Source of the DNA: Spirochaetota bacterium
Lineage (GTDB): Bacteria; Spirochaetota; UBA4802; UB4802
Length of the DNA stretch: 54,047 nucleotides
Direction of reading: 5' to 3'
NCBI GenBank assembly: GCA_040756435.1
Contig: JBFLZD010000024.1
Location: 1-54,047 of the forward strand
Both the position numbers and the translations under genes were made by a program. The notes below the pieces were generated by a model. It did no database searches. It had not been told where the DNA came from and worked only from the letters and a program-made list of their open reading frames with translations. Below are positions 1-54,047 of this stretch, one piece after another. Within the stretch, counting starts at the first letter, position 1, and every line of letters begins with the position of its first letter.

Positions 1-438
1 TGAGACGCGGTCCCTTCGAGAACCTCAGTGACCGCGAGAACCTCAGCCACCGCGAGAGCCTCAGCCCGCCGGTCTTCGACAGGCTCAGCCCATCGCTCGT
101 TGAGGCTCTCGAAACGAGCGGCGTGTGTAACGTGGTCGTCGAGTAGCCCGAAGGGCCTGTCGAAATGCGGTCATTGAGCTTGTTGAGACGCGGTCACTTC
201 GAGAACCTCAGTGACCGCAAGAGCCTCAGCCAAAGCGAGTGCCTCAGTGAGTGAGAATATGCCGCTCGTTGAGGCTCTCGAAACGAGCGGCGTATCGAAA
301 TTCGGTCGTCGAGCTTGTCGAGACGTGGTCATTGAGTAGATTGAGTAGCCCGAAGGGCGTATCGAAATGCGGTCATTGAGTAGCCCAAAGGGGCCTGTCG
401 AAATGAGCGCGTACCATTTTTTATTTATCAATACAATT
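1..438. repeat. Mosaic of interspersed palindromic repeats, no gene
   Basis: No convincing gene. The stretch is built from short reiterated phrases (ttcgacaggctcag, cgagacgcggtcattgag, gagaacctcagtgaccgc). A palindromic core with arms CGCTCGTT/AACGAGCG lies at 94-120 and again at 262-290, and a third copy occurs at 2389-2417. About 160 bp at the start of the window reappears almost unchanged at roughly 2300-2460, so this is a dispersed repeat family flanking the 0.4-2.3 kb genes. Apparent open frames here are translated repeats. Confidence 0.8.
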
Positions 439-881
439 TTACAATACATCACTTAACAGTAAAACAGAAACATCATCAACCTTTTTTAAACGAACATCGT
501 TTGTTATAAATAGAGTAGCATTATATTCAATACATGTTGCTACCTGTATTGCATCAGGCGTCTTGATAGAGTATTTTGCTCTAAATTCAGCCGCTTTCTC
601 CGCTATTACCTCATCAATTGGATACATTATTAGATCCTGTGAATCACAAAGGATGGCTTTATAATTTTCTCCGATATCATATTTTTTTATCGCAATGGAT
701 GTGCTAATACCTCAATGAGAGTAATAACAGAAGTAATCATCGTAATATTATTTTTTATAGAAGTTGTTATAATTTGATTGGCTATCCTCCCTAAATCCGC
801 ATGCTCTTCTATGAAATAGATAATTGGCGCAGTATCGAGCATTATTCGTTTATGTTTTTTTATAATTTTTTCTATGTCCAT
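439..881 (-). pseudogene. VapC-like PIN-domain toxin, frameshifted
   Basis: Two reading frames together make one PIN-domain ribonuclease of the VapC toxin type. The N-terminal part (ATG at 881) has the first acidic residue in MLDTAPIIYF and the conserved Glu in LIEVLAHP. It stops at 687-689 directly before a run of seven A. The protein continues in another frame (KKYDIGENYKAIL..., then TPDAIQVATC and FITNDVRL) to the stop at 439, supplying the remaining acidic residues. One base appears to be missing near 686-692. All four catalytic acids survive, so the loss is recent, or it is a sequencing error or recoding at the homopolymer. The ATG overlaps the end of the upstream antitoxin-like gene by 10 bp, the usual toxin-antitoxin arrangement. 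Confidence 0.8.
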
Positions 882-1081
882 GAATCTCTCTCAGATTCTA
901 TATATGCATCAACATCAATTGTTTGCCAGATATCTAAACCCAACCCCTTAATTTCTGTTATTGAATGTTTTTTTCCACCTTCTTCGGACATAATGTCACG
1001 GGTAATTCTCGTCAAAAGGGCTTTTTTTTCTTGTATGCGTAATTGAGATATTTCTTTATAAATTTTTCGCAAAGAACTCAT
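872..1081 (-). CDS. Putative antitoxin of the VapBC-like pair
   Basis: Small protein of 69 residues, beginning MSSLRKIYKEISQL and ending in DSWT. ATG at 1081 is chosen because AAGGAGG lies 11 bases upstream; the longer frame to 1150 uses a non-ATG start with no such site. The sequence is mostly helical and charged, with an acidic C-terminal end (VDAYIESERDSWT) that would suit wrapping around a PIN toxin. The gene overlaps the PIN-domain gene by 10 bp and precedes it, as antitoxins normally do. No recognisable AbrB, MetJ or PHD DNA-binding motif is visible, so the antitoxin role rests on position and size. Confidence 0.6.
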   Translation of the reverse strand: MSSLRKIYKEISQLRIQEKKALLTRITRDIMSEEGGKKHSITEIKGLGLDIWQTIDVDAYIESERDSWT

Positions 1082-1189
1082 TTCACTATAGACCTCCTTG
1101 TAACATGATACTTTAAATTTAAAAATAATAATATTATATGTCAAATACAATTATCAAGAAATCAAGGAAACTCTATACAATACCATGGG

Positions 1190-1735
1190 ATTGTTTCGTC
1201 GCTAGCGCTCCTCGCAATGACAGGATTTGCCGATGTGTCATTGCGAGCGTAGCGAAGCAATTTCATTGTTACAATAATGTCACCCCCGCTGGGGGTTTTA
1301 TGGCGTGGTGATATATCGCTTTGTTACAATAATGTCACCCCCTCCGGGGGTTTGGTGGGGTGGTGATAACGTCATCTTTGCTATAACACTGTCATCCCCT
1401 GCAGTGATTCTGCCGTAATGCGGTCACCTCGATACGCGCACTGCGTGCACAGTATTAATGTCATTCTGAGCGAATAATCTCAACAATACCATAAGATTGC
1501 TTCGTCGCTAGCGCTCCTTGCAATGACGGGATTGGCCGATGTGTCATTGCGAGCGTAGCGCTTGCACTGAGTGCTTCGACGAGCTCAGCAACCACTTGTC
1601 GAAGTGAAGCAATCTCAATCTCCCAGAAAACAAGATTGCTTCGTCGCTAGCGCTCCTTGCAATGACTTTACACGACGCGGTCATTGAGTAGCCCCGCAGG
1701 CGTATCGAGACGAGCGCGATATCCAATCACTGTAA
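1190..1735. repeat. Interspersed palindromic repeats (cattgcgagcg and cacccc..ggggg families)
   Basis: Gene-free. It carries the motif cattgcgagcgtagcg paired with the inverse tcgctagcgctcctcgcaatg (for example 1197-1265 and 1541-1668), which folds into long hairpins. At 1270-1410 there are about two and a half units of the CACCCCC/GGGGG repeat (unit anchors at 1281, 1336, 1393) that forms a seven-unit tandem array at 3.5 kb. The 125 bp block at 1541-1668 recurs twice at 2613-2876. Confidence 0.8.
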
Positions 1736-1877
1736 AAAATTTTGCAAATTTTAAAAAAAATTATTGTTGCATCAATTTTGTGCGTAGCAGTATTATAGAG
1801 AAGTGTGAATGGATATCCCTGCATGTGAAAAAGAGTTTTGTCCCTGAGTGGCAAACATATGATTTCATGGAGTTATA

Positions 1878-2282
1878 ATGATGAAAAATAGAATACTTAT
1901 TGGCATTCTTTTTGCGATAGTAGTATCATCATGTGCCTTTGCCCGCGATATTCCTTTCACGCAGGATGATCGCGACCGCCTCATTCGCGTGGAAACGAAA
2001 GTGGAGGAAGGATTGAAGGCTGTAAACGCGCGCATTGATGGCCTTGAAAAGCGAATTGACGGACTTGAAAATCTCATGTATGTGCTCATCTCAGCCATTT
2101 TTGTCCAGACAGTAGGTGTGGTGGGCTTTGTGCTGTGGGACAGGCGCAGTGCGCTTTCGCCGGTTGCCTCGAAAGCACGTGAGCTTGAAGAGCGCGAGGA
2201 GCGCGTGGAGCGCGCACTGAAAGAGATGGCGCGTGCCGATAAAAAGACGGCAGAAATTTTGCGCCGCGTGGGGATGCTGTAG
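1878..2282 (+). CDS. Small exported or membrane-anchored coiled-coil protein
   Basis: 134 residues. The ATG at 1878 follows GGAG at 1869. The N-terminus (MMKNRILIGILFAIVVSSCAFA) is a signal sequence whose SSC might be a lipobox. A charged coiled coil follows (VETKVEEGLKAVNARIDGLEKRIDGLEN) with a repeated RIDGLE heptad element, then a hydrophobic segment (LMYVLISAIFVQTVGVVGFVLW) near residues 68-89, and a second highly charged helix to the end. Base use in the second half is more GC-rich than in neighbours, and repeat blocks flank the gene, so it may be acquired. I do not recognise a function. It resembles the other small coiled-coil/membrane proteins at 2959, 4044 and 4947 in architecture rather than in sequence. 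Confidence 0.7.
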   Translation: MMKNRILIGILFAIVVSSCAFARDIPFTQDDRDRLIRVETKVEEGLKAVNARIDGLEKRIDGLENLMYVLISAIFVQTVGVVGFVLWDRRSALSPVASKARELEEREERVERALKEMARADKKTAEILRRVGML

Positions 2283-2885
2283 AGGAATGCGGTCATTGAA
2301 ATGCGGTCACTTCGAGAACCTCAGTGACCGCTAGAACCTCAGCCACCGCGAGAGCCTCAGCCCGCCGGTCTTCGACAGGCTCAGCCCGCCGCTCGTTGAG
2401 GCTCTCGAAACGAGCGGCGTGTGTAACGTGGTCGTCGAGTAGCCCGAAGGGCATATCGAGACGCGGTCATTGAGCCTGTCGAAATGTGGTCACCTTGATA
2501 CATGCGTTTTGAGCACAGTATTAATGTCATTCTGAGCAAAGCGAAGAATCTCAACAATCCATGAGATTGCTTCGTCGCTATCGCTCCTCGCAATGTCAGG
2601 ATTGGCCGCTGCGTCATTGCGAGCGTAGCGCTTGCACTGAGTGCTTCGACGAGCTCAGCAACCACTTGTCGAAGTGAAGCAATCTCAATCTCCCAGAAAA
2701 CAAGATTGCTTCGTCGCTAGCGCTCCTCGCAATGACGGGATTGGCCGATGTGTCATTGCGAGCATAGCGCTTGCACTGAGTGCTTCGACGAGCTCAGCAA
2801 CCACTTGTCGAAGTGAAGCAATCTCAATCTCCCAGAAAACAAGACTGCTTCGTCGCTAACGCTCCTCGCAATGACAGGAGGGCAA
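2283..2885. repeat. Interspersed palindromic repeats with a ~139 bp tandem duplication
   Basis: No gene. 2300-2460 is a near copy of the first ~160 bp of the window. From 2613 a block containing cattgcgagcg, gtgcttcgacgagctcagc and gattgcttcgtcgctagcg is present twice in tandem (second copy from 2752, period about 139 bp), with a third relative at 1541-1668. The blocks contain inverted pairs and can fold back on themselves. Open frames here are repeat translations. Confidence 0.8.
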
Positions 2886-2958
2886 ATGTCATTATACACG
2901 GATGTCTTTTGGGACACCCCCTTTTACATTACATTAATTCACACAAATTCTATTACAA

Positions 2959-3411
2959 CTACTTGAATACCTGAAACAACCCTACAATTACTCCTATTAT
3001 GGTTATTGTTTGTGTTAACAACAACCCTATGAGCCATTTCAACAAGCTTACCTTTGTTTGCTGTATTTCTACCTTTAATTCTGCTCGTACCTGCTCTATC
3101 TCTTTGGTAAGCTTAAGCTCTATCTCCTTCATCTCATTACGTACCTGTTCTATCTCTTTGGTTAGGTCTGCTCGCACTTGCTCTATCTCTTTGGTTAGGT
3201 CTGCTCGCACTTGCTCTATCTCTTTGGTAAGCCTAAGCTCTACCTCTTTTATTTCTTTAGTTAGCTTAAGCTCCTGCACATGTAAATCCTGTCGCGTTGC
3301 TACCTGATTATTATTTATTGCTTCTTCCACCTTCTCTATAAATTCGGCCAAAACTTTTGCTTTTACCTCATCGTCTTTGAATGCCTCATATACCTTGATT
3401 GCATATCCCAT
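2959..3411 (-). CDS. Coiled-coil protein with hendecad repeats and C-terminal membrane anchor (DUF1640-like)
   Basis: 150 residues. After a short N-terminal domain (MGYAIKVYEAFKDDEVKAKVLAEF) there is a long coiled coil made of 11-residue repeats of the type LTKEIEQVRAD, present several times between about residues 50 and 115. It ends in one hydrophobic segment near residues 125-148. This layout matches the DUF1640/CCDC90-like family: coiled coil, tail anchor, no known enzymatic role. At the DNA level the repeats are 33 bp direct repeats (about 3168-3233), so copy number could vary by slippage. The gene is isolated between repeat blocks. Confidence 0.75.
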   Translation of the reverse strand: MGYAIKVYEAFKDDEVKAKVLAEFIEKVEEAINNNQVATRQDLHVQELKLTKEIKEVELRLTKEIEQVRADLTKEIEQVRADLTKEIEQVRNEMKEIELKLTKEIEQVRAELKVEIQQTKVSLLKWLIGLLLTQTITIIGVIVGLFQVFK

Positions 3412-3489
3412 TATTCTATACCCTTCCTTATATTTTTTTACTCCTGTTCATCTTAAACATATTGCTTACTATATATTTTTTCAAGTAAT

Positions 3490-3900
3490 TTTTCTGTTAC
3501 AATAATATCACCCTGCCATACTAATTTCACCCCCTCCGGGGGTTTGGTGGGGTGGTTATAATGTAATCTTTGCAAAAATAATTTCACCCCCGCTGGGGGT
3601 TTGATGGGGTGGTTACATACATTCTCTGCTATAATAATTTCACCCCCTCCGGGGGTTTGGTGGGGTGGTTGCATACATTCTCTGCTATAATAATTTCACC
3701 CCCGCTGGGGGTTTGGTGGCGTGGTGATAATATCATCTTTGCTATAATAATGTCATCCCCTCCGGGGATTTGGTGGCATGGTTGTATATCTTCCCTGCTA
3801 TAATAATTTCACCCCCTCCGGGGGTTTGGTGGCGTGGTGATATACCGCTTTGTTACAATAATTCCACCCCCGCTGGGGGTTTGGTGGGATCCGGTCACCT
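3490..3900. repeat. Tandem array of seven 56 bp palindromic units
   Basis: The anchor CAC(or T)CCCC recurs at 3529, 3585, 3641, 3697, 3754, 3810 and 3865, a spacing of 55-57 bp. Each unit has a short C-rich/G-rich hairpin with loop TCC or GCT, then ttTggtggggtggt, then an AT-rich linker ending in tataataatttca. Loops alternate between TCC and GCT types. There are no unique spacers, so it is not CRISPR. From 3901 to 4028 other interspersed repeats (cgatacgcgcgc, gtcattgagcc) follow. Solitary relatives of the unit occur at 1270-1410 and at 34.17-34.65 kb. Confidence 0.85.
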
Positions 3901-4043
3901 CGATACGCGCGCTTCGCGCGCACTCGGTGACCGTTGAGAGACGTGGTCATTGAGCCCATCGAAATGCGGTCGTCGAGCTTGTCGAGACGTGGTCATTGAG
4001 CCTGTCGAAATGTGGTCATTTCAACCCGGTAACTATCGCCCCA

Positions 4044-4229
4044 TTACCGTATTAGCTCCACCACTGTTGCAATAAATTCAAGGGCATTTTGATGTAAAAA
4101 GATTATGGTAAATAACAACACTGCAAAATTTATATTAAATTTTTTATCTAATTTTTCTAATTTTATCAAAAACTCTACTCGTAGATTTTCTAAATCCTGC
4201 TTAATGGCAAAGTGACTGAACACCTCCAT
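4044..4229 (-). CDS. Very small coiled-coil membrane protein
   Basis: 61 residues from ATG at 4229, which has AGGAAGAG a few bases upstream; a longer frame would begin at a TTG at 4259 without a good site. The first half is a charged amphipathic helix (FAIKQDLENLRVEFLIKLEKLDKKF). The second half is one hydrophobic segment (INFAVLLFTIIFLHQNALEFIATVV). It looks like a shortened relative of the coiled-coil/tail-anchored protein at 2959. Function unknown. Confidence 0.55.
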   Translation of the reverse strand: MEVFSHFAIKQDLENLRVEFLIKLEKLDKKFNINFAVLLFTIIFLHQNALEFIATVVELIR

Positions 4230-4295
4230 TTTAAGCTCTTCCTTTGTTTTAAGACGCAAAAAAATAAAAAATTAAAAAAATTTTTAAATATTTTG

Positions 4296-4323
4296 TTGAC
4301 TTTTTTGTATTATGTCATATAAG
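4296..4323 (+). promoter_or_regulatory. Possible sigma-70 promoter upstream of the STAS gene
   Basis: TTGACT at 4296 and TATAAG at 4318 are 16 bp apart in a very AT-rich, otherwise gene-free stretch (4260-4502). A second TTGACA lies near 4336. The distance to the STAS start at 4503 is about 180 bp, so a leader or a second promoter is possible. The AT content makes chance matches likely. Confidence 0.3.
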
Positions 4324-4502
4324 CAAACCAATTTTGTTGACAAATTTTTAATTGTGTTTTTTTTGGTTTTATGTTTTCGATGAATTGTTGTGTTTTTTGT
4401 CTATTGCTTGCCGGGCTTATAAAAAAATCTAAATTTTAATACAATAAAGGACGATTATATATACATAACGGTACGTGTGCTTTTATGGATAGGAGGAAGC
4501 TA

Positions 4503-4772
4503 ATGATTCAGGAAAACTGCTGGACGTTTCCTAAAGAAATCCCACTTGAAGAAGTGCCGGAATACTCAAGCAGGTTTGAAAAAATTGAAAAACTACAATA
4601 TATGCAATTTGACTTAAGCCAAACCGAATGGATCCATTCTTCATTTATTGGCTTTTTAATCTATGCAAAACACAGAATTGCATCAAAAGGTGGCAAGCTC
4701 TACATTATCCCTTCTCCATCTGTGCAGCGAATACTCCATTTAATGAATCTTAATGATTATTTGCTGCATTAA
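4503..4772 (+). CDS. STAS-domain protein (anti-sigma factor antagonist type)
   Basis: 89 residues. The ATG at 4503 is preferred over the one at 4485 because AGGAGG (4491-4496) sits six bases before it. The core FDLSQTEWIHSSFIGFLIYA followed by GGKLYIIPSPSVQRILHLMNL matches the STAS fold of SpoIIAA/RsbV-like antagonists: a strand, a Ser-containing turn, a helix, then GGKL and a final helix. The Ser in HSSFIG is in the position of the regulatory phosphoserine, although the usual DSS is HSS here. Such proteins bind anti-sigma kinases. No kinase or phosphatase partner is in the window, so it may act in a partner-switching or chemoreceptor-like complex encoded elsewhere. Confidence 0.8.
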   Translation: MIQENCWTFPKEIPLEEVPEYSSRFEKIEKLQYMQFDLSQTEWIHSSFIGFLIYAKHRIASKGGKLYIIPSPSVQRILHLMNLNDYLLH

Positions 4773-4946
4773 AGAAACTTTTTGGCACACATCACATTCC
4801 AACCAGATAACATCAGAAATGGCTGATGGAATTTTATTAATTAAGGACTCTAAAACTGCGCAAATTTAAAAAATCAAAATACTATTGACATTTTGCCAGC
4901 GTCTGCGTATCTTTTAAAAGAAAGAAAAATATTTCATGAGGTGCCC

Positions 4947-5306
4947 ATGAATAATAATATACAAAACTCAATAACTCAGCTCAAAGAGGAACTTATACCT
5001 CTTATCAAAACTGTTGTGCAGGATGAAGTTAAAACTAATATTGAAGAATTTATGCGCCAAAGCGAGTTACGAGCAAAAGAATTAAGCCTTATTGAACGCA
5101 TTATACGTGTTGAAGAAGAATTAAAAGCATTGAAAGAAGTTGAAAAAGCTCGTTTTGAGACAATTGAAGCTCGTTTCGAGACAATTGAAGCTCGTTTTGA
5201 AGCTATAGAAAAGCGTTTTACCTCACTCCAATGGTTTATAGGTATTGGTTTTGCCATTATTAGCATTTTAATTGCCGTGTTTGGACTATTTGTTGGAAAG
5301 GTATAA
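4947..5306 (+). CDS. Coiled-coil protein with RFETIEA repeats and C-terminal membrane anchor
   Basis: 119 residues. ATG at 4947 is chosen because GAGGTG lies just upstream (4939-4944); the frame is open further upstream from 4893 but without a ribosome site. The N-terminal two thirds is helical and charged. Residues about 75-98 hold three consecutive heptads of the form RFETIEA/RFEAIEK, encoded by 21 bp direct repeats. One hydrophobic segment ends the protein (WFIGIGFAIISILIAVFGLFVG). It shares this plan with the gene at 2959. No function can be assigned. Confidence 0.7.
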   Translation: MNNNIQNSITQLKEELIPLIKTVVQDEVKTNIEEFMRQSELRAKELSLIERIIRVEEELKALKEVEKARFETIEARFETIEARFEAIEKRFTSLQWFIGIGFAIISILIAVFGLFVGKV

Positions 5307-5558
5307 AAAATAATGAAACAATTCCCCCCATGGAATTGAATACTCATTCCGTGCTACCAATAGATGGCAAAGGTGCAATAAAAAAATGTTGACAACACTG
5401 TACGTATTGCTACCTTGTTATTAAACAGTAAAATAATTGTTTAATTAAAATCTTAAATTCCAGAGTATTACGCTTAATTACTTTTTGCTGATTTCTTTTA
5501 CCGCCATGTAATGTGTTAACAGTCTTGCAATATTCTGTGCAGAGGGGGCTTTATACAT

Positions 5559-5849
5559 ATGATTTTTTCTGAAGAACAGGTATGGTTTACCAGCGAACTA
5601 TTAAAATCAATTGCCCATCCCATACGGCTTAAAGTATTGTGTTTTTTAATGGATGGCGAAAAAACCGTAGGTGAAATTGAAAAAGAATTTGGCTCCACCA
5701 TATCAAATATATCCCAGCACCTTACTATCTTAAGAAAAATGAATATTATACACAGGCGCAAGGAAGCCAATTTCATGTATTACTCTATTAAAGATGAACG
5801 CATTTTAAAGCTTATTTCTACATTAAAAAATCTGTACTGTGCGCAATAA
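5559..5849 (+). CDS. ArsR-family winged-helix transcriptional regulator
   Basis: 96 residues. The fold is the small ArsR/SmtB winged helix: LLKSIAHPIRLKVLCFLMDGEKTVGEIEKEF, then the recognition helix SNISQHLTILRKMNII and the wing HRRKEANFMYYSI. Family members repress their own operon and release DNA on binding a metal or other signal. The typical metal ligands (ELCVCDL box) are absent: the corresponding part reads GEKTVGEI. The signal is therefore probably not a thiol-bound metal. The start follows a G-rich site at 5541-5546. The stop overlaps the GTG start of the following outer-membrane gene by 11 bp, so the regulator and the barrel are co-translated and the regulator likely controls the barrel. 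Confidence 0.9.
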   Translation: MIFSEEQVWFTSELLKSIAHPIRLKVLCFLMDGEKTVGEIEKEFGSTISNISQHLTILRKMNIIHRRKEANFMYYSIKDERILKLISTLKNLYCAQ

Positions 5850-7434
5850 ATGGTTTATTCTATCGCTTTTATTTATTCTTTACCTGTATTCGGATGTTTT
5901 TAGCCTTCCTAAAGATCTTACCATACAGGGCACTATAATCTACAATCAGGACTACTTAGTCCGTGCTGCCGACATAGATACCATACCTGCCAGCAAGTTT
6001 ACTTTTGGAACTATCGCCACCGCTATAACTAAATTTTATCATGACAATGGATATACACTGGCGCGCGTTTTACTGGTGCGCCAAACGTTAGCTTCCATTA
6101 CCGTGTTTGTTGATGAAGGACGCTTAAACCGCATTGTGTTTAAAAATTTAAACAGTCTTGACACGCTGCGCATTCAATATGATTTTGATCTGCCAAACCG
6201 TATTTACCATAAACAAACCGTAGAAATACAATTAGAAAAACTGAAGAAAAAATATGCCATTAAAGATTTTATTGTGACAGTACAGGAATCAAAAGATTAT
6301 TCCAGTGCACTTTTCCAGATAGACAGGCTGAGTAAACCCTTTACTGACGGAAAAGTGCCATTTATACCAACTATACCTGCAACTCCTCTCCCACACTACG
6401 ATTTAATTATTACCATTGTGTCATTTTCACCTGAAGAATCCGGTGGGTTTACCTATGGCCTTGATACCAGTTTCAGTTTAGGACTCATTCCGTATGCACG
6501 GTATACTCATAACGACCTTATAAAGCAGGGCGATAGTTTCCGAATAGGTTTTAAAACTGGTTTTATGTACGGGCTGGATGGAAATTTTACTTCACTTCCC
6601 TACAACACGTTTAATCAGATCAAATCAACCTATAACTTCATGCCACACTTTGATGGCTTATTTATTCCCAGGGTTTCATCTGAAGTGTACAACTCTAAGG
6701 CCGGGCGAAAGGACTTAGGGCTTGATCAGTACAATTATGTCAGGATAAACGTGCTGGCTGAACCAGGATTTACCCCCATTGAGCGCTTGAAGGTTTATCC
6801 AGGATATGGCGTTGAAAAAGTTTTTATTTTTCAGGCTGTGGAAAACCCGGATGCTACAGTAACCCAGCCCAACATAACAAAAGATACTCAGGTGTGGCAT
6901 TTTATTGGCATTCAGGCAAACATTGACATCATCCCATTTTCGCTTAAACATACAACAGGGCGTAAGATCACGCTTGAAGCCTACCGCTATCAAAATGCCA
7001 CTCATTTTTACAAAGTGGGTATTGATACTATTGTAAAATTTGAATTTTTTAACTTTGATTTGTTTGTCTTCCAGGGTGATTATACCTATCTTAATGACCC
7101 GGTACCTTTTTATTATGAAGAAGCTGTTTCCACACGGACATTCAAAGGTTTTATGGGCAAAGACTACCATACAACGCATATTGCACGTGCTTCTTTTGAA
7201 TATGAAATTTCTGTACACAGGGATTTTATATATGCCGGCGTGTACAACGACTTTACTGCTTTTAAAGGCAAATATCTTTTAGTCGGCAATCAAACAGGCA
7301 TTGCGTATGGCTTAAGCTTTCACTATGTATTTTTTGAACAGTTTGAATTTGCATTGTGGTGGGGCAAAGATTATCTTCCATCCACAGGTGAGTCAGGATA
7401 TAACCTTAAATTTACGCTGGCCAAGAAGTGGTGA
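5839..7434 (+). CDS. POTRA-domain outer-membrane beta-barrel protein (TpsB/BamA-like)
   Basis: 531 residues, starting at GTG 5839 inside the ArsR gene's end. A signal peptide (about 1-22) is followed by a POTRA-like region: ITKFYHDNGYTLARVLLV and ITVFVDEGRLNRIVFKNL are the typical helix-strand pattern of FhaC/ShlB POTRA domains. A second, shorter POTRA-like segment (VEIQLEKLKKKYAIKDFIVTV) follows. The rest, from about residue 195, alternates aromatic and hydrophobic residues as in a barrel, ending FTLAKKW with a terminal Trp. The family (TpsB, BamA/Omp85) secretes or inserts proteins at the outer membrane. No secreted TpsA partner is adjacent. The last codons and the stop form the first unit of the downstream tandem repeat. 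Confidence 0.8.
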   Translation: MRNKWFILSLLFILYLYSDVFSLPKDLTIQGTIIYNQDYLVRAADIDTIPASKFTFGTIATAITKFYHDNGYTLARVLLVRQTLASITVFVDEGRLNRIVFKNLNSLDTLRIQYDFDLPNRIYHKQTVEIQLEKLKKKYAIKDFIVTVQESKDYSSALFQIDRLSKPFTDGKVPFIPTIPATPLPHYDLIITIVSFSPEESGGFTYGLDTSFSLGLIPYARYTHNDLIKQGDSFRIGFKTGFMYGLDGNFTSLPYNTFNQIKSTYNFMPHFDGLFIPRVSSEVYNSKAGRKDLGLDQYNYVRINVLAEPGFTPIERLKVYPGYGVEKVFIFQAVENPDATVTQPNITKDTQVWHFIGIQANIDIIPFSLKHTTGRKITLEAYRYQNATHFYKVGIDTIVKFEFFNFDLFVFQGDYTYLNDPVPFYYEEAVSTRTFKGFMGKDYHTTHIARASFEYEISVHRDFIYAGVYNDFTAFKGKYLLVGNQTGIAYGLSFHYVFFEQFEFALWWGKDYLPSTGESGYNLKFTLAKKW

Positions 7435-8058
7435 GGGTTTTTCTATGTGTGCTTGCTGCACACATTATATTCCTTGGCCAAGAAGTGGTAGGTTTTTTTT
7501 GTGTGTGCTTGTCGCACACATTGTATTCCTTGGCCAGGAAGTGGTGAGGGTTTTTTATGTGTGCTTGCTGCACACATTATATTCCTTGGCCAGGAAGTGG
7601 CTAGGTTTTTTTATGCGTGCTTGACGCACGCATTGTGTTTTTTGGCCAAGAAGTGGTGAGGGTTTTTTATGTGTGCTTGCTGCACACATTGTATTCCTTG
7701 GCCAGGAAGTGGTGAGGGTTTTTTTATGCGTGCTTGACGCACGCATTGTATTCCTTGGCCAGGAAGTGGCGAGGTTTTTTTATGTGTGCTTGCTGCACAC
7801 ATTGTGTTCTTTGGCCAGGAAGTGGCTAGGTTTTTTTATGCGTGCTTGACGCACGCATTGTGTTTCTTTGGCCAAGAAGTGGTGAGGGTTTTTTCTATGT
7901 GTGCTTGCCGCACGCATTGTGTTTTTTGGCCAAGGAGTGGTAGGGTTTTTTATGTGTGCTTGACGCACACATTGTGTTTCTCTGGCCAAGAAGTGGTGAG
8001 GGTTTTTTATGTGTGCTTGCTGCACACATTGTATTCCTTGGGCAAGAAGTAGTGATGT
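7419..8058. repeat. Tandem array of about eleven and a half 56-58 bp units with hairpin
   Basis: GGCCA(A/G)GAAGTGG recurs at 7419, 7476, 7532, 7588, 7644, 7700, 7757, 7813, 7870, 7928, 7984 and (as GGGCAAGAAGT) 8040. Each unit contains a hairpin, with arms TGTGTGC/GCACACA in some units and TGCGTGC/GCACGCA in others, around a five-base TTGNN loop, preceded by a T-run. One unit near 7900 mixes arms and would pair through a G-U. The first unit overlaps the last codons of the beta-barrel gene and contains its stop codon, so the array probably grew from that gene's end and terminator. Open frames on both strands are repeat translations. Confidence 0.9.
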
Positions 8059-8124
8059 TTCTCTCTAAAGTTTCACAGGAAAAAGAGAATTTTTATGGGA
8101 AAAATATAGAGTAAAATCCTGTAG

Positions 8125-8280
8125 GAAATAGTAAAGAACAGCTACAGTCCAGAAGACAAAGTAAGAGTAGTACTGGAAGGATTACAGTATCCAAATGGGG
8201 TAACAAAACACTGTCGGAGCAAAGGGATACGGGGTTTACTGCACAGGATTTTGAAGGAAATTGGAATGATTAAGAAATAA
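8125..8280 (+). pseudogene. Transposase remnant, IS3-type OrfA helix-turn-helix
   Basis: A 51-codon open stretch reads ...NSYSPEDKVRVVLEGLQ... then TKHCRSKGIRGLLHRILKEI before a stop at 8278. The SPEDKVRVVLEGL...CRSKGI pattern is that of the N-terminal helix-turn-helix of IS3-family OrfA proteins (SPEFKxxVVLEAL...CRREGI). No proper start, no downstream OrfB and no terminal inverted repeats are visible, so this is a decayed fragment. It lies directly after the tandem array. Confidence 0.6.
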
Positions 8281-8445
8281 TGAATATAAAAAACGGTATT
8301 GCAACGATAGCCGTACAGGAGGTACGGCGTCATGGGTTGCATGCGACCCTTCGGCAAGCTCAGGGCAGGTGACTGAAGGGATGCTATTCCGCAGCACGCT
8401 GGCAACGATTACATACATACAAAAAGCACAAGGCATTTTTCTTTG

Positions 8446-8483
8446 GCACTTTCTTTTGTTGCCGCCTGGACAAAAGAAAGTGC
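8446..8483. repeat. Perfect 13 bp inverted repeat in gene-free DNA
   Basis: GCACTTTCTTTTG (8446-8458) and its exact complement (8471-8483) flank a 12-base loop. The gene-free interval 8281-8697 also contains a degenerate interspersed-repeat phrase (cttcggcaagctcaggg near 8349) but no supportable gene. The hairpin sits downstream of the minus-strand exonuclease gene and could terminate its transcription, although there is no clear U-run; it may instead be a mobile palindrome. Confidence 0.6.
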
Positions 8484-8697
8484 ATAATGGTATAAGGTCA
8501 ATCCTTTAAAAATTGCTTTTGATAGGAAAAATAAGCATCGAAGATGCCCGTAAGAAGAGGAATGAATATAATTGTATACAGGGAAAAGACTCTCTATTTT
8601 TTGACCGCCGAAAATTCTCATTTGGTGTGGAACACTATAATTTTTTGAATGGGACAAAGATTTTAAGCAAACGCAAACAAATACTCGATTGAGTGGA

Positions 8698-9504
8698 TTA
8701 ATACACCGCTACTATACGCGCAGTGTTGAAATAACGGATTTCATTTCGCAGATAACAATATGCCTGTATGTAGTTATTTCTTCCCATGATAAAGTAACGC
8801 TGCGGCAAAATGCTGCGCTCTACAATATTCCCCTGTGCATCTTTATACCTGATAGTTATACGATACCCCAGGGGTATCCTGCTATCGGCAGGAATATGTG
8901 TGCTTTTTATGCCAAGTGAATAGGCACTGATAATACCACCATGATAGCGTTCCAGATCACGAATGCACCAGTTGTAAGCATTAAGCTTATCTATGACCTT
9001 CTTAAATATTTCCATTGAGCCCTGTGCATCGCTCAGTGCGTGGTGGGCATTGATTGATATACCAAAAAATTTGCAAAGATTGCCCAAATTATAGCTTGGG
9101 AGTTGTTTGAATGTCTTACGTGATAAATGCACAGTATCAAATGCCTTTAAATCGGGAGTATTTCTGTCATGTTGATGGTAAGCCGAATCAATAAATGATA
9201 TGTCAAAACGTGGATTGTGGATAACACAGTAGGTATTGCTGGTATATTGTTCAATAGTATCAAATAATTCTGTAATAACCGGAGCTTTCTGTACCATGTC
9301 AGCAGTAATTCCATGAAGCCGTGTCACATGCGGTGGAATTGGCTTCAACGGGTTTACCAGTGTATAGAATGTGTCAATGACTCGGTCCAATGTAAACCGT
9401 ATAATTCCAATAGAAACTATCCTGTCAATGATGGGATTTAATCCGGTAGTTTCACAATCCAGTGCACAGAATACAGTATCGTGTAACAACGTTGCAAATT
9501 CCAT
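8698..9504 (-). CDS. DEDDh 3'-5' exonuclease (DnaQ-like) with a C-terminal WYL-like domain
   Basis: 268 residues. The N-terminal ~175 residues are a DnaQ/PolC-epsilon type exonuclease: ALDCETTGL gives the first Asp and Glu, HNPRFDISF the second Asp, and HHALSDAQGS the catalytic His and last Asp. After a linker, residues about 210-268 (ITIRYKDAQGN, RSILPQRYF, YIQAYCYLRNEIRYFNTARI) match the strand pattern of WYL-type ligand or nucleic-acid sensing domains. The protein may trim DNA or RNA in repair or act as a nuclease with a regulatory sensor. It starts 5 bp after murB on the same strand, so the two are likely co-transcribed. Confidence 0.85.
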   Translation of the reverse strand: MEFATLLHDTVFCALDCETTGLNPIIDRIVSIGIIRFTLDRVIDTFYTLVNPLKPIPPHVTRLHGITADMVQKAPVITELFDTIEQYTSNTYCVIHNPRFDISFIDSAYHQHDRNTPDLKAFDTVHLSRKTFKQLPSYNLGNLCKFFGISINAHHALSDAQGSMEIFKKVIDKLNAYNWCIRDLERYHGGIISAYSLGIKSTHIPADSRIPLGYRITIRYKDAQGNIVERSILPQRYFIMGRNNYIQAYCYLRNEIRYFNTARIVAVY

Positions 9505-9509
9505 AAATG

Positions 9510-10430
9510 TTAAAATTCCCCAATAAAACGAATTTCAGGTTCTAAATTGATATCATACAGTTTATGCACTGTTTCTTGAATAAATTCAACCAGATGCTTG
9601 ATATCCTTAGCAGTGGCCCTGCCAGTATTTATAATAAAATTGGTATGTAACTCCGACACTTTGGCACCACCAATACTGTACCCGCGCAGTCCCGCATCAT
9701 TAATAAGCTTCCATGAAGCATGCCCGTCAGGATTTTTAAACACCGATCCTGCCGAAGGATAATCAAGTGGATGCTTGGTTTTGCGCTCACGTAAAATCTC
9801 TTTTACGGTATTTTTTACATCCTCCGGGTTATCTGCAACGTTTAATGTGCACCGGGCATTAACTACAATGGCACCTTCCGGCAACATTGATTTTCTATAT
9901 GAAAATATTGACTTGTTTGTAACAGTTAACAACTTGCCATCTGCAGTATAACAGGTCACATCAGTTATAATATCTGCAAAAGTCCCCATCGTAGTGCCTG
10001 CATTCATGATTACACCACCACCAATACAGCCAGGTATTCCTGCCATAAACTCCATGCCGGCAAGCCCTTGCTCTATTGCTTCTTCCACAAAACGCTTTTT
10101 TGTTACCTTAGCATCAACCACAACGTTTGTGCCTTCAAAAGTAATGGAGCCTTCATCTTCCGGTGAACTTCCAATTCTTACAACAAGCCCGCGTATACCC
10201 CTATCACCCACTACCAGGTTGGAACCGCCTCCAATAATGGTAACAGGTATGTTAGTTTGCCTGGCGATAGTTACTATGTAAGGGATTGTTTCATTGGAAA
10301 GTGGCTCAATGAGCATATCAGCAGGCCCACCAACCTTAAAGGTGGTAAACTGGCTCATAGGTGCATCAACATACAGCCTGCCATACTGCGATAGTTCCTT
10401 TAAAACATCATGTGAACAGGTTTGTCCCAA
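9510..10430 (-). CDS. murB: UDP-N-acetylenolpyruvoylglucosamine reductase
   Basis: 306 residues, normal for MurB. The FAD-binding part is recognised by FKVGGPADMLIEP, IIGGGSNLVVGD and MAGIPGCIGGGVIMNAG. The catalytic Ser lies in SAGSVFKNPDG and the C-terminal Glu in LEPEIRFIGEF. The Y-loop insert region places it with type I/II short forms, not tested further. It reduces the enolpyruvyl ether to UDP-MurNAc with NADPH in peptidoglycan synthesis. The start is TTG at 10430, supported by AAAGGAG at 10441-10447; the ATG at 10440 is in another frame. Two copies of the GCGATAGTT motif (10264, 10388) fall within the gene. Confidence 0.95.
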   Translation of the reverse strand: MGQTCSHDVLKELSQYGRLYVDAPMSQFTTFKVGGPADMLIEPLSNETIPYIVTIARQTNIPVTIIGGGSNLVVGDRGIRGLVVRIGSSPEDEGSITFEGTNVVVDAKVTKKRFVEEAIEQGLAGMEFMAGIPGCIGGGVIMNAGTTMGTFADIITDVTCYTADGKLLTVTNKSIFSYRKSMLPEGAIVVNARCTLNVADNPEDVKNTVKEILRERKTKHPLDYPSAGSVFKNPDGHASWKLINDAGLRGYSIGGAKVSELHTNFIINTGRATAKDIKHLVEFIQETVHKLYDINLEPEIRFIGEF

Positions 10431-10519
10431 TGTTGTTCATCTCCTTTGGAAAAAAAATCCATACCATACAATCATTGCACGGGTGTGTCTTAAAAGAGAC
10501 CTCTTTGCAATGGCTTTGC

Positions 10520-10655
10520 ACCCCCGTCATTGCGAGCACCGCAGGTGCGTGGCAATCTCCTTTTCATACCATGAGATTGCTTCAATTCGTTCGCAATGAC
10601 ACATCGGCCAATTCCGTCATTGCGAGCACCGCAGGTGCGTGGCAATCTCCTGTTG
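10520..10655. repeat. Two copies of an interspersed repeat (cattgcgagcaccgcagg)
   Basis: In the 378 bp gap between murB and the next gene, the phrase ccgtcattgcgagcaccgc followed by aggtgcgtggcaatctcc occurs at about 10525-10561 and 10614-10651, with gattgcttcaattcgttcgc between them as the inverse arm. This is the same broad family as the repeats at 1.2-2.9 kb. No gene is seen. The remainder (10656-10808) is AT-rich and featureless. Confidence 0.75.
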
Positions 10656-10808
10656 CCTATCTTTACATCATTTTCATAAGTTTACATACATCCATCTACG
10701 CCCAAGAACAACATCTACATAACAAATATTAATTAAATACCACTACCATTAATATTTTACTATGAAAATCAATACTATTTTTTAAAAAATTGAATACAAG
10801 GGGAATTT

Positions 10809-11585
10809 TTATATCATTATCACCTGCAATTCTTCAGCAGCTTTTTTTGCACCATCGGTATATTCCTCACCAATCACCACCGGTATTCCAGGTATTCCCA
10901 AACACTTTTCAATTATTTTTGTTCTTTTAACTGCTCTTTCAACATCAGCTTTATCTACAACAACTGATACCTCTGCTGCCAAAAAAACCTTTTTTTCTTT
11001 GTTGTGACGCAAAAAACCAGTAACAACCACATCAATTTTCAACGCATCATCACGCTCATCATCAGTTATTACAGATTTCTTGTTCAACACGGCATCATCA
11101 ATAGTATTTGCCAATTCCATGGTATCAATTAATCTGCACTTTAATATGAGTTTCCCAAAATACGATGGTGCTTTTTCTCTTATCTTTCGTTCAAAATTAT
11201 CACCTTTCAAACTGCCAACATCATTTTTAAGAGCATTGACATCTTTCTTTAAACCAGCTACATCCTCTTTTAAAACCGCTACATCCTCTTTTAAGACTTT
11301 TACATCACCTTTTAAGGTTCCAATATCATTTCCCTGTTTTTCAACCGTTTGCTTTAATGGTTTAAATTCATTTTCTATGAAGTTTTCATAACGCTTTACA
11401 AATTCATCAAATTTTTTTGGTAAAGCCAATAGCTCTTCAGTAAGAATAAGCTTCCTTAGTTCTTCTAACCAATCGGGATGTTCCTTCAAAACTGAAAGCA
11501 AATCCCAATATGACTCAATCTTTGTTTTCTTCATCTCTTCCATGGTTTTAAGATACGCATCAGATGAAGTTTTGTCAACAATCAT
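10809..11585 (-). CDS. Coiled-coil protein with a possible PD-(D/E)XK nuclease-like C-terminal domain
   Basis: 258 residues; ATG at 11585 with AGGAGG upstream. The N-terminal 55 residues are helical (YWDLLSVLKEHPDWLEELRKLILTEELLALP). Residues about 80-135 are a coiled coil of near-identical heptads (LKEDVAVLKEDVAGLKKDV...). The C-terminal ~110 residues contain ALKIDVVVTGF and VFLAAEVSVVVDKADVERA, the D...ExS pattern seen in PD-(D/E)XK folds, followed by a helix and LGIPGIPVVIGEEYTDGAKKAAEE. The layout fits the DUF3782-type proteins common in thermophiles and archaea, whose role is unknown. The 21 bp DNA repeats in the coiled coil could change in number. Identification of the nuclease fold is by eye only. 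Confidence 0.7.
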   Translation of the reverse strand: MIVDKTSSDAYLKTMEEMKKTKIESYWDLLSVLKEHPDWLEELRKLILTEELLALPKKFDEFVKRYENFIENEFKPLKQTVEKQGNDIGTLKGDVKVLKEDVAVLKEDVAGLKKDVNALKNDVGSLKGDNFERKIREKAPSYFGKLILKCRLIDTMELANTIDDAVLNKKSVITDDERDDALKIDVVVTGFLRHNKEKKVFLAAEVSVVVDKADVERAVKRTKIIEKCLGIPGIPVVIGEEYTDGAKKAAEELQVIMI

Positions 11586-11621
11586 ATCCTATCCTCCTGG
11601 TACACGTATGTTTATTTTTCC

Positions 11622-12365
11622 TTACTTTTTCTTTTTTATCTTTGCAACAGGCCTTGTTAGTTGCTTTTTTGTTACTGTCTTAGGCTTTTCTTTTTTTGCA
11701 TCACTTTCAAGAATTTTCCCGCCTTCAATATGATACTGCACATTACTTGCCTTCACAATGCGTTCATCATGGGTTGCTATTATTATGGATATTCCCCTAT
11801 CATCGCGCAGGCGCGCAAATAGCTTTAATATATCATTGGCTGTGGCAGTATCTAAGTTGCCGGTAGGTTCATCGGCAAGTATTAATTTTGGCTCATTAAT
11901 GATTGCACGTGCTATGGCCACACGCTGGCGTTCGCCACCCGACAATGTGGTAGGATTTCTGTCCAGTATATCGGTAATCTGCAGATACTCTGCCAGTTCC
12001 ATTATGCGCGCATGTAAATTACGCGTTTGCCTATTTAAGATTGCCGGGAATGCAATATTGTCATAAGCTGAAATATCAGAAAAAAGATTAAAAAACTGAA
12101 AGACAAACCCAATATCCCTGTTTCTGAAACGCGACCGCTTTAGATCACTCCACCTGAAGATATTATCACCCATAAAAAGCACTGTACCTTCATTGGGCTG
12201 CAAAAGTCCTGATAATACACCAAGTAGGGTTGTTTTCCCTGAACCTGATTTACCTGTTAATGCAGTGATAGTGCTTTCCTGAACTTCAAAACTTACATTA
12301 TCCAGAACTTTGCGCTCATCATACTGAACACTTACCGAGTTTACCTGTAATAATGCCACGGTCAT
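11622..12365 (-). CDS. ABC transporter ATP-binding protein, LolD/MacB type
   Basis: 247 residues with an intact ATPase: Walker A GKSGSGKT at residues 38-45, Q-loop in FVFQFFNLF, signature LSGGERQRVAIARA near 140, Walker B LILADEPTGNLD, and H-loop ATHDE. DEPTGNLD is typical of the LolD/MacB/FtsE class. A Lys-rich tail of about 30 residues (ending AKIKKKK) is added after the usual end. It is three bases downstream of the FtsX-like permease gene and surely pairs with it. The system could extract lipoproteins, export a substrate or work mechanically on the periplasm. No periplasmic adaptor is encoded alongside. Confidence 0.92.
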   Translation of the reverse strand: MTVALLQVNSVSVQYDERKVLDNVSFEVQESTITALTGKSGSGKTTLLGVLSGLLQPNEGTVLFMGDNIFRWSDLKRSRFRNRDIGFVFQFFNLFSDISAYDNIAFPAILNRQTRNLHARIMELAEYLQITDILDRNPTTLSGGERQRVAIARAIINEPKLILADEPTGNLDTATANDILKLFARLRDDRGISIIIATHDERIVKASNVQYHIEGGKILESDAKKEKPKTVTKKQLTRPVAKIKKKK

Positions 12366-12368
12366 ACC

Positions 12369-13652
12369 TCACTGTTTGCTTAATGCTTTAAATAAATTCA
12401 TGTTTGATGCAAAAATAGCCGGTATCAATGCTGATAACGATGAAATTGCAATTGAGAAAAGAACAAGACCTGCACAAACATTCATGCCTACCGGCTCAAG
12501 GCCGATGCCGCTCAACGCCGGCACCAGTGATGAAAGTTTTGCACCAGCAGCCTTTATTAAATATGCACCGACTAAATAGCCAATGAAACCATACACTGCA
12601 CCAATAAAAGCTGCTTCAACCATGAATGTCATGATTATTCTGAATTTTGACACACCTAAAATCCTGCGCAATGAAAAACTGTAACTTCGGTTATAGATAA
12701 TTATTAAATATGAATTAAATATTGATATCACGGTCAAAATCAATAAGAAGAAACCAACAAATAGTGAAAATCCATCAATAATACTCATGGCCTGATTTGT
12801 TTTGCTAGCCACTTCATCAAGCGATGTCACCGCCAGCCCCATTGATTTAATCTGCCGTGTAACTTCAGGAAGTTTTTTAACATCTTTCACTTTGGCATAC
12901 AAGCGTATATACAGGATTGGCTGCGCAATTTTGGTTTCGGCAGCATACTGAGCTGCAATTTTATTGACAAACGTGTCAGGGACTACAATACCCGTTAAAT
13001 TGAAAAGCGTAGAAAAGGAATGAACTACAGCCGGCACTTCAAACCGCTTTTTTGTTTCAGTACCCTTTGGTGTATCAATTATCAACGTGATAGGCAGCCC
13101 TTTTAGAGTATCTTCAGTAAATAACGGAAGATTGTTGATTGCAGCAAAATTGTTAAACATATCAAGTGCCACCTGTGGAGCTATCACTGGCACTGGTTCA
13201 TTGGGGTAATACTTGAACGATTTATACCCTGGCACTTTATCTTTGATAAACTGCTGACTTATACCGCAAATAGGTACATAGGGTGCCCGTGATTTTCCTA
13301 ATAACTCAATTTTAATCTTTGTTGCTGCATTTATACAGGTAACAGTATACACTGATGCAACGTTATTCATTTTGCGAATAGCTTTAACTTTTTCTGCCGG
13401 AATGCTGTTAATGGCATACGATAACGTTGCTTCACCGGTTTTTGCCTTAGGCTCAATGATGATTTCATTTATATCAAGTGAGCCAAAAAGCCTCTTTTCC
13501 ACAAAATTGGTAACAGAATCTCTCAGTGAAAGATATAATACTAAAAAGGCTATCAGTAATATGATGCCAAAACTTGACAGCAACGCCTTCCATATATTTT
13601 TAACTATCTCTTCTATTATTAATTTTGCATTCCTGATAATGTACTGTATCAT
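12369..13652 (-). CDS. FtsX/MacB-like ABC permease
   Basis: About 427 residues from ATG at 13652, which has GAGGAAG eight bases upstream. ATG at 13670 or TTG at 13673 would add 6-7 residues, so the exact start is open. One membrane segment near the N-terminus (IILLIAFLVLYLSL) is followed by a ~230-residue periplasmic domain, then three C-terminal membrane segments (FVGFFLLILTVISIF, AAFIGAVYGFIGYLVGAYLI, AGLVLFSIAISSLSALIPAIFA). This is the MacB/LolC/FtsX topology. The partner ATPase is encoded immediately downstream. The substrate cannot be read from the sequence. Confidence 0.88.
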   Translation of the reverse strand: MIQYIIRNAKLIIEEIVKNIWKALLSSFGIILLIAFLVLYLSLRDSVTNFVEKRLFGSLDINEIIIEPKAKTGEATLSYAINSIPAEKVKAIRKMNNVASVYTVTCINAATKIKIELLGKSRAPYVPICGISQQFIKDKVPGYKSFKYYPNEPVPVIAPQVALDMFNNFAAINNLPLFTEDTLKGLPITLIIDTPKGTETKKRFEVPAVVHSFSTLFNLTGIVVPDTFVNKIAAQYAAETKIAQPILYIRLYAKVKDVKKLPEVTRQIKSMGLAVTSLDEVASKTNQAMSIIDGFSLFVGFFLLILTVISIFNSYLIIIYNRSYSFSLRRILGVSKFRIIMTFMVEAAFIGAVYGFIGYLVGAYLIKAAGAKLSSLVPALSGIGLEPVGMNVCAGLVLFSIAISSLSALIPAIFASNMNLFKALSKQ

Positions 13653-13814
13653 AATAATGTACTTCCTCATCAAAAATTGTAAGAACTATCAATAAGAATG
13701 TTCTCAATAAAAATGTTACAAACATAAAAAAAATTATTGCATTTTTAATAAATATCATAAATATCTTCAAAAGGCAATTATAAAATTAAATGCAATGAAA
13801 TAAAGATACTATTT

Positions 13815-14591
13815 ATGTCAAATAAAAAAATATTAATATACATATGGTTTATTATACCATTTCTTTGGTGTGCAACGTATACCCCTGTAGAAAAAATATA
13901 TGAAGATAACAGAATAGTTAAGATTATTTTGCGTGATAGCAAGGGTATAACGGGATGGTATATCGTCAATTATGATACAACTGGCAGGATAACAGGCCTT
14001 AATAAATATACACCGTATAAAAATACTCCCATTACAAAAATACAGCTTCAATACAGGGGCAAGCTTTTAACTAGCTATACCATTTCATCAACAGCTCCAG
14101 TAAGTGATACTGTGTTATACCAATCAACTCATATCTTTAACTATTCATCTACTAATGATCTCAGGCGGGTTGATATTTCTTTTAATAAACCAGCAAGCAT
14201 AAAGCAGGCAGGAACAACGTTTGTCAAAATACAATATTTATATACGGATAAATCATTAACAGGATTATATATCACCGGTGATGCATCAAGCTTTAAGATT
14301 TCATGCACTATTAACTATCGCAAAAATACTGTTGATGCAATTACTATTGATGAAAAACGATACAATATAGCAACCAAAAAATTTGAACAGGGATTAAAAG
14401 GTACGCTATATGTTGACCAAACACCACAGTACTACATTGATGAAATAACCGGAAGTACAATTAAAGACAAAAACAAGCTTGCCTCTATTTATTCTGAAAC
14501 ATATATACACGATGCTCTCAATAAACTTAAATTGACACAAGGCAACGAACAAATAATTAATTATTTTCTTTTGTCCGATAACCCATTGTAA
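13815..14591 (+). CDS. Exported protein of unknown function
   Basis: 258 residues. A hydrophobic N-terminus (ILIYIWFIIPFLWCATYTP) suggests a signal peptide, and the single Cys at its end could be a lax lipobox. The mature part is rich in Ser, Thr, Tyr and beta-forming residues. It has repeated short strand-turn elements of the kind VNYDTTGRITGLNKY and IQLQYRGKLLTSYTI, reminiscent of YD/RHS-like or MORN-like beta repeats, but without a clear family match. It is transcribed divergently from the ABC permease gene and precedes the sigma factor gene. No function is assigned. Confidence 0.65.
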   Translation: MSNKKILIYIWFIIPFLWCATYTPVEKIYEDNRIVKIILRDSKGITGWYIVNYDTTGRITGLNKYTPYKNTPITKIQLQYRGKLLTSYTISSTAPVSDTVLYQSTHIFNYSSTNDLRRVDISFNKPASIKQAGTTFVKIQYLYTDKSLTGLYITGDASSFKISCTINYRKNTVDAITIDEKRYNIATKKFEQGLKGTLYVDQTPQYYIDEITGSTIKDKNKLASIYSETYIHDALNKLKLTQGNEQIINYFLLSDNPL

Positions 14592-14743
14592 TATACATGT
14601 ATTTTTTTAATATGTATTCCTTACTTTTTTTAAGGTAAGAAATGATAGACTACCCCTGCCTTCGAAGGCAGATGGATTGATACATTTCATTACTTTAACA
14701 CTAAAAACAGTATTTATAGTAATTATTAGAATTATTTTTTGCC

Positions 14744-14771
14744 TTGTCAAAATAATCATTGCATTTAATAC
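14744..14771 (+). promoter_or_regulatory. Candidate promoter of the sigma factor gene
   Basis: TTGTCA at 14744 and TAATAC at 14766 are 16 bp apart and end 52 bp before the sigma gene ATG. Upstream, at 14656-14671, is the perfect 16 bp palindrome CTGCCTTCGAAGGCAG, probably the terminator or a repeat following the preceding gene. The interval 14592-14823 has no gene. Confidence 0.4.
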
Positions 14772-14823
14772 TGTAACCTGATAGTAGTTTTTACTACGTA
14801 TATAGTGATTAACAGGAAGATGT

Positions 14824-15819
14824 ATGCCAAAAAAACTTAAACAGGAAAAACCTATAAAATCAAATATAATGTCTGCACCTGAGAGCCAAACAAAACAACG
14901 TAAGCTTCAAAAAAAAGAAGCTATGTTACCAAAGCAGAAAAAAGTGACCAAGAATAATAATGAAACCATTAAAGCCAACTTTGATGATTTCACCGATTCT
15001 TCGATATCATGGTACTTAGAGCAAATTAATAAAATTCCTCTTTTGACACGGGAAGAAGAGGATGCACTTGCACGCCGTGCCCGTGCTGGCGACCAGAAAG
15101 CCAAAGAAGAATTAATAAAAGCCAATTTACGGTTTGTGGTGTCTATAGCTAAGAAATATCAGACCAGCGGTATTTCATTACTTGACTTAATCAATGAAGG
15201 GAATATGGGGCTCATCAAAGCAGCTGAGCGCTTTGACCCTGACAGAGGGTATCATTTTATTTCCTATGCAGTATGGTGGATCAGGCAGGCAATACTATTG
15301 GCTATTTCACAAAAAACTTCACTGATACGGCTGCCACTGAATAGAACCGCTGATATGCAAAAAATTGACAAGGTTCATAAGTCGCTTGAAAGTAAACTTG
15401 GACGTGAACCAAGCCCCGCTGAAATTGCTGAAGAACTTGATATGGACAATGATGAAATCAACCACTTGCGCAATATCACACAGGATTTTGTTTCACTGGA
15501 TGCCACCATTGGCAATTCTGAAGATAATACCGTATTGAGCTTAGTTGAAGACCTTAAGGTAGAGTCACCTGACAAAAAGGTATTTGATGAATCATTGAAA
15601 GAAGCTTTGAATGAGGTGCTTGACACATTAACACCATCCGAACGCGAGATATTAAAATTGCGCTATGGCCTGGATGGAAATGAACCAATGTCATTGCAGC
15701 AGATAGGTGAACGCTTTAAGCTTTCAAAAGAACGTATACGCCAGATTGAAAAAAAAGCAATTCGTAAACTGCGGTTACCTTCCCGCAGCCAGAAATTAAA
15801 AAGCTTTTTAACGGATTGA
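14824..15819 (+). CDS. RNA polymerase sigma factor, sigma-70 family (group 1/2)
   Basis: 331 residues. A Lys-rich N-terminal extension of about 55 residues replaces region 1.1. Region 1.2 is SISWYLEQINKIPLLTREEE. Region 2 runs through NLRFVVSIAKKY, DLINEGNMGLIKAAERFDP and YAVWWIRQAI. Region 3 includes GREPSPAEIAEELDM. Region 4 is LTPSEREILKLRYGLDG...SLQQIGERFKLSKERIRQIE. It lacks the long non-conserved insert of E. coli RpoD, so it could be the compact housekeeping factor found in several phyla or an RpoS/Hrd-type secondary factor. The start ATG follows AGGAAG. Nine bases separate its stop from the next gene. Confidence 0.93.
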   Translation: MPKKLKQEKPIKSNIMSAPESQTKQRKLQKKEAMLPKQKKVTKNNNETIKANFDDFTDSSISWYLEQINKIPLLTREEEDALARRARAGDQKAKEELIKANLRFVVSIAKKYQTSGISLLDLINEGNMGLIKAAERFDPDRGYHFISYAVWWIRQAILLAISQKTSLIRLPLNRTADMQKIDKVHKSLESKLGREPSPAEIAEELDMDNDEINHLRNITQDFVSLDATIGNSEDNTVLSLVEDLKVESPDKKVFDESLKEALNEVLDTLTPSEREILKLRYGLDGNEPMSLQQIGERFKLSKERIRQIEKKAIRKLRLPSRSQKLKSFLTD

Positions 15820-15828
15820 TACTATACT

Positions 15829-16899
15829 ATGAGATATGCAATACTTGGATTACTGGTAGGGATACTTTTAGGGATTGCACCTGTTTTCATGATTCATACA
15901 GGATTTTTACTTACCCCATTATGGTATGGTTCATTACAAAAAATACAGGCTATAGAACCTGCATCCACTACTAATGAAAAATTGTCCTTTGCAGTTACTA
16001 CTGATAATGGCTACTATTATATTGGTGCCAATGGTTTGGTTCATAAATTTATCTCATCTGCTGATGCTTTTGTCAAACCTACTACTGATGGAAAATTTTA
16101 TATTACTTACAAAAAGATTGGCAATGAAATAGCCATGTATAATGCGGCCAATGAGTTTTTCTGGAAACTGCCTTCAACCGAGTACCCATACATTTCGCCT
16201 GACGGTTCCATTATTATACTCCTCACGGCTGATGGAAGCTCAGCTCGTATTGCTGATTTCAACGGCAATGTGTACCCCAATGATGAACTCAACGGACAAT
16301 TTACCACCACTATAGCATTTTCACAAAAAGGTTCTTTTGCAGGAATTGGCTTTATTGATGGACGGTATTATATATGCAACAATAAAGGACAGATTATTTA
16401 TAAGGGAACTTCACCATCATCAACTGTTGTTAAGGGTATCGCTATAGATGATAGTGGAAACTATGCGCTGGTACACTGCGGTAACAGCAGCAAGGATTAT
16501 GTGGTGGGTATTACTGTTGCCAGGCAAAAGAGCTTTACCTATGAACTATCGGCACCGCATTACGTAAAAACATCAATGGCTATTAATGCTTACGGCAAAG
16601 CGCTATTCTTAGATTTTACCAGGTTGCTTGAAATTGACATCAAAGGAAAAGACGTCACCTCATATGCTATCATCAAAAAACGGTATGGCCAATCACAGAT
16701 AAGTGTCAGTAACGACATCTTCATAATTAGCTATCCCACTGAAGCAGGTGGCTCAGTATGGTATGTGTGGCAATGGGGTAAGGGTACATTATACAAGCGG
16801 GAATTTTATGAAGAGCCATTCCTTCACCATATACTATCGCATAATATTATTCTTCTACGAGGTCAGGATACACTGATGTGCTTTGGCTATCAACAGTGA
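15829..16899 (+). CDS. Membrane-anchored beta-propeller-like protein of unknown function
   Basis: 356 residues. One N-terminal hydrophobic segment (AILGLLVGILLGIAPVFMI) anchors it or is a signal peptide. The rest is a succession of short strand motifs such as TTDGKFYITYKK, ISPDGSIIILLTADG, FSQKGSFAGIGF and IDDSGNYALVHCG, spaced about 40-45 residues as blades of a WD40-like propeller. It follows the sigma factor gene by nine bases, so the two are probably one transcript. Its last 53 bases overlap the end of the oppositely oriented glycosyltransferase gene. No known family is recognised beyond the general fold. Confidence 0.75.
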   Translation: MRYAILGLLVGILLGIAPVFMIHTGFLLTPLWYGSLQKIQAIEPASTTNEKLSFAVTTDNGYYYIGANGLVHKFISSADAFVKPTTDGKFYITYKKIGNEIAMYNAANEFFWKLPSTEYPYISPDGSIIILLTADGSSARIADFNGNVYPNDELNGQFTTTIAFSQKGSFAGIGFIDGRYYICNNKGQIIYKGTSPSSTVVKGIAIDDSGNYALVHCGNSSKDYVVGITVARQKSFTYELSAPHYVKTSMAINAYGKALFLDFTRLLEIDIKGKDVTSYAIIKKRYGQSQISVSNDIFIISYPTEAGGSVWYVWQWGKGTLYKREFYEEPFLHHILSHNIILLRGQDTLMCFGYQQ

Positions 16900-17719
16900 G
16901 CCACCGTACAACCCGCTCTACCTTTTGCAATAATGCAACATTGGAACGTTTTTTTGCCCCCTGATATAACACAGAACATTTTTGAAGCGCAACCTCAACT
17001 GCTTTATGGTAGTAAGCTTCCGGAAGCAATAAACCATCATTAGCAATCAGCTTGCATAGTGCATACACTCTGAAACGGTCCATACCCCACAGGGATAATG
17101 ACAGTTGGTCGCTGTGTCCGCCAAATTTTACAATAAGCTTTTGGGGAATAAAACCAATATAGTATTGCCAGGCAACACGCAGCCACAGATCATAATCCTC
17201 ACATACAGGCATACGCTCATCAAACATGCCCACCCGCTCAAACACACTGCGGTGCACCACCACTGCCGAAGGGCTCACCAGGCACAGATGCAGGCAATCC
17301 TCAAATATATGTCCTTCTTTTTTTTGATGCTTTTTCATTGGGTTGACGCGTTTGCCGTTTCTTATCCATAACTCATCAGTCTGATGGATATATATATTGG
17401 GATGAGCCTGAATATATTCATAGTGTGCAGCAAGTTTTCCAGGCAGCCACATATCGTCTGAATCAAGAAAGGCTATCCACTCTCCCTGTGCCTGCTGTAT
17501 ACCACGGTTACGCGCTGTGCTCACGCCACTATGGGGTATGTATATGTACTTAATTTTATTTGTATAGTGCGATAGTACCCGGGAAGTATCATCTGTTGAA
17601 CCATCATCAACCACAATACATTCATAGTCAGTAAATTTCTGCGTAAGTACTGACTCAACTGCCCGTGTAACCAGATGCGCTCTGTTAAAGGTGGCAATAA
17701 CAACCGAGAAAAACGGCAT
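16847..17719 (-). CDS. Family 2 glycosyltransferase
   Basis: 290 residues. The GT-A fold of GT2 enzymes is clear: SVVIATFNRAHLVTRAVESV, CIVVDDGSTDDT for the nucleotide site, GVSTARNRGI, FLDSDDMWLPGK for the metal-binding DxD, and EDYDLWLR for the catalytic base region. It would transfer a sugar from an NDP-sugar to a lipid, glycan or polysaccharide at the cytoplasmic face. It begins 3 bp after mlaD, so it belongs to the mla transcript, perhaps modifying a lipid or surface glycan. The end overlaps the convergent gene by 53 bp. Confidence 0.92.
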   Translation of the reverse strand: MPFFSVVIATFNRAHLVTRAVESVLTQKFTDYECIVVDDGSTDDTSRVLSHYTNKIKYIYIPHSGVSTARNRGIQQAQGEWIAFLDSDDMWLPGKLAAHYEYIQAHPNIYIHQTDELWIRNGKRVNPMKKHQKKEGHIFEDCLHLCLVSPSAVVVHRSVFERVGMFDERMPVCEDYDLWLRVAWQYYIGFIPQKLIVKFGGHSDQLSLSLWGMDRFRVYALCKLIANDGLLLPEAYYHKAVEVALQKCSVLYQGAKKRSNVALLQKVERVVRWLTVDSQSTSVYPDLVEE

Positions 17720-17722
17720 GTA

Positions 17723-18406
17723 TTATTTTTCACCCTTAAACAAAAACTTTACAGGATGTTTTTTGAGTTCAACCGAAATTTCATTCATGGTTTTTGCAGT
17801 TTCACGGAACGAAGCCATTATAGCCAGTATATCTTTTTGTGAATCCTGCAATACTGAGCTTATGGTCTCCACACTCTTTGAAAGATTAGCAACCAGACTG
17901 CGGATATTGCCTTTGCTTTCCAGTGATATATCCTGAATAACAGCTACAGTATTAGTCAGGGTTGCAAGAAGCGCATGCACATCCTGCACTATTGTTTCAA
18001 GGCTAACATACTCAACACCTTCAATTACTGCTCCGGGACGCAACAATGCTTCTTTTTTAACTGGATTTCTTATTTCTATAACAGTATCACCAATGATATT
18101 CTGATTCATAATGACTGCTGAACAGTCTTCATACATATCAATTTCTTTCTTAATACGTAACAGTGCCAGAAAATGTAATGATGGCTTGTACACCGGAATA
18201 ATATCCACTACCCTTCCCACCGTGTAGCCTTTTATTTTTACCTGTGTGCCGTTTTTTATTGAAGAAATATTATCAACCTTCATATACACATCAATGGTTG
18301 ACGTTGCAAAAGAGTAGCCTAATTTAAGAACAACAAACACCAGAAGTATTACCAGCGGTAAAAGTATAAATATAGCAACCCGTATTTCATTCTTTTCTAA
18401 TTTCAT
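17723..18406 (-). CDS. mlaD: MCE-domain protein of an Mla-type lipid transporter
   Basis: 227 residues. An N-terminal membrane helix (IFILLPLVILLVFVVLKLGY) is followed by the MCE domain: DVYMKVDNISSIKNGTQVKIKGYTVGRVVDI and later SAVIMNQNIIGDTVIEI, matching the strand pattern around GxxVxxxGxxVGxV. A C-terminal helical tail (about 140-227) would form the hydrophobic channel or partner contact. MlaD hexamers link the inner-membrane ABC complex to periplasmic lipid carriers. Gene order mlaE-ATPase-mlaD on one strand supports the call. There is no mlaC or mlaA nearby. Confidence 0.9.
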   Translation of the reverse strand: MKLEKNEIRVAIFILLPLVILLVFVVLKLGYSFATSTIDVYMKVDNISSIKNGTQVKIKGYTVGRVVDIIPVYKPSLHFLALLRIKKEIDMYEDCSAVIMNQNIIGDTVIEIRNPVKKEALLRPGAVIEGVEYVSLETIVQDVHALLATLTNTVAVIQDISLESKGNIRSLVANLSKSVETISSVLQDSQKDILAIMASFRETAKTMNEISVELKKHPVKFLFKGEK

Positions 18407-18417
18407 AAGTCTTACTC

Positions 18418-19185
18418 CTAACGTAAGGTCATTGGCCCATACGGCAATACTTTTACAAATTGTTTCACATATTCATTTTCAAATGTTTCAAATTCTTCCT
18501 TTGTTCCATCAAAAACAATACTCCCTTCATGCAGCATGATAAACCGCGTTGCAATATCAATATACACTAATGGCTGATAAGTGACAACTATAACAGTTTT
18601 ATTTGGTGCAAAAGCACGGTTTTGCAATGCCTGCAAAAAAATCTGTGCATTCCAAAGGCATTGCCCTTCAAGAGGGTGTTCAATTAAAAGCATATCAGGA
18701 TCCAACGCAATAGCTCGTGCAAAAGCAGTCCGCAACATCTCAGACTGGGTGAGCATAACGGGACGTAAATCCCTGCAATGCGATAAATGAAGATACACAA
18801 TGAGGGAATCAACTAGTTCATGAATTTCTTTTTCGGATAAATCAGTGTGGTACCTGAGTGGCAGCGCTATATTTTCATACACTGTCATATTACTGATGAG
18901 CGCATACCCACGTTGTACATACCCAAATATCTTTCTGAAATTATGAACCTCAACAAAGTCCATATGTTTAATATGTTGCTCTTTATAAAGCACTTCACCA
19001 CTATAATTTTCCAGAGCATGAGCAAGCAGCGGGCAAATATAATCAATACCACTATCCTCAGCACCAAAGATGACAACATCCTCACCCAAGCATAAATTAA
19101 ATGAAACATTACGAAGGTTTTGCTTGCCACCTTCAATAGTAACATTTTTAACTTCAATCAGTTGTTTTATTTCATTACATTCCAT
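18418..19185 (-). CDS. MlaF-like ABC protein with degenerate ATPase motifs
   Basis: 255 residues, placed between mlaE and mlaD where the ATPase MlaF belongs, and with MlaF-like length and surroundings (LIEVKNVTIEGGKQNLRNVSF). Every catalytic motif is altered. The Walker A position reads GAEDSGID (41-48), so the P-loop Lys and Thr are missing. The signature LSGG is LTQSEML. The Walker B end LLIEHPLEGQ has His where the catalytic Glu should be. The H-loop reads TYQP without His. Secondary structure and the flanking ARAIALDPDMLL are kept and the frame is intact. It is probably a scaffolding pseudo-ATPase or uses another ATPase in trans. It begins 2 bp after mlaE ends. Confidence 0.8.
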   Translation of the reverse strand: MECNEIKQLIEVKNVTIEGGKQNLRNVSFNLCLGEDVVIFGAEDSGIDYICPLLAHALENYSGEVLYKEQHIKHMDFVEVHNFRKIFGYVQRGYALISNMTVYENIALPLRYHTDLSEKEIHELVDSLIVYLHLSHCRDLRPVMLTQSEMLRTAFARAIALDPDMLLIEHPLEGQCLWNAQIFLQALQNRAFAPNKTVIVVTYQPLVYIDIATRFIMLHEGSIVFDGTKEEFETFENEYVKQFVKVLPYGPMTLR

Positions 19186-19187
19186 AA

Positions 19188-19985
19188 TTAAAAATAAAAT
19201 AAGACTGAAATTACCGCATTAATGATAAAAATAACTAACAACGTGCGTATGACAGCTTTGGAAACAAAAATTGGAATTTCAAAGCTTGACTTTGGCTTTA
19301 AACCATAATAACAGCAAATAAGAGGAATGAGAACTCCATATATAATACTCTTGGTGATAGTTACCAGTAAATCATTGAAAGTAAATGCATCCAGCAATGT
19401 CTGTGTAAATGTTCCCATGGGAATATAGACGCTGGTCAGTGCTATCAGATACCCACCAAAAAAAGCAATTACATCAAAAATAATGATTAGTGTAAAAATG
19501 GCAGCAAATGAAGCGACGATTCGTGGCAATATAATATACATTCGTGTATCAATTCCCATAAGCTCCAGAGACAGTATCTCTCTGTTCTGGGTTTGGGTGG
19601 CAATTTCAGCAGCTATCGCAGAGCCTGATCGTGCTACCACAATTAAAGCGGTAACCAGTGGACCAAGCTCTCGGGCAATGATAATAACCAAAAGATTGCC
19701 AATAAAGCTTTCAATTCCGTATTTGGGGAAATTGGTGGTTGCCTGAATAATAACTGTCGCTCCTAATAATAGCGCAATCCATGAAACCAGTGGCAGCGCA
19801 TCTATGCCAGTAAATCGTGTTTGATTAACCGCTATTGTATATAGTGACCGAATTTTAAGATAGCGCAATGAACGAAAAGAACGAACAATAGCTTTCATGT
19901 ATGTATTGAAATCAGCAATACCCCGTATAATTCCATTAACCTTTTGCACAATAATGAAAATATTTTTTTTAATAATCTGCACCAT
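19188..19985 (-). CDS. mlaE: MlaE-type ABC permease
   Basis: 265 residues with five or six membrane segments. The family signature is present: ARELGPLVTALIVVARSGSAIAAEI, followed by the ELMGIDTRMYIILPRI cytoplasmic element that contacts the ATPase in MlaFEDB. MlaE moves phospholipids between the inner membrane and the MCE channel. It is the first gene of mlaE-mlaF-like-mlaD-glycosyltransferase. The start ATG is at 19985. The intergenic DNA upstream carries a 19 bp palindrome at 20023-20041 shared with the divergent gene. Confidence 0.92.
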   Translation of the reverse strand: MVQIIKKNIFIIVQKVNGIIRGIADFNTYMKAIVRSFRSLRYLKIRSLYTIAVNQTRFTGIDALPLVSWIALLLGATVIIQATTNFPKYGIESFIGNLLVIIIARELGPLVTALIVVARSGSAIAAEIATQTQNREILSLELMGIDTRMYIILPRIVASFAAIFTLIIIFDVIAFFGGYLIALTSVYIPMGTFTQTLLDAFTFNDLLVTITKSIIYGVLIPLICCYYGLKPKSSFEIPIFVSKAVIRTLLVIFIINAVISVLFYF

Positions 19986-20022
19986 AGAATAATTTTTATA
20001 TTGAATTTATTTCAGTGTTTTC

Positions 20023-20041
20023 ACAGTGTGATACACACTGT
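20023..20041. promoter_or_regulatory. Perfect palindrome between divergent genes, candidate operator
   Basis: ACAGTGTG-ATA-CACACTGT is an exact 8 bp inverted repeat with a 3-base centre. It lies 38 bp upstream of mlaE and 34 bp upstream of the ATG of the divergent gene. The symmetry and position suit a dimeric repressor controlling both transcripts. No regulator gene is adjacent. Confidence 0.5.
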
Positions 20042-20075
20042 TATATTCAAAAAATATCTTTTGAAAGCGAATAGT

Positions 20076-21545
20076 ATGACTATGGCATATAAGGCTAAAA
20101 TCGTCAAGCTTGTTATTATTCTGGGTATTCTTCTTGTTTTTATCCTCCAGTGGCATAAGTTTATATATGTAGCAAATTATATTAAAGGATATTATATAAC
20201 CATCAAAGATTCACTTTTTACATCTGACACGGTTTCAATTATCTATCCAACACGTTTCTTCAATTATAAGCGCCCTTACCATCAAGCACCCCGTGTACTT
20301 CTTCACTGCGGCAATATGCTTCTCTATACAGCACCAAAAGAAGAACGGGTTAGTGACATAGCACAAAAGTTGATTGGGTATACCTATTATTACCGGGCAT
20401 CACATCTTCACAATGCAATTGTAACGCTCAATGCCTTAACATCTAAAACAGTTAGTGCAGGTTCAGTTATTGTGATACCGCATCCTTTACCTTTTATAAC
20501 CATAGACCTTTCCAAAAAGTCAATGACGCAAATACCCTATATAAAAGGTGTTTACTATTCAGGCAACAGTTTAGCAAGCAACAAAATGTTGCGGCAGCTT
20601 TCTGAGTTAAAACAGGCAGGAATAAACGCAGTTGTGTTTGATGTAAAGGATGTATGCGGCACAGTAAATTATAAAAGCCATGTACCCATGGTAGTTGAAC
20701 TGAATACCCATGAAAAGCGTCCTGTTGATGATGTAGTTACTCTCATACGAAACTTCAAGGAACTTGACCTGTATGTCATTGCACGCATCGCCGTGTTCCG
20801 TGATCACCTTCTGGTAGCAAAAAGCCCTGATATGGCTATAAAGTCAAAACGCACGGGTGGAATATGGAATCAGGGTTCAAAGGAATTATGGGTTGATCCA
20901 ACAAAACAAAGTGTATGGGATTATAATATAGCACTGGCCTGTGAAATTGCCACATTGGGTGCCGACGAGATACAATTTGATTATATACGGTTTCCCACTA
21001 CAGGGGACCTGTCAGATGCAGGGTATGCGTATGACTTTGGAAAAAAAACAAAAGTGGAAACCATAACTGAATTTTTGGCAAAAGCAAAAAATGAATTGCA
21101 TAAGCTCAATACCGCAGTTTCTATTGACATCTTTGGTGTTGCTGCATGGCAAAAAGAAGAAGACGTCAATAAGTTAGGGCAAAAAATTGAACTACTGGCA
21201 CGTAACTGTGATGTAATCTCGCCTATGCTGTATCCTTCTCACTTCAATGACAATTTTGATGGATATGCAAACCCTGGCGACCAACCATATTACTTTATTG
21301 CAACCGGGAACAAAAAGGTGCAGGCGATAGCTCCTCATATACTAATCCGCCCGTGGTTACAAGCTTTCAAATGGCGTGTCAGTTATTATGATGAAGACTA
21401 CATACTTGCTCAGGTTAAAGCATGCATCGAAACCAATACCTATGGGTACCTGTTCTGGAATGCATCCAATGACTATACGATAGTGTATAAAGCTTTTATG
21501 AAAAAGAATAACGGAATTCAAAAAACAAAGGGGAAAAGCAAGTGA
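20076..21545 (+). CDS. DUF4015-type putative glycoside hydrolase with LysM-like region
   Basis: 489 residues from ATG 20076; the frame extends upstream into mlaE's start but without a ribosome site. A membrane anchor or signal sequence (LVIILGILLVFILQW) comes first. Residues about 85-160 resemble a LysM module (MLLYTAPKEERVSDIAQKL, ...LNALTSKTVSAGSVIVIP). The rest is the DUF4015 barrel: INAVVFDVKDVCGTVNY, LYVIARIAVFRDHLL, DEIQFDYIRFPTTGD with the likely catalytic Asp, VISPMLYPSHF and IRPWLQAF. The family is predicted to cleave an envelope polysaccharide, and the LysM-like part would target peptidoglycan or glycan. The last 4 bp overlap the methyltransferase gene. Confidence 0.85.
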   Translation: MTMAYKAKIVKLVIILGILLVFILQWHKFIYVANYIKGYYITIKDSLFTSDTVSIIYPTRFFNYKRPYHQAPRVLLHCGNMLLYTAPKEERVSDIAQKLIGYTYYYRASHLHNAIVTLNALTSKTVSAGSVIVIPHPLPFITIDLSKKSMTQIPYIKGVYYSGNSLASNKMLRQLSELKQAGINAVVFDVKDVCGTVNYKSHVPMVVELNTHEKRPVDDVVTLIRNFKELDLYVIARIAVFRDHLLVAKSPDMAIKSKRTGGIWNQGSKELWVDPTKQSVWDYNIALACEIATLGADEIQFDYIRFPTTGDLSDAGYAYDFGKKTKVETITEFLAKAKNELHKLNTAVSIDIFGVAAWQKEEDVNKLGQKIELLARNCDVISPMLYPSHFNDNFDGYANPGDQPYYFIATGNKKVQAIAPHILIRPWLQAFKWRVSYYDEDYILAQVKACIETNTYGYLFWNASNDYTIVYKAFMKKNNGIQKTKGKSK

Positions 21546-22348
21546 TAGTCCAAGATAAGAATTTTTTGCATGATTATATAAAAGTGTGGGATGATGGTGC
21601 TATTAAGGACGCACCATTTATCACATTGGGGCTTGAAGCTGTACTGACCGATTACTATGGAAACCTATTAGATGCTCCACCACCGTTTGAAGTGAAACCT
21701 GGTGAAAAAATACTGGATTTAGGCTGTGGCTGGGGCCGCGTGTTAAAGCCGGTCAGGGCTATTACTGGCGATGCTGTAGGGCTTGATATCTCACACCAGA
21801 TGCTCATTGCAGCACATAACCATCTAAACCATCACAATCTTCCAACGCCATTGGTCAGAGGGGATGGCACAGTATTACCATTTAAGGATTGTAGCTTTGA
21901 TACAGTCTATTCGCTTCTGGTATTGCAGCATCTTTCCAAAGAAAACGGGAAAAAAGTGATAAAAGAAATACACCGTATATTAAAACCTGGCGGGAAAGCA
22001 TTTATACGGGTACCTTCCCGGTTTGCTCCTGAAAATCTGTTGATGGCATTTTTGCAACTTATAAGCATCCACATATTCAGATATAAAGACCCTATCAGAA
22101 TGCGCTTCTACTGTATTGGTGAGATACATAAAATCTGTAAGCCCTTCCGTACTGTAGAAATAACCGCACATGAATTCAGACCACCGTGGAACTTTCACAC
22201 ACCATGGACATGGCACTACATTATCATCCCACAGCGATTCCACAAGCGTCTGCGAGTGCTATCGGACAAAATAGAAAAAAGGGCAAACAGTAAAAGCCCA
22301 TGGCTTAAGCACTTTGGTGTGACACTGATGATTAAAGTGGTAAAGTAA
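21542..22348 (+). CDS. Class I SAM-dependent methyltransferase
   Basis: 268 residues starting at GTG 21542, overlapping the preceding stop (GTGA). Motif I is ILDLGCGWGRVLKPV, motif II acidic end VGLDIS, then GDGTVLPFKDCSFDTVYSLLVLQH and RILKPGGKAFIRVPS, the Methyltransf_11 pattern. The substrate is unknown; UbiE- and glycolipid-type enzymes share this outline. Translational coupling to the glycoside hydrolase gene suggests an envelope-glycan or lipid substrate. Confidence 0.88.
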   Translation: MIVQDKNFLHDYIKVWDDGAIKDAPFITLGLEAVLTDYYGNLLDAPPPFEVKPGEKILDLGCGWGRVLKPVRAITGDAVGLDISHQMLIAAHNHLNHHNLPTPLVRGDGTVLPFKDCSFDTVYSLLVLQHLSKENGKKVIKEIHRILKPGGKAFIRVPSRFAPENLLMAFLQLISIHIFRYKDPIRMRFYCIGEIHKICKPFRTVEITAHEFRPPWNFHTPWTWHYIIIPQRFHKRLRVLSDKIEKRANSKSPWLKHFGVTLMIKVVK

Positions 22349-22378
22349 GCGTTGCTACAGCTATTCCATCACACCATA

Positions 22379-23944
22379 TTACGTCCATACTGGATAAATT
22401 TTATTATTGTTATATTTAAAATCAATGCATTGTAGCTGTACAAGCCGCTCAACCTGGCTTGTTATTTCTTCCTTTGAAAATTTTGTTTTTTGTGATAAAT
22501 ACTCAACAAATTCTTTTTTAACATCAACGGGAACCCCATTCTCTATACCCGGAAATTCTTCAATAAGCCTGTCTAATATCATGTCACGCACTATTTCAAA
22601 TGACCGTATATTGCTGATTAGCTCCTGTTCATTTTGTGAAAGCTTCTGACCCTGTTTTTGCTTTTCACCCAATGACAAAATATATGCTTTTATGCTGCCA
22701 TTGAATCTATCAACTATCTCATTAATCCTATCAGCAGTAACCCACGGTGTAATCGAAACAGCCCTGTTAGCATCATACAGATCCCAGTCATTGGTTAAAA
22801 TCTCAATGCCGTAATAATCTTTCATTTCACGCACTTCGGTACCAGGGAATGGTGCCAGCACATGGAACCCGTAATTATCGCTTAACTCTTTTGCAAATTC
22901 CAGGGTCTTCTTTATTGTCTCTTCTGTTTCGCCCGGTAAACCCAGTATATACGACGTCATGGGGCTAATGCCAGCCTGCCTGCACATATCAACGGCTTGC
23001 TTACATTTCTCAAGTGTTATCTTTTTCTTTACCTTATCCAGAATCTCCTGATTGCCGCTTTCAATGCCAAAGCACAGCATGGTGCACCCAGCTTCTTTCA
23101 TGTGATGCAACAACTCTAAATTTACTGTATCAACGCGAGCAAATGCAGTCCACGGATGATTGATGCCACGCCTTACAATTTCCTTGCACACTTCAATGCA
23201 GCGGCTTTTATGCGATGTAAAAAGATCATCGACGATATTTATCTGCTTAAATTTCATGGTAGCAAGCATGGCAAATTCATCTACAACACGTTTTGTTTCA
23301 AAATAGCGTACCTTCCTTCCCACCATCTTGCTGCCAACACAAAAAATACAATTAAACGGGCATCCCCGTGATGTCATCATGTTAATGGGAAAACCAAGCG
23401 CTCTATATTTTGATAGCTCTACTAAATGCCGCGCAGGGTATGGAAGGTTATTAATATCGGCGATAAAATCTCTGTTGGGATTATGAACTATCGCATTGTC
23501 ACTATCGCGGTATGAAATGCCTTCAATGTTTGCATATGCATCTTTATCATATAGGTGCGATAGTAACTGATGAAAAGTCACTTCCCCTTCACCACGCACA
23601 ATAACATCTATATACAGGTGGTGCAGCAACATATTGTGCGCATCAAACGTTGCATGTGGGCCTCCCAGTACAGTGATACAATCGGGATTGATTTGTTTAT
23701 AAACTTTTAGAATTGCCAATGCCTTTTTTATGTTCATGGTAACACCGGTTGAGCCAACAACATCCGGTGCAAATGATGACATAACATCCTGTGCACGGTT
23801 TTCTGAAAATCTGTTTACTATATAATCCTCAATTTTTACTTGAATATCTTTTTCTTCAAGATATGCAGCAAGTGCCATAAGTCCAAACGGTGGTGATGGC
23901 GATTCCTCAAACGGATATGGTGGATTAATAAGCAGTACTTTCAT
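22379..23944 (-). CDS. B12-binding-domain radical SAM protein
   Basis: 521 residues. The N-terminal ~150 residues are the B12-binding-like Rossmann domain (VLLINPPYPFEESPSPPFGL, LGGPHATFDAH, VIVRGEGEVTF). The radical SAM core follows with the cluster motif SRGCPFNCIFC and downstream ARVDTVNLELLHHMKEAGC, CFGIESGNQEILDKV and SYILGLPGETEET. A C-terminal region of about 130 residues is helical and of unknown role. Such enzymes methylate or rearrange unreactive carbons in lipids, cofactors or natural products. The gene converges on the methyltransferase gene 30 bp away. Three copies of the GCGATAGT word lie within it. Confidence 0.9.
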   Translation of the reverse strand: MKVLLINPPYPFEESPSPPFGLMALAAYLEEKDIQVKIEDYIVNRFSENRAQDVMSSFAPDVVGSTGVTMNIKKALAILKVYKQINPDCITVLGGPHATFDAHNMLLHHLYIDVIVRGEGEVTFHQLLSHLYDKDAYANIEGISYRDSDNAIVHNPNRDFIADINNLPYPARHLVELSKYRALGFPINMMTSRGCPFNCIFCVGSKMVGRKVRYFETKRVVDEFAMLATMKFKQINIVDDLFTSHKSRCIEVCKEIVRRGINHPWTAFARVDTVNLELLHHMKEAGCTMLCFGIESGNQEILDKVKKKITLEKCKQAVDMCRQAGISPMTSYILGLPGETEETIKKTLEFAKELSDNYGFHVLAPFPGTEVREMKDYYGIEILTNDWDLYDANRAVSITPWVTADRINEIVDRFNGSIKAYILSLGEKQKQGQKLSQNEQELISNIRSFEIVRDMILDRLIEEFPGIENGVPVDVKKEFVEYLSQKTKFSKEEITSQVERLVQLQCIDFKYNNNKIYPVWT

Positions 23945-23994
23945 AGTGTCCCTTTAATCGTTGATTTTTAAATTATATGAGTAGTGAATGTATT

Positions 23995-24475
23995 ACCACT
24001 GCCATTTTGATATGGTGTCCTGTAATTCAAAACATTACTATTGTCAATACCATTACATGTATTAATTAGTATTGTCATTCCACTCTTCATATTTGTCATT
24101 TCAAGCATTACTTTTGTCATTTGAAGCATTACTTTTGTCATTTCGAGCGTAGCGAGAAATCTTCATCCGCCACTTTAAGATTTCTCAGTCGCTTTGCTCC
24201 TTCGAAATGACCAAATGAACTTCGTTCATCGAAATGACAGATTAGCACTGCCATTTCGATCTTGTTCCGTAATCTCTATCCCCACCATTGTAGATCCTGA
24301 ATCAAGTCCAGGATGACTTATTGCCTAACCGTCATTCCGGGCTTGACCCGGAATCTTTTCCCCTACTTTAAGATTTCTCAGTCGCTTTGCTCCTTCGAAA
24401 TGACGAAATGAACTTCGTTCGCCGAAATGACAGGGAATGCTACCATTTGTGAAAATGACATTACTAAAATAAACA
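23995..24475. repeat. Interspersed inverted repeats (tttcgagcg.. and tgaatcaagtccagga families)
   Basis: No gene. Units of about 21-24 bp (aagcattacttttgtcattt) repeat at 24095-24145. Then tttcgagcgtagcgagaaatc pairs with gatttctcagtcgctttgctcc-type arms, twice (24139-24210 and 24362-24405), with aacttcgttc palindromes after each. At 24290-24355, cctgaatcaagtccaggatga and cattccgggcttgacccgga form further short inverted repeats, a family that reappears at 34.23-34.37 kb. Confidence 0.8.
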
Positions 24476-24592
24476 AATTTTAGCAATATTTTTTTAAAAA
24501 AATATAGTTTATACTAACATATGCACATGAATACCTGCTACAATTGAATTATCATTTTTTCATATATATTTATTAAAATTTATATATTTTAA

Positions 24593-24621
24593 TTGACAAT
24601 ATGATATACTATACGTATAGT
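24593..24621 (+). promoter_or_regulatory. Sigma-70 promoter overlapped by a perfect 14 bp palindrome
   Basis: TTGACA at 24593 and TATAGT at 24616 are exactly 17 bp apart, a near-consensus promoter for the acyl-CoA synthetase gene. The palindrome ACTATACGTATAGT (24608-24621) covers the -10 box and adjoining spacer, as expected for repressor control. The TetR-type regulator 2 kb downstream has a different-looking palindrome, so the cognate factor is not certain. Confidence 0.65.
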
Positions 24622-24662
24622 TTCAAAAATAGTATTATTCTAAAGAAATGGTGAGGTTAAAT

Positions 24663-26480
24663 ATGCTGTCTGATTATCATTATAATACACATACTGTTTT
24701 GGACCTTTTTAAAGACGGTGTTAAGAAATATGGCAATAAAGTCTTATTAAACCGCCATAATGGCACACATTGGGAGTCATTCACCTGGAATCAGGTTGAT
24801 ACAATGGTTCAAGCCTTAGCATCGTACTTCATTGATCTGGGGTTAAAACCTGGGGATGTTGTATCAATCTATTCAGAAAACCGCCCTGAATGGGCAATTG
24901 CCGATTTAGCTACCCTTTCAATTGGTGGTATTGATGCAGCTATTTATCCAACAAATTCTGCACCTGAAGCAGCATACATACTGAAAGATTCTTCATCTGT
25001 TGTTTGCGTGTGTTCATCAAAATTTCAGACTGATAATGTCCTTTCTAAAAAAAGTGAACTGCCAAACTTAAAGAAAATTATTGTATGCGATGATATCAAT
25101 TATAATGATGATATGGTCATCACATTTAAAGATGCAGTTAATGCTGGGAATGCAAACCTGCACATAGAGGAGATAGAAAAGCGTACAAAGAATGTAAAAC
25201 CCGATGATGTAATGACATTAATCTATACATCGGGAACAACAGGCGACCCAAAAGGTGTTATGCTGACACATAAAAATATAATGTTTATATGTCTTACGTT
25301 TAACAAAGTTGAAGCTTTACCAGAAGGTTTTATACACTTATCGTTACTCCCACTATCTCATTCGGTTGAGCGTACCATGGATTACTATAGCGTGTTAGAG
25401 CGTGGAGCTGTAATTTATTATAGCCGTGGTACAGAATACTTTGCAGAAGAACTCAAGGAAATTCGACCACAATGCGATATTCTGGTTCCTCGTGTTTTTG
25501 AAAAGATTTACAACGGAGTTATGGCAAAAGTTAAAGAAATGCCTGAAAAGAAACAAAAGATTTTTAACTGGGCACTATCGGTAGGGCTTCAAGCAGCACC
25601 ATACTTTATGGCAGCAAAGCGCAAACCTCCATTACTTGCACTAAAATATGCAATAGCAAACAAACTTATTTTTTCAAAACTTAAAAATGCACTTGGTCTT
25701 GACCGTGTTATCTGCTGGGGCGCTGCAGGTGCACCGCTGGCAAAAGAAATACATGATTTCTTCTGGGCAATGAATCTTCAGGTACGCAAAGGATATGGAT
25801 TAACCGAAACTTCCCCCGTTCTTGCTGTTGATGGTTCGCCAAAATTGAGGCCAATTAAATCTGATGGCTGGATATGTCCTTTCCCTAAAACGCAGATAAA
25901 GATTGCTGATGACGGTGAAATCCTTGCTAAAGGCCCGCAGCTAATGAAAGGTTACCTTAATAAGCCTGAAGCTACAAAAGAAATGTTTACTGAAGATGGA
26001 TGGATAAAAACAGGCGATATTGGTGTTCTTGACAATGAAGGATACATTAAAATAACTGACCGCAAAAAAGATATTATCGTCACAGCTGGTGGCAAAAATA
26101 TTGCGCCACAGGTTATTGAGCAGCGCTTGCTGATTCATCCCTTTATTGAGCAGATTGCTATCGTTGGGGATGCACGAAAATACATCGTTGCCCTGATTGT
26201 GCCAAATTTTGAAACATTAACACAGTGGGCAGCCACTCAGGGAATATCAGCACCATCCAATGACGAACTGGTAAAACATCCTGATGTGCGTAAAAAATAT
26301 GAAACCATAGTTAATGATGTTAATCAGGAATTTGGCAAGGTTGAACAGATTAAAAAGTTTACACTGCTACCACAGCAATTCACCCAGGAAACAGGTGAAT
26401 TAACGCCTACACTCAAAATCAAACGCAAAGTTATTCAGAAAAAATATGCAGATATTATAGAAGAAATGTACAAAGAATAA
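24663..26480 (+). CDS. Long-chain acyl-CoA synthetase (AMP-forming)
   Basis: 605 residues from ATG 24663 (GTGAGGT just upstream); ATG at 24648 would add five residues. Adenylate-forming motifs are present: LIYTSGTTGDPKGVMLTHKN for the P-loop, GYGLTETSPV, and the hinge region GWIKTGDIGVLDNEGYIKITDRKKD. The C-terminal catalytic Lys is expected in PTLKIKRKVI. Length and the YIKITDRKKDIIVTAGGKNIAPQ segment fit the FadD15/LCFA-CoA ligase branch. The enzyme activates fatty acids to CoA thioesters for oxidation or phospholipid synthesis. It stands upstream of a TetR-controlled lipid-type export set and several acyl-CoA dehydrogenases lie further on. Confidence 0.93.
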   Translation: MLSDYHYNTHTVLDLFKDGVKKYGNKVLLNRHNGTHWESFTWNQVDTMVQALASYFIDLGLKPGDVVSIYSENRPEWAIADLATLSIGGIDAAIYPTNSAPEAAYILKDSSSVVCVCSSKFQTDNVLSKKSELPNLKKIIVCDDINYNDDMVITFKDAVNAGNANLHIEEIEKRTKNVKPDDVMTLIYTSGTTGDPKGVMLTHKNIMFICLTFNKVEALPEGFIHLSLLPLSHSVERTMDYYSVLERGAVIYYSRGTEYFAEELKEIRPQCDILVPRVFEKIYNGVMAKVKEMPEKKQKIFNWALSVGLQAAPYFMAAKRKPPLLALKYAIANKLIFSKLKNALGLDRVICWGAAGAPLAKEIHDFFWAMNLQVRKGYGLTETSPVLAVDGSPKLRPIKSDGWICPFPKTQIKIADDGEILAKGPQLMKGYLNKPEATKEMFTEDGWIKTGDIGVLDNEGYIKITDRKKDIIVTAGGKNIAPQVIEQRLLIHPFIEQIAIVGDARKYIVALIVPNFETLTQWAATQGISAPSNDELVKHPDVRKKYETIVNDVNQEFGKVEQIKKFTLLPQQFTQETGELTPTLKIKRKVIQKKYADIIEEMYKE

Positions 26481-26489
26481 ATTTATTCA

Positions 26490-26563
26490 CACACAGAGAG
26501 CGCTTTTAAACACAGAGTTTTGGGATATATGCTCTGACCCCATTTCACAGCGCTCTCTGTGTG
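26490..26563. repeat. 15 bp inverted repeat enclosing a GCTCTGACCCC motif
   Basis: CACACAGAGAGCGCT (26490-26504) and its exact complement (26549-26563) flank a 44-base loop that contains TATGCTCTGACCCC (26528-26541), the short motif reiterated beside the transposase gene at 34.8 kb. It lies directly after the acyl-CoA synthetase gene and may also act as a terminator. Confidence 0.75.
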
Positions 26564-26626
26564 CTCGACGCACTCTGCATGCTACATTTTTTTCTAACCT
26601 TTTTTAAAAAAAAATCCCATCATATC

Positions 26627-26674
26627 TTGACGAAAATCAAAATCATAGCTATATTAACAAGTACGAACGTTCGT
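26627..26674 (+). promoter_or_regulatory. Promoter and palindromic operator of the TetR-exporter operon
   Basis: TTGACG at 26627 and TATATT at 26650 are 17 bp apart. Seven bases after the -10 box comes the exact palindrome ACGAACGTTCGT (26663-26674), which would cover the transcription start. GAGGTG (26679-26684) then precedes the TetR ATG at 26688. The layout is that of an autorepressed TetR gene. Confidence 0.75.
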
Positions 26675-26687
26675 TCAGAGGTGAATT

Positions 26688-27281
26688 ATGAGCAATACAA
26701 TCACTGATAAGCGGCAGCAAATTCTTGATGTAGCAAAAGAGCTTTTTGCTACAAAAGGATATTCGGCCACAGGCATACGTGAAATAGCCGAAAAGGCGGG
26801 ACTGTCGCTTGGGAATTTTTATAATTATTTTAAAAATAAAGAGGATTTATTTAAAAGCCTGCTTGATCCTGAAAATATACTTATGCATCTTACTCAGATA
26901 AAGCAGATGTTAAATAACAATTTCCCCTTTAATTTTAAAGATATACTAAAGGCAATTAAATTAGTTGTGGATAATGATTTCCATCTCTACAGGCTTATAT
27001 TTATTGATCTTACCGAATTTAACGGATTATACACAGATAAAATACTGGATCGCATCATTCAGGAAGCAACCACAACCTTTAATACCAATGTTAAAAACGC
27101 AATTGTAGGACGCATCATAAAAGACGATGATTACCAATTTTACATCAAAGCATTCATTATATCAACCTTGTCACTTTTGGTCATTGGAAAAATTTTACCA
27201 TCTGCAAATTTTAACGATTCGTCTGATGATTATATTGCTGAAAAGCTTTCCAATGTCATATTGCATGGGATTTTGCTATGA
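26688..27281 (+). CDS. TetR-family transcriptional repressor
   Basis: 197 residues. The N-terminal helix-turn-helix is typical: RQQILDVAKELFATKGYSATGIREIAEKAGLSLGNFYNYFKNKEDL. The C-terminal ligand domain (from about residue 60) is divergent and hydrophobic, which would suit a fatty acyl or other lipophilic ligand. An exact palindrome lies on its promoter. Its stop overlaps the ATG of the next gene (ATGA), so it is the first gene of an export operon and most likely represses it until a hydrophobic substrate binds. Confidence 0.92.
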   Translation: MSNTITDKRQQILDVAKELFATKGYSATGIREIAEKAGLSLGNFYNYFKNKEDLFKSLLDPENILMHLTQIKQMLNNNFPFNFKDILKAIKLVVDNDFHLYRLIFIDLTEFNGLYTDKILDRIIQEATTTFNTNVKNAIVGRIIKDDDYQFYIKAFIISTLSLLVIGKILPSANFNDSSDDYIAEKLSNVILHGILL

Positions 27282-28705
27282 GGTATACACCATACATATT
27301 TTTTTGGGCGATAGTTACTGTAATAGTAAGCAGGGTTGCCTTTGCACAGGAACCTTTTAGCCTTTTATCCGTAGAAGACAAACCAACCGCAAGCATCAAG
27401 GGATTTGTTGAAATTGACACCACCACGTCCACCTATCCCCATCAGGAAACAGCTGACATCTTTAAAAAAGATGAACTCAAAGCAAACACCACTATCAAAT
27501 ATGGCAAGGAGTCATTCTATGTTTATACTGATATACATGCATATCTATTGCCAAATCTGATTAACAAAAACATAAATCCTGCATATCGATATGCATCACA
27601 AACCGACATCCTGCGAAATGGCACCGTTACATCCAGCAATGCAGAAATTAATTTTCGTGAATGTTATATAAATTATGAGATTGGCTCTGTACGCTTGCGT
27701 GCAGGCAATCAGATATTTGCATGGGGAACTGCCGATGCATTTAACCCAACATCGTATTTCAACACATACGACCTTCGTGAATTTCTGTTTAAGGATGAGG
27801 ACACCGAACTCAAGATGGGAGTACCCGCGCTGTCAATGCTTATAACGCTTGGCAATGATACACTTGAGCTTGTTGTCACACCGCTGCATGTGCCACTGCG
27901 CATGCCACAAGCTGACACATTCTGGCAACTGAATGTAAAGGAGGGCCCTTTTCCGGTAACTATCGCACAACCCCAAACCCTGCCTTTTGAAATTGCCAAT
28001 GCTGGCGTTGGTGCGCGCTACTACCACAATGTTGCCGGCTTTGATGTCCACCTGAGTGCATACCACGGTCCTGACACACAGCCATATCTTTTGCCGGTAC
28101 AAACTATATTAAAGCCAAATGAACCGGTTTCAATTCTGGTTGAGCCACACTATGCTATAGTAAACATGGTGGGCACTGCGCTATCAAAGGCATACAAAGA
28201 TTTTGTATTTCAGGTTGAGGCTGTCTATAGCCCTGATAAAACGGGCGTTGTGGATGTTGATTTGCAAAACTTGAGTGCAGCACAGCTTGCAACGCTTCTT
28301 CCCTACAAAACGCGCAAGAGCCATTTTGTAACGTATTCGGCTGGCTTTAATTATTTCATCCCCATCCGCGATTATTTCAAAGAGCACGAAGGGCAATGTG
28401 TGTTTACCTTTGAGTGGAGTCAGTCACACTTTTTTAATGAAGAACTTATGAAGCCAATGCTTTCGGACATTGTTGTGCTGAGATTACAGGATAGCTTTCT
28501 TAATAACAAGCTCACTGTAAAGATAAGCTCATTTATTGAAACGCAAACAAAAAGTTATATGATAATGCCTCACGTTAGCTACCGCTTTGACAGCGGGATT
28601 AACTTTGACGTAACGTACATATATCTAAATATGACAAAAGACTCATATTTTGCAGGCTACAACAACAATGATTGCGTAACAGGGAGGATTAGCTATGAAT
28701 TCTAA
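27278..28705 (+). CDS. Outer-membrane beta-barrel protein, DUF1302-like
   Basis: 475 residues. Signal peptide MRYTPYIFFWAIVTVIVS...AFA. The mature protein has alternating strand patterns and ends in GRISYEF, a C-terminal Phe suited to BAM-dependent insertion. The segment RLRAGNQIFAWGTADAFNP followed by YDLREFLFKDEDTELKMG resembles DUF1302-type barrels (RxGRQxxxWGxxD...INPxDLREFLF), often found with RND exporters. It is likely the outer-membrane pore or receptor of the system. The start overlaps tetR by 4 bp, and the end overlaps the lipoprotein gene by 11 bp. The GCGATAGTTAC motif encodes AIVT in its signal peptide. Confidence 0.8.
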   Translation: MRYTPYIFFWAIVTVIVSRVAFAQEPFSLLSVEDKPTASIKGFVEIDTTTSTYPHQETADIFKKDELKANTTIKYGKESFYVYTDIHAYLLPNLINKNINPAYRYASQTDILRNGTVTSSNAEINFRECYINYEIGSVRLRAGNQIFAWGTADAFNPTSYFNTYDLREFLFKDEDTELKMGVPALSMLITLGNDTLELVVTPLHVPLRMPQADTFWQLNVKEGPFPVTIAQPQTLPFEIANAGVGARYYHNVAGFDVHLSAYHGPDTQPYLLPVQTILKPNEPVSILVEPHYAIVNMVGTALSKAYKDFVFQVEAVYSPDKTGVVDVDLQNLSAAQLATLLPYKTRKSHFVTYSAGFNYFIPIRDYFKEHEGQCVFTFEWSQSHFFNEELMKPMLSDIVVLRLQDSFLNNKLTVKISSFIETQTKSYMIMPHVSYRFDSGINFDVTYIYLNMTKDSYFAGYNNNDCVTGRISYEF

Positions 28706-30413
28706 AATACTCTTTGTGGCGATAGTAACTGTTATAGCCTTTACTTCCTGCGGAGCACTACAGGAGGAATCGGCAGTCATTGCTGGCTTGGTCACGGTGG
28801 ATGAAGGAATTTCACGGACTGAAAGCGCCCCTGTTTTTGTTGCCATTGCTAAAAATGGCGATATGGAAGCCATACAAAACGATCCTGCCAACACCATCAT
28901 TACCGTCATCCAACCCGATGAATCAGGGGAGTTTACCCTTGCGTGCAAAGACTATGGATTAAACAGCGGCGATGAGGTTTTCTTATTTGCGTTTATAGAC
29001 AATGATTATGCGGGCGGCATCTCCTTCCCCACGCCTGGCGATGCGGTTGGCTTTTACAATAATGGATTTAAGCTTTCGTACACCATTGGCATTGATGGCC
29101 AGGCAGATATACATATTAACAGGCAGCAGTACAATTTTAATGCAAGCATCATTGGCATACTTGATGGCAATGAAAGTGGCAATGTCATTCTGATTGCATA
29201 TGCAGGAGATTTCAATTCAAGCAACTTTTCTGATATTGATATTGATGCAGTGATTGCGTATAAAAAAATCATAAAGCCTGCATATCCGGTAAGCTTTACC
29301 CTTCCTGTCATGCCGTATGGATACGATGTCCCAATTGGAGGCGTCTATATCATAGCACTACTGGATGCAAATAATAACGGAATCCCCGACGAAGGCGACA
29401 CCATTGGCTTTGCTGTTGAACCAGGCAGCAATACACCGGTAGCCGTAACCATTACCGATGGTGTGGTTTCTGCTTCTACCATTAGGTTTCTTATGCCCAT
29501 ATACGGTGAACCTGCTACCAATGATCCCCCATTAACCATCACAGGCCAGTTTGATGCTCCAGCCGGATATAGCTCTGACCCCGCCACCAAGCCAATATTT
29601 ATAGTGGTAGCTAAAGGCTCTGACCCCAATGAGGTATTTACCAATATCAAGAACTTAAACACCCAGACATTTGACTTCACCCGCGTTACACAGGGGGAAA
29701 ACAGTTTTGCTCTGACCCTTTCGCGAAGTAAATTTAACCCCGGTGATAGTGTATTTATCTTTGCCCTGTGGGATAAGGATTATGAAAGCGGTTTGCCTTC
29801 ACCAACACAAGGTGATATGTTGGGATTTGTTATGAATAAAAACAATTTTGAATATACGGTTATTCTACAGGAAGGTGATAACCAGTTAATAAAAAGTGGA
29901 TCCCAGTATATATTTAATGGCCATAATGGATATTCATTTACACTGAATAGGAATATATATAATCATAGTGCAGCTATTCGTTTTCAGCTGGAAAAAGGCG
30001 CTTTAAATGATACTCAATTTGCAAACGGGACAAAGGTCCTGGTTGTTGCTGTATATGAAACAGACTCCATATCAACAGGTTATGCTATAGATATGGATAA
30101 AATTATTGCAACAGCTACTGTGCGCATAAACAGGCAAACAGGTTCAAACACCACCGTATATTATAGCATGCCGGTAATGCCAGCACTGCTTGATTCAATT
30201 CCAGCACTACAGGATGGAGAGCTTTGTATTGATAATATATGGGTACTGGCAGTGCTTGATAGCAATGGTAACGGTAAACCTGATGATGGTGAACGGATAG
30301 GATTTTACTGGGGATATTTTATAATTTATTATCCAATAAAGCTTCCATCTCCATTAGGAGATGGTACAACAATTTTAAACAAAACAGTACGTTTTTCAAG
30401 TTATACCTATTAG
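28695..30413 (+). CDS. Lipoprotein with repeated EF-hand-like acidic loops
   Basis: 572 residues. The signal peptide ends in AFTSCGAL, a good lipobox. The mature protein is built of repeated beta-sandwich-like modules. Acidic loops recur: DNDYAGGISFPTPGD, DANNNGIPDEGDTIGF, DKDYESGLPSPTQGD and DSNGNGKPDDGERIGF. The DxNxNGxxDxGD pattern is that of calcium-binding EF-hand-like or thrombospondin-3-like loops, and each is followed by (L/I)GF. I do not recognise the whole protein as a named family. Tight overlap with the barrel gene implies a stoichiometric partner, possibly a periplasmic or surface-exposed plug or ligand-binding subunit. The last 140 bp before the RND gene has no obvious terminator. 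Confidence 0.75.
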   Translation: MNSKILFVAIVTVIAFTSCGALQEESAVIAGLVTVDEGISRTESAPVFVAIAKNGDMEAIQNDPANTIITVIQPDESGEFTLACKDYGLNSGDEVFLFAFIDNDYAGGISFPTPGDAVGFYNNGFKLSYTIGIDGQADIHINRQQYNFNASIIGILDGNESGNVILIAYAGDFNSSNFSDIDIDAVIAYKKIIKPAYPVSFTLPVMPYGYDVPIGGVYIIALLDANNNGIPDEGDTIGFAVEPGSNTPVAVTITDGVVSASTIRFLMPIYGEPATNDPPLTITGQFDAPAGYSSDPATKPIFIVVAKGSDPNEVFTNIKNLNTQTFDFTRVTQGENSFALTLSRSKFNPGDSVFIFALWDKDYESGLPSPTQGDMLGFVMNKNNFEYTVILQEGDNQLIKSGSQYIFNGHNGYSFTLNRNIYNHSAAIRFQLEKGALNDTQFANGTKVLVVAVYETDSISTGYAIDMDKIIATATVRINRQTGSNTTVYYSMPVMPALLDSIPALQDGELCIDNIWVLAVLDSNGNGKPDDGERIGFYWGYFIIYYPIKLPSPLGDGTTILNKTVRFSSYTY

Positions 30414-30554
30414 GATAATTATTTGATAGTATGCGTTTTTCATCACATGAAAAGTGAGGATAAGGGATAGTGAAAATACTAATTATTATCTATTTTTAAA
30501 TGGGGTTTCCCATTATTTTAAATACTAAAACTAATCTAACATAAGGAATGGAAT

Positions 30555-33221
30555 ATGAAAAAGTGGCTCAACATTATACTAACCTATCCAAAAACAGTAA
30601 TAGCAATCATCATTGCTATCACCATTATCGTAGGCAGTGGTGTATTTACAATAAAGTTTGATAGCTCCATTGAAGCGGTTATGCCAAAAAAAGATCCTGA
30701 ATATCTACTCAATGAAGAAGTGAAGAAGATATATGGCAATACCGGCAAATTCATAATTATTGATGTGAATTCCAGCAACATGTTGCAACCGCACATTTTA
30801 TCGCTGGCATCGCATCTTCACGATGACTTAGAAGAATACCAGAAGTTTGATGAAGCAAAAGAAAACAGGCGGTTGACCTTGTTACAGGAACTATCGCACA
30901 ATAAAAGCATATCAATACAAAAACTGTACCAGACGTTTGCCGATGACCCTGCGTTTATACGATACCTCAAGCGTACATTGCAGGAGCTTTCCATTCAACA
31001 CGGTACCCTTTCAAAGCACGACCTGACAAAGATTATCAAAAAATTTACAAAGACAATTGAAATAAAACAAAGCCAGACAGTGGATTTGATACTATCCCCA
31101 TTTACTATGAAAGATCTTTTAGGTAAAAGCGATACGCTATATGTTCGCGATATCGTTGAAAAGGATGAATTGGGAAAACGAAAGATCCCACAAACCAAAG
31201 AAGAGATTGCTGAGTTTAAAAAACGCCTTACTAACAACCCCGCCTTTGAAAAAGGGATTTATGTAAAAGATGCCAATGGCACTATCACTGACTTTGGAAT
31301 ACTTTTACGCTTAATTGACCAGCCTGTGTATGATCCGCTAGTCAAGGAAATTGAAAGCGTTACATCTTTTTACCAGAAAGACATTACTATTATTTTGCAA
31401 GGAATGCCCGTTACTCACCATGAAATAAATGAATATATGAAAACCGACTTAGAGCGTTTCCTGCCCCTGGTACTTGTTGCTATGCTTATTGTGTTTTATC
31501 TTAACTTCAGGTCCATACGGGGGATGTTACTTCCCTTTTCTACTATTGTGCTTTCGGACCTGTGGGTCATTGGCCTTATGGGACACTTAGGCTTTAAGCT
31601 CAATGTCATTGGCGTAGCACTTCCACCACTTATGGCAGCAGTAGGTAGCTCGTATTCAATTCATATCTTAAACCAATACTTTAAAGAATGCAAGAACATT
31701 AAAACAGGAAAAATAAATGTGATTAAATCCTCACTGTTGCATATTTCGTTAACTGTTATTCTTGCAGGGTTCACCACATTTTTAGGATTTATCACATTAT
31801 CCACCAATCAGGTTTCATCAATCCGCGAAATGGGCATTTTTGCTGCATTGGGAGTGCTTTTTGCAGTAGTCATTTCATTAACACTCATCCCTGCATCTCT
31901 GGTACTATTGCCCGAAACTGCAAAAACAATACACTTTACGTCAGCAGTATTATCATATATTAATAATTTGAATTTAGTGGAAAGGATGGTAAAAATACTT
32001 GCAGGCTGGGCAGTAAACAAAAGTGCACTGGTCATTAGCATTTTGATTGTAGCGCTTGGTGTTGCGTTTGTTGGTATGTCAAAAGTAAAAGTTGAAACTT
32101 CGGTGCACGCGTATTTTAAAGAAGGCGACTATGTGCTGACAAGTTCAAAGATTATTGGGCAAAAATTTGGAGGAGCAGCAGGATTGAATATCCTTATTGA
32201 TACCGGCACACCTGATGGAGCAAAAAACCCACACATACTACAGTTTGTTGATAACTTCAGGAACTGGCTTACAGATGAAAACAATATAGATTTAAATATT
32301 GGCCGCACAGATGCATTTACTGATTTTATTAAAACAATAAACTTAGCAATGCACAACAACGATTTTACGTACTATTCCATTCCTGAAACCATACAAGATG
32401 TTGATAGTTACATAGATTTATATAGTGGTAAGGATGATAATGACAACGGCCTTGCAGATGAGTTTGAACCGTATGTTGATAGAAAATTTACCACACTGAA
32501 TATCTTTGCTCGCTTGTGGGAAAAGGAAGGAAAATTTTTAAGCACAAACACTATGCATCACATTATAAATAAAATACAAAATTATCTTGATACCAATATC
32601 CCTGAAGGGTGTACCTATAAAATTACCGGTGAGCCTAAGGTACTGGTGCGGATGTCAGAATATATTGTGCAGGGTCAGGTGATGAGCCTGGGATTGAGTT
32701 TACTTAGTATTTTTGTGGTGGTGCTGCTTATCTTTCATAATCTCAAAGCTGCATTGGTATCGCTCATTCCCATTAGCACTGCGGTGCTTCTTAACTTTGG
32801 TGTGATGGGATTTTTAGGCATTCGCCTTGATATGGCAACAGCCATTATTGGAGCAATTACGGTAGGTATAGGGATTGATGACACCATACACTTTATCAAC
32901 ACGTACCGGCATTTTCACTTAAAGGGATTGCAACAAAAAGAGGTAATTATAAAAACACTCAACCAGGCTGGTGTTGCAATTATGTATACATCACTTGCAT
33001 TAATATTTGGATTTTTAGTGCTGGTAATCTCCAGCTTTAAACCCGTTATATATTTTTCGGTATTGTTGGCAACAACAATGATTACAACAACCTTGGGAGC
33101 ACTTTTGTTTTTACCTGCAACTATTAATTTACTACAGCTTGATCTATCACCTATGACACATACATCACGATTGCTGGAATATTTTAATTTAGGGAAATAC
33201 TTTGAATTTGAATCTGAATAA
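30555..33221 (+). CDS. RND-superfamily exporter (MMPL/HpnN-like)
   Basis: 888 residues with the two-fold RND plan: membrane helix 1 at about 12-32, a large periplasmic domain, a bundle of five helices (from LVLVAMLIVFYLNF to about LIPASLVLLP), then a second helix-periplasmic domain-bundle unit. AITVGIGIDDTIHFINTYR holds the paired acidic residues of the proton relay in the second bundle. The protein is shorter than AcrB-type pumps and matches the hydrophobe/amphiphile exporters that move lipids, hopanoids or sterol-like compounds. Context with a DUF1302-like barrel and a LolA-like protein supports lipid export. The periplasmic loops have an acidic segment (SGKDDNDNGLADEFEPY) that again looks calcium-binding. 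Confidence 0.9.
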   Translation: MKKWLNIILTYPKTVIAIIIAITIIVGSGVFTIKFDSSIEAVMPKKDPEYLLNEEVKKIYGNTGKFIIIDVNSSNMLQPHILSLASHLHDDLEEYQKFDEAKENRRLTLLQELSHNKSISIQKLYQTFADDPAFIRYLKRTLQELSIQHGTLSKHDLTKIIKKFTKTIEIKQSQTVDLILSPFTMKDLLGKSDTLYVRDIVEKDELGKRKIPQTKEEIAEFKKRLTNNPAFEKGIYVKDANGTITDFGILLRLIDQPVYDPLVKEIESVTSFYQKDITIILQGMPVTHHEINEYMKTDLERFLPLVLVAMLIVFYLNFRSIRGMLLPFSTIVLSDLWVIGLMGHLGFKLNVIGVALPPLMAAVGSSYSIHILNQYFKECKNIKTGKINVIKSSLLHISLTVILAGFTTFLGFITLSTNQVSSIREMGIFAALGVLFAVVISLTLIPASLVLLPETAKTIHFTSAVLSYINNLNLVERMVKILAGWAVNKSALVISILIVALGVAFVGMSKVKVETSVHAYFKEGDYVLTSSKIIGQKFGGAAGLNILIDTGTPDGAKNPHILQFVDNFRNWLTDENNIDLNIGRTDAFTDFIKTINLAMHNNDFTYYSIPETIQDVDSYIDLYSGKDDNDNGLADEFEPYVDRKFTTLNIFARLWEKEGKFLSTNTMHHIINKIQNYLDTNIPEGCTYKITGEPKVLVRMSEYIVQGQVMSLGLSLLSIFVVVLLIFHNLKAALVSLIPISTAVLLNFGVMGFLGIRLDMATAIIGAITVGIGIDDTIHFINTYRHFHLKGLQQKEVIIKTLNQAGVAIMYTSLALIFGFLVLVISSFKPVIYFSVLLATTMITTTLGALLFLPATINLLQLDLSPMTHTSRLLEYFNLGKYFEFESE

Positions 33222-33260
33222 AATACAAAACACTAAATTTATTATATAAGGAGGCACATA

Positions 33261-34028
33261 ATGAAAAGATTTCTAATGGTAGCTTTGTGTATTATAAGCG
33301 GTGCGATAGTTACTGTGTATGCAATGACTGGCAGGGAAATAATGGAAAAGTCAGATGCGCTGACCGAGCCAAAAACTGCAATAAGTAAAGCAACGATGGT
33401 AATTTACAAAGGTGGTGATACACTCACGCGAACTATCGAAATGATGGCAATGAAGGTTGGGCAAAATGACAAAGTGCTTGCCGTAGTCAAGGAAGAACCA
33501 GGTGGTGATATTACCAAGGTATTGACACATACCAATAAATCAGGTGAAGATATGCAATGGGTTAAAATGCCCAACGGGAAAGTGAAGCGTATATCTTCAG
33601 GAGATCGCAGTGGTGCGTTTGTCAATTCACATATCTTTTATGAAGATTTGCGATCCCGGAATATTGATGATTATGAATACACCTTGTTGGGAGAAGAAAC
33701 TGTTGAAGGATATGCTTGCTATAAGGTTGAAGCAAAACCAAAACCTGGCAAAAGCATTTATGATAAGGCAATATTTTTTATCATAAAATCAGGCGAATTT
33801 CAGTACTTTGCTGTACGTATAGATATTTTTTATGAAGGATATCTTTACAAACGGTTGATTAATTATAATCTGAAAAAGGTTGATGGCATCATTACACCCT
33901 ATAAAGCTGTTATGTATAGATTGGACAAAAGTGGGCAAAATTTAGGCCGAACCGAAGTAACCATCACAAATCTGCAATACAATAATCCAGCAATTAACGA
34001 GGGTATGTTTAATCAAGGTAAATTATAA
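33261..34028 (+). CDS. LolA-like outer-membrane lipoprotein-sorting protein
   Basis: 255 residues. A signal peptide (MKRFLMVALCIISGAIVTVYA) precedes a single domain with the pattern of the Pfam LolA-like family found beside RND exporters: TMVIYKGGDTLTRTIEMMAMK, MQWVKMPNGKVKRISSGDRSGAFVNSHIFYEDL and LLGEETVEGYACYKVEAKP. The fold is an open half-barrel that carries acyl chains across the periplasm. AGGAGG lies just before the ATG. It closes the export operon and is followed by a good terminator. The GCGATAGTTAC motif again encodes AIVT in its signal peptide. Confidence 0.88.
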   Translation: MKRFLMVALCIISGAIVTVYAMTGREIMEKSDALTEPKTAISKATMVIYKGGDTLTRTIEMMAMKVGQNDKVLAVVKEEPGGDITKVLTHTNKSGEDMQWVKMPNGKVKRISSGDRSGAFVNSHIFYEDLRSRNIDDYEYTLLGEETVEGYACYKVEAKPKPGKSIYDKAIFFIIKSGEFQYFAVRIDIFYEGYLYKRLINYNLKKVDGIITPYKAVMYRLDKSGQNLGRTEVTITNLQYNNPAINEGMFNQGKL

Positions 34029-34056
34029 TTCAATCGTTCCTTTTCTTAACTCCTAT

Positions 34057-34093
34057 TGCAGGCGTGTAACAATGTTAGCGCCTGCATTTTTTT
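34057..34093 (+). terminator. Rho-independent terminator of the exporter operon
   Basis: TGCAGGCG (34057-34064) pairs with CGCCTGCA (34079-34086), with an inner AACA/TGTT extension in the loop, and seven T follow. It lies 29 bp after the LolA-like stop codon. Confidence 0.85.
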
Positions 34094-34149
34094 ATTAGAG
34101 CTATAACAGTATCATCTCTGGGGTATTTCTTATGGTGATGTGATGGTGT

Positions 34150-34700
34150 TGTTAAATATAGGCTCTGACCCCTTACAATAGTATCACCCCTCAGGGGTTT
34201 TATAGTAAATAATAGCATGTCATCCTGAACTATGTCCTGAATTTATTTCAGGATTGATTCAGTGTAGTCATCCTGAACGTGATTCAGGATCTCATTGGTG
34301 GGAACAAGAGATTCCGGATCAAGCCCGGAATGACGTATAGGCAACAAGTCATCCTGAACTTGATTCAGGATCCTTATAAGGCTCTGACCCCTTACAATAA
34401 TATCACCCCTTCGGGGTTTCATGATGATGTTTAGATAGTATGCTCTGACTCCACTAAGGATCTTACATATCTTCCTATCATTAAGGATTTGCCCCCTCAA
34501 AATCCCACTATCTTTCCAATAACTCAGCACACTCTGCATGCTCTGCGTGTTCCATCAGTTTGTTTCACACAAAGACCGCAGAGATGGGGAGGATGAGGCT
34601 CTGAACCCTTACAATAATATCAACCCTTCGAGGTTTGAATGATGTTGTGATGGGGTTGTGAAGATAATATGCTCTGACCCCATGTTTTTTAATTTTTTCA
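34150..34700. repeat. Cluster of GCTCTGACCCC motifs and interspersed palindromes
   Basis: The gap 34094-34807 has no gene on either strand. GCTCTGACCCC or a one-base variant occurs at 34162, 34381, 34442, 34598 and 34671. Three of these are followed by acaata(a/g)tatcacccc with a C/G hairpin, the same unit as in the tandem array at 3.5 kb. Between them (34225-34372), cctgaac.tgattcaggat and ccggatcaagcccgg form nested inverted repeats also seen at 24.3 kb. Confidence 0.8.
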
Positions 34701-34807
34701 TCAAAAAGTACAAAATTTTTCCCAATTCCTTTTAATTTTTTCCACCAAAAGCGTTGTATACAGTAGAAGCTTAATTTACCTATTATAACAAAACACGGAG
34801 GAATACT

Positions 34808-35404
34808 ATGGCACGGAAATTGCGTGTACAAATGCCCGGTCTTACCTATCACATCACTTCCCGCTGCATTGAGTGGCGAAATATGTTAGAAGAAGAGTAC
34901 TTTAAAGCCTGCTTTGTGGAAATTTTACGCAGAGCAAAAGAAAAATACCCGTTTAAGCTTATTGCCTACTGTATTATGGACAACCACATCCATTTGGTTA
35001 TTCACACGGTAGATGATGGAGCACCTATAGGACGCATTATGCAGTATATTAAGGCACGGTTTGCAGAACTGTATAATAAGGTAACCGGAAGGACTGGTCC
35101 TTTCTGGAATGAGCGGTATAAAGATAGCATTATACAATTTGCTAAAGATGGGTTTCACTATTTATTGTGGTTGTTGTGGTATTTGGCGTATAATCCGGTA
35201 CGGAAAAACCTATGCTCTGACCCCACTACATACCATTACAGCAGCATAAAAGCATATTTACAGGAGGATGCCGATGTAGGTGTGCCAATAGACCATCATG
35301 ATTACTTTGTACAGTTAGGGGAAACCTTTGCCAAGAGGGTGGCTTCGTTTATGCACTACGATGCAATATATCGCAAGCGGTATTCTATTGTAGGGTGGGT
35401 GTAA
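34808..35404 (+). CDS. REP-associated tyrosine transposase (RAYT, IS200/IS605-like Y1)
   Basis: 198 residues starting MARKLRVQMPGLTYHITSRCI, the usual RAYT beginning. The HUH metal motif is in YCIMDNHIHLVIHTV. GPFWNERYKDSII provides the likely catalytic Tyr. The conserved end block is LWYLAYNPVRKNLCSDPTTYHYSSIKAY. These single-strand-specific nucleases mobilise short palindromic repeats. Repeats with GCTCTGACCCC cluster in the 700 bp before the gene, and the gene itself contains TATGCTCTGACCCC at 35211-35224, coding for LCSDP. The gene is intact, with AGGAGG-like cggaggaat before its ATG. It stands alone without terminal repeats of its own. Confidence 0.9.
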   Translation: MARKLRVQMPGLTYHITSRCIEWRNMLEEEYFKACFVEILRRAKEKYPFKLIAYCIMDNHIHLVIHTVDDGAPIGRIMQYIKARFAELYNKVTGRTGPFWNERYKDSIIQFAKDGFHYLLWLLWYLAYNPVRKNLCSDPTTYHYSSIKAYLQEDADVGVPIDHHDYFVQLGETFAKRVASFMHYDAIYRKRYSIVGWV

Positions 35405-35454
35405 AAAAAATAATTGAAGCAACCACATTGCAAGAATGTAATAAAATGCAACTT

Positions 35455-36441
35455 CTAAATCTTATAATTTTCGTGATACCCTGCTGGTATATGATAATAT
35501 TTAAAAGGTTGTTGTAAAATTCTACTTGCTCTTGTTTCAGGATTATCAAAAAAGTCTTTTACTATTTCCATAAAGTTCAATGAGACACCATAATACAGGC
35601 TTCTATATGGCCCTTCATCAGTAACGTCTCCACTGCGATAATTTCGAGTGAAATATCCAAAATCAAGTTGAATATACCGTAAAAAGTCTGGTAGTTTTAA
35701 TCCTAAATTTTGAAGCCCTGCCAATCTGAAATTGAGGACAAATATTGCACCATTATAATCAGTAGTAAAGTTAATGGGTTTTTCATTCTGTTTTTTGTAA
35801 AAACGAGAAGTAGGTACATATTGCCAGCTATAGCCAATAAGGGAATCTAATGTTGGTGAATATTCCAGTATTACACCCAACGTAATCCCTGACAGGTCAG
35901 AAATTAAATCTTCATATGAGAAGCCATATTCACTGGTGTATGCATCCCCCACTTCTATCATAAGACCCAATGCAGCTGCTGTTGTAATTGAATAAAACCA
36001 TTTGGTATTTTTCCCATTTTCCGACCAATCATAATAATTATGCATAATCCTAAATGCTAAATAGTGTGAAAAAGCATGGCCAACTTTGTCAGCACCACCA
36101 TTGGCTGTATTCTGGCCAAAAAAACCTTCATGACGTACATGGAAACCGTCTTCTTCACCCCAATTCCATGTTGCCATGCCATATACTAATGTACCAACTG
36201 GGATGCCAATAAAAGCAACCAATGTATATGGTGTTGGCCAGTTATTTCCATTTGGTTGATCCATAGCATCTGGTGTATTTGTACTTATATCGTTGCTTAG
36301 CTGACTTATAACAATATCAGTGTTGGTAAATTCTTCCGGTTTCTGCGATAGTATGCTATTTCCTTTTGCAAATGTATAAGTTGTAAAATGTAATAAAAGT
36401 ATTATAGAAATTAGCTGAATTAGAATTATATGTTTTTTCAT
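35455..36441 (-). CDS. DUF2279-like envelope protein
   Basis: 328 residues from ATG 36441, with AGGGG just upstream; a TTG two codons earlier is less likely. Signal peptide to about residue 25 (HIILIQLISIILLLHFTTYTFA). The motif GGADKVGHAFSHYLAFRI followed by ALGLMIEVGDAYTSEYGFSYEDLISDLSGI is the DUF2279/YfiM signature, with conserved Asp-Lys-x-Gly-His. The C-terminal 130 residues (FTTDYNGAIFVLNFRLAGL, LDFGYFTRNYRSGD) look like outer-membrane strands. Its function is unknown; the family is predicted to be an envelope lipoprotein or hydrolase-like protein. It is transcribed toward the transposase gene. Confidence 0.8.
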   Translation of the reverse strand: MKKHIILIQLISIILLLHFTTYTFAKGNSILSQKPEEFTNTDIVISQLSNDISTNTPDAMDQPNGNNWPTPYTLVAFIGIPVGTLVYGMATWNWGEEDGFHVRHEGFFGQNTANGGADKVGHAFSHYLAFRIMHNYYDWSENGKNTKWFYSITTAAALGLMIEVGDAYTSEYGFSYEDLISDLSGITLGVILEYSPTLDSLIGYSWQYVPTSRFYKKQNEKPINFTTDYNGAIFVLNFRLAGLQNLGLKLPDFLRYIQLDFGYFTRNYRSGDVTDEGPYRSLYYGVSLNFMEIVKDFFDNPETRASRILQQPFKYYHIPAGYHENYKI

Positions 36442-36665
36442 TTTCAACCCCTAAAAATATGTTAAAGCCAGGCTATTCAATAAAAATTATACATAACAAT
36501 ATGAATTGTATCTCATATTGTAAAGAAAAAATATAAAAAAATGTTTTTTACCATTATTGAAAAATTGTTTTTAAATATGAAAAAGTAATATATTGAGATA
36601 ATCCATAAATAGTACAGCATTTTATATAATTTGGTGAGTATAAAAAAAGGATCAGAGCATAACAA

Positions 36666-37400
36666 TTATTGTTCTAAGACAGAAGTCATGATGGATTTAG
36701 TAGTATCCATCAATTCTTCAATTTTATCCTCAGTATACTGATTAATATTAATAGGTTTGTGAATATATAAATGAACAATTCCAGGAAATAGGTTAATTGT
36801 ATGTGCTGGCAATATTTTAGATGTTCCTACTATAGTTACAGGTAATATTGGAAGCCCCAAATCAAATGCCATTTTAAAAGCACCCTTTTTAAACTCACCA
36901 ACTTTTCCATCTTTACTGCGGGTACCTTCAGGGAAAAAAATTACCGAAGTGCCATTAACAATCTTCTTCTTAGCCTCATTCAGTGATGCTAATGCTCTTT
37001 CGGTATTTGACCTGTCAATAAAAATGTGCCCTACCTTCTCGCAACCAATGCCCAAACCTGGAACTTTCCTGAGTTCCTGTTTCATAACCCATTTAAAATC
37101 TATACCCAACCATCCATATAACACAAATACATCATAATGGCTTTGATGATTTGAGACAATAACATATGACTGTTGAGGATTAATATTCTCTCTTCCATGT
37201 ACCTTTACCAGCATAGGTGTCATATATCCATTAAGTCTTGACCATATGGCACCACATATATAACTGGCTATTTTGGGGTTTGTCAAAGGAACAAGAATAA
37301 TTGTCAAAAACCCAAAAAACAACGTTGATACAACCAGAAAGGGTAAAAATACAATCCATTTATAAGGTTGATATAAAACATAAAGAATTTTTTTTATCAT
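36666..37400 (-). CDS. 1-acyl-sn-glycerol-3-phosphate acyltransferase (PlsC-like)
   Basis: 244 residues. An N-terminal membrane segment (WIVFLPFLVVSTLFFGFLTII) is followed by the acyltransferase motifs: NHQSHYDVF (the HX4D catalytic pair), RSNTERALASLNEA, FPEGTRSKDGKVGEFKKGAF and LPILPVTIVGT. It would transfer an acyl chain to lysophosphatidate in the second step of phospholipid synthesis, or acylate another lysolipid. AAGGTGG lies upstream of the ATG. The gap on its 3' side (36448-36665) holds an inverted copy of the ATGCTCTGA motif at about 36650. Confidence 0.92.
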   Translation of the reverse strand: MIKKILYVLYQPYKWIVFLPFLVVSTLFFGFLTIILVPLTNPKIASYICGAIWSRLNGYMTPMLVKVHGRENINPQQSYVIVSNHQSHYDVFVLYGWLGIDFKWVMKQELRKVPGLGIGCEKVGHIFIDRSNTERALASLNEAKKKIVNGTSVIFFPEGTRSKDGKVGEFKKGAFKMAFDLGLPILPVTIVGTSKILPAHTINLFPGIVHLYIHKPININQYTEDKIEELMDTTKSIMTSVLEQ

Positions 37401-37514
37401 ACCACCACCTTAAAAAAACAATAGACATATTTTGAAATATTTAATTTTTTTTGCAACAAAATAAAATAATAACTACACCTTTATATTTATGTTTTTAACA
37501 ATTTTTATTTATAC

Positions 37515-37543
37515 TTTACTTGACAACTTTACATAAGTATAAT
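37515..37543 (+). promoter_or_regulatory. Candidate promoter of the DUF362 gene
   Basis: A consensus TATAAT at 37538-37543 is 17 bp from TTTACT (37515-37520); a TTGACA at 37520 is too close to serve the same box. The start codon is 72 bp downstream. The surrounding sequence is very AT-rich. Confidence 0.45.
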
Positions 37544-37614
37544 TGTTAATACAATAACAGGGTTGGGGCATAACTACATATAAAATAAATTTTTATCGAT
37601 ACATGAGGGATACT

Positions 37615-38928
37615 ATGAACCATATTGTTGCTCTGACCCAATACGATGCCAGGGGAAGTGTTAAAAAAGCCATAGAACTTTCCAGAGCATTTCACAATGT
37701 AAAACCATCTGATACAGTTTTTATTAAACCAAATATTGTATTTTGGGCAAAGGTTCCTTTCCCTAAATGGGGTGTTATTACTACTTCAACAGTAGTACAA
37801 GAGGTTGTCGAATTGTTGAACGATCAAGGTGTACATAATATTACTATTGGCGAAGGTATTGTAACACTCAAGCCAGGTGATACAGAAACCGCTACCCATG
37901 CATTCTACTATTTAGGGTATACTACATTAGCAAAACAATATGGTATAAAAGTAGTTAATATATTTGATAGACCATTTGAAAAAGTTTATTTAGATGATGA
38001 AATAGAAATAAGCCTGAATACCGATGCTTTACAATGCGATTTTTTAATAAATCTTCCTGTATTGAAAACGCATGCCCAAACCGTTGTGAGCCTTGGTCTT
38101 AAAAACTTGAAGGGGTTGCTAAATATAGCATCACGGAAAAAGTTTCATAATCCCGATGATAATAAAAATCTTCATTATATGATTGCAAAATTGCATACTC
38201 TTTTGCCAAAAGGAGCAACCATTATTGACGGGATATATACGCTTGAACGGGGTCCAGGTTTTGACGGAAAGCCTCAACGAAGCAATATTATCATTGCATC
38301 AGCCGATACACTTTCAGCAGACCTTGTAGGCAGTAAAGTACTTGGGCATGATCCACAAAGCATTCCCTATTTACACTTATCAGCAACACAACAAGGTAGA
38401 AAATCTGATTTATCTGATATAACTATTGTAGGGGAATCATTAGAATCTTTATCATCATATCACGAATATACCTTTCCTTATAACAAAGAAGGCACATTGC
38501 CTGAAAAATTGCATAAGATGGGGGTTATGGGTTTATCATATCCAAAATATGATACTACTATGTGTACCTATTGTGCAGCATTAAATGGTGCAGTACTTAC
38601 AGCCATAACTTTTGCATGGCAGGGAAAACCATGGAATGATGTTGAAGTACTCACTGGCAAAAAAATGCAACCTTCACCAGGTAAGAAATACACCATCTTG
38701 CTTGGCCAGTGTATGGTAAATTTGCATAAAAATAATTCAAGTATAAATGCAATTCCAGTTAAGGGATGCCCACCTGATCCAAAAGAAACAGTAAAGGCTT
38801 TACATAAGGCTGGCATTGAAGTCAATCCAATAATTTTTGAACATCTGGATATAGCACCCTCTTATTTTATGGAGCGATATAAAAACAAGCCAGAATATGA
38901 AGAGCAATTTTATATGATTCATTTATAA
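37615..38928 (+). CDS. DUF362-family protein
   Basis: 437 residues. ATG 37615 is selected because ATGAGGGAT just upstream provides the ribosome site; the earlier ATG at 37603 lies in that site. The family motifs are visible: VFIKPNIVFWAKVPFPKWGVITT, HNITIGEGIV, CDFLINLPVLKTHAQTVVSLGLKNLKGLL and ATIIDGIYTLERGPGF. The C-terminal third (MCTYCAALNG, VKGCPPDPKE) contains paired Cys rather than the ferredoxin cluster often fused to DUF362. Family members are implicated in redox or cofactor chemistry, but the reaction is undefined. It stands alone, 96 bp before the next gene. Confidence 0.85.
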   Translation: MNHIVALTQYDARGSVKKAIELSRAFHNVKPSDTVFIKPNIVFWAKVPFPKWGVITTSTVVQEVVELLNDQGVHNITIGEGIVTLKPGDTETATHAFYYLGYTTLAKQYGIKVVNIFDRPFEKVYLDDEIEISLNTDALQCDFLINLPVLKTHAQTVVSLGLKNLKGLLNIASRKKFHNPDDNKNLHYMIAKLHTLLPKGATIIDGIYTLERGPGFDGKPQRSNIIIASADTLSADLVGSKVLGHDPQSIPYLHLSATQQGRKSDLSDITIVGESLESLSSYHEYTFPYNKEGTLPEKLHKMGVMGLSYPKYDTTMCTYCAALNGAVLTAITFAWQGKPWNDVEVLTGKKMQPSPGKKYTILLGQCMVNLHKNNSSINAIPVKGCPPDPKETVKALHKAGIEVNPIIFEHLDIAPSYFMERYKNKPEYEEQFYMIHL

Positions 38929-39024
38929 TAGAATGCATATAAAGATGAATAAAGTTGATGCAATCAGAAAACAATTTTTATAAAAAGTTAGATTTTACAT
39001 TCTATGCAATAGTATGAGGTCAAG

Positions 39025-39666
39025 ATGGAAGACAGTGTAAAAAGAAACCCATTTACAGCGATATTTCAAAAATATTATGAAAAAACAATGTCAGATAGCC
39101 GTAGCAAAGAAATTGCAGAATACATTAAAGATTTTTTAACCATCAATGATGAAGAAATCATTAATGATATGCTTACCGAATTGCGCAATACATTAACAAT
39201 TTATACCTCAAAATTAAAAAATGAACACATACAGATAATAACACTTTTCATAGATGCACCAGATGATGAATATTTCATTCCATCAATAGTTTTGGCCTCG
39301 GCTTACAACAGTTATAAAATTAAAAACACATACTCAATACCATCACATCCATTGCTTCCTGGAACTGACAATCTGTATAAGCAGATTGAATTTGGTAAAA
39401 ATGTTTTTTCACAATTTGGCGGTTGCGATATCGATATGATATCAGATATCCTTTTTGATATGACATCTTTACCAGATATTGCCAACTCTGAGTTGTTCAG
39501 GCAAATGCAAACATTAGTAATAATAAAAATTCTTGAGCTTTTGTATAGCTCATGCATGTTGTTAATGAAAGGTGATGTATTTAAAAAATTGCCAAAAATT
39601 ATGCCCTTTGCCTTCTTTGCACATCTTGATGATAAGGAATATATACACATTGCTCCTTATGATTGA
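39025..39666 (+). CDS. Protein of unknown function, cytoplasmic
   Basis: 213 residues with no signal peptide or strong membrane segment. The first 80 residues are helical and charged (IAEYIKDFLTINDEEIINDMLTELR). The middle carries IITLFIDAPDDEYFIPSIVLASAYN. Helices then alternate with hydrophobic stretches to IMPFAFFAHLDDKEYIHIAPYD. I recognise no domain. It sits between the DUF362 gene and the membrane-bound AraC regulator and ends 30 bp before the latter, so the two may share a transcript. Confidence 0.65.
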   Translation: MEDSVKRNPFTAIFQKYYEKTMSDSRSKEIAEYIKDFLTINDEEIINDMLTELRNTLTIYTSKLKNEHIQIITLFIDAPDDEYFIPSIVLASAYNSYKIKNTYSIPSHPLLPGTDNLYKQIEFGKNVFSQFGGCDIDMISDILFDMTSLPDIANSELFRQMQTLVIIKILELLYSSCMLLMKGDVFKKLPKIMPFAFFAHLDDKEYIHIAPYD

Positions 39667-39696
39667 TAAGAGACCTTATTATTTTTATTATTTGCT

Positions 39697-40779
39697 ATGA
39701 ATGCATCTTTTGCCATTATCATTTTTGGTGCAATTTTTACCCTATTGCATGGCATTGAACAAATTACTGGAAGGGCTCACCGCACAAAAATTGACTATCT
39801 TACAGCTATCGTTATGGCTGATGTAGCTCTTATTCTATATAATCATGCAGTTATGGCAACAGATGGCCTTCAAAAACAACTATCGCTCATATTTTATTTA
39901 ACATCTATTTATGTAATTGGACCACTCAATTACTTATATTACTATTCTTTATTACATAATACCCTAACAATATCTATTCGTTTACTCAGTCATTTATTTC
40001 CAGCTATTGTTTTGTTTTGCATTGAATGTATGTATTATCTTTCACCTGCCCATGTTAAAGAAAATATCATATCTTCAATGTATACGCAAAGTATTAATGT
40101 TTTCAGTATTCTTCTTTTTTCAGGTGGAATACTATTTGTACTCTATCAGCTTTACTTTATCTATCAATGCAGTAAAGTTTTTAATGATGTTAAAATACGT
40201 AAAGGCTTATATTTAACATTAATCCTTGAATCAATTAACATTACAACCCCCATACCCATACTGCTGTGGCTTATCACAAAAAAGAACCATTACTATGCAA
40301 TTGCAGGATATATGACCATAGCTGTCATAGTAATTCTTTTTCTGACTAACCGACGATTCCCATTATTATTCCACAGAATAGCTGATGCTATACGAAATAA
40401 AAAATATGAAAGAAATTATTTATCAAATATTGACAAAGAATATCTGCACCAGCAGCTTTTGAATATAATGAAAAATGAAAAAATATATTTAGACCCAGAG
40501 ATTAATCTTGAAAGCATGTCCTTCAAACTCAATATAACCCCCCACCAATTATCACAATTTTTAAATGAATACTGCCATATGCGTTTCAATCATTTTGTAA
40601 ACAAATATAGAATTGAAGAAGCCAAGTATATACTTTCAAAGCATCCTGATGCAAACATCATATCAGTTGCGTATCACGTTGGTTTCAATTCAAAATCAAC
40701 ATTCAACAAAATATTTAAGCAATATACAGGAAAAACACCTTCTTCATATAAAGATAGTTTTAAAACTAACAATAATTAA
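39697..40779 (+). CDS. Membrane-bound AraC-family regulator
   Basis: 360 residues. The first ~225 residues contain about seven hydrophobic helices, for example FAIIIFGAIFTLLHGI, LFPAIVLFCIECMYYL and GYMTIAVIVILFLTN, as in other AraC proteins with a multi-helix sensor. The C-terminal ~95 residues are the double helix-turn-helix: LESMSFKLNITPHQLSQFLNEY and the family signature ISVAYHVGFNSKSTFNKIFKQYTGKTPSSYK. It probably senses a membrane-soluble or envelope signal and activates the genes downstream, which begin 121 bp later (acyl-CoA dehydrogenases and the decarboxylase-like gene). Confidence 0.9.
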   Translation: MNASFAIIIFGAIFTLLHGIEQITGRAHRTKIDYLTAIVMADVALILYNHAVMATDGLQKQLSLIFYLTSIYVIGPLNYLYYYSLLHNTLTISIRLLSHLFPAIVLFCIECMYYLSPAHVKENIISSMYTQSINVFSILLFSGGILFVLYQLYFIYQCSKVFNDVKIRKGLYLTLILESINITTPIPILLWLITKKNHYYAIAGYMTIAVIVILFLTNRRFPLLFHRIADAIRNKKYERNYLSNIDKEYLHQQLLNIMKNEKIYLDPEINLESMSFKLNITPHQLSQFLNEYCHMRFNHFVNKYRIEEAKYILSKHPDANIISVAYHVGFNSKSTFNKIFKQYTGKTPSSYKDSFKTNNN

Positions 40780-40900
40780 TTGTAATAAGATATTATTGTC
40801 TTACTATGTCCATTGTTATAACACAAGTCGACAACAGTACTATGTTATGATAGCATTTCAAATAAAATTATTATCACAATAATCTGGAGGAAAGTATATC

Positions 40901-42004
40901 ATGAGTACCCTGTCGCAGGCCAGCATTGATGAATTTGAACAATTAACTGCAAGCTTCTGTAAAAAGAGTTTATTGCACTACATAGACGAACACCATCCCG
41001 ATGGCAATTTCACTCTATTACCTTCCCTTATAGATGAAGCATGCGCTATCGGAATTATCGCAAAAGCAAACGCAAGCGCACCAGGTTATGACTACGGGGT
41101 ATGGGGTAAACAAACTATCGATTCAAAAGATGCCATACAAAGCTCCCTTATAATGCTAACTACATTGGCCAAAACATGCGCTTCTTTTGCATTTCTGGTA
41201 CACATACAGGGAATAGCATCCCATATTCTTATACGTAATACCATAAAAAACGATTATCACTATCCTTTGTTAATACTTTACGATGGCTTTTTCCCACCAT
41301 ATTATTCTTCATTACGGAACCCATCCAGGATACCCATCAATTATACAATAGAAAATAACTATCTCATTCATACTGGTACAGGATATGGATATAAACCTCA
41401 GTATGCAATAATGTGCATACCTGAAGCAACGGGATGGCACTGTATCTACTTTAACAATACCGAAACAATACTTTTTCAACCTTTAAAAACACTCGGTATT
41501 AGAGGATTAACCTACTGTGCCCGCTTTAACTCAAGAATTACACATACCGTGTCGGTTGATATAAAAACAATTGAATCATTGTTTGCATATTTCTGGCTTG
41601 GATTAGCAGCCATTGCAACAGGCATTGCACAGAGTGCATATCAAAAGGCAATTGAATATGCTGGGGAGCGCTACCAGCGTGGAAGTTTGATAAAAAACAT
41701 TGAATCAGTTCAGATGCTTCTTGGAAATGCTAAAGCCAGTATTGAAGCTTCAAAAAGAGCACTTTTTACATTTGAATTGGGCGATAGTTCATTGATATTA
41801 AACCATGCTGCTCAAACCAAGCTTACTGCAACCACCCTCTGCAGTCAGGCTGTTACTGATTGTCTTCAGGTATTTGGTGGTTACGGTTACATGGAAGACT
41901 TTGGCATAGAGAAAAAGTTTAGAGATTGTATCACACTACAAACAATCGGTGGTTCACCATTCTTTATGAAACAATTTATTGCCCAGATGGAAATGGAGGA
42001 ATAG
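40901..42004 (+). CDS. Divergent acyl-CoA dehydrogenase-like protein
   Basis: 367 residues; CTGGAGGAAAG precedes the ATG. The C-terminal helical domain is clearly of the acyl-CoA dehydrogenase type: LAAIATGIAQSAYQKAIEYAGERYQRG, then DCLQVFGGYGYMEDFGIEKKFRD. The central beta domain is poorly conserved and lacks the usual TEPxAGSD segment. In place of the IYEGT motif, which carries the usual catalytic Glu, the sequence reads QTIGGSPFFM, with Gly at that position. It may use another base, catalyse different chemistry, or act as a partner subunit of the dehydrogenase encoded right after it (ATG 1 bp after this stop). Confidence 0.8.
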   Translation: MSTLSQASIDEFEQLTASFCKKSLLHYIDEHHPDGNFTLLPSLIDEACAIGIIAKANASAPGYDYGVWGKQTIDSKDAIQSSLIMLTTLAKTCASFAFLVHIQGIASHILIRNTIKNDYHYPLLILYDGFFPPYYSSLRNPSRIPINYTIENNYLIHTGTGYGYKPQYAIMCIPEATGWHCIYFNNTETILFQPLKTLGIRGLTYCARFNSRITHTVSVDIKTIESLFAYFWLGLAAIATGIAQSAYQKAIEYAGERYQRGSLIKNIESVQMLLGNAKASIEASKRALFTFELGDSSLILNHAAQTKLTATTLCSQAVTDCLQVFGGYGYMEDFGIEKKFRDCITLQTIGGSPFFMKQFIAQMEMEE

Positions 42005-42005
42005 C

Positions 42006-43328
42006 ATGTATACCGATAACTATCTGTCATTACGACATTCTAAGGAATCATTACCTATTTTGGGGAAATTGTTGGTTGATGGCAAATATCAGAGCCTGTG
42101 GGATTATGATACAACATTATTACCACGAAAAGTACGAAAATGGCGCAGGAGAGCCAAAACTTTTTCCCGGCTATATATACACCCACTTGCACCTGTAGTT
42201 GACAATAACCCGTATGATTTTGATCCACAACCACTAATAAAAGAAGCAACTCGCTGGGGATTCCAGACCATCATCATGCCTTTTCCATTTGGCAGTGCAG
42301 CACTGGTACCGTATTTACGCAGTACAACCTTACAGGTAGCTGTCATTGCTGAAGAATTTGCAACTGAATGCGGTGGGCTTGCACTTCTTTTGCTGGCACA
42401 TCACTTAGGTGTTGCACCACTTCTTTTAAGTGGACATATACCTACATGGTTAAAATTTTTACTTCCCATGTATATCAAGGGAGCATGGTTTGGAAAACCC
42501 ACAACCATGGCTTTTGCAATCACAGAGCCTGAAGCAGGGAGTGATGTTGAAGACAGTGTGGGAGCTAAAAATGCACACATCCAGGTAACGGCAACACCAG
42601 CTAAAGGCGGCTATCTTCTCAATGGCACAAAAATATTTATATCTGATGGTGCAATTGCTGACCAGGTGACTGTATTTGCAAAGATCAAAGGTGAGGGTGT
42701 GGATTCATGGACTTGCTTTTTAGTCAAAAAAGGCATGAAAGGCTTCAGTGTTGGCAGGCGTGAAAAGAAGATGGGGCAACGCGCTGCTGATGCAAGTGAA
42801 CTCATATTTGATAATGTCTTGGTCCCTAAGAGAAATGTAGTTGGGAAAGTAAGGGGTGGGTGGGCATTGAATCAAAATGTTTTAAACTACTCACGTCCTG
42901 TTGTTGCTGCAATGGCTTTGGGGCATGCTCGTGGAGCTTTTGAAAGAGCACTACACTTTTGCAATCACAATTACTATATGGGCAAAAAACGTATAGATTA
43001 TAAAGAGATTCAATATGAACTTGCTGATATGCTCATAAAGCTGGAATCAATAAGGATGACGATATGGCGTAGCTGCGCTCATTTCAGAGCTGTGCAATCA
43101 CTTTCATCTATTGCCAAGGTTTACGCGTCAGATATGGCCGTTGAAATATGCCAGCAGGCAATGGCAATCATGGGCGATGCAGGAATACACCACGATTATG
43201 GTGTTGAAAAATTCCTGCGTGATGCACGCTTAACGCAAATTTATGAGGGCACTAACCAGATTAACCGTTTTGCAATCATTGAACATCAGTGGACCACTGA
43301 TATTGCTATGGATTACAACAACTATTGA
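42006..43328 (+). CDS. Acyl-CoA dehydrogenase
   Basis: 440 residues from ATG 42006, chosen for GGAGG at 41996-42000; the frame is open further back inside the previous gene. Motifs: AITEPEAGSDVEDSVG for flavin/substrate contact, YLLNGTKIFISDGAIADQ, MGQRAADASELIFDNVLVP, and AMAIMGDAGIHHDYGVEKFLRDARLTQIYEGTNQI with the catalytic Glu in IYEGT. The N-terminal part is less typical. It introduces an alpha-beta double bond into an acyl-CoA and passes electrons to ETF. With the preceding divergent homologue it may form a heteromeric enzyme. Confidence 0.9.
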   Translation: MYTDNYLSLRHSKESLPILGKLLVDGKYQSLWDYDTTLLPRKVRKWRRRAKTFSRLYIHPLAPVVDNNPYDFDPQPLIKEATRWGFQTIIMPFPFGSAALVPYLRSTTLQVAVIAEEFATECGGLALLLLAHHLGVAPLLLSGHIPTWLKFLLPMYIKGAWFGKPTTMAFAITEPEAGSDVEDSVGAKNAHIQVTATPAKGGYLLNGTKIFISDGAIADQVTVFAKIKGEGVDSWTCFLVKKGMKGFSVGRREKKMGQRAADASELIFDNVLVPKRNVVGKVRGGWALNQNVLNYSRPVVAAMALGHARGAFERALHFCNHNYYMGKKRIDYKEIQYELADMLIKLESIRMTIWRSCAHFRAVQSLSSIAKVYASDMAVEICQQAMAIMGDAGIHHDYGVEKFLRDARLTQIYEGTNQINRFAIIEHQWTTDIAMDYNNY

Positions 43329-43346
43329 TTTTATAGGAGGAGCATA

Positions 43347-44138
43347 ATGAAAACAATGACCAGAGAAAAATTTTTTACTATTCCCACTGAGACATTTAAA
43401 ATGTCAAAAGGTACTGTGGAGTTGCCAATCTATTACTATGATTATGGCTATGCACATTTTATTTTCTTTGTGAATTATGAAGCTGCCAAAAAGAAGCTTG
43501 AAGAAACAGCATTTTTACCCTGTAAGTTTTTAGGAAAAGCAATAGCCCTGTTAAATTTTTTTGAATATCGCGACACCGCAATTGGCCCTTACAATGAAGT
43601 GGGACTTTCCATTTTGTGCTATCCAAAAAACAAAAAGCAACCGTTTATGGTGCCATTGCATATATTGAAGGATGCAAAGAAATGGCAGGTTGGAGCGTAT
43701 GTCATTAATCTTCCCGTCACAACTGAGATTGCATATCTTGCAGGCAAAGAAGTATGGAACTATCCAAAATTTGTAACACGAATAGATTTTACTCTTGTTA
43801 ATCGTTATTTTAAGGGCGTTGTGTATGACCCCAATCTTAATGAACCCCTGGTGACACTGGCAGGAAACATAGGCTTTATTGCAACGCCAAAGCAAAAGAA
43901 TGCCTCTTTTATTTCCCACACAACACATAAAGGCATTCCTCTCAGAACGCTAACCGTGGTTGATACGCGTTTTAAAATAGCATACGGCTTTGGGGGAAAA
44001 TGCACTGTTAATGCAAAGAGTAATCATAGTATGGCGCAAAATCTACGTGACTTAGGTATTGATGGCAAAAAACCAATAGGCTGCATGTATTCACCACAGG
44101 CACAGATGATGCTCTGTAAAGGGGATCCTATAGCATAA
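43347..44138 (+). CDS. Acetoacetate decarboxylase-like protein
   Basis: 263 residues; AGGAGG just before the ATG. The overall pattern matches the ADC superfamily, with TEIAYLAGKEVWNYPKFVTRIDF providing the Lys of the (G/N)YPK motif that forms the Schiff base in acetoacetate decarboxylase. GPYNEVGLSILCYPKNKKQPFMVPLH and FKIAYGFGGKCTVNAKS are also family-like. Superfamily members decarboxylate beta-keto acids or act as aldolase/dehydratases, so the exact substrate is open. It lies 18 bp after the acyl-CoA dehydrogenase in a three-gene unit, which suggests processing of an unusual branched or keto acyl substrate. Confidence 0.82.
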   Translation: MKTMTREKFFTIPTETFKMSKGTVELPIYYYDYGYAHFIFFVNYEAAKKKLEETAFLPCKFLGKAIALLNFFEYRDTAIGPYNEVGLSILCYPKNKKQPFMVPLHILKDAKKWQVGAYVINLPVTTEIAYLAGKEVWNYPKFVTRIDFTLVNRYFKGVVYDPNLNEPLVTLAGNIGFIATPKQKNASFISHTTHKGIPLRTLTVVDTRFKIAYGFGGKCTVNAKSNHSMAQNLRDLGIDGKKPIGCMYSPQAQMMLCKGDPIA

Positions 44139-44150
44139 TACCTCTATAGT

Positions 44151-44310
44151 TTTTTGGGCGATAGTTACCAGTGAAAATATTTTTACCTGCAATCAATGGT
44201 GCACTGCCATTTTTTCCACAGTAACTATCGCCAAACAAAAACAACCACATATATAATAAACTCACAATTTATCTTGACCTGGCGCTCATAAAAAAAGAAA
44301 ATGCGATAGT
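44151..44310. promoter_or_regulatory. Inverted pair plus third copy of the GCGATAGTTAC motif
   Basis: In the gap between the decarboxylase-like gene and gltS, GCGATAGTTAC occurs at 44158-44168 (plus), as its complement at 44221-44231, and again at 44303-44313 (plus). The first two form a long-armed inverted repeat (about TTTGGCGATAGTTAC) with an inner AATGG/CCATT stem, placed right after a stop codon. Inverted uptake-sequence pairs in Haemophilus and Neisseria occupy the same kind of site and double as terminators. Whether this one terminates transcription is inferred. Confidence 0.6.
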
Positions 44311-44341
44311 TACTTAAAAACCTCAAGTCAAGAAGGTATGC

Positions 44342-45733
44342 ATGAAATTACTATTACCCTTTATAACTATCAGTGTCTTACTATTTGTTGGCCACTACCT
44401 TAGACTGCACGTTAAACTTTTCCAGAAGCTGTACCTGCCATCATCGTTACTGGGTGGCATTGTTGGACTTATACTGTATCAATCAGCTAAAGCACTCTCT
44501 GTCAATACTCTTAGCATCTGGTTTGATGGACTTACCATGTTGCCTGCTTTTCTTATTAATATAGTCTTTGCCTGCCTTTTTATTGGTGTTACATTGCCTT
44601 CATTTAAAACAGTTTCAAAAAAAGCTATCCCGCAACTTTCGTATGGCCAGATAGTTGCCTGGGGGCAATACATGATTGGTCTTGGGCTTTTTATTTTTAT
44701 CATCAATCATTTGTGGGATTTGCCTGCGATGTTTGGTGCAGTAATTGAGGTGGGCTTTGAAGGGGGACACGGCACCGCAAGCGGACTGGCCCCAACATTT
44801 GAAATGATGAATTGGCCTGAAGGTAAAGATTTTGCATTGGCAAGTGCAACAGTTGGCATAATAAGCGCAGTTCTGTGCGGAATAGTGCTCATTAACTGGG
44901 CAAATAAAAAAGGTTATACGCACCGTTCACTGCAGATAGAAAATATACCCCAGGATGAAACCATAGGCATAATCCCCGTAGACCGCAGGCCCATTGCGGG
45001 ATACCTCTCTATCCATACGGATTCTCTTGATGCGATGTCGTATCATATAGCAATTGTTGGCATTGCTGCTGGAATTGGCTATCTTCTTAAAGAAGGATTG
45101 ATAACACTTATATATTTTTTTCAAGCAGTTTTGTCACCTGCAACCTATTCATCCATCGTCACTATAGTAAATAGTTTCCCACTCTTTCCCCTGTGTATGA
45201 TTGGCGGCCTTATCGTACAACTTTTTGCACAGCATTTTGACAAACATGAAAGTATTGATATTGGACTGGTGCGGCGAATTCAGAATATGGCGCTGGATAT
45301 TCTCATTGTGAGCGCAGTTGCTATGATTCAGGTTGTTATTGTTATTCAGGGCATAGTGCCTTTTACTATCATGGTGATTGGAGGAATACTGTGGAATGTT
45401 TTTTGCCTGTTAGTTTTAGCAAAACGGTTACTTCCCGATAGCTGGTTTGAACGAGCCATTGCTGAAATGGGACAATCAATGGGAGTGACAGCCACAGGGC
45501 TTATGCTACTGAGAATTGTTGACCCCGATTATAAAACTAATGCATTGGAAGCATTTGCCTATAAACAACTTTTGCACGAACCATTTATGGGTGGAGGAAT
45601 CATCACCAGCATGTTCATCCCTCTCCTTGGTATAGGTGGGATAGCTATGGCATATAATTTGTTCTATATCTCCATTGCTGTTATTATACTATGGTTGGTT
45701 ATCCTGATGCTGTTTAAATATAAGTTACTTTAA
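44342..45733 (+). CDS. Sodium/glutamate symporter family (GltS)
   Basis: 463 residues with about 11-12 hydrophobic helices in two inverted halves. GltS features include PSSLLGGIVGL in the first half, the hairpin loop motif VGFEGGHGTASGLAPTFE, and in the second half AEMGQSMGVTATGLMLLRIVDPD. It would import glutamate or a related acid with sodium. It is somewhat longer than E. coli GltS (about 400 residues) mostly through the loop around YTHRSLQIENIPQDETIG. It is preceded by the motif-rich spacer and followed by a dispersed palindromic repeat. Confidence 0.88.
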   Translation: MKLLLPFITISVLLFVGHYLRLHVKLFQKLYLPSSLLGGIVGLILYQSAKALSVNTLSIWFDGLTMLPAFLINIVFACLFIGVTLPSFKTVSKKAIPQLSYGQIVAWGQYMIGLGLFIFIINHLWDLPAMFGAVIEVGFEGGHGTASGLAPTFEMMNWPEGKDFALASATVGIISAVLCGIVLINWANKKGYTHRSLQIENIPQDETIGIIPVDRRPIAGYLSIHTDSLDAMSYHIAIVGIAAGIGYLLKEGLITLIYFFQAVLSPATYSSIVTIVNSFPLFPLCMIGGLIVQLFAQHFDKHESIDIGLVRRIQNMALDILIVSAVAMIQVVIVIQGIVPFTIMVIGGILWNVFCLLVLAKRLLPDSWFERAIAEMGQSMGVTATGLMLLRIVDPDYKTNALEAFAYKQLLHEPFMGGGIITSMFIPLLGIGGIAMAYNLFYISIAVIILWLVILMLFKYKLL

Positions 45734-45787
45734 TAACAAAAATATATATATTTTTTATTATGTTCACATAATTATTATTAAATAACA

Positions 45788-45873
45788 GCAATAATTCCTT
45801 AAAAAATTTTATAATGAATATAGTGTACCCCCCCGCCGCCTTCGGCGGCTGGGGTGTACACTATTGTATATTT
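45788..45873. repeat. Dispersed repeat with UUCG-type hairpin
   Basis: The leader cagcaataattccttaaaa... to tatagtgtac (about 43 bp) is followed by a hairpin: GTGTACCCC...CCGCCGCC-TTCG-GGCGG...GGGGTGTACAC, with the outer arms atagtgtac/gtacactat. The same leader with one mismatch is at 53979-54021, followed by another GC hairpin. It is the only content of the gap 45734-46059 apart from the promoter below. Confidence 0.85.
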
Positions 45874-45964
45874 TATTCAAATTTCCATATTTAGGAATAA
45901 TTAGAGATTAAATAATAATAAATTTATTGAATATACAAAATTTTACTTACAAATAATATATACA

Positions 45965-45993
45965 TTGACAAAATAGTATGACATGTATATATA
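45965..45993 (+). promoter_or_regulatory. Promoter of the first long acyl-CoA dehydrogenase gene
   Basis: TTGACA at 45965 and TATATA at 45988 have a 17 bp spacer containing acatgt. The ATG is 66 bp downstream. Good match to a sigma-70 promoter, in AT-rich DNA. Confidence 0.6.
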
Positions 45994-46059
45994 TGTTATT
46001 AATAATGTTATACTTCTATTTTCAAATCATTTTAACAATAACAATAGTGGGGGTATATT

Positions 46060-47943
46060 ATGGTATCGGTATCAATGCGTAATCAACTGGCAGATCAAAG
46101 GGATGTTCATTTTGTACTTTTTGAACTACTCAAACTGGATGAATTAAAAAAAATTCCACGTTTTGCTGATCATGATAAGGATATATATGAGGCAACGATC
46201 GATCTGGCATTCAGAATGGCAGTAGAAGAAGTATATCCTGTTAATAGGGAAGCAGACAAAATTGGCGTTAAATACAACCCTGAGGCTAAAAAAGTAATCA
46301 TTCCTGATTTACTCAAAGCCCCATTGAAAAAATATAATGAAGCTGGATTTGTTGGAATAATGGAAGAGGCTGAAATTGGTGGAATGGGTATGCCATTTAC
46401 CATAGCAATAGCGTGTAATGAGATTTTCACCGCAGCAAGCCTTGCATTCACATCATATCCTTCCCTTGCTCATGGTGCAGCAGCACTCATCAAGAATTTT
46501 GGCACTGAAGAACAGAAAAAAATGTATCTGGAAAAAATGCTTACCGGGCAATGGGGTGGTACCATGTGCCTTACCGAACCTGAAGCTGGCTCTGATGTGG
46601 GTAACCTGAAAACAAAGGCTATTCCTCAGCCTGATGGTACGTACCTCATTCAGGGACAAAAAATTTTTATAACCTCAGGCGATAACGATTTTTATGAAAA
46701 TATTATTCATCCGGTTCTTGCCCGCATTGAAGGCGATCCACCCGGAACAAAAGGCATTTCCATATTTATAGTACCAAAGTACAGAGTGAAACCTGACGGC
46801 AGTTTAGGTGAGTTTAATGATGTCATATGTTCTGGTATTGAGCACAAGATGGGTATCCATGGTTCTGCTACCTGTACATTGAACTTTGGTGATAATGGCA
46901 AATGTGTTGGGTGGTTGTTAGGGCAACCTCGACAGGGAATGAAGATCATGTTCCACATGATGAATGAAGCTAGACTTGATGTTGCCTTGCAGGGGCTTTC
47001 GTTGTCATCTACCGCCTACATGCATGCAGTCACATATGCACGCAACCGCATACAGGGCGTTCACGTAACCCAGATGCTCAATCCTGAAGCACCAAAAGTA
47101 GCTATTATTGAACATCCTGATGTTAAACGCATGCTTTTGTGGATGAAAGGCTATGTGGAAGGCATGCGTATGCTCAACTACTATCTGGCACATAATGCAA
47201 CGCTGATTGAAGTACTTGACGGCGATGCAAAGAAAGAAGCCCAGGGTATGGTGGAGATACTTATCCCTATTGCAAAAGCTGGCTGTACCGATACTGCTGT
47301 GCTGGTTACCTCAGAAGCTATTCAGGTCTATGGTGGTTATGGATACACTTCCGATTACCCCGTTGAGCAGTACATGCGTGATGCCAAGATAACTCAGATT
47401 TATGAGGGCACCAACGGCATTCAGTCCATGGACTTAACCATGCGCAAAATCCTCATGAATCCCGAGCAATACAACTACAATGTCATGAAAAAACGCATGG
47501 CCCAAACTATTGCCAAAGCCAAAGGTATAGTTGAAGATAAATACATTGAGTTAGTTGAAAAGGGAATCCAGAGGTTAGATGAAGTCATCACCATGTTGAA
47601 AGATCAGATGGCAGCAGGTAAATTTTTACACATCTTTGCCGCCTGTACACCATTGCAGCAGGCCATGTTCATGCTGACGCTGGCATGGCTGCATCTGTGG
47701 TCACTGACATTGACCATACCAAAGATGAAAGAGCTAGTAGGCGACAAAAAAGGCGAAGAGCGTGACAAATTCCTTGCTGACAATGAAGAAGCAGCATACT
47801 ATTCCGGACGTGTTTTATCATCACAGTTTTATCTGGGTGCTGAATTTCCAAAATTCTTTGGCCGGATTGATGCGCTGCTGTTTAATGAAACTGCGGTTAT
47901 TAAGGCAAGTAAAGACATCTTTACCGGTGCGCTGTTAGAGTAG
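46060..47943 (+). CDS. Long-form acyl-CoA dehydrogenase (DmdC/FadE-like), copy 1
   Basis: 627 residues; GGGGG at 46048-46052 precedes the ATG. The core has CLTEPEAGSDVGNL, GTYLIQGQKIFITSGDNDF, SGIEHKMGIHGSATC, VYGGYGYTSDYPVEQYMRD and the catalytic IYEGTNGIQ. An extra C-terminal helical domain of about 140 residues is present, as in the ~600-residue branch that includes DmdC and related broad-chain enzymes. From 46471 to the stop the DNA is identical to copy 2, whereas the first ~137 codons differ at about a third of residues. It stands alone behind its own promoter and ahead of a strong hairpin. Confidence 0.93.
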   Translation: MVSVSMRNQLADQRDVHFVLFELLKLDELKKIPRFADHDKDIYEATIDLAFRMAVEEVYPVNREADKIGVKYNPEAKKVIIPDLLKAPLKKYNEAGFVGIMEEAEIGGMGMPFTIAIACNEIFTAASLAFTSYPSLAHGAAALIKNFGTEEQKKMYLEKMLTGQWGGTMCLTEPEAGSDVGNLKTKAIPQPDGTYLIQGQKIFITSGDNDFYENIIHPVLARIEGDPPGTKGISIFIVPKYRVKPDGSLGEFNDVICSGIEHKMGIHGSATCTLNFGDNGKCVGWLLGQPRQGMKIMFHMMNEARLDVALQGLSLSSTAYMHAVTYARNRIQGVHVTQMLNPEAPKVAIIEHPDVKRMLLWMKGYVEGMRMLNYYLAHNATLIEVLDGDAKKEAQGMVEILIPIAKAGCTDTAVLVTSEAIQVYGGYGYTSDYPVEQYMRDAKITQIYEGTNGIQSMDLTMRKILMNPEQYNYNVMKKRMAQTIAKAKGIVEDKYIELVEKGIQRLDEVITMLKDQMAAGKFLHIFAACTPLQQAMFMLTLAWLHLWSLTLTIPKMKELVGDKKGEERDKFLADNEEAAYYSGRVLSSQFYLGAEFPKFFGRIDALLFNETAVIKASKDIFTGALLE

Positions 47944-47954
47944 GATGATACATT

Positions 47955-47986
47955 GTGCAGGCAAACAAACGCTTGTTTGCCTGCAC
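47955..47986 (+). terminator. Strong 14 bp hairpin after acyl-CoA dehydrogenase copy 1
   Basis: GTGCAGGCAAACAA and its exact complement flank the loop ACGC, 11 bp after the stop codon. There is no U-run on this strand, so termination is probable but not certain. The matching sequence after copy 2 keeps only gtgcagg of the left arm. Confidence 0.65.
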
Positions 47987-48273
47987 GTTAAAATCTAAAA
48001 AAACGGACAACCACTTCCCTGTGGCTGCCAATTAATGTATAACTATCGCTACACTTTTTATATAATACTCACCATGCTTTTATCAATTTTTTATAGTGCC
48101 TTGGCTATTTTTTCAATGTGAATGTTCTTTTTCTATTATCACGAAATATTAATATAATAATCCTATTTGTATAAAGTTAGAAAAACTATGACAATTTTAG
48201 AATGTAAGTATACACATAGAACGATATGCACACATTTGACCTAAAATTTTTCTTTCCTGCAATATTATTACTA

Positions 48274-48301
48274 TTGACAACACAATTGAATATTTTATGT
48301 A
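48274..48301 (+). promoter_or_regulatory. Candidate promoter of the second long acyl-CoA dehydrogenase gene
   Basis: TTGACA at 48274 and TATGTA at 48296 are 16 bp apart, 63 bp before the ATG. The gap 47987-48364 otherwise contains one GCGATAGT word (48042, minus) and AT-rich DNA with no gene. This upstream region does not resemble that of copy 1. Confidence 0.5.
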
Positions 48302-48364
48302 TGTCATTATTACATTAATACAGCACATTATTATTAATCTTTTAAGAATAACCGGAGGTTTGAT

Positions 48365-50236
48365 ATGATGCGCAATCCACTTGTAGACGGGCGTGATGTC
48401 CAGTTTGTCTTGTTTGAACTATTAAAAATCGATGATTTAAAAAAGTACCCAAAGTTTGCTGATCAGGACAAGGATATGTATGAAGCCACCATTGACTTGG
48501 CATTAAAAATGGCGGTTGAAGAAGTGTATTCAGTAAACAAGGAGGCTGACAAAACTGGTGTCAAATACGACCCTGAAACCAAAAAGGTAATGATTCCGGA
48601 AGGATACAAAAACGCTCTAAGAAAATATAATGAAGCTGGATTTGTTGGCATGATTGAAGATCCAGAAATTGGTGGAATGGGTATGCCTGGTGCAGTTGCA
48701 ATGTCATGCAGTGAAATTTTTACCTCAGCCAGTTTATCATTCACAACCTATCCTGGCCTGTCACATGGTGCAGCAGCACTCATCAAGAATTTTGGCACTG
48801 AAGAACAGAAAAAAATGTATCTGGAAAAAATGCTTACCGGGCAATGGGGTGGTACCATGTGCCTTACCGAACCTGAAGCTGGCTCTGATGTGGGTAACCT
48901 GAAAACAAAGGCTATTCCTCAGCCTGATGGTACGTACCTCATTCAGGGACAAAAAATTTTTATAACCTCAGGCGATAACGATTTTTATGAAAATATTATT
49001 CATCCGGTTCTTGCCCGCATTGAAGGCGATCCACCCGGAACAAAAGGCATTTCCATATTTATAGTACCAAAGTACAGAGTGAAACCTGACGGCAGTTTAG
49101 GTGAGTTTAATGATGTCATATGTTCTGGTATTGAGCACAAGATGGGTATCCATGGTTCTGCTACCTGTACATTGAACTTTGGTGATAATGGCAAATGTGT
49201 TGGGTGGTTGTTAGGGCAACCTCGACAGGGAATGAAGATCATGTTCCACATGATGAATGAAGCTAGACTTGATGTTGCCTTGCAGGGGCTTTCGTTGTCA
49301 TCTACCGCCTACATGCATGCAGTCACATATGCACGCAACCGCATACAGGGCGTTCACGTAACCCAGATGCTCAATCCTGAAGCACCAAAAGTAGCTATTA
49401 TTGAACATCCTGATGTTAAACGCATGCTTTTGTGGATGAAAGGCTATGTGGAAGGCATGCGTATGCTCAACTACTATCTGGCACATAATGCAACGCTGAT
49501 TGAAGTACTTGACGGCGATGCAAAGAAAGAAGCCCAGGGTATGGTGGAGATACTTATCCCTATTGCAAAAGCTGGCTGTACCGATACTGCTGTGCTGGTT
49601 ACCTCAGAAGCTATTCAGGTCTATGGTGGTTATGGATACACTTCCGATTACCCCGTTGAGCAGTACATGCGTGATGCCAAGATAACTCAGATTTATGAGG
49701 GCACCAACGGCATTCAGTCCATGGACTTAACCATGCGCAAAATCCTCATGAATCCCGAGCAATACAACTACAATGTCATGAAAAAACGCATGGCCCAAAC
49801 TATTGCCAAAGCCAAAGGTATAGTTGAAGATAAATACATTGAGTTAGTTGAAAAGGGAATCCAGAGGTTAGATGAAGTCATCACCATGTTGAAAGATCAG
49901 ATGGCAGCAGGTAAATTTTTACACATCTTTGCCGCCTGTACACCATTGCAGCAGGCCATGTTCATGCTGACGCTGGCATGGCTGCATCTGTGGTCACTGA
50001 CATTGACCATACCAAAGATGAAAGAGCTAGTAGGCGACAAAAAAGGCGAAGAGCGTGACAAATTCCTTGCTGACAATGAAGAAGCAGCATACTATTCCGG
50101 ACGTGTTTTATCATCACAGTTTTATCTGGGTGCTGAATTTCCAAAATTCTTTGGCCGGATTGATGCGCTGCTGTTTAATGAAACTGCGGTTATTAAGGCA
50201 AGTAAAGACATCTTTACCGGTGCGCTGTTAGAGTAG
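48365..50236 (+). CDS. Long-form acyl-CoA dehydrogenase (DmdC/FadE-like), copy 2
   Basis: 623 residues; GGAGG at 48354-48358 before the ATG. The domains and motifs equal those of copy 1. Residues from HGAAALIKNF onward are identical and the DNA is identical over about 1.48 kb (48764-50239). The first ~133 residues are related but distinct (VNKEADKTGVKYDPETKK against VNREADKIGVKYNPEAKK). Substrate contacts differ only in the N-terminal helical domain, so the pair may differ in substrate or partner while sharing an identical catalytic body. Sequence identity runs on past the stop to cattgtgcagg with one mismatch, then ends. Confidence 0.93.
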   Translation: MMRNPLVDGRDVQFVLFELLKIDDLKKYPKFADQDKDMYEATIDLALKMAVEEVYSVNKEADKTGVKYDPETKKVMIPEGYKNALRKYNEAGFVGMIEDPEIGGMGMPGAVAMSCSEIFTSASLSFTTYPGLSHGAAALIKNFGTEEQKKMYLEKMLTGQWGGTMCLTEPEAGSDVGNLKTKAIPQPDGTYLIQGQKIFITSGDNDFYENIIHPVLARIEGDPPGTKGISIFIVPKYRVKPDGSLGEFNDVICSGIEHKMGIHGSATCTLNFGDNGKCVGWLLGQPRQGMKIMFHMMNEARLDVALQGLSLSSTAYMHAVTYARNRIQGVHVTQMLNPEAPKVAIIEHPDVKRMLLWMKGYVEGMRMLNYYLAHNATLIEVLDGDAKKEAQGMVEILIPIAKAGCTDTAVLVTSEAIQVYGGYGYTSDYPVEQYMRDAKITQIYEGTNGIQSMDLTMRKILMNPEQYNYNVMKKRMAQTIAKAKGIVEDKYIELVEKGIQRLDEVITMLKDQMAAGKFLHIFAACTPLQQAMFMLTLAWLHLWSLTLTIPKMKELVGDKKGEERDKFLADNEEAAYYSGRVLSSQFYLGAEFPKFFGRIDALLFNETAVIKASKDIFTGALLE

Positions 50237-50249
50237 GATAATACATTGT

Positions 50250-50400
50250 GCAGGGGTTGTCCCAAAAGACACCTTATTGCAATTACTTTGACTTCCTGTC
50301 ATTGCGAGGAACGAAGTGACGAAGCAATCTTATCTTGTGCGGCATTGAGATTGCTTCGCTACGCTCGCAATGACATTTCATCCGCGCCATTGCTATCCAC
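50250..50400. repeat. Interspersed inverted repeat (cattgcgagg / cgctcgcaatg)
   Basis: cctgtcattgcgaggaacg...gaagcaatctt and gagattgcttcgctacgc...tcgcaatgacat form an inverted pair (about 50297-50376) of the same family as the repeats at 1.2-2.9 kb and 10.5 kb. It lies between the dehydrogenase gene and the convergent MBL-fold gene and may serve as a bidirectional terminator. No gene. Confidence 0.8.
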
Positions 50401-50436
50401 ACAGTTTGTTTTGACACGGCTCCGTTAAAATCATTT

Positions 50437-51096
50437 TCACAAAAATGACTCAATAAAATTCTTCACTTCTTCTTTTTCATAGTACACACCAAAATGGCCT
50501 TCACACAGAATATCAGCATCAAGTGAAAGTAAAAACTCCAGTGAATGTATATAATCATCCCTGTTAGACTTCAGCACATCATTCAAAGGTCCATGGACAT
50601 CCTGCCCAAAAAGAACCAGCTTGCCTTCGGATTCAACTGTTAAAGCCGCAGAACCAGGTGAATGCCCGGGAATATGATACATGGTAACTTTAAGACTTCC
50701 AACCTCAAAAGTTTTTTGTTTTTCATTTACCTTTATATCAACCGTACATGGGGTTAAAAAGCTGCCATACCAGCTTGCTGCACTTACATACTGATCCCCT
50801 GTTTCAATATAGTGTGCATCAAGCTCGTGAGCCACCACCCTACAATTGAATGTTCCCCGTACCTTGTGCGCACCGCCAACATGGTCAAAGTGGCAATGCG
50901 TTAAGAAGAGATACTTTATTGATGATGGAGCAATATGTTCTCGGTCTAAATTTTTTAAAAGCCTGTCATGTCCATCACCAGTGCCAGCATCTATCAGCGC
51001 ACTGACCGTGCCATCAGTAATACAGTAAATAGCTGCATCTTGAGGATGCGTAAGGGTAGAACCTCCCACCTGATACACATGCTGTGTTATTTTCAT
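50437..51096 (-). CDS. Metallo-beta-lactamase-fold hydrolase
   Basis: 219 residues. The metal-binding HxHxDH motif is in THCHFDHVGG, with further ligands in HIPGHSPGSAAL, FGQDVHG and EGHFG. This is the glyoxalase II-like branch of the MBL fold. Length and motifs fit a thioester or lactone hydrolase, but the substrate cannot be stated. It begins 21 bp after thrC and is probably the last gene of the hom-thrC transcript, although it has no known part in threonine synthesis. Confidence 0.9.
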   Translation of the reverse strand: MKITQHVYQVGGSTLTHPQDAAIYCITDGTVSALIDAGTGDGHDRLLKNLDREHIAPSSIKYLFLTHCHFDHVGGAHKVRGTFNCRVVAHELDAHYIETGDQYVSAASWYGSFLTPCTVDIKVNEKQKTFEVGSLKVTMYHIPGHSPGSAALTVESEGKLVLFGQDVHGPLNDVLKSNRDDYIHSLEFLLSLDADILCEGHFGVYYEKEEVKNFIESFL

Positions 51097-51117
51097 GTCA
51101 ACTATCCTAACATATTG

Positions 51118-53750
<2,633 letters not shown>

Positions 53751-53820
53751 AACGTACTCCAAATATAAAAATTATCCACCTTACCCCCAACCATACTACT
53801 TTTAATGACACAACCTTGCT

Positions 53821-53844
53821 TTGACCTATGGTCAATACATTATA
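53821..53844 (-). promoter_or_regulatory. Candidate -10 box and inverted repeat upstream of hom
   Basis: On the minus strand TATAAT (53844-53839) is followed by the exact inverted repeat TTGACC-ATA-GGTCAA (53835-53821), 71 bp before the hom ATG. The palindrome would overlap the transcription start, as an operator might. No convincing -35 box was found. The gap 53751-53976 has no gene. Confidence 0.35.
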
Positions 53845-53976
53845 CTAATACACACTACAACCTTTTGTCCACGTGTTCAGTAACCGTCTACCTATCCAGA
53901 ATGAGGGAAGTTTTCCATAAATTATGTACATCACATTCATACGATGACACTGGTTTCGTTGTCAACTTTAATTATA

Positions 53977-54047
53977 CATCAGCAATAATTCCTTAAAAAA
54001 TTTCATAATGAATATAGTGTACACTCCCGCCGCCGAAGGCGGCGGGA
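53977..54047. repeat. Second copy of the dispersed hairpin repeat, running off the window
   Basis: The leader cagcaataattccttaaaa... to atagtgtac matches 45790-45831 with one mismatch, then a GC hairpin TCCCGCCGCC-GAA-GGCGGCGGGA ends the window. The right outer arm expected from the copy at 45.8 kb is outside. Confidence 0.8.

Follow-up and report, generated by a model that had tools for sequence, protein, structure and literature searches.

A pseudo-ATPase MlaF under purifying selection in an MlaE-MlaF-MlaD module of Spirochaetota, a putative ATP-free lipid conduit

Closest described systems and the spirochaete locus

The MlaFEDB system of E. coli, Acinetobacter and Pseudomonas is the closest described counterpart of the protein analyzed here, pMlaF, which resembles MlaF in family, in fold (TM 0.85-0.90), in its mlaE and mlaD neighbors and in a C-terminal GP[IMV] tail. 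It differs from that system in three respects: the catalytic motifs of pMlaF are gone; its partner MlaE lacks the EExDA motif; and MlaC was not found in 45 of the 46 genomes of the order. Degenerate nucleotide-site residues are also a feature of heterodimeric ABC transporters with one degenerate site, in which a consensus site is kept across two NBDs. The spirochaete locus, in contrast, has one NBD gene, and Walker A, Walker B and the signature are all gone in a single chain.

The minimal MlaEFD system of Veillonella parvula likewise consists of three genes without MlaC, but its MlaF closely resembles model MlaF and its MlaD is a 419-residue bridge with a beta-barrel, whereas the MlaD described here has 227 residues and no barrel (PMC10665443). 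The mycobacterial Mce1 and Mce4 systems also contain an MCE permease, and their ATPase, MceG, can serve in trans and affects stability; unlike pMlaF, which we infer to be non-catalytic and which is co-inherited with its own MlaE, MceG is catalytic and needs its Walker B motif (PMC9947336). Pqi and Let are MCE lipid transport systems free of any ATPase domain, but they use a different membrane protein (PqiA or LetA) and carry no NBD relic, whereas the permease here is an MlaE of the PF02405 family (PMC12436622). The preliminary description of this DNA knew of no dead MlaF, and a search limited to the open-access literature likewise found none.

The window, by which we mean the whole stretch of 54,047 nucleotides that was analyzed, belongs to a Spirochaetota assembly of 3.6 Mb. 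Four of its minus-strand genes follow one after another:

19188..19985, minus strand: mlaE-type permease, partner of pMlaF (PF02405, 190 bits)
18418..19185, minus strand: pseudo-mlaF (pMlaF), 255 residues, open reading frame with an MlaF fold and no ATPase motifs
17723..18406, minus strand: mlaD (PF02470, 46 bits)
16847..17719, minus strand: family 2 glycosyltransferase (PF00535)

The frame of pMlaF is open across all 255 residues and is directly flanked by mlaE and mlaD, as the preliminary description had read it. The glycosyltransferase adjoins the module in only part of the order, where synteny is variable, and is not part of the core module.

Placement of pMlaF in a different ABC-like family would have refuted the initial reading, but this is ruled out because MlaF is the best match by HMM, in the PDB and by fold. 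The best NCBIfam model is NF008809 (MlaF), at 98.9 bits and below its cut-off of 441, and Pfam assigns ABC_tran (PF00005, 43 bits). An AlphaFold2 model built with 42 orthologues as input (pLDDT 89.7, pTM 0.87) has MlaF chains as its top 11 PDB fold matches (TM 0.85-0.90 by query length), and the MlaFs of Acinetobacter, Pseudomonas and E. coli are among the best sequence matches. pMlaF thus meets the MlaF definition in subfamily sequence and fold and in its mlaE/mlaD neighborhood, and fails it in the Walker A Lys and Ser/Thr, the SGG, the Walker B Asp-Glu and the H-loop His. The closest relatives that carry a name show 97%, 78% and about 50% identity and come from bacteria titled Spirochaetota, Spirochaetia or Spirochaetes; single-sequence peptide patterns run against a wide genome set, a search that was not exhaustive outside Spirochaetota, found close relatives only in spirochaetes.

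Motif loss and coding constraint

The motif positions of pMlaF were defined by alignment with an intact MlaF of the same genome (C10 MlaF), in which all motifs are preserved:

19042..19065, minus strand: former Walker A, GAEDSGID, residues 41-48, Lys in 0 of 43 copies
18904..18921, minus strand: former Q-loop, YVQRGY, residues 89-94, Gln offset by one
18733..18753, minus strand: former signature, LTQSEML, residues 145-151, second Gly of SGG lost
18658..18681, minus strand: former Walker B and D-loop, EHPLEGQC, residues 169-176, Asp, Glu and D-loop Asp replaced
18571..18582, minus strand: former H-loop, TYQP, residues 202-205, His replaced by Tyr

Compared with C10 MlaF, the P-loop GRSGTGKT has become GAEDSGID, the signature ISGGM is LTQSE, the Walker B YDEP is IEHP (within LLIEHP), the D-loop SGLD is EGQC and the H-loop THDM is TYQP. 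The losses first reported for this protein (P-loop Lys and Thr, signature, Walker B Glu and H-loop His) each read as stated, and the alignment adds others: the Walker B Asp is E169, next to H170 in place of the Glu; the D-loop Asp is C176; and Q91 lies one residue ahead of the canonical Q-loop position, with an Arg aligned with the canonical Gln.

These replacements are shared across the order. In a census of 43 pMlaF copies from 42 genomes, the P-loop Lys is absent throughout (0/43), so that relatives with intact motifs, which would have spoken against the initial reading, are not seen. At Walker B, Glu stands in for the Asp in 41 copies, and no copy has the catalytic Glu, with His at that position in 39. 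All 43 also lack the second signature Gly, which has given way to Ser in 39. The D-loop carries Cys or Ser instead of Asp in 42 copies, and the H-loop has Tyr in 36 and its His in only two. The Q-loop position is divided between Gln (0.57) and His (0.40). The recurrence of the same degenerate state in 43 copies from 42 genomes excludes sequencing error or chance. In some copies from family f7 (genus g22; L129-L134) the P-loop reads GxEGSGLK[ST], with a Lys that comes late by one residue.

Coding constraint, on the other hand, has been kept. Pairwise dN/dS values (NG86) for pMlaF are 0.037 against G004 and 0.054 against G003, near those of mlaE (0.022 in both pairs) and mlaD (0.022 and 0.034), and the glycosyltransferase gives higher values in the same pairs (0.15 and 0.18); for G003, dS has already reached about 1-2. 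Neutral decay, which would have undone the preliminary description, is not what these values indicate. The selection for a non-hydrolytic role that it proposed is well supported by order-wide motif loss together with low dN/dS. Our analysis thus shows that the nucleotide-binding and hydrolysis motifs are all gone from a protein whose fold and coding constraint are kept.

Co-inheritance, partner proteins and the order of loss

Orthologues of pMlaF, all with open frames, occur in 42 of the 46 genomes of the order, and a scan of the class yielded the same 46 genomes. Across a sample of 393 Spirochaetota genomes, in which the best six candidates per genome were scored, the profile of the special MlaE (the permease class that accompanies pMlaF; E <= 1e-80) and pMlaF mark the identical 55 genomes, of which 42 belong to the order and 13 to the outside families f22 and f38; three weaker matches to the pMlaF profile (G064, G140 and G197) represent other MlaF proteins and were left out. 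mlaD of the pMlaF type is likewise present in these 42 order genomes, and the remaining four (G005, G009, G010 and G034) have no special MlaE, pMlaF or MlaD, absence calls that depend on assemblies 89-97% complete.

The association does not require adjacency. In G043, mlaE lies next to mlaD but pmlaF is on a different contig (L158, L192); in f22 and f38 a pmlaF-mlaD pair is unlinked from the special mlaE (L138-L149, L184-L191); and in G006, G013, G014 and G015 mlaD is located elsewhere. MlaE, pMlaF and MlaD therefore evolve as one unit even when unlinked, and it is unlikely that pMlaF is kept merely through its operon position, since it is retained when unlinked, both in G043 and in the outgroups. 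One genome (G021, C242, L133) has a second pMlaF module, of the f7 family type, which may reflect transfer or contamination.

In the trees pMlaF is monophyletic. Separate clades hold the pMlaFs of the order (100/99) and those of the outgroups (100/98), the two join in a further clade (100/100), and the special MlaEs group congruently (100). Grouping through shared odd motifs alone is rejected, as the joint split retains a support of 99 after removal of 40 motif-region columns.

The outgroup copies differ in the P-loop. Of the 13 pMlaFs in f22 and f38, 12 keep the P-loop Lys, and all 13 have Ser for the second signature Gly, Cys for the D-loop Asp and Tyr for the H-loop His; Glu is found at the catalytic position in one. 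More distant sister MlaE-MlaF systems of the phylum keep Walker A and the Walker B Asp, lack the first signature Gly in 19 of 20 MlaFs, and are without the catalytic Glu in six and without the H-loop His in 11 of the 20. Within these sister systems (L198-L217), several MlaFs (for example L203, L205, L208, L211 and L216) are partly eroded, with an LSxG signature, a DNP, DDP or DMP Walker B and a replaced H-loop His next to an intact Walker A; such proteins could be slow or regulated ATPases. As judged from present-day sequences, this distribution suggests that the motor died stepwise, plausibly with the signature and H-loop going first, then the catalytic Glu and then the P-loop Lys. This order rests on distribution and was not formally reconstructed, and in the tree the sister systems do not fall as direct ancestors of pMlaF.

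The permease has changed as well. The EExDA motif in the cytosolic loop of MCE permeases is the proposed ATPase-binding site (PMC9947336), and an EExDA-like motif (EEIDA or EQIDA) is present in all matched canonical permeases of the C9 and C10 types. The corresponding region of the window MlaE is:

19548..19607, minus strand: mlaE coupling-helix region EIATQTQNREILSLELMGID, EExDA motif lost

The special MlaE class, which satisfies the PF02405 domain definition and fails that of EExDA, has an [RK]EILS-like sequence at this site (NREILS in the window), and the preceding E[IL]GTM has become EIATQ; the permeases of the sister systems read [HDN]E[IV][END]A-like. The EIATQ and [RK]EILS-like changes sit where MlaF docks.

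MlaD meets the MCE definition (a TM helix and PF02470). The 227-residue window protein has one TM helix, one MCE domain and a helical C-terminus of about 85 residues in its AlphaFold2 model (pLDDT 72), and we speculate from this model that the helical C-terminus might reach toward the outer membrane. MlaC was rejected as a periplasmic partner: an MlaC-family match occurs in only one of the 46 order genomes (G026, C355, L248) and is possibly foreign. In one outgroup genome (G158, L185:4303-5734), the special mlaE has upstream of it genes that by eye resemble ExbB, ExbD and TonB; such neighbors were set aside, since they were not seen next to mlaE at the other outgroup loci that were read.

Possible roles of an MlaF without a motor

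In the absence of biochemical data, we infer that pMlaF is non-catalytic and structural on MlaE, and that the complex is ATP-independent or at least does not power itself. The reading that we favor, and hold to be on balance probable, is an MlaE-MlaF-MlaD (MCE) complex with a pseudo-ATPase MlaF under purifying selection that acts as an ATP-free lipid conduit. Two copies of pMlaF would dock beneath the MlaE dimer and give it a rigid structural base, which would assemble, stabilize and possibly lock the complex. MlaE2-MlaD6 would form the conduit through which lipid travels between inner membrane and MCE ring with no use of ATP. Lipid would flow down its gradient, probably outward, although the direction is only inferred, with no alternating ATP-driven closure, and the rewritten coupling helix of MlaE would be the corresponding adaptation to an interface that has become static.

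Precedents for parts of this model exist. MlaD-to-MlaC transfer has been reported to be ATP-independent and to be suppressed by ATP hydrolysis (PMC10212509), and Pqi and Let operate as MCE systems free of an ATPase (PMC12436622). Loss of catalysis does not by itself make an NBD a good scaffold, however, since Walker B mutants of Mycobacterium tuberculosis MceG do not stabilize the Mce complexes (PMC9947336); a tolerated dead NBD thus implies compensation, and the rewritten coupling helix may be it. Against the conduit model, MlaC is confined to one genome in 46 and MlaD is short, and the lipid exit route is unexplained. Against pure scaffolding, the conserved E43, H170, Y203 and P205 could reflect ligand binding.

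The preliminary description had also raised trans-energized transport and advised a search for a second, catalytic MlaF, and such proteins were indeed found in the source genome, the C10 MlaF and another on C42. The genome has three MlaE genes: the window copy, a C10 copy in an mlaE-mlaF-mlaD set, and a lone C9 copy (L001/L153), which adjoins a dnaB-like gene with no adjacent ATPase; the intact MlaF-like gene on C42 (L006) may be the unlinked partner of this C9 mlaE. It is conceivable, if unlikely, that the C10 or C42 MlaF powers the special MlaE, exchanging or pairing with pMlaF, which would then be an inhibitor or a spare partner in an MceG-like sharing. At least one MlaF-like protein (E <= 1e-50) is present in each of the 46 order genomes, with intact motifs verified only in 19 C10-type copies and the C42 protein and not in each genome, and MceG, common to Mce1 and Mce4, provides a precedent (PMC9947336). 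However, a heterodimer of pMlaF and MlaF would have no complete composite site on either face, as Walker A, Walker B and the signature are all missing from pMlaF; the special MlaE has lost the EExDA docking motif of canonical permeases; and intact MlaF is not specific to the module, persisting in the four genomes without it.

A regulatory pseudo-NBD is another reading to which we give the same low weight. Here the remodeled pocket (GPE[DN]SG, EH[AP], Y.P) would bind a ligand that gates the MlaE-MlaD conduit, the candidates being a nucleotide bound in a novel manner, an anion or a regulatory protein. The former Walker A has the order-wide consensus G[P]E[ND]SG[IL]; G41, E43, G46 and P205 are invariant and H170 is conserved at 0.91; and the former motif blocks show higher average conservation than the remainder of the protein (mean JS 0.65 versus 0.56). 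Also, the outgroup proteins with a P-loop Lys could be intermediates that bind ATP without hydrolyzing it. This excess in conservation is modest, however, with 4% of random block sets matching it, no ligand is known, and the phosphate-contacting Lys and Ser/Thr positions vary (ranking 164th and 220th of 255 in conservation). The combination of conserved blocks and variable Lys and Thr positions suggests that the pocket has been remodeled and that phosphate contacts are no longer selected.

That pMlaF is still an ATPase, working through an unorthodox active site, is very improbable: the fold and some conserved polar residues of the former pocket remain, but Lys, Glu, Asp, signature Gly and His are jointly lost in nearly all of the 43 copies. 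A decaying gene or assembly artefact, for which motif loss alone speaks, can be dismissed for practical purposes given open orthologous frames in 43 copies, a dN/dS of about 0.04, shared replacements, monophyly and co-occurrence.

Under the favored reading of an ATP-free conduit, the ABC-type lipid machine of this lineage probably runs without burning ATP of its own. Whether the NBD has become a permanent structural or gating subunit throughout the lineage, with Spirochaetota relatives keeping stages of the loss in which the P-loop Lys goes last, is in our judgment evenly poised. The need of MCE/Mla systems for ATP and the direction in which they move lipid are debated, and an order-wide, selected MlaEFD with a dead motor constitutes a natural test of what a permease and an MCE ring do without ATP. 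The graded series from live to dead NBDs, in addition, helps to separate what ABC ATPases contribute structurally from what they contribute by catalysis.

Follow-up and report, generated by a model that had tools for sequence, protein, structure and literature searches.

A predicted TetR-controlled transport operon of one Spirochaetota order joins RND, LolA-like and outer-membrane barrel components to an undescribed lipoprotein family

Transporters built from an RND pump, a LolA-like carrier and an outer-membrane barrel are widespread and almost all uncharacterised, and the gap in their description is the handover of the compound from carrier to barrel. The AmeABCD system of Castellaniella defragrans combines an HAE3 pump with a DUF1302 barrel, a LolA-superfamily protein and a fourth protein of the periplasm, and its deletion lowers monoterpene tolerance (PMC6394551). 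RND and LolA-like proteins encoded in aryl polyene clusters have been proposed to send an aryl polyene lipid to the outer membrane (PMC8253772). The Thalassolituus genes TOL_3187/TOL_3188 bring together MMPL and LolA-like domains and an adjoining porin, and are co-induced by long-chain alkane (PMC6304351). The BstABC sterol transporters and the HpnN hopanoid transporter resemble the operon described here in having an RND-type inner-membrane lipid mover, and BstABC includes one periplasmic and one outer-membrane protein (PMC10942540).

The analysed window is a stretch of 54,047 nt that makes up contig C24 in the draft genome (3.6 Mb) of a Spirochaetota bacterium. Five plus-strand genes at positions 26627-34093 code for a TetR-family repressor, an outer-membrane barrel, a 572-aa lipoprotein (termed LIPO hereafter), an RND pump and a LolA-like carrier, and the first two genes overlap by 4 nt. 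Open reading frames and Pfam matches have confirmed all the parts named in the original prediction, at good coordinates, and also its framing of the operon, with a palindrome before the TetR gene and a strong terminator after the carrier gene. The terminator is missing from the list of the consensus scan, apparently owing to its broken stem, and it folds well; the numbers of matches to consensus promoters and terminators carried no information, promoter-like matches being no more frequent in the region than expected by chance. The predicted -35 element is retained ahead of the TetR gene in the three operon-carrying congeners and in other families. The description of the operon as self-contained is correct for the genus and for one further family, whereas other families have the pump and the carrier elsewhere in the genome.

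Features of the predicted transport operon (positions in the 54,047-nt window)
Feature	Position	Strand	Basis or remark
Predicted sigma-70-type promoter, TTGACG-17-TATATT	26627..26655	+	Consensus match; -35 conserved
Predicted TetR operator GTACGAACGTTCGTTC, family consensus GAACGAACGTTCGTTC	26661..26676	+	3' of -10, 5' of TetR start
TetR-family repressor, 197 aa	26688..27281	+	PF00440, E 3.7e-18
Outer-membrane beta-barrel, DUF1302, predicted OprD/AlgE-like (18-strand type), 475 aa	27278..28705	+	PF06980, E 9.1e-8
Dispersed motif GCGATAGTTACTGT, barrel signal-peptide codons	27308..27321	+	
LIPO, order-specific lipoprotein, 572 aa, overlaps barrel gene by 11 nt	28695..30413	+	ORF, relatives, model
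Dispersed motif GCGATAGTAACTGT, LIPO signal-peptide codons	28719..28732	+	
LIPO acidic loop 1, residues 102-116, DNDYAGGISFPTPGD	28998..29042	+	Invariant D102, D116 in 15 relatives
LIPO acidic loop 2, residues 224-235, DANNNGIPDEGD	29364..29399	+	EF-loop spacing
LIPO acidic loop 3, residues 360-374, DKDYESGLPSPTQGD	29772..29816	+	Conserved in relatives
LIPO acidic loop 4, residues 522-533, DSNGNGKPDDGE	30258..30293	+	EF-loop spacing
Inner-membrane RND (MMPL/HAE3-like) transporter, 888 aa	30555..33221	+	PF03176, E 1.2e-30
EF-hand-type loop, RND porter domain, residues 627-638, DDNDNGLADEFE	32433..32468	+	Conserved in the clade
Periplasmic LolA-like carrier, 255 aa	33261..34028	+	PF17131, E 2.2e-32
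Dispersed motif GCGATAGTTACTGT, LolA-like signal-peptide codons	33303..33316	+	
Intrinsic terminator	34057..34093	+	Fold -17.4 kcal/mol, z = -4.3

The families and folds of the three transport components give good support to their reading as pump, carrier and barrel. The barrel exceeds the DUF1302 gathering score (32 bits vs 23.2, residues 109-352), and fold searches with its AlphaFold2 model (pLDDT 86, pTM 0.81) gave AlgE (Foldseek E 9e-12) and channels of the Occ/OprD type (OccAB1, Z 22.8). The carrier matches the LolA_like family almost over its full length (112.6 bits vs 30, profile positions 3-182 of 184), with 4z48, 3bk5 and 9tp6 as solved relatives found by phmmer, and showed no Pfam DUF1329 match at E <= 0.1. 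Both halves of the pump match the MMPL family (107 bits vs 20.5, two stretches). Its best-matching subfamily is HAE3 (TIGR00921, E 9e-69), at 232.3 bits below the cut-off of 351.9, and the match to BstA is weak (39 bits against a cut-off of 1400). The RND proton-relay pattern, which requires acidic residues in TM4 as well as in TM10, is not found in this pump; proton coupling may be unusual, because TM4 (GSSYSIH) is devoid of Asp in the whole clade while TM10 (GIGIDDTIH) keeps it. An acidic loop of EF-hand type is located in the second periplasmic domain of the pump, with DxDSDGRIDxFE as the typical clade sequence. All clade members with coverage of this region have the loop, including systems devoid of LIPO, and it is absent from the more distant RND proteins of genomes G006 and G025.

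LIPO has a lipobox (FTSC, Cys19 at 28749-28751; MNSKILFVAIVTVIAFTSC-G), recognised by eye together with the corresponding Cys of the full-length relatives, which identifies it as a lipoprotein. It showed no Pfam or NCBIfam match, even at E <= 1 in the case of Pfam, and comparison of its profile with the PDB yielded nothing significant. Relatives are found in 15 of 46 genomes drawn from a single Spirochaetota order, so LIPO is not an orphan; it constitutes a previously undescribed family, and the statement that it could not be matched to a described system is borne out. No convincing LIPO was found outside this order: a profile search of 393 Spirochaetota genomes revealed none in the about 345 from outside it, apart from a 57-residue local match in G179; a GTDB-wide scan with one LIPO sequence, a type of scan that reaches close relatives only, retrieved just congeners; and no homologue was found on plasmids.

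The gene-neighbourhood search suggested with the original prediction has been carried out, and homologous operons of other families were found to keep LIPO, instead of its being absent from all relatives. At 13 of the 17 complete loci (two further ones are cut by contig ends), LIPO directly follows the gene of a barrel that is a relative of the one studied; the two genes share exactly 11 nt at 9 of these 13 loci, 14 nt and 17 nt at two others, and are separated by a gap in G014. LIPO genes without an adjoining barrel occur in G035, G014, G017 and G021, and some paralogues adjoin other surface-type beta-sandwich lipoproteins with cadherin-like or Ig-like repeats. Within the order, genomes with LIPO also carry the RND pump (13/15 vs 3/31 of those without it, p 5e-7), the LolA-like carrier (14/15 vs 2/31, p 7e-9) and the barrel (13/15 vs 1/31, p 1e-8), counts that depend on identity thresholds of our choosing and p values uncorrected for phylogeny, so that shared descent is ignored. 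G039 has no close LolA relative, and the G006 operon holds a different RND gene. The system is considered accessory because the congener G002 is devoid of LIPO, barrel, TetR and close relatives of pump and carrier. LIPO is an added part and not a core requirement, since the phylum has RND-LolA-barrel sets without it, most of them from the order that carries LIPO (G031, G034, G037, G010, G007) and one, in G112, from outside this order.

The AlphaFold2 model of LIPO, built with 15 relatives (pLDDT 84), can be read as four stacked beta-sandwich domains in a row that form two A-B units, and the number of these units in relatives ranges from one to about four. Each domain bears one acidic loop. The loops had been described as EF-hand-like, a description that is correct in part. 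All four are real and conserved, and their invariant residues across the 15 relatives indicate that they are not due to chance; loops 2 and 4 have EF spacing, whereas loops 1 and 3 are another motif, of 15 residues (DxDYxGGxPxPTxGD). They are not EF hands, because in the model they connect beta strands instead of forming a helix-loop-helix; no Pfam EF-hand match was found in LIPO at E <= 1, and 3 of the 15 relatives match weakly (best E 0.0026). Calcium binding by these loops is plausible from the model. Fold searches returned tandem beta-sandwich adhesins, pilins and fimbrillins with weak scores. The best match of domain 1 was 3e8v (Z 8.7), and that of domain 2 the pilotins ExsB and AspS (Z 7.7, rmsd 3.7, 97-103 residues), a score that a common beta-sandwich arrangement could also reach. 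These domain-level matches are leads and not a classification.

The repressor belongs to the TetR family according to its TetR_N match (65.5 bits vs a Pfam cut-off of 24) and to the palindromic operator at its own promoter. A perfect palindrome, ACGAACGTTCGT, occupies positions 26663-26674, downstream of the -10 hexamer and ahead of the TetR start, and only two exact copies of it are present in the 3.6-Mb genome. In congeners the intergenic flanks have diverged, with the operator element and the -35 kept. The consensus GAACGAACGTTCGTTC was found upstream of the TetR gene in all ten loci, from ten genomes and five families, the four families other than that of the window being represented by G035, by G009 and G030, by G006, and by G017 and G021. 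In G035 a perfect palindrome of 32 bp is centred on the element; in G006 and G021 a LolA-like gene is divergent, and the operator region is common to both directions; in G017 and G021 a stand-alone pump gene elsewhere in the genome has its own operator copy 50-90 nt upstream. A scan of 38 loci allowing up to 3 mismatches can be considered specific because the matches fell at these TetR, pump and LolA places and at only two others. The barrel, LIPO, pump and carrier are thus one predicted regulon, tied by the shared putative operator. As the element is conserved, the regulon lends itself to direct tests in vitro even though its hosts are uncultured.

The other exact ACGAACGTTCGT site is located between etfBA and a phosphatase/acyl-CoA dehydrogenase gene pair, and is conserved in five congeners. 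A regulon shared with beta-oxidation was considered and rejected: G002 keeps the etfBA-side site yet has no copy of this TetR and, as a weak TetR homologue sits in the etfBA/acyl-CoA dehydrogenase locus, a second repressor is likelier there. A link of the operon to acyl metabolism is possible, if unproven.

A dispersed 14-mer, GCGATAGTTACTGT, was also observed in the signal-peptide codons of the barrel, LIPO and LolA-like genes (Table). Its nucleotides are kept in congeners though the surrounding codons differ, with a ninth base that is T or A and one change in two LolA copies. Five congeners contain 68-97 copies each, as against no more than one copy in any of 54 other genomes, the sister genus among them. 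No 8-mer of the window is more over-represented than the core of the motif, GCGATAGT (26 copies vs 0.56 expected), and 25 of 44 intragenic copies of the motif fall in the first fifth of the gene. This motif looks like a genus-specific dispersed DNA signal.

The interpretation that we favour, to which about an even chance is given, is a TetR-controlled envelope trafficking of a hydrophobic or amphiphilic compound, in an outward direction, with LIPO as the outer-membrane partner of the barrel. Some inducer, which might be the substrate or an acyl-type metabolite, would release TetR from the operator between the -10 and its own gene. The RND pump would then move the compound out of the inner membrane, the LolA-like protein would shuttle it through the periplasm inside a hydrophobic cavity, and the OprD/AlgE-like barrel would pass or deposit it at the outer membrane. 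LIPO, held by its N-terminal lipid anchor and possibly stiffened by metal ions at the acidic loop of each beta-sandwich, may be a dedicated partner of the barrel that acts as a docking or positioning stalk for barrel and carrier. The variable number of LIPO domains fits poorly with a stalk of fixed length, and the LIPO genes that lack an adjoining barrel, some of them beside other beta-sandwich lipoproteins, count against the partnership. The Asp-free TM4 of the pump, the lack of a close LolA relative in G039 and the different RND gene of the G006 operon weigh against the interpretation as well. A more ambitious version, quite improbable, would make LIPO a new outer-membrane accessory in the role of a membrane fusion protein, a calcium-stiffened stack of variable length, translated jointly with the barrel, that bridges the periplasm to carrier or pump; in that case the acidic loop of the porter domain would make the entire transport line metal-dependent.

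Three other explanations have been considered. The predicted operator lies beside the -10 of the TetR's own promoter, and autorepression from such a position is the usual layout of drug-efflux operons. Together with the accessory distribution of the system, absent from G002, this layout would suit a strict solvent or xenobiotic efflux in which TetR senses a toxic lipophile that the system expels, no cell lipid being involved, and the same gene types confer the tolerance phenotype of AmeABCD (PMC6394551). Such efflux is nevertheless unlikely: the operon includes neither a membrane fusion protein nor TolC, no AmeC-like (COG4447) annotation was found in it, and a dedicated PF17131 carrier suits a lipid better than a small solvent. 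A lipid substrate had been suggested from the neighbouring acyl-CoA synthetase gene, but this adjacency is restricted to the genus and is not found at the loci of four other families, and the hint is weak.

The same synthetase, directly upstream in the genus, would activate the substrate if the OprD-like barrel imported fatty acids or hydrocarbons captured with the help of LIPO. Several acyl-CoA dehydrogenases in the window and the substrate-specific Occ channels as best fold matches of the barrel agree with this uptake, and the alkane-induced MMPL-LolA protein and adjoining porin of Thalassolituus leave room for it (PMC6304351). We regard it as rather unlikely, given that the synthetase is not adjoining in other families, RND pumps are typically exporters and the conserved unit contains no periplasmic oxidation or import module. 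LIPO could also be the cargo itself, an adhesin-like surface lipoprotein delivered or displayed by the barrel with the LolA-like carrier, as the strict barrel-LIPO coupling, the range in repeat number, the resemblance of its domains to fimbrillins, CnaB/SpaA pilins and adhesin extender repeats, and the paralogues beside repeat-containing lipoproteins might suggest. This is the most doubtful of the explanations, since it leaves the RND pump unexplained, the barrel resembles small-molecule channels and not Omp85 or Slam, and low-Z matches of single beta-sandwiches are common.

The original prediction considered the grouping of RND pump, LolA-like protein and barrel as known in outline, which agrees with AmeABCD (PMC6394551) and with plasmid pHIC of Haliovirga abyssi (Fusobacteriota), where the same three gene families form a DUF1302-MMPL-LolA trio side by side. 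The pHIC trio differs in having no LIPO homologue, in a pump only 30% identical to the one studied and in adjoining radical SAM and ketoacyl-synthase genes. The partner proteins of BstABC and HpnN belong, as far as is known, to families other than those of this operon. ApeL-ApeM-ApeN share a LolA-like carrier, an RND transporter, an outer-membrane lipoprotein and a proposed role in lipid delivery, but ApeN is a DUF3261/LolB-like lipoprotein, there is no barrel and the genes are inside a biosynthetic cluster (PMC8253772); LIPO and 14 relatives showed no DUF3261/LolB-like Pfam match at E <= 1. In Thalassolituus, MMPL and LolA-like domains are fused in one protein, and no LIPO was reported (PMC6304351). 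Among the experimentally tested systems, AmeABCD is the closest precedent: a single cassette unites its HAE3-type pump, DUF1302 barrel and LolA-superfamily protein with a fourth protein that is exported. It differs in gene order and in its carrier (AmeB is DUF1329, instead of PF17131), and probably in its fourth protein (AmeC is COG4447 by description, whereas LIPO is a tandem beta-sandwich lipoprotein without family matches), and the studied operon adds a TetR with a conserved operator and an acidic loop in the porter domain of the pump. Translationally coupled to the barrel and predicted to be co-regulated with pump and carrier in five families, LIPO offers a concrete candidate for the outer-membrane part that such transporters still lack, and a known kind of transporter gains with it a new component that is tied to the outer-membrane barrel.

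The palindrome of the predicted TetR operator also recurs outside the barrel-LIPO operon (Table). In the genome G021, two tandem copies that match the operator of this operon precede a gene encoding an exported metalloprotease-like protein with an HExxHxxGxxH-type motif, a possible additional member of the predicted regulon in this one genome. The second exact copy of the ACGAACGTTCGT palindrome in the window's genome (G000) is conserved in five congeners, including one that lacks the TetR-barrel-LIPO-RND-LolA operon, and is probably the operator of a different TetR.

Paralogues of LIPO, the order-specific beta-sandwich lipoprotein, were also present without the full operon, next to large lipoproteins that were judged from their sequences to carry Ig-, cadherin- or laminin-G-like repeats, a neighborhood which hints that some members of the family function at the surface. 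The translations of two tandem acyl-CoA dehydrogenase genes differ in approximately their first quarter and are apparently identical in the remainder, which suggests recent duplication or gene conversion.

Coordinates of the additional features.
Feature	Location	Context
GCGATAGT sites	window 27308, 28719, 33303, 44218 + 22 others	both strands
LIPO paralogues	L042:2172-7628, L043:6152-11632, L038:5575-10171 (extracted loci)	without full operon; adjoin large lipoproteins
Y1 transposase gene	window 34808-35404	IS200-like/REP-associated type
GGGTCAGAGC (GCTCTGACCCC)	window 26530, 34161, 34383; L031-L033	dispersed repeat
Two tandem operator copies	L217:1350-1395 (G021:C85)	in front of metalloprotease-like gene
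Second ACGAACGTTCGT	L234:7864 (G000:C23:15863)	flanked by etfBA and phosphatase/acyl-CoA dehydrogenase pair
Acyl-CoA dehydrogenase genes	window 46060-47943, 48365-50236	tandem

Within window 34160-35404, several TCATCCTGAACTTGATTCAGGATC-like palindromic repeats adjoin the Y1 transposase gene, with which they may form a REP/RAYT pair. The GGGTCAGAGC repeat was very common in the congener contigs, being the top 8-mer. Another dispersed motif was GGCGATAGTTACTGT, whose core GCGATAGT appeared 26 times in the 54-kb window versus 0.56 copies expected. The exact 14-mer occurred 97 times in the window's genome, 68-97 times per genome in five congeners, and 0 or 1 times per genome outside them. Its sites cluster toward the 5' parts of genes on either strand, and within signal-peptide codons the motif is kept at the nucleotide level; it is possibly an uptake-sequence-like or HIP1-like signal.
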